Origin: Actinomycetota bacterium
GTDB lineage: Bacteria > Actinomycetota > Actinomycetes > S36-B12 > CAIYMF01
Length of the DNA stretch: 6,799 nucleotides
Direction of reading: 5' to 3'
Assembly: GCA_009699025.1 (NCBI GenBank)
Contig: WLOZ01000098.1
Coordinates: 1-6,799 of the forward strand
Of the stretch, positions 1 to 6,799 are shown piece by piece. The position numbers and the translations under genes are program-made. Under the pieces are notes generated by a model, which did no database searches, was not told the DNA's origin, and worked only from the letters and a program-made list of their open reading frames with translations. Each line of letters opens with the position of its first letter. Positions within the stretch are counted from its first letter, which is position 1.

Positions 1-1409
1 GCCAGACCATCGACCAGGTCGGCGTCTTCGGCGCAGCGCCCCGATTCGCCTTCGACCTGCCTGCCCCCGACGTCGTGTCCGAGCGCGCGCTACGCCTCGT
101 GCAGTCGGCGGTGTCGCGGGTGGCCGCGGCGGCGTGCGATGCCTTCGACCCGGGCCCCGCCCACCTCAACGTGTCGTTCCGCGATCCGCTGGTGCCCGAG
201 CCGGGGGTGACCGACGACCACGAGATGGTCATCGCGGTTCTCGAGTCGCCGGCGCTGCTCGTCGACGCGAGGCTGAGCGCCACCATGGTGCTGCCGCTCG
301 ACGAGTCTCTGGCGAGCATCGGACCGATCCCCGCACGCGGAGCGGTCATCATCGGCGACCCCATCGACGACGAGTCGCGCGAGGCCGCCGCCGAGCTGGC
401 CGACGCGTGCGGCTGGCCGCTCATCGCCGAGCCCAGCGGGCTCCCGTCCGACGACCACGACACTCTCATCGCCCACGCGTCGCTGCTGCTGGCCGACGCC
501 GACTTCCGAGCCAGCCATGCCCCCGAGCTCGTCGTCACGGTCGGGCGCGTGGGGCTCAGCCGCGGGGTCATGCGCCTCATCGCGAGCGCCGAGCGGCACG
601 TCATCGTCGACTCGCGGCCCGCGGCGCGCTGGGCCGACCCGCTGCGTCTGGGCGGAGTGGTGCTGGGCGCGGTTCCCGAGCCCCCCAACGAGCTCGACCA
701 CGACCCCGCCTGGCTGGCGTCGTGGCTCACGGCGTCGGCGTCGGCCGAGGACGCCGTCAGCGCGCATCTCGACGTCGAGGATGCCCTCAGCGGGCCTGCG
801 GTCGCACGTCTGCTGCTTGCCCAGGCCGACGCCGACGGCGTCGTGCTCATCGGGGCGTCGTGGCCGGTGCGGCACGCCGAAGCCTTCGCGCTGCCACGCG
901 ACCGCATGCCACGCGTCGTCGGCAATCGAGGAACGTCGGGAATCGACGGACTGATCTCGACCGCGTGGGGAGTGGCCCTCGCCCATCAGGCAGAGGCGGA
1001 GCCCGAGTCGCGGGCCACCGGGTACGCACTGCTGGGCGACCTCGCGTTCCTGTACGACCTCAACGCGCTCGTGGTGGGAGCCTCCGACGCACGACCCAAC
1101 CTCGTGATCGTCGTCATCGACAACGACGGTGGGGGCATCTTCTCCTCGCTCGAGCAGGGCGACCCCCGGTTCGGCGCCGACTTCGAGCGGGTGTTCGGCA
1201 CGCCGCACGGTCGCGACCTGCTCGCCCTGGCCCAGGCCCACGGCATCGAGGCGGTTCGGGTCGACTCAGCGCTGGGCCTCGTTGCAGCCCTCGACGAGGC
1301 GGTCGCCGCAGGGGGAGTGCGCGTGGTGGTGGCCGACACGGGCCCGCGTGCAGACGAGGCCGCGCTGCTGGCGCGGGTACAGGCCAGCGTCAGCGACTCG
1401 ATCGCCTAA
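1..1409 (+). CDS. menD: MenD, SEPHCHC synthase of menaquinone biosynthesis (5'-truncated)
   Basis: MenD (2-succinyl-5-enolpyruvyl-6-hydroxy-3-cyclohexene-1-carboxylate synthase) is a cytoplasmic thiamine-diphosphate enzyme that joins isochorismate and 2-oxoglutarate in menaquinone synthesis. The frame is open from base 3 with no start, so the gene begins upstream; a GTG at 75 is internal. About 468 residues are present, against roughly 556 in E. coli MenD, so about 100 N-terminal residues are missing, including the region with the cofactor-activating glutamate. Visible hallmarks are the NRGTSGIDGLISTAWG substrate/cofactor segment (about 926-976) and the ThDP/Mg motif, which starts GDLAFLYDLNAL at 1035 and ends IDNDGGGIFSSL near 1116-1151. 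E. coli MenD has NRGASGIDGL and GDLSALYDLNAL at the matching places. The stop TAA (1407-1409) overlaps the stop of the convergent permease gene, leaving no room for a terminator. The family call is firm. Confidence 0.95.
   Translation, partial: QTIDQVGVFGAAPRFAFDLPAPDVVSERALRLVQSAVSRVAAAACDAFDPGPAHLNVSFRDPLVPEPGVTDDHEMVIAVLESPALLVDARLSATMVLPLDESLASIGPIPARGAVIIGDPIDDESREAAAELADACGWPLIAEPSGLPSDDHDTLIAHASLLLADADFRASHAPELVVTVGRVGLSRGVMRLIASAERHVIVDSRPAARWADPLRLGGVVLGAVPEPPNELDHDPAWLASWLTASASAEDAVSAHLDVEDALSGPAVARLLLAQADADGVVLIGASWPVRHAEAFALPRDRMPRVVGNRGTSGIDGLISTAWGVALAHQAEAEPESRATGYALLGDLAFLYDLNALVVGASDARPNLVIVVIDNDGGGIFSSLEQGDPRFGADFERVFGTPHGRDLLALAQAHGIEAVRVDSALGLVAALDEAVAAGGVRVVVADTGPRADEAALLARVQASVSDSIA
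1406..1409. other. Tail-to-tail overlap of convergent stop codons (CTAA)
   Basis: TAA at 1407-1409 ends menD on the + strand, while the complement of CTA at 1406-1408 is the TAG that ends the last permease on the - strand. The two coding regions therefore share bases and there is no intergenic space for a terminator. Each transcript must run into the other gene before it can end. Confidence 0.93.
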
Positions 1410-3028
1410 ACGACGACATCTTCGTCGCACGCTACACAGATCGTGACGTGCGCTTCGGGATTCCAGAACACTTCCTCGCCCTCGGCGAGAGTGCGGTGAC
1501 ACACGCTGCACGTACCGGTGTGTGCGAGCTCGATGCGCTCGTGCAGGTCGCGGTCGACGTGACCGTGGTTGCGCACGTGGATGCTGCCGTCGCGGAACGC
1601 CCACACCATCAGGATCACGCCGGCGATGACAATGGCAGCGAGGATGATGAGGGGTCGCCAAGCCTGTAACCCTGCTCCGAACAGTTGCTGGCGCGGCCAC
1701 GCGAGGTTGATGGCCAGCGCCGCCAGCACCACCACGCCGACGACCGTCACTGGTCCGAGCCAGCGCCCCGTCGACCACGAGCCGGTTTGCCAGGTGCCCC
1801 GTCGAAGGGCAACAAGAAGCCCCACCAAAGACACAATAAAGGCGAGTAGGAATGCCAGCCCTGATGCCCCACCGAGCACGAAAGCCGTGAAGTCTGGAGC
1901 GATCAGAATCAGCACGAACGTGGCGATGCCAATCAGGGTGAGGGCGCGCATCGGCATCCGATTGCGGCTCGTGAGACCCACGAGCCAGTGGTAGCACGGC
2001 ACCTCGCGATCGCGAGCCATGGTCCACAGCGTGCGTGATGCTGCGAGCTGGCACACGGCGATGGCCACGAAGGTAGCGATGATCTGCAGGGCGGCAAAAG
2101 GTCGCGCTGAGCCCTCGCCGAGCGCCGACTGCATGACGGTGCCAATCGCGGCGGCATAGGGGTTCTGGGTCATCGACGTCGACACCGACGACGCGGCGGG
2201 AACGGCTAGCGCCAGCGCAATCATCGAGTACAGCACCAGGGCACCGCCCACAATGAGCGCCCACGCCATCGCCCGCCTCACGTTGACACGGGGTTCGCGG
2301 ATCTCCTCAGCGACGTCAGCCGGGAGTTCGAATCCGCGCATGGTGTTGGCGGTGGCCCACGCCAGTGCGATCAGGAAGGGACCGACCAGCCAGTTCCAGT
2401 CCAGACTCCCGCCGAGGGGGGCCTGGAAGAGATCGAAGAATCCGCGCTGCGCGTGGCCCAGCAACAGGGTCGAGTACACGGCGCAGGCGATCACAGAGAT
2501 CGCGACACACACAACCAACAGCACGCTCAGAACTCGGCGGCCCAGACCGTTGACGATTGTGGACACCGCGATGACCGCGAGCGCCGCACCTGCACCTTGG
2601 AGCCAGGTGGGAGCGGAGGCACCCACCAGGAAGAGCAACCGCTGGGCGTCAAAGTAGGCCAGCAGTCCCATGTAGAGCACGTAGGTGCAGAGATAGAGCC
2701 AACCGGTCATGAGACCTACGCGGGCACCCAGCAACTGCCTTGACCAGGCGGCTACGGAACCTTCAAGCGGCCAACGCGAGGCAAGGGCCCCGAACACCGC
2801 GGTCACAACGAGCATGACCACGAGGATCAACAGGGCAGCAAGCCAACCCGCGAGTCCGGCGGCCGCGATCATCAACGGCACGTTAGTGAACGAACCCAAC
2901 GGGCGTATCACCGAGAACGCCAGCGCGGATGCTCCCCCCATGGAGAAGCCGTGTCGCATCGAGCGTACGTCGGCGACGGGAACTCCATCGGGCTCGGTGC
3001 TGGTGCTGGTGCTGGTTGGATCAGGCAT
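1406..3028 (-). CDS. APC-family amino acid permease with C-terminal CX2C-X20-CX2C tail (type A, last gene of array)
   Basis: This 540-residue protein looks like an APC-superfamily secondary transporter of the amino acid/choline type. I see about 12 hydrophobic segments between residues 28 and 478. Family signatures are the helix 6/loop motif RGFELPADVAEEIREPR (231-247) and the helix 8/9 loop motif AASRTLWTMARDR (329-341). The classic GxG substrate motif of helix 1 is not evident, so the substrate is unknown. After helix 12 comes a cytoplasmic tail with His484, 488, 490, 496 and 503, and cysteines 507, 510, 531 and 534, resembling a zinc ribbon. The ATG start is preceded by TAGGAGG with four bases between, and the upstream gene stops 8 bases away, so it is probably translationally coupled. 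The N-terminus has a Thr-Ser repeat that makes it two residues longer than its paralogs. It is closest to the truncated copy at the right edge. Its TAG stop overlaps the menD stop. Confidence 0.92.
   Translation of the reverse strand: MPDPTSTSTSTEPDGVPVADVRSMRHGFSMGGASALAFSVIRPLGSFTNVPLMIAAAGLAGWLAALLILVVMLVVTAVFGALASRWPLEGSVAAWSRQLLGARVGLMTGWLYLCTYVLYMGLLAYFDAQRLLFLVGASAPTWLQGAGAALAVIAVSTIVNGLGRRVLSVLLVVCVAISVIACAVYSTLLLGHAQRGFFDLFQAPLGGSLDWNWLVGPFLIALAWATANTMRGFELPADVAEEIREPRVNVRRAMAWALIVGGALVLYSMIALALAVPAASSVSTSMTQNPYAAAIGTVMQSALGEGSARPFAALQIIATFVAIAVCQLAASRTLWTMARDREVPCYHWLVGLTSRNRMPMRALTLIGIATFVLILIAPDFTAFVLGGASGLAFLLAFIVSLVGLLVALRRGTWQTGSWSTGRWLGPVTVVGVVVLAALAINLAWPRQQLFGAGLQAWRPLIILAAIVIAGVILMVWAFRDGSIHVRNHGHVDRDLHERIELAHTGTCSVCHRTLAEGEEVFWNPEAHVTICVACDEDVVV
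2996..3016 (-). repeat. Hexanucleotide microrepeat encoding an N-terminal Thr-Ser run
   Basis: On the + strand GGTGCT occurs three times in a row, followed by GGT. On the coding strand this is ACC-AGC repeated, giving Thr-Ser-Thr-Ser-Thr-Ser-Thr at residues 5-11 of the last permease. Every Thr codon is ACC and every Ser codon AGC, as expected for replication slippage. The other full copies lack it and are two residues shorter at just this place. Confidence 0.85.
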
Positions 3029-3032
3029 GACG

Positions 3033-3039
3033 CCTCCTA
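3033..3039 (-). promoter_or_regulatory. Ribosome-binding site fused to the upstream stop codon (before gene at 3028)
   Basis: The - strand reads TAGGAGG, then CGTC, then ATG at 3028. The stop/Shine-Dalgarno fusion is kept, but the four spacer bases and the start codon differ from the other two junctions (CACC, GTG). This agrees with the gene being the more diverged copy. Confidence 0.88.
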
Positions 3040-4653
3040 GACCACTAAGTCGTCATCACACGTCACGCAGATGGTGACGTGTGCCTCAGTGTTCCAGAAC
3101 ACTTCTTCACCTTCGGCCAGGGCGCGGTGGCACACGCTGCAGGTGCCGGTGTGTGCGAGCAGGATGCGCTCGTGCAGATCACGGTCGACGTGACCGTGAT
3201 TGCGCACGTGCACGCCGCCGTCACGGAACGCCCACGCCATCAGGATCAGTCCGCCCACGATGATGGCGATCAGAATGATGACAGGTCGCCACGCGGCAAT
3301 GCCCGCAACGTAGATCTCTTCATGAGGCCACGCCACAGTGAGGGCTAGGGCGGCCAGTGCCACCGCTGACACGACGGCAGTTGCTCCCAGCCACCGGCCC
3401 GCACCCCAGTGTTCGGCCTGCCACTCACCGCGCCTGCGGGCGCGCACCAGGCCCACGATTGGCAGGAGCATGGCGAGTAGCAGGGGCACCGCCGATGCGC
3501 CCCCGAGTACGTAGGCGGTGCGCTCAGGCAGCACGAAGGGCAGGGCCGCCGCGGCAAGACCGACAACAATCAGAGCGTTCACCGGCATGCGCGGCCCGGA
3601 TGAGAGTCGCACCAGCCAGCCATGGGCTGGGAGCTCTCGGTCGCGCGCCATCGTCCACAGCGTGCGTGAGGCAGCGAGTTGAGCGATAGCGAGTGCGGCG
3701 AAGGTCACGACGATCATGAGAACAGCGAAGATTGTGGCGGCGGTCGTTCCGAGCGCGGTCTCGATCACCGTTCCCACCGAGGCGGCGTAGGGGTTCTGCG
3801 AAACCTCCCCCGACACCGTGCTGGCACCGGGTACCGCAAGGGCGACCGCGATGACGCCGTAGAGCGTGAGGAGTCCGCCGACAACGACAGTCCACACCAT
3901 GGCTCGACCAACGTTGATGCGCGGCTCGCGGACTTCCTCTGCTACGTCAGCGGGAAGCTCAAAACCTCGAAGGCAGTAGATCGTCGACCAGGCAACCGCG
4001 ATGATGAAGGGCCCGCTCCACCACGCCCAGTCGAGAGAACCTCCATCGGGTTTCTCGAACAGGTCGAGAATGCCGCGCTGGGCATGCGCGAAGAGCATCG
4101 TGCCCAAGACCAGACAGCCGAGAGCGGACGCGGCAACCGCCACCGCCACGATCATGATGAGTAGCCTGCGGCTGAGCGAGTTGCATACGGTCGCCACCGC
4201 TATCACAACGGCGGTGACAATTGCGGACTGCATGGGCCCTGGCGTAGTAACTGCGAAGACGTAAAAGATGCGCTGGGAGTCGAAGAAGCCGAGCGTTCCC
4301 ACATAGAGCACGTAGGAGCACAGGTAGAGCCAACCCGCCATCATTCCGGTGCGGGCGCCCAGCAACTGGCGGGTCCACGCGGCGACCGATCCTTCGAGCG
4401 GCCAGCGGGATGCGAGGGCGCCGAACACAAGACTCACCACGAGGACGACGGCCAGCAGGAGAACGACCGCAGTCCAGCCCGCGAGACCCGCCCATGTGAT
4501 CAAATAGCCCCCTACCGCGACACCCACCAGGGGGCGCATCGCGGCAAACGACAGCGTCGATGCTCCCCACAGGGAGAAGCCGTGCCGCAGGGAGCGAACG
4601 TCTGTGACGGGAATGCCGTCGGGCTCGGCGTCGGTGGCGATGGGGTCCGACAC
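3037..4653 (-). CDS. APC-family amino acid permease with C-terminal CX2C-X20-CX2C tail (type B, third gene)
   Basis: The product is a 538-residue APC-type permease, very similar to the upstream gene and moderately similar to the downstream one. I chose the GTG at 4653. It sits four bases after TAGGAGG, and the resulting N-terminus (VSDPIATDAEPDG) matches the paralogs. A start further upstream at 4758 would overlap the previous gene by about 97 bases and add 35 Arg/Gly-rich residues absent from the other copies. Signatures are RGFELPADVAEE (229-240) and ASRTLWTMARDR (328-339), within about 12 membrane segments. The tail keeps the four cysteines (505, 508, 529, 532) and the conserved histidines. 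Oddities are DDDLVV at the C-terminus where the others have DEDVVV, and a rare TTA leucine codon (3046-3048) three codons before the stop. The substrate is unknown; amino acids or amines are the family expectation. The neighbouring genes lie 8 bases away on both sides. Confidence 0.92.
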   Translation of the reverse strand: MSDPIATDAEPDGIPVTDVRSLRHGFSLWGASTLSFAAMRPLVGVAVGGYLITWAGLAGWTAVVLLLAVVLVVSLVFGALASRWPLEGSVAAWTRQLLGARTGMMAGWLYLCSYVLYVGTLGFFDSQRIFYVFAVTTPGPMQSAIVTAVVIAVATVCNSLSRRLLIMIVAVAVAASALGCLVLGTMLFAHAQRGILDLFEKPDGGSLDWAWWSGPFIIAVAWSTIYCLRGFELPADVAEEVREPRINVGRAMVWTVVVGGLLTLYGVIAVALAVPGASTVSGEVSQNPYAASVGTVIETALGTTAATIFAVLMIVVTFAALAIAQLAASRTLWTMARDRELPAHGWLVRLSSGPRMPVNALIVVGLAAAALPFVLPERTAYVLGGASAVPLLLAMLLPIVGLVRARRRGEWQAEHWGAGRWLGATAVVSAVALAALALTVAWPHEEIYVAGIAAWRPVIILIAIIVGGLILMAWAFRDGGVHVRNHGHVDRDLHERILLAHTGTCSVCHRALAEGEEVFWNTEAHVTICVTCDDDLVV

Positions 4654-4657
4654 GGTG

Positions 4658-4664
4658 CCTCCTA
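4658..4664 (-). promoter_or_regulatory. Ribosome-binding site fused to the upstream stop codon (before gene at 4653)
   Basis: The - strand reads TAGGAGG followed by CACC and then the GTG at 4653. This is identical to the junction before the 6278 gene, down to the four spacer bases. It fixes the start at 4653 rather than at longer in-frame alternatives. Confidence 0.88.
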
Positions 4665-6278
4665 GACGACAACATCCTCGTCGCACGTGACGCAGATCGT
4701 GACGTGCGCCTCGGGGTTCCAGAACACTTCCTCGCCCTGGGCGAGGGCGCGAAGGCACACGCTACAGGTGCCCGTGTGGGCGAGCAGGATGCGCTCGTGC
4801 AGGTCTCGGTCGACATGGTCGTGGTTGCGCACGTGAACGCCGTCGTCGCGGAACGCCCACGCCATCAGGGCGAGACCGCTGACGACGATGGCGACCAGAA
4901 TGATCAGGGGCCGCCACGCGGCAATGCCCGCAACGTAGATCTCCTCGCGGGGCCAGACCACATTGACGGCTAGTGCAGCCAGAGCGACCGCTGAGACGAC
5001 CGCCGCTGCACCCAGCCACCGGTTCGCTCCCCAGTGCTCGGCGTGCCACTCGCCGCGCCGGCGAGCGCGCACCAGCCCCACCACCGGGAGGAGCAACGCG
5101 AGCATCAGTGGCACCGCCGACGCTCCCCCGAGCACGTAGGCGGTGCGCTCAGGAAGCACGAACGGCAGGGCCGCCGCGGCGAGACCGACCACGATGAGAG
5201 CGTTGCCCGGCATGCGCGGCCCGGCAGAGACGCGGACCAGCCGGCCGTGAACAGGCAGTTCTCGGTCGCGCGCCATCGTCCACACGGTGCGTGAGGCGGC
5301 GAGCTGAGCGATAGCGAGTGCGCCGAAAGTGACGGCGATCATGAGAAGCGCGAAGGCCTTCGCGGCAGGATCGCCCAGCGAGGTCTCGATGACCGTTCCC
5401 ACCGACGCCGCATAGGGGTTCTGCGCGATCTTGCCCGACACCGTGCTGGCGGCGGGGATCGCGAGAGCGATCGCGATGACGACGTAGAGGGTGAGAAGTC
5501 CGCCGACGACAACGGTCCACACCGTCGCCCGGCCAACGTTGATGCGCGGTTCGCGGACCTCCTCGGCGACGTCAGCGGGAACTTCAAATCCCCGCAGGCA
5601 GAACGCCGTGGACCAGGCGACTGCGACGAGGAATGGTCCGCTCCACCACGCCCAGTCCAGACTCTCTCCGGAGGGTGTCTGGAACGCGTCCAGGATGCTG
5701 CGCTGGGCCTGGGCGATGAGCATCGTGCCGAAGACCAGGCAGCCCACCACAGACACAGCGACAGTCACAGACACGATCAGCACGAGAAGGCGGCGGCCCA
5801 GAACGTTGAGAGCCGTGGCCACGACCAGCAAGACGGCGGACAGGGTCGCGGACTGCATCGGTCCCGGCGCGGCGACACCGAACAGGTAGAAGAGGCGCTG
5901 GGCGTCGAAGAACGCGAGCGTCGCCATAAACAGCACGTACGAGCACAGGTAGAGCCAGCCCGCCATCATGCCGGTGCGGGCGCCCAGCAACTGGCGGGTC
6001 CACGCGGCCACCGAGCCTTCGAGCGGCCAGCGGGACGCCAGGGCACCGAAGACGAGACTCACCACGAGGACGATGGCCAGCAGGAGGACGAGCGACGTCC
6101 ACCCGGCGAGCCCGGCCCACGTGATCAGGTAGCCCCCGACCGAAGCGCCCACCAGGGGGCGCATCGCCGCAAACGACAGCCCTGATGCCCCCCACCTGGA
6201 GAAGCCGTGCCGCATCGAGCGCACATCGGTAACGGGGGTTCCGTCGGGCTCAGCGTTGGCGCTGATGGGGTCGGACAC
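4662..6278 (-). CDS. APC-family amino acid permease with C-terminal CX2C-X20-CX2C tail (type B, second gene)
   Basis: This 538-residue APC-type permease is exactly the length of its downstream neighbour and collinear with it, so the pair looks like the most recent duplication in the array. The GTG start at 6278 follows TAGGAGG by four bases. Residues 229-240 read RGFEVPADVAEE and 328-339 ASRTVWTMARDR, the two conserved cytoplasmic-loop motifs of the superfamily. About 12 hydrophobic helices are visible, including a helix 2/3 segment ALASRWPLEGSVAAW shared by all the full copies. In the tail, cysteines 505, 508, 529 and 532 are kept. The residue after the first CX2C is Leu where the other three have His, so that His is not an essential ligand. 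The juxtamembrane stretch is HVRNHDHVDRDLHER, with one Gly-to-Asp change. The substrate cannot be read from sequence. The 8-base junctions on both sides suggest one transcript. Confidence 0.93.
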   Translation of the reverse strand: MSDPISANAEPDGTPVTDVRSMRHGFSRWGASGLSFAAMRPLVGASVGGYLITWAGLAGWTSLVLLLAIVLVVSLVFGALASRWPLEGSVAAWTRQLLGARTGMMAGWLYLCSYVLFMATLAFFDAQRLFYLFGVAAPGPMQSATLSAVLLVVATALNVLGRRLLVLIVSVTVAVSVVGCLVFGTMLIAQAQRSILDAFQTPSGESLDWAWWSGPFLVAVAWSTAFCLRGFEVPADVAEEVREPRINVGRATVWTVVVGGLLTLYVVIAIALAIPAASTVSGKIAQNPYAASVGTVIETSLGDPAAKAFALLMIAVTFGALAIAQLAASRTVWTMARDRELPVHGRLVRVSAGPRMPGNALIVVGLAAAALPFVLPERTAYVLGGASAVPLMLALLLPVVGLVRARRRGEWHAEHWGANRWLGAAAVVSAVALAALAVNVVWPREEIYVAGIAAWRPLIILVAIVVSGLALMAWAFRDDGVHVRNHDHVDRDLHERILLAHTGTCSVCLRALAQGEEVFWNPEAHVTICVTCDEDVVV

Positions 6279-6282
6279 GGTG

Positions 6283-6289
6283 CCTCCTA
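6283..6289 (-). promoter_or_regulatory. Ribosome-binding site fused to the upstream stop codon (before gene at 6278)
   Basis: Read on the - strand this is TAGGAGG. Its first three bases are the stop of the truncated upstream permease, and AGGAGG is a near-perfect Shine-Dalgarno placed four bases before the GTG at 6278. The site decides the start of the downstream gene and points to translational coupling by ribosomes that terminate on the same site. Confidence 0.88.
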
Positions 6290-6799
6290 GACGACGACAT
6301 CTTCGTCACACGCCACGCAGATGGTGACGTGGGCCTCGGGGTTCCAGAACACTTCTTCGCCCGGGCTCAGGGTGCGGTGACACACGCTGCACGTGCCGGT
6401 GTGCGCGAGTTCGATGCGCTCGTGCAGGTCGCGGTCGACGTGGCCGTGGTTGCGCACGTGAATGCCACCGTCACGGAAGGCCCATCGATTGAGGAGCAGT
6501 CCCGTGACGATCACGACGATGACGACGATCAGGGGCCGCCACGACTTGAGCCCAGCGCCGAAGAGGGCCTCGCGCGGCCAGCCCACGTTGATCGCGAGCG
6601 CGGCGAGTGTGACGAGGGCGAATACGCTGGCAGGAACCAGCCAGCGGCCCATCGACCAGGGGCCAGACTGCCAGGTGCCCCGCCTGAGCGCCGCGAGCAG
6701 GCCGATGATTGCGACGAGGAACGCCAGCAGCAGCAGGACCGACGAGGCGCCGCCGAGCACGTACGCAGTGAGGTCGGGAGCGGCCAGTATCAGCACGAA
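6287..6799 (-). CDS. APC-family permease with C-terminal CX2C-X20-CX2C tail (type A, first visible gene, N-terminal part off window)
   Basis: Only the last 170 codons lie in the window, and the frame runs off the right edge with no convincing start. A GTG at 6794-6796 is internal, because the residue before it (Phe, 6797-6799) also matches the paralogs. The fragment aligns without gaps to residues 371-540 of the last gene of the array, from within helix 9 to the stop, and covers helices 10-12 plus the tail. It shares type A markers with that gene (LRRGTWQ, GRWL, LFGAGL, ERIELAHTG). Its tail differs from that gene's at only 2 of 57 residues by my hand count, against about 41 of 113 in the preceding membrane part. 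All four cysteines and six conserved histidines are present. If full length it should be near 538 residues. Whether further copies lie upstream cannot be seen. Confidence 0.88.
   Translation of the reverse strand, partial: FVLILAAPDLTAYVLGGASSVLLLLAFLVAIIGLLAALRRGTWQSGPWSMGRWLVPASVFALVTLAALAINVGWPREALFGAGLKSWRPLIVVIVVIVTGLLLNRWAFRDGGIHVRNHGHVDRDLHERIELAHTGTCSVCHRTLSPGEEVFWNPEAHVTICVACDEDVVV

Follow-up and report, generated by a model that had tools for sequence, protein, structure and literature searches.

Among described proteins, two invite comparison with those considered here. GadC is an APC carrier with a C-terminal cytoplasmic domain, the C-plug, which shuts its transport path; it offers a precedent for gating by a domain in the position described below, and the two are likened by this placement (PMC3663535). 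Ssy1 is a transporter-like amino acid receptor, which has in common with the permeases of this locus an APC-type core and cytoplasmic output parts, but differs from them in being eukaryotic and in carrying a latch at its C-terminus and a cytoplasmic domain at its N-terminus, with no finger mentioned in the abstract (PMC12958826). Among the matches listed in a search of open-licence full-text papers, there was no account of an APC permease with a zinc finger, or of the present finger on NERD proteins. In the stretch of DNA analysed here (the window, 6,799 nucleotides), the carrier is of a known kind and the finger is of a recurrent kind without its own model in the libraries searched; their fusion, combined with an exchange of tails between paralogues, appears to be new.

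The window holds four permease genes on the minus strand and, on the plus strand, the C-terminal part of a MenD-like gene (Table 1). The gaps between permease copies are 8 bases long, with a ribosome site, TAGGAGG, overlapping the stop of the upstream gene; the four thus look like one translationally coupled operon. For copy 2 the ORF listing gives an earlier start, at 4758, where 4653 is taken here; the truncated copy 4 is identical to the 536-residue protein P0004 at 105/108 core and 62/62 tail residues. The scanned part of the MenD-like protein reaches 155 bits with NCBIfam menD, below the cut-off of 244.2, and the ends of this gene and of copy 1 overlap by 4 bases, tail to tail. Rfam and tRNA searches of the window returned nothing. 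No conserved gene neighbourhood was seen across ten stretches including the window, compared by ORF calling alone. The orthologue of copy 1 in two metagenome-assembled genomes (MAGs; L001 4026-7360 and L004 3385-6680) has neighbours other than the MenD of the window, which by their motifs we take to be prephenate-dehydratase-like and P-type-ATPase-like (with GMTCTSC); they are common to L001 and L004 because these are one locus in two MAGs. At G001:C32 69976-71573 (L001, L024, L031) this orthologue is broken into two frames near residue 80, by either a true frameshift or an assembly error.

Table 1. Features of the window, with positions counted from its first letter.
Feature	Coordinates	Strand	Remarks
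MenD-like gene, C-terminal part	3-1409	+	open frame; N-terminal part outside window
APC permease copy 1 (w1)	1406..3028	-	540 aa, complete
Tail of copy 1	1409..1579	-	residues 484-540; variable linker and Cys4 finger
Cys4 finger proper, copy 1	1415..1537	-	residues 498-538; part homologous to NERD-type finger (reciprocal HMMs, hhalign, predicted treble-clef-like model)
R231 codon, copy 1, next to TM6 break	2336..2338	-	R in 41/41 tailed rows and 0/23 tail-less rows
R42 codon, copy 1, TM1 break	2903..2905	-	R in all 41 tailed rows; 22/23 tail-less rows have S, the other a gap
APC permease copy 2 (w2)	3037..4653	-	538 aa; GTG start behind TAGGAGGCACCGTG, which overlaps the copy 3 stop
Tail of copy 2	3040..3210	-	
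APC permease copy 3 (w3)	4662..6278	-	538 aa; GTG start
Tail of copy 3	4665..4835	-	
APC permease copy 4 (w4)	6287..6799	-	C-terminal 170 aa only, cut by window end
Tail of copy 4	6290..6460	-	

The core of the permeases has the usual APC/LeuT fold. The three full copies score 105.8-112.8 bits with AA_permease_2 (PF13520; curated cut-off 27), whereas the cut copy 4 has no PF13520 match; the 12-helix LeuT-type fold that marks the APC superfamily is present, and between about residues 18 and 489 the core aligns with APC carriers of known structure. Identity with ApcT, GkApcT, BasC, AdiC, and LAT1 is 12-18%, and unlike these the window permeases have R-P at the break of TM1, RGFE in TM6, and the added finger. 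Two more specific assignments were rejected: the urea-carboxylase-system permease model (TIGR03428) gives 91.4 and 94.2 bits in the scan of copies 1 and 3, against a cut-off of 740.45, and for an APC carrier with a UspA-like tail, no Usp match was obtained at E <= 1 in the Pfam scan.

The four reading frames on the minus strand were confirmed, and each copy continues for some 57 residues past the last helix, with a CX2C-X20-CX2C motif, as the sequence-only reading had described; the four cysteines (507, 510, 531, and 534 in copy 1 numbering), the 20 residues between the pairs, the string GEEVFWN, and the six residues after the last Cys recur in every copy. The finger of copy 1 follows the pattern RIxLxHxGxCxxCxxxLxxGxExxWxxxAHxxxCxxC. 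Outside the window the CX2C-X20-CX2C tail is found in 29 of the 32 database matches to copy 1, a recurrence far above chance; it is missing from P0026, whose C-terminus reads differently, and from the distant P0031 and P0032. P0026 is a 452-aa relative in which the C-terminal sequence changes abruptly ahead of TM12, and is probably a frameshifted gene.

Conservation within the tail was counted over 41 tail-bearing rows (27 database proteins, three window copies, and 11 loci, some being the same gene fetched twice), an alignment made without P0005 (partial), P0008 (the window's own copy 3), and P0026. C507, C510, and C531 are present in all 41 rows and C534 in 40, the one miss being L003, at a contig end; W522 is kept in 40, the exception being a Trp-to-Val change. 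The six histidines, read earlier as invariant, are so within the four copies of the window, but none is fixed across the 41 rows (H484 in 35, H488 in 29, H490 in 36, H496 in 26, H503 in 38, and H527 in 36); counts of 26-38 do not bear out a conserved part for them in a metal module, and a second metal site of conserved His was rejected on the same ground. In P0025, P0027, and the locus L008 most of the histidines are lost and the finger is kept, so that, as read from the alignment, the Cys4 finger is the module and the 'His-rich' stretch before it mostly a variable linker. Some deep-branching tailed permeases, P0029 (L010), P0030 (L013), L012, and L030, continue for some 40 or more residues behind the finger; these extra C-termini, missing from the window copies, are partly alike (NPxATDA...STLxRxR) and possibly constitute a second small element.

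The tail very likely lies on the cytoplasmic side, as had been proposed: with loop limits set by hand from the structure model, K and R account for 19 of 132 inner-loop residues against 2 of 113 outer-loop residues, and there is the match of the core to APC carriers of known structure. The tail is best read as a Cys4 metal finger, predicted to hold one Zn2+. AlphaFold models of the tail show a knuckle, a hairpin, and a short helix (532-538), and the predicted finger is treble-clef-like; the argument that six residues after the last Cys leave no room for a treble clef is not supported, since both models place this short helix at the second Cys pair. The predicted knuckle, hairpin, and helix would be shared with the C1, RING, and PARP-type treble-clef fingers that head the structure-search lists. 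Among the matches listed in these searches there was no carrier with a matching tail, a result that excludes nothing, as the core filled the lists and the tail aligned apart.

By sequence, no Pfam or NCBIfam model matches the tail at its cut-off. Rejected candidates include zf-FLZ (PF04570), at 16.4 bits against a cut-off of 23.4, and the zinc fingers and rubredoxins of the PDB, among which nothing fell below E 0.043. Profiles built on the finger itself lead to other proteins. The APC-tail profile A2 matches in 13 of the 166 genomes of the order to which G001, the genome of L001, belongs, at 22 places: 12 are APC tails, and the 10 weaker ones comprise two NERD proteins with an N-terminal finger, three other finger proteins (L044, L057, and L058), one DksA/TraR-like protein, and four chance-like matches. 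The mixed finger profile A4 matches at least 19 of 396 genomes of the phylum, counts here being floors with at most 18 candidates scored per genome; the 19 are G001 itself, 13 genomes with finger ORFs of 248-460 aa at E <= 3.8e-8, and five with weaker matches only, some of them cytochrome-like. Profile A5, which holds both finger kinds, matches at least 28 of 296 genomes in the class of G453 (at most 21 candidates scored per genome). The clear non-APC hosts, 26 in a chosen subset of finger-bearing ORFs, belong by Pfam to NERD (20), Mrr_cat (1), and AAA_11 (2), with three in no family; on the finger of those scanned there is again no Pfam model at cut-off, DUF6255 overlapping the finger of L045 at 22.6 bits (cut-off 25).

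We take the finger of the APC tails to be the same as that of NERD proteins, judging from profiles compared in both directions. An HMM restricted to APC fingers finds NERD fingers from 6e-11. In the other direction, an HMM restricted to NERD fingers (12 rows), searched against 4824 ORFs, picks up all four tails of the window at values between 1.7e-8 and 8.2e-6; hhalign gives 98.9% for one finger against the other. The NERD rows (L082-L093) had been picked with profile A4, which held APC rows. When 50 NERD loci were instead fetched by PF08378 alone, the APC-only HMM matched three of them (1e-11, 2.5e-7, and 4.7e-3), the first two (L124 and L133) being the genes of L084 and L085 again, and the best of 4000 shuffled ORFs reached 0.1; the finger thus occurs on a minority of NERD proteins. 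Against the homology, a cytochrome-like ORF (L097) obtains 4.9e-5 with the APC-only HMM and outranks the weakest NERD/Mrr-type finger ORFs; with the NERD-only HMM, L012 reaches no better than 0.0077, and the tail of L008 is absent at E <= 1. The sequence-only reading knew of no described family with this layout; for the fusion this may hold, but the finger is homologous to those of NERD, Mrr, and AAA_11 proteins.

The fingers of actinobacterial NERD (PF08378) proteins follow the pattern RxRLxxxGxCxxCxxxLxxGxxAxWxxxxxxVxCxxC; in the NERD, Mrr_cat, and AAA_11 hosts the finger is N-terminal or nearly so, in some cases repeated in tandem, and accompanies nuclease-like or AAA domains. The APC finger differs in its C-terminal place on a membrane carrier, in its added linker, and in the AH of its hairpin turn; the Pfam scan of the window proteins gave no NERD match, the finger there sitting on an APC permease. 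Tandem arrangement is seen in L170 1333-2694 (+), a NERD protein with two fingers, and by eye L091 and L092 have a second Cys4 unit too. The genomes G001 and G004, which carry tailed permeases, also contain an extra ORF beginning MAR(M/L)IRLRFAGTCRGCG... with the same finger (L057 and L058, both 1480-1617 (-)) and without a Pfam match. A word search of 5.8 billion proteins with the tail gave 18 matches among 20 candidates, all APC, the exact 5-mer seeding of this search making the result no proof of absence on other proteins; with a NERD finger it gave one NERD match among two candidates. The weak matches L047, L048, L049, L050, L051, L096, L097, L099, and L104 were judged by eye to be chance matches or members of another family, and L095/L183, L098, and L184, also weak, are placed in neither group.

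A tree was built of 48 cores with the tails removed. One branch, of length 1.05 and support 100/100, divides its 31 tailed rows from the remaining 17, which comprise P0031 and 16 of the 22 tail-less loci of the same order; as far as this tree goes, a single gain of the tail, in a deep permease clade, explains the data. Rooting is by midpoint only, and the tree program cautions that the split between tailed and tail-less rows joins long branches. The tail is present in 12 of 13 loci, L011 being cut at a contig end. These loci come from MAGs labelled Acidimicrobiaceae, Actinobacteria, actinobacterium, or Actinomycetota, with two from one 'uncultured bacterium' and one from a Burkholderiales bin; from the MAG titles and the label of P0005, the tailed permeases apparently belong to freshwater actinobacteria, and the group is known here from metagenome-assembled genomes only. 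The Burkholderiales-titled case (L009 1111-2901 (+)) may reflect bin contamination or a transfer between phyla. Viral contigs gave no match, plasmids only one distant Rubrobacter permease (55% of the query, 32.5% identity), and PADLOC no match that would link the permease to defence.

Cores and tails of the paralogues have diverged to different extents. Against copy 1, the other three copies are identical at 56-63% of aligned core residues and at 88-97% of the tail (last 58 residues). Between near-identical cores the reverse can be observed: w1 and P0001 agree at 444/449 core and 53/62 tail residues (Fisher p=4e-6), the tail of P0001 being nearest to that of copy 3, and w3 and P0010 agree at 459/476 and 55/62 (p=0.014), the tail of P0010 being nearest to that of copy 2. 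Tail and core differ at p<0.05, uncorrected, in 10 of the 30 protein pairs with more than 80% core identity, with the tail less alike in nine and more alike in one; in the pairs with P0024 the difference may reflect a fast tail only. At the nucleotide level L004, an orthologue of w1, is exact to w1 over 191 nt of the core just ahead of the tail, then identical to w2 over a 74-nt stretch at the start of the tail, and then w1-like again. As w1-like sequence stands on both flanks of the tract, a single assembly switch does not suffice; a double one may yield both flanks.

Fourfold sites show the same tendency. Fewer of them differ in the tail than in the core for w1/w4 (9/27 vs 35/52, p=0.005), w1/w3 (8/25 vs 112/189, p=0.017), and w2/w4 (7/23 vs 29/46, p=0.020), and the direction reverses for the orthologues w1/L001, where the tail is less alike than the core (p=0.007); for w1/w2, w3/w4, w2/w3, w1/L004, and L004/L001 the difference is not significant. 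We read these patterns as gene conversion that would keep one tail on diverging cores.

In APC carriers the breaks of TM1 and TM6 form the substrate site. Along the tailed branch S-P at the TM1 break has become R-P, and what is mostly V/Y-GFE in TM6 has become R-GFE; the two arginines, R42 and R231, are two of the 10 core columns that separate tailed from tail-less rows. Two Arg at the substrate site suggest that the substrate in the tailed clade is perhaps anionic. Since tail and arginines arose on one branch, their association counts as one event, with no repeated correlation.

These considerations lead us to favour, with somewhat more confidence than doubt, a structural-zinc finger for docking or regulation, fused once and common to carriers with different substrates. 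Each gene would encode a 12-helix solute carrier of the APC fold with a Cys4 finger on its cytoplasmic C-terminus; the finger, fused once to the ancestor of the permease clade, would hang below TM12 on a flexible linker, as a knob held by zinc, and would bind either the inner loops of its own carrier or one cytosolic partner common to them all, thereby tuning or placing several carriers whose cores would take different substrates. One rival is a metal- or thiol-sensing gate, in which loss of zinc or oxidation of the cysteines would move the finger and open or shut the inner side of the carrier, much as the C-terminal domain of GadC blocks that APC carrier (PMC3663535). The four cysteines are nearly invariant and on the cytoplasmic side, as such a gate would have them, but the same type of finger is found on NERD, Mrr, and AAA_11 proteins, where structural zinc is the plain reading, and the histidines able to tune a labile site are not conserved; we consider this gate unlikely. 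That the tail is an inert stabilising cap, its likeness between copies reflecting gene conversion only, seems to us rather unlikely as well: the fourfold sites of the tail are indeed more alike than those of the core for w1/w4, w1/w3, and w2/w4, but the motif is still kept in w1/w2, w3/w4, and w2/w3, where they show no significant difference, and Cys and Trp are kept in the 41 rows despite far-diverged cores.

A common tail on diverged tandem cores would also be expected of an array of transporter-like receptors, in which the cores bind different solutes and the tail relays the signal, as in yeast Ssy1, a receptor descended from amino acid transporters (PMC12958826). The arginines that replace Ser in TM1 and Val/Tyr in TM6 could have altered or stopped transport; the fold, however, is intact, and the loci inspected (by eye, from ORFs only) had no evident signalling gene as a neighbour, which makes this account improbable. 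Its most far-reaching form, to be given no greater credence, has transporter-like receptors (or regulated organic-anion carriers) with Arg-Arg sites and ligands of their own, and one zinc-finger output tail, derived from nucleic-acid enzymes and kept uniform by gene conversion; if true, many nutrient signals would feed one cytosolic partner. A role kept from the NERD, Mrr, or helicase proteins, with the finger binding nucleic acid or anchoring the carrier near DNA, is very unlikely, as the tail in the window is acidic, with a net charge of -7 over residues 478-540 (His not counted), and hence poor for DNA binding.

With the structural-zinc docking or regulatory finger as the favoured reading, the locus joins to a membrane carrier a finger otherwise seen on AAA_11 and nuclease-like proteins. 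The arginines of TM1 and TM6, found only in the tailed clade among the rows compared, yield a testable prediction of substrate. In these paralogous carriers the cores diverge while the tails appear to swap by gene conversion, which would offer a natural experiment on the role of the cytoplasmic tail in an APC carrier.
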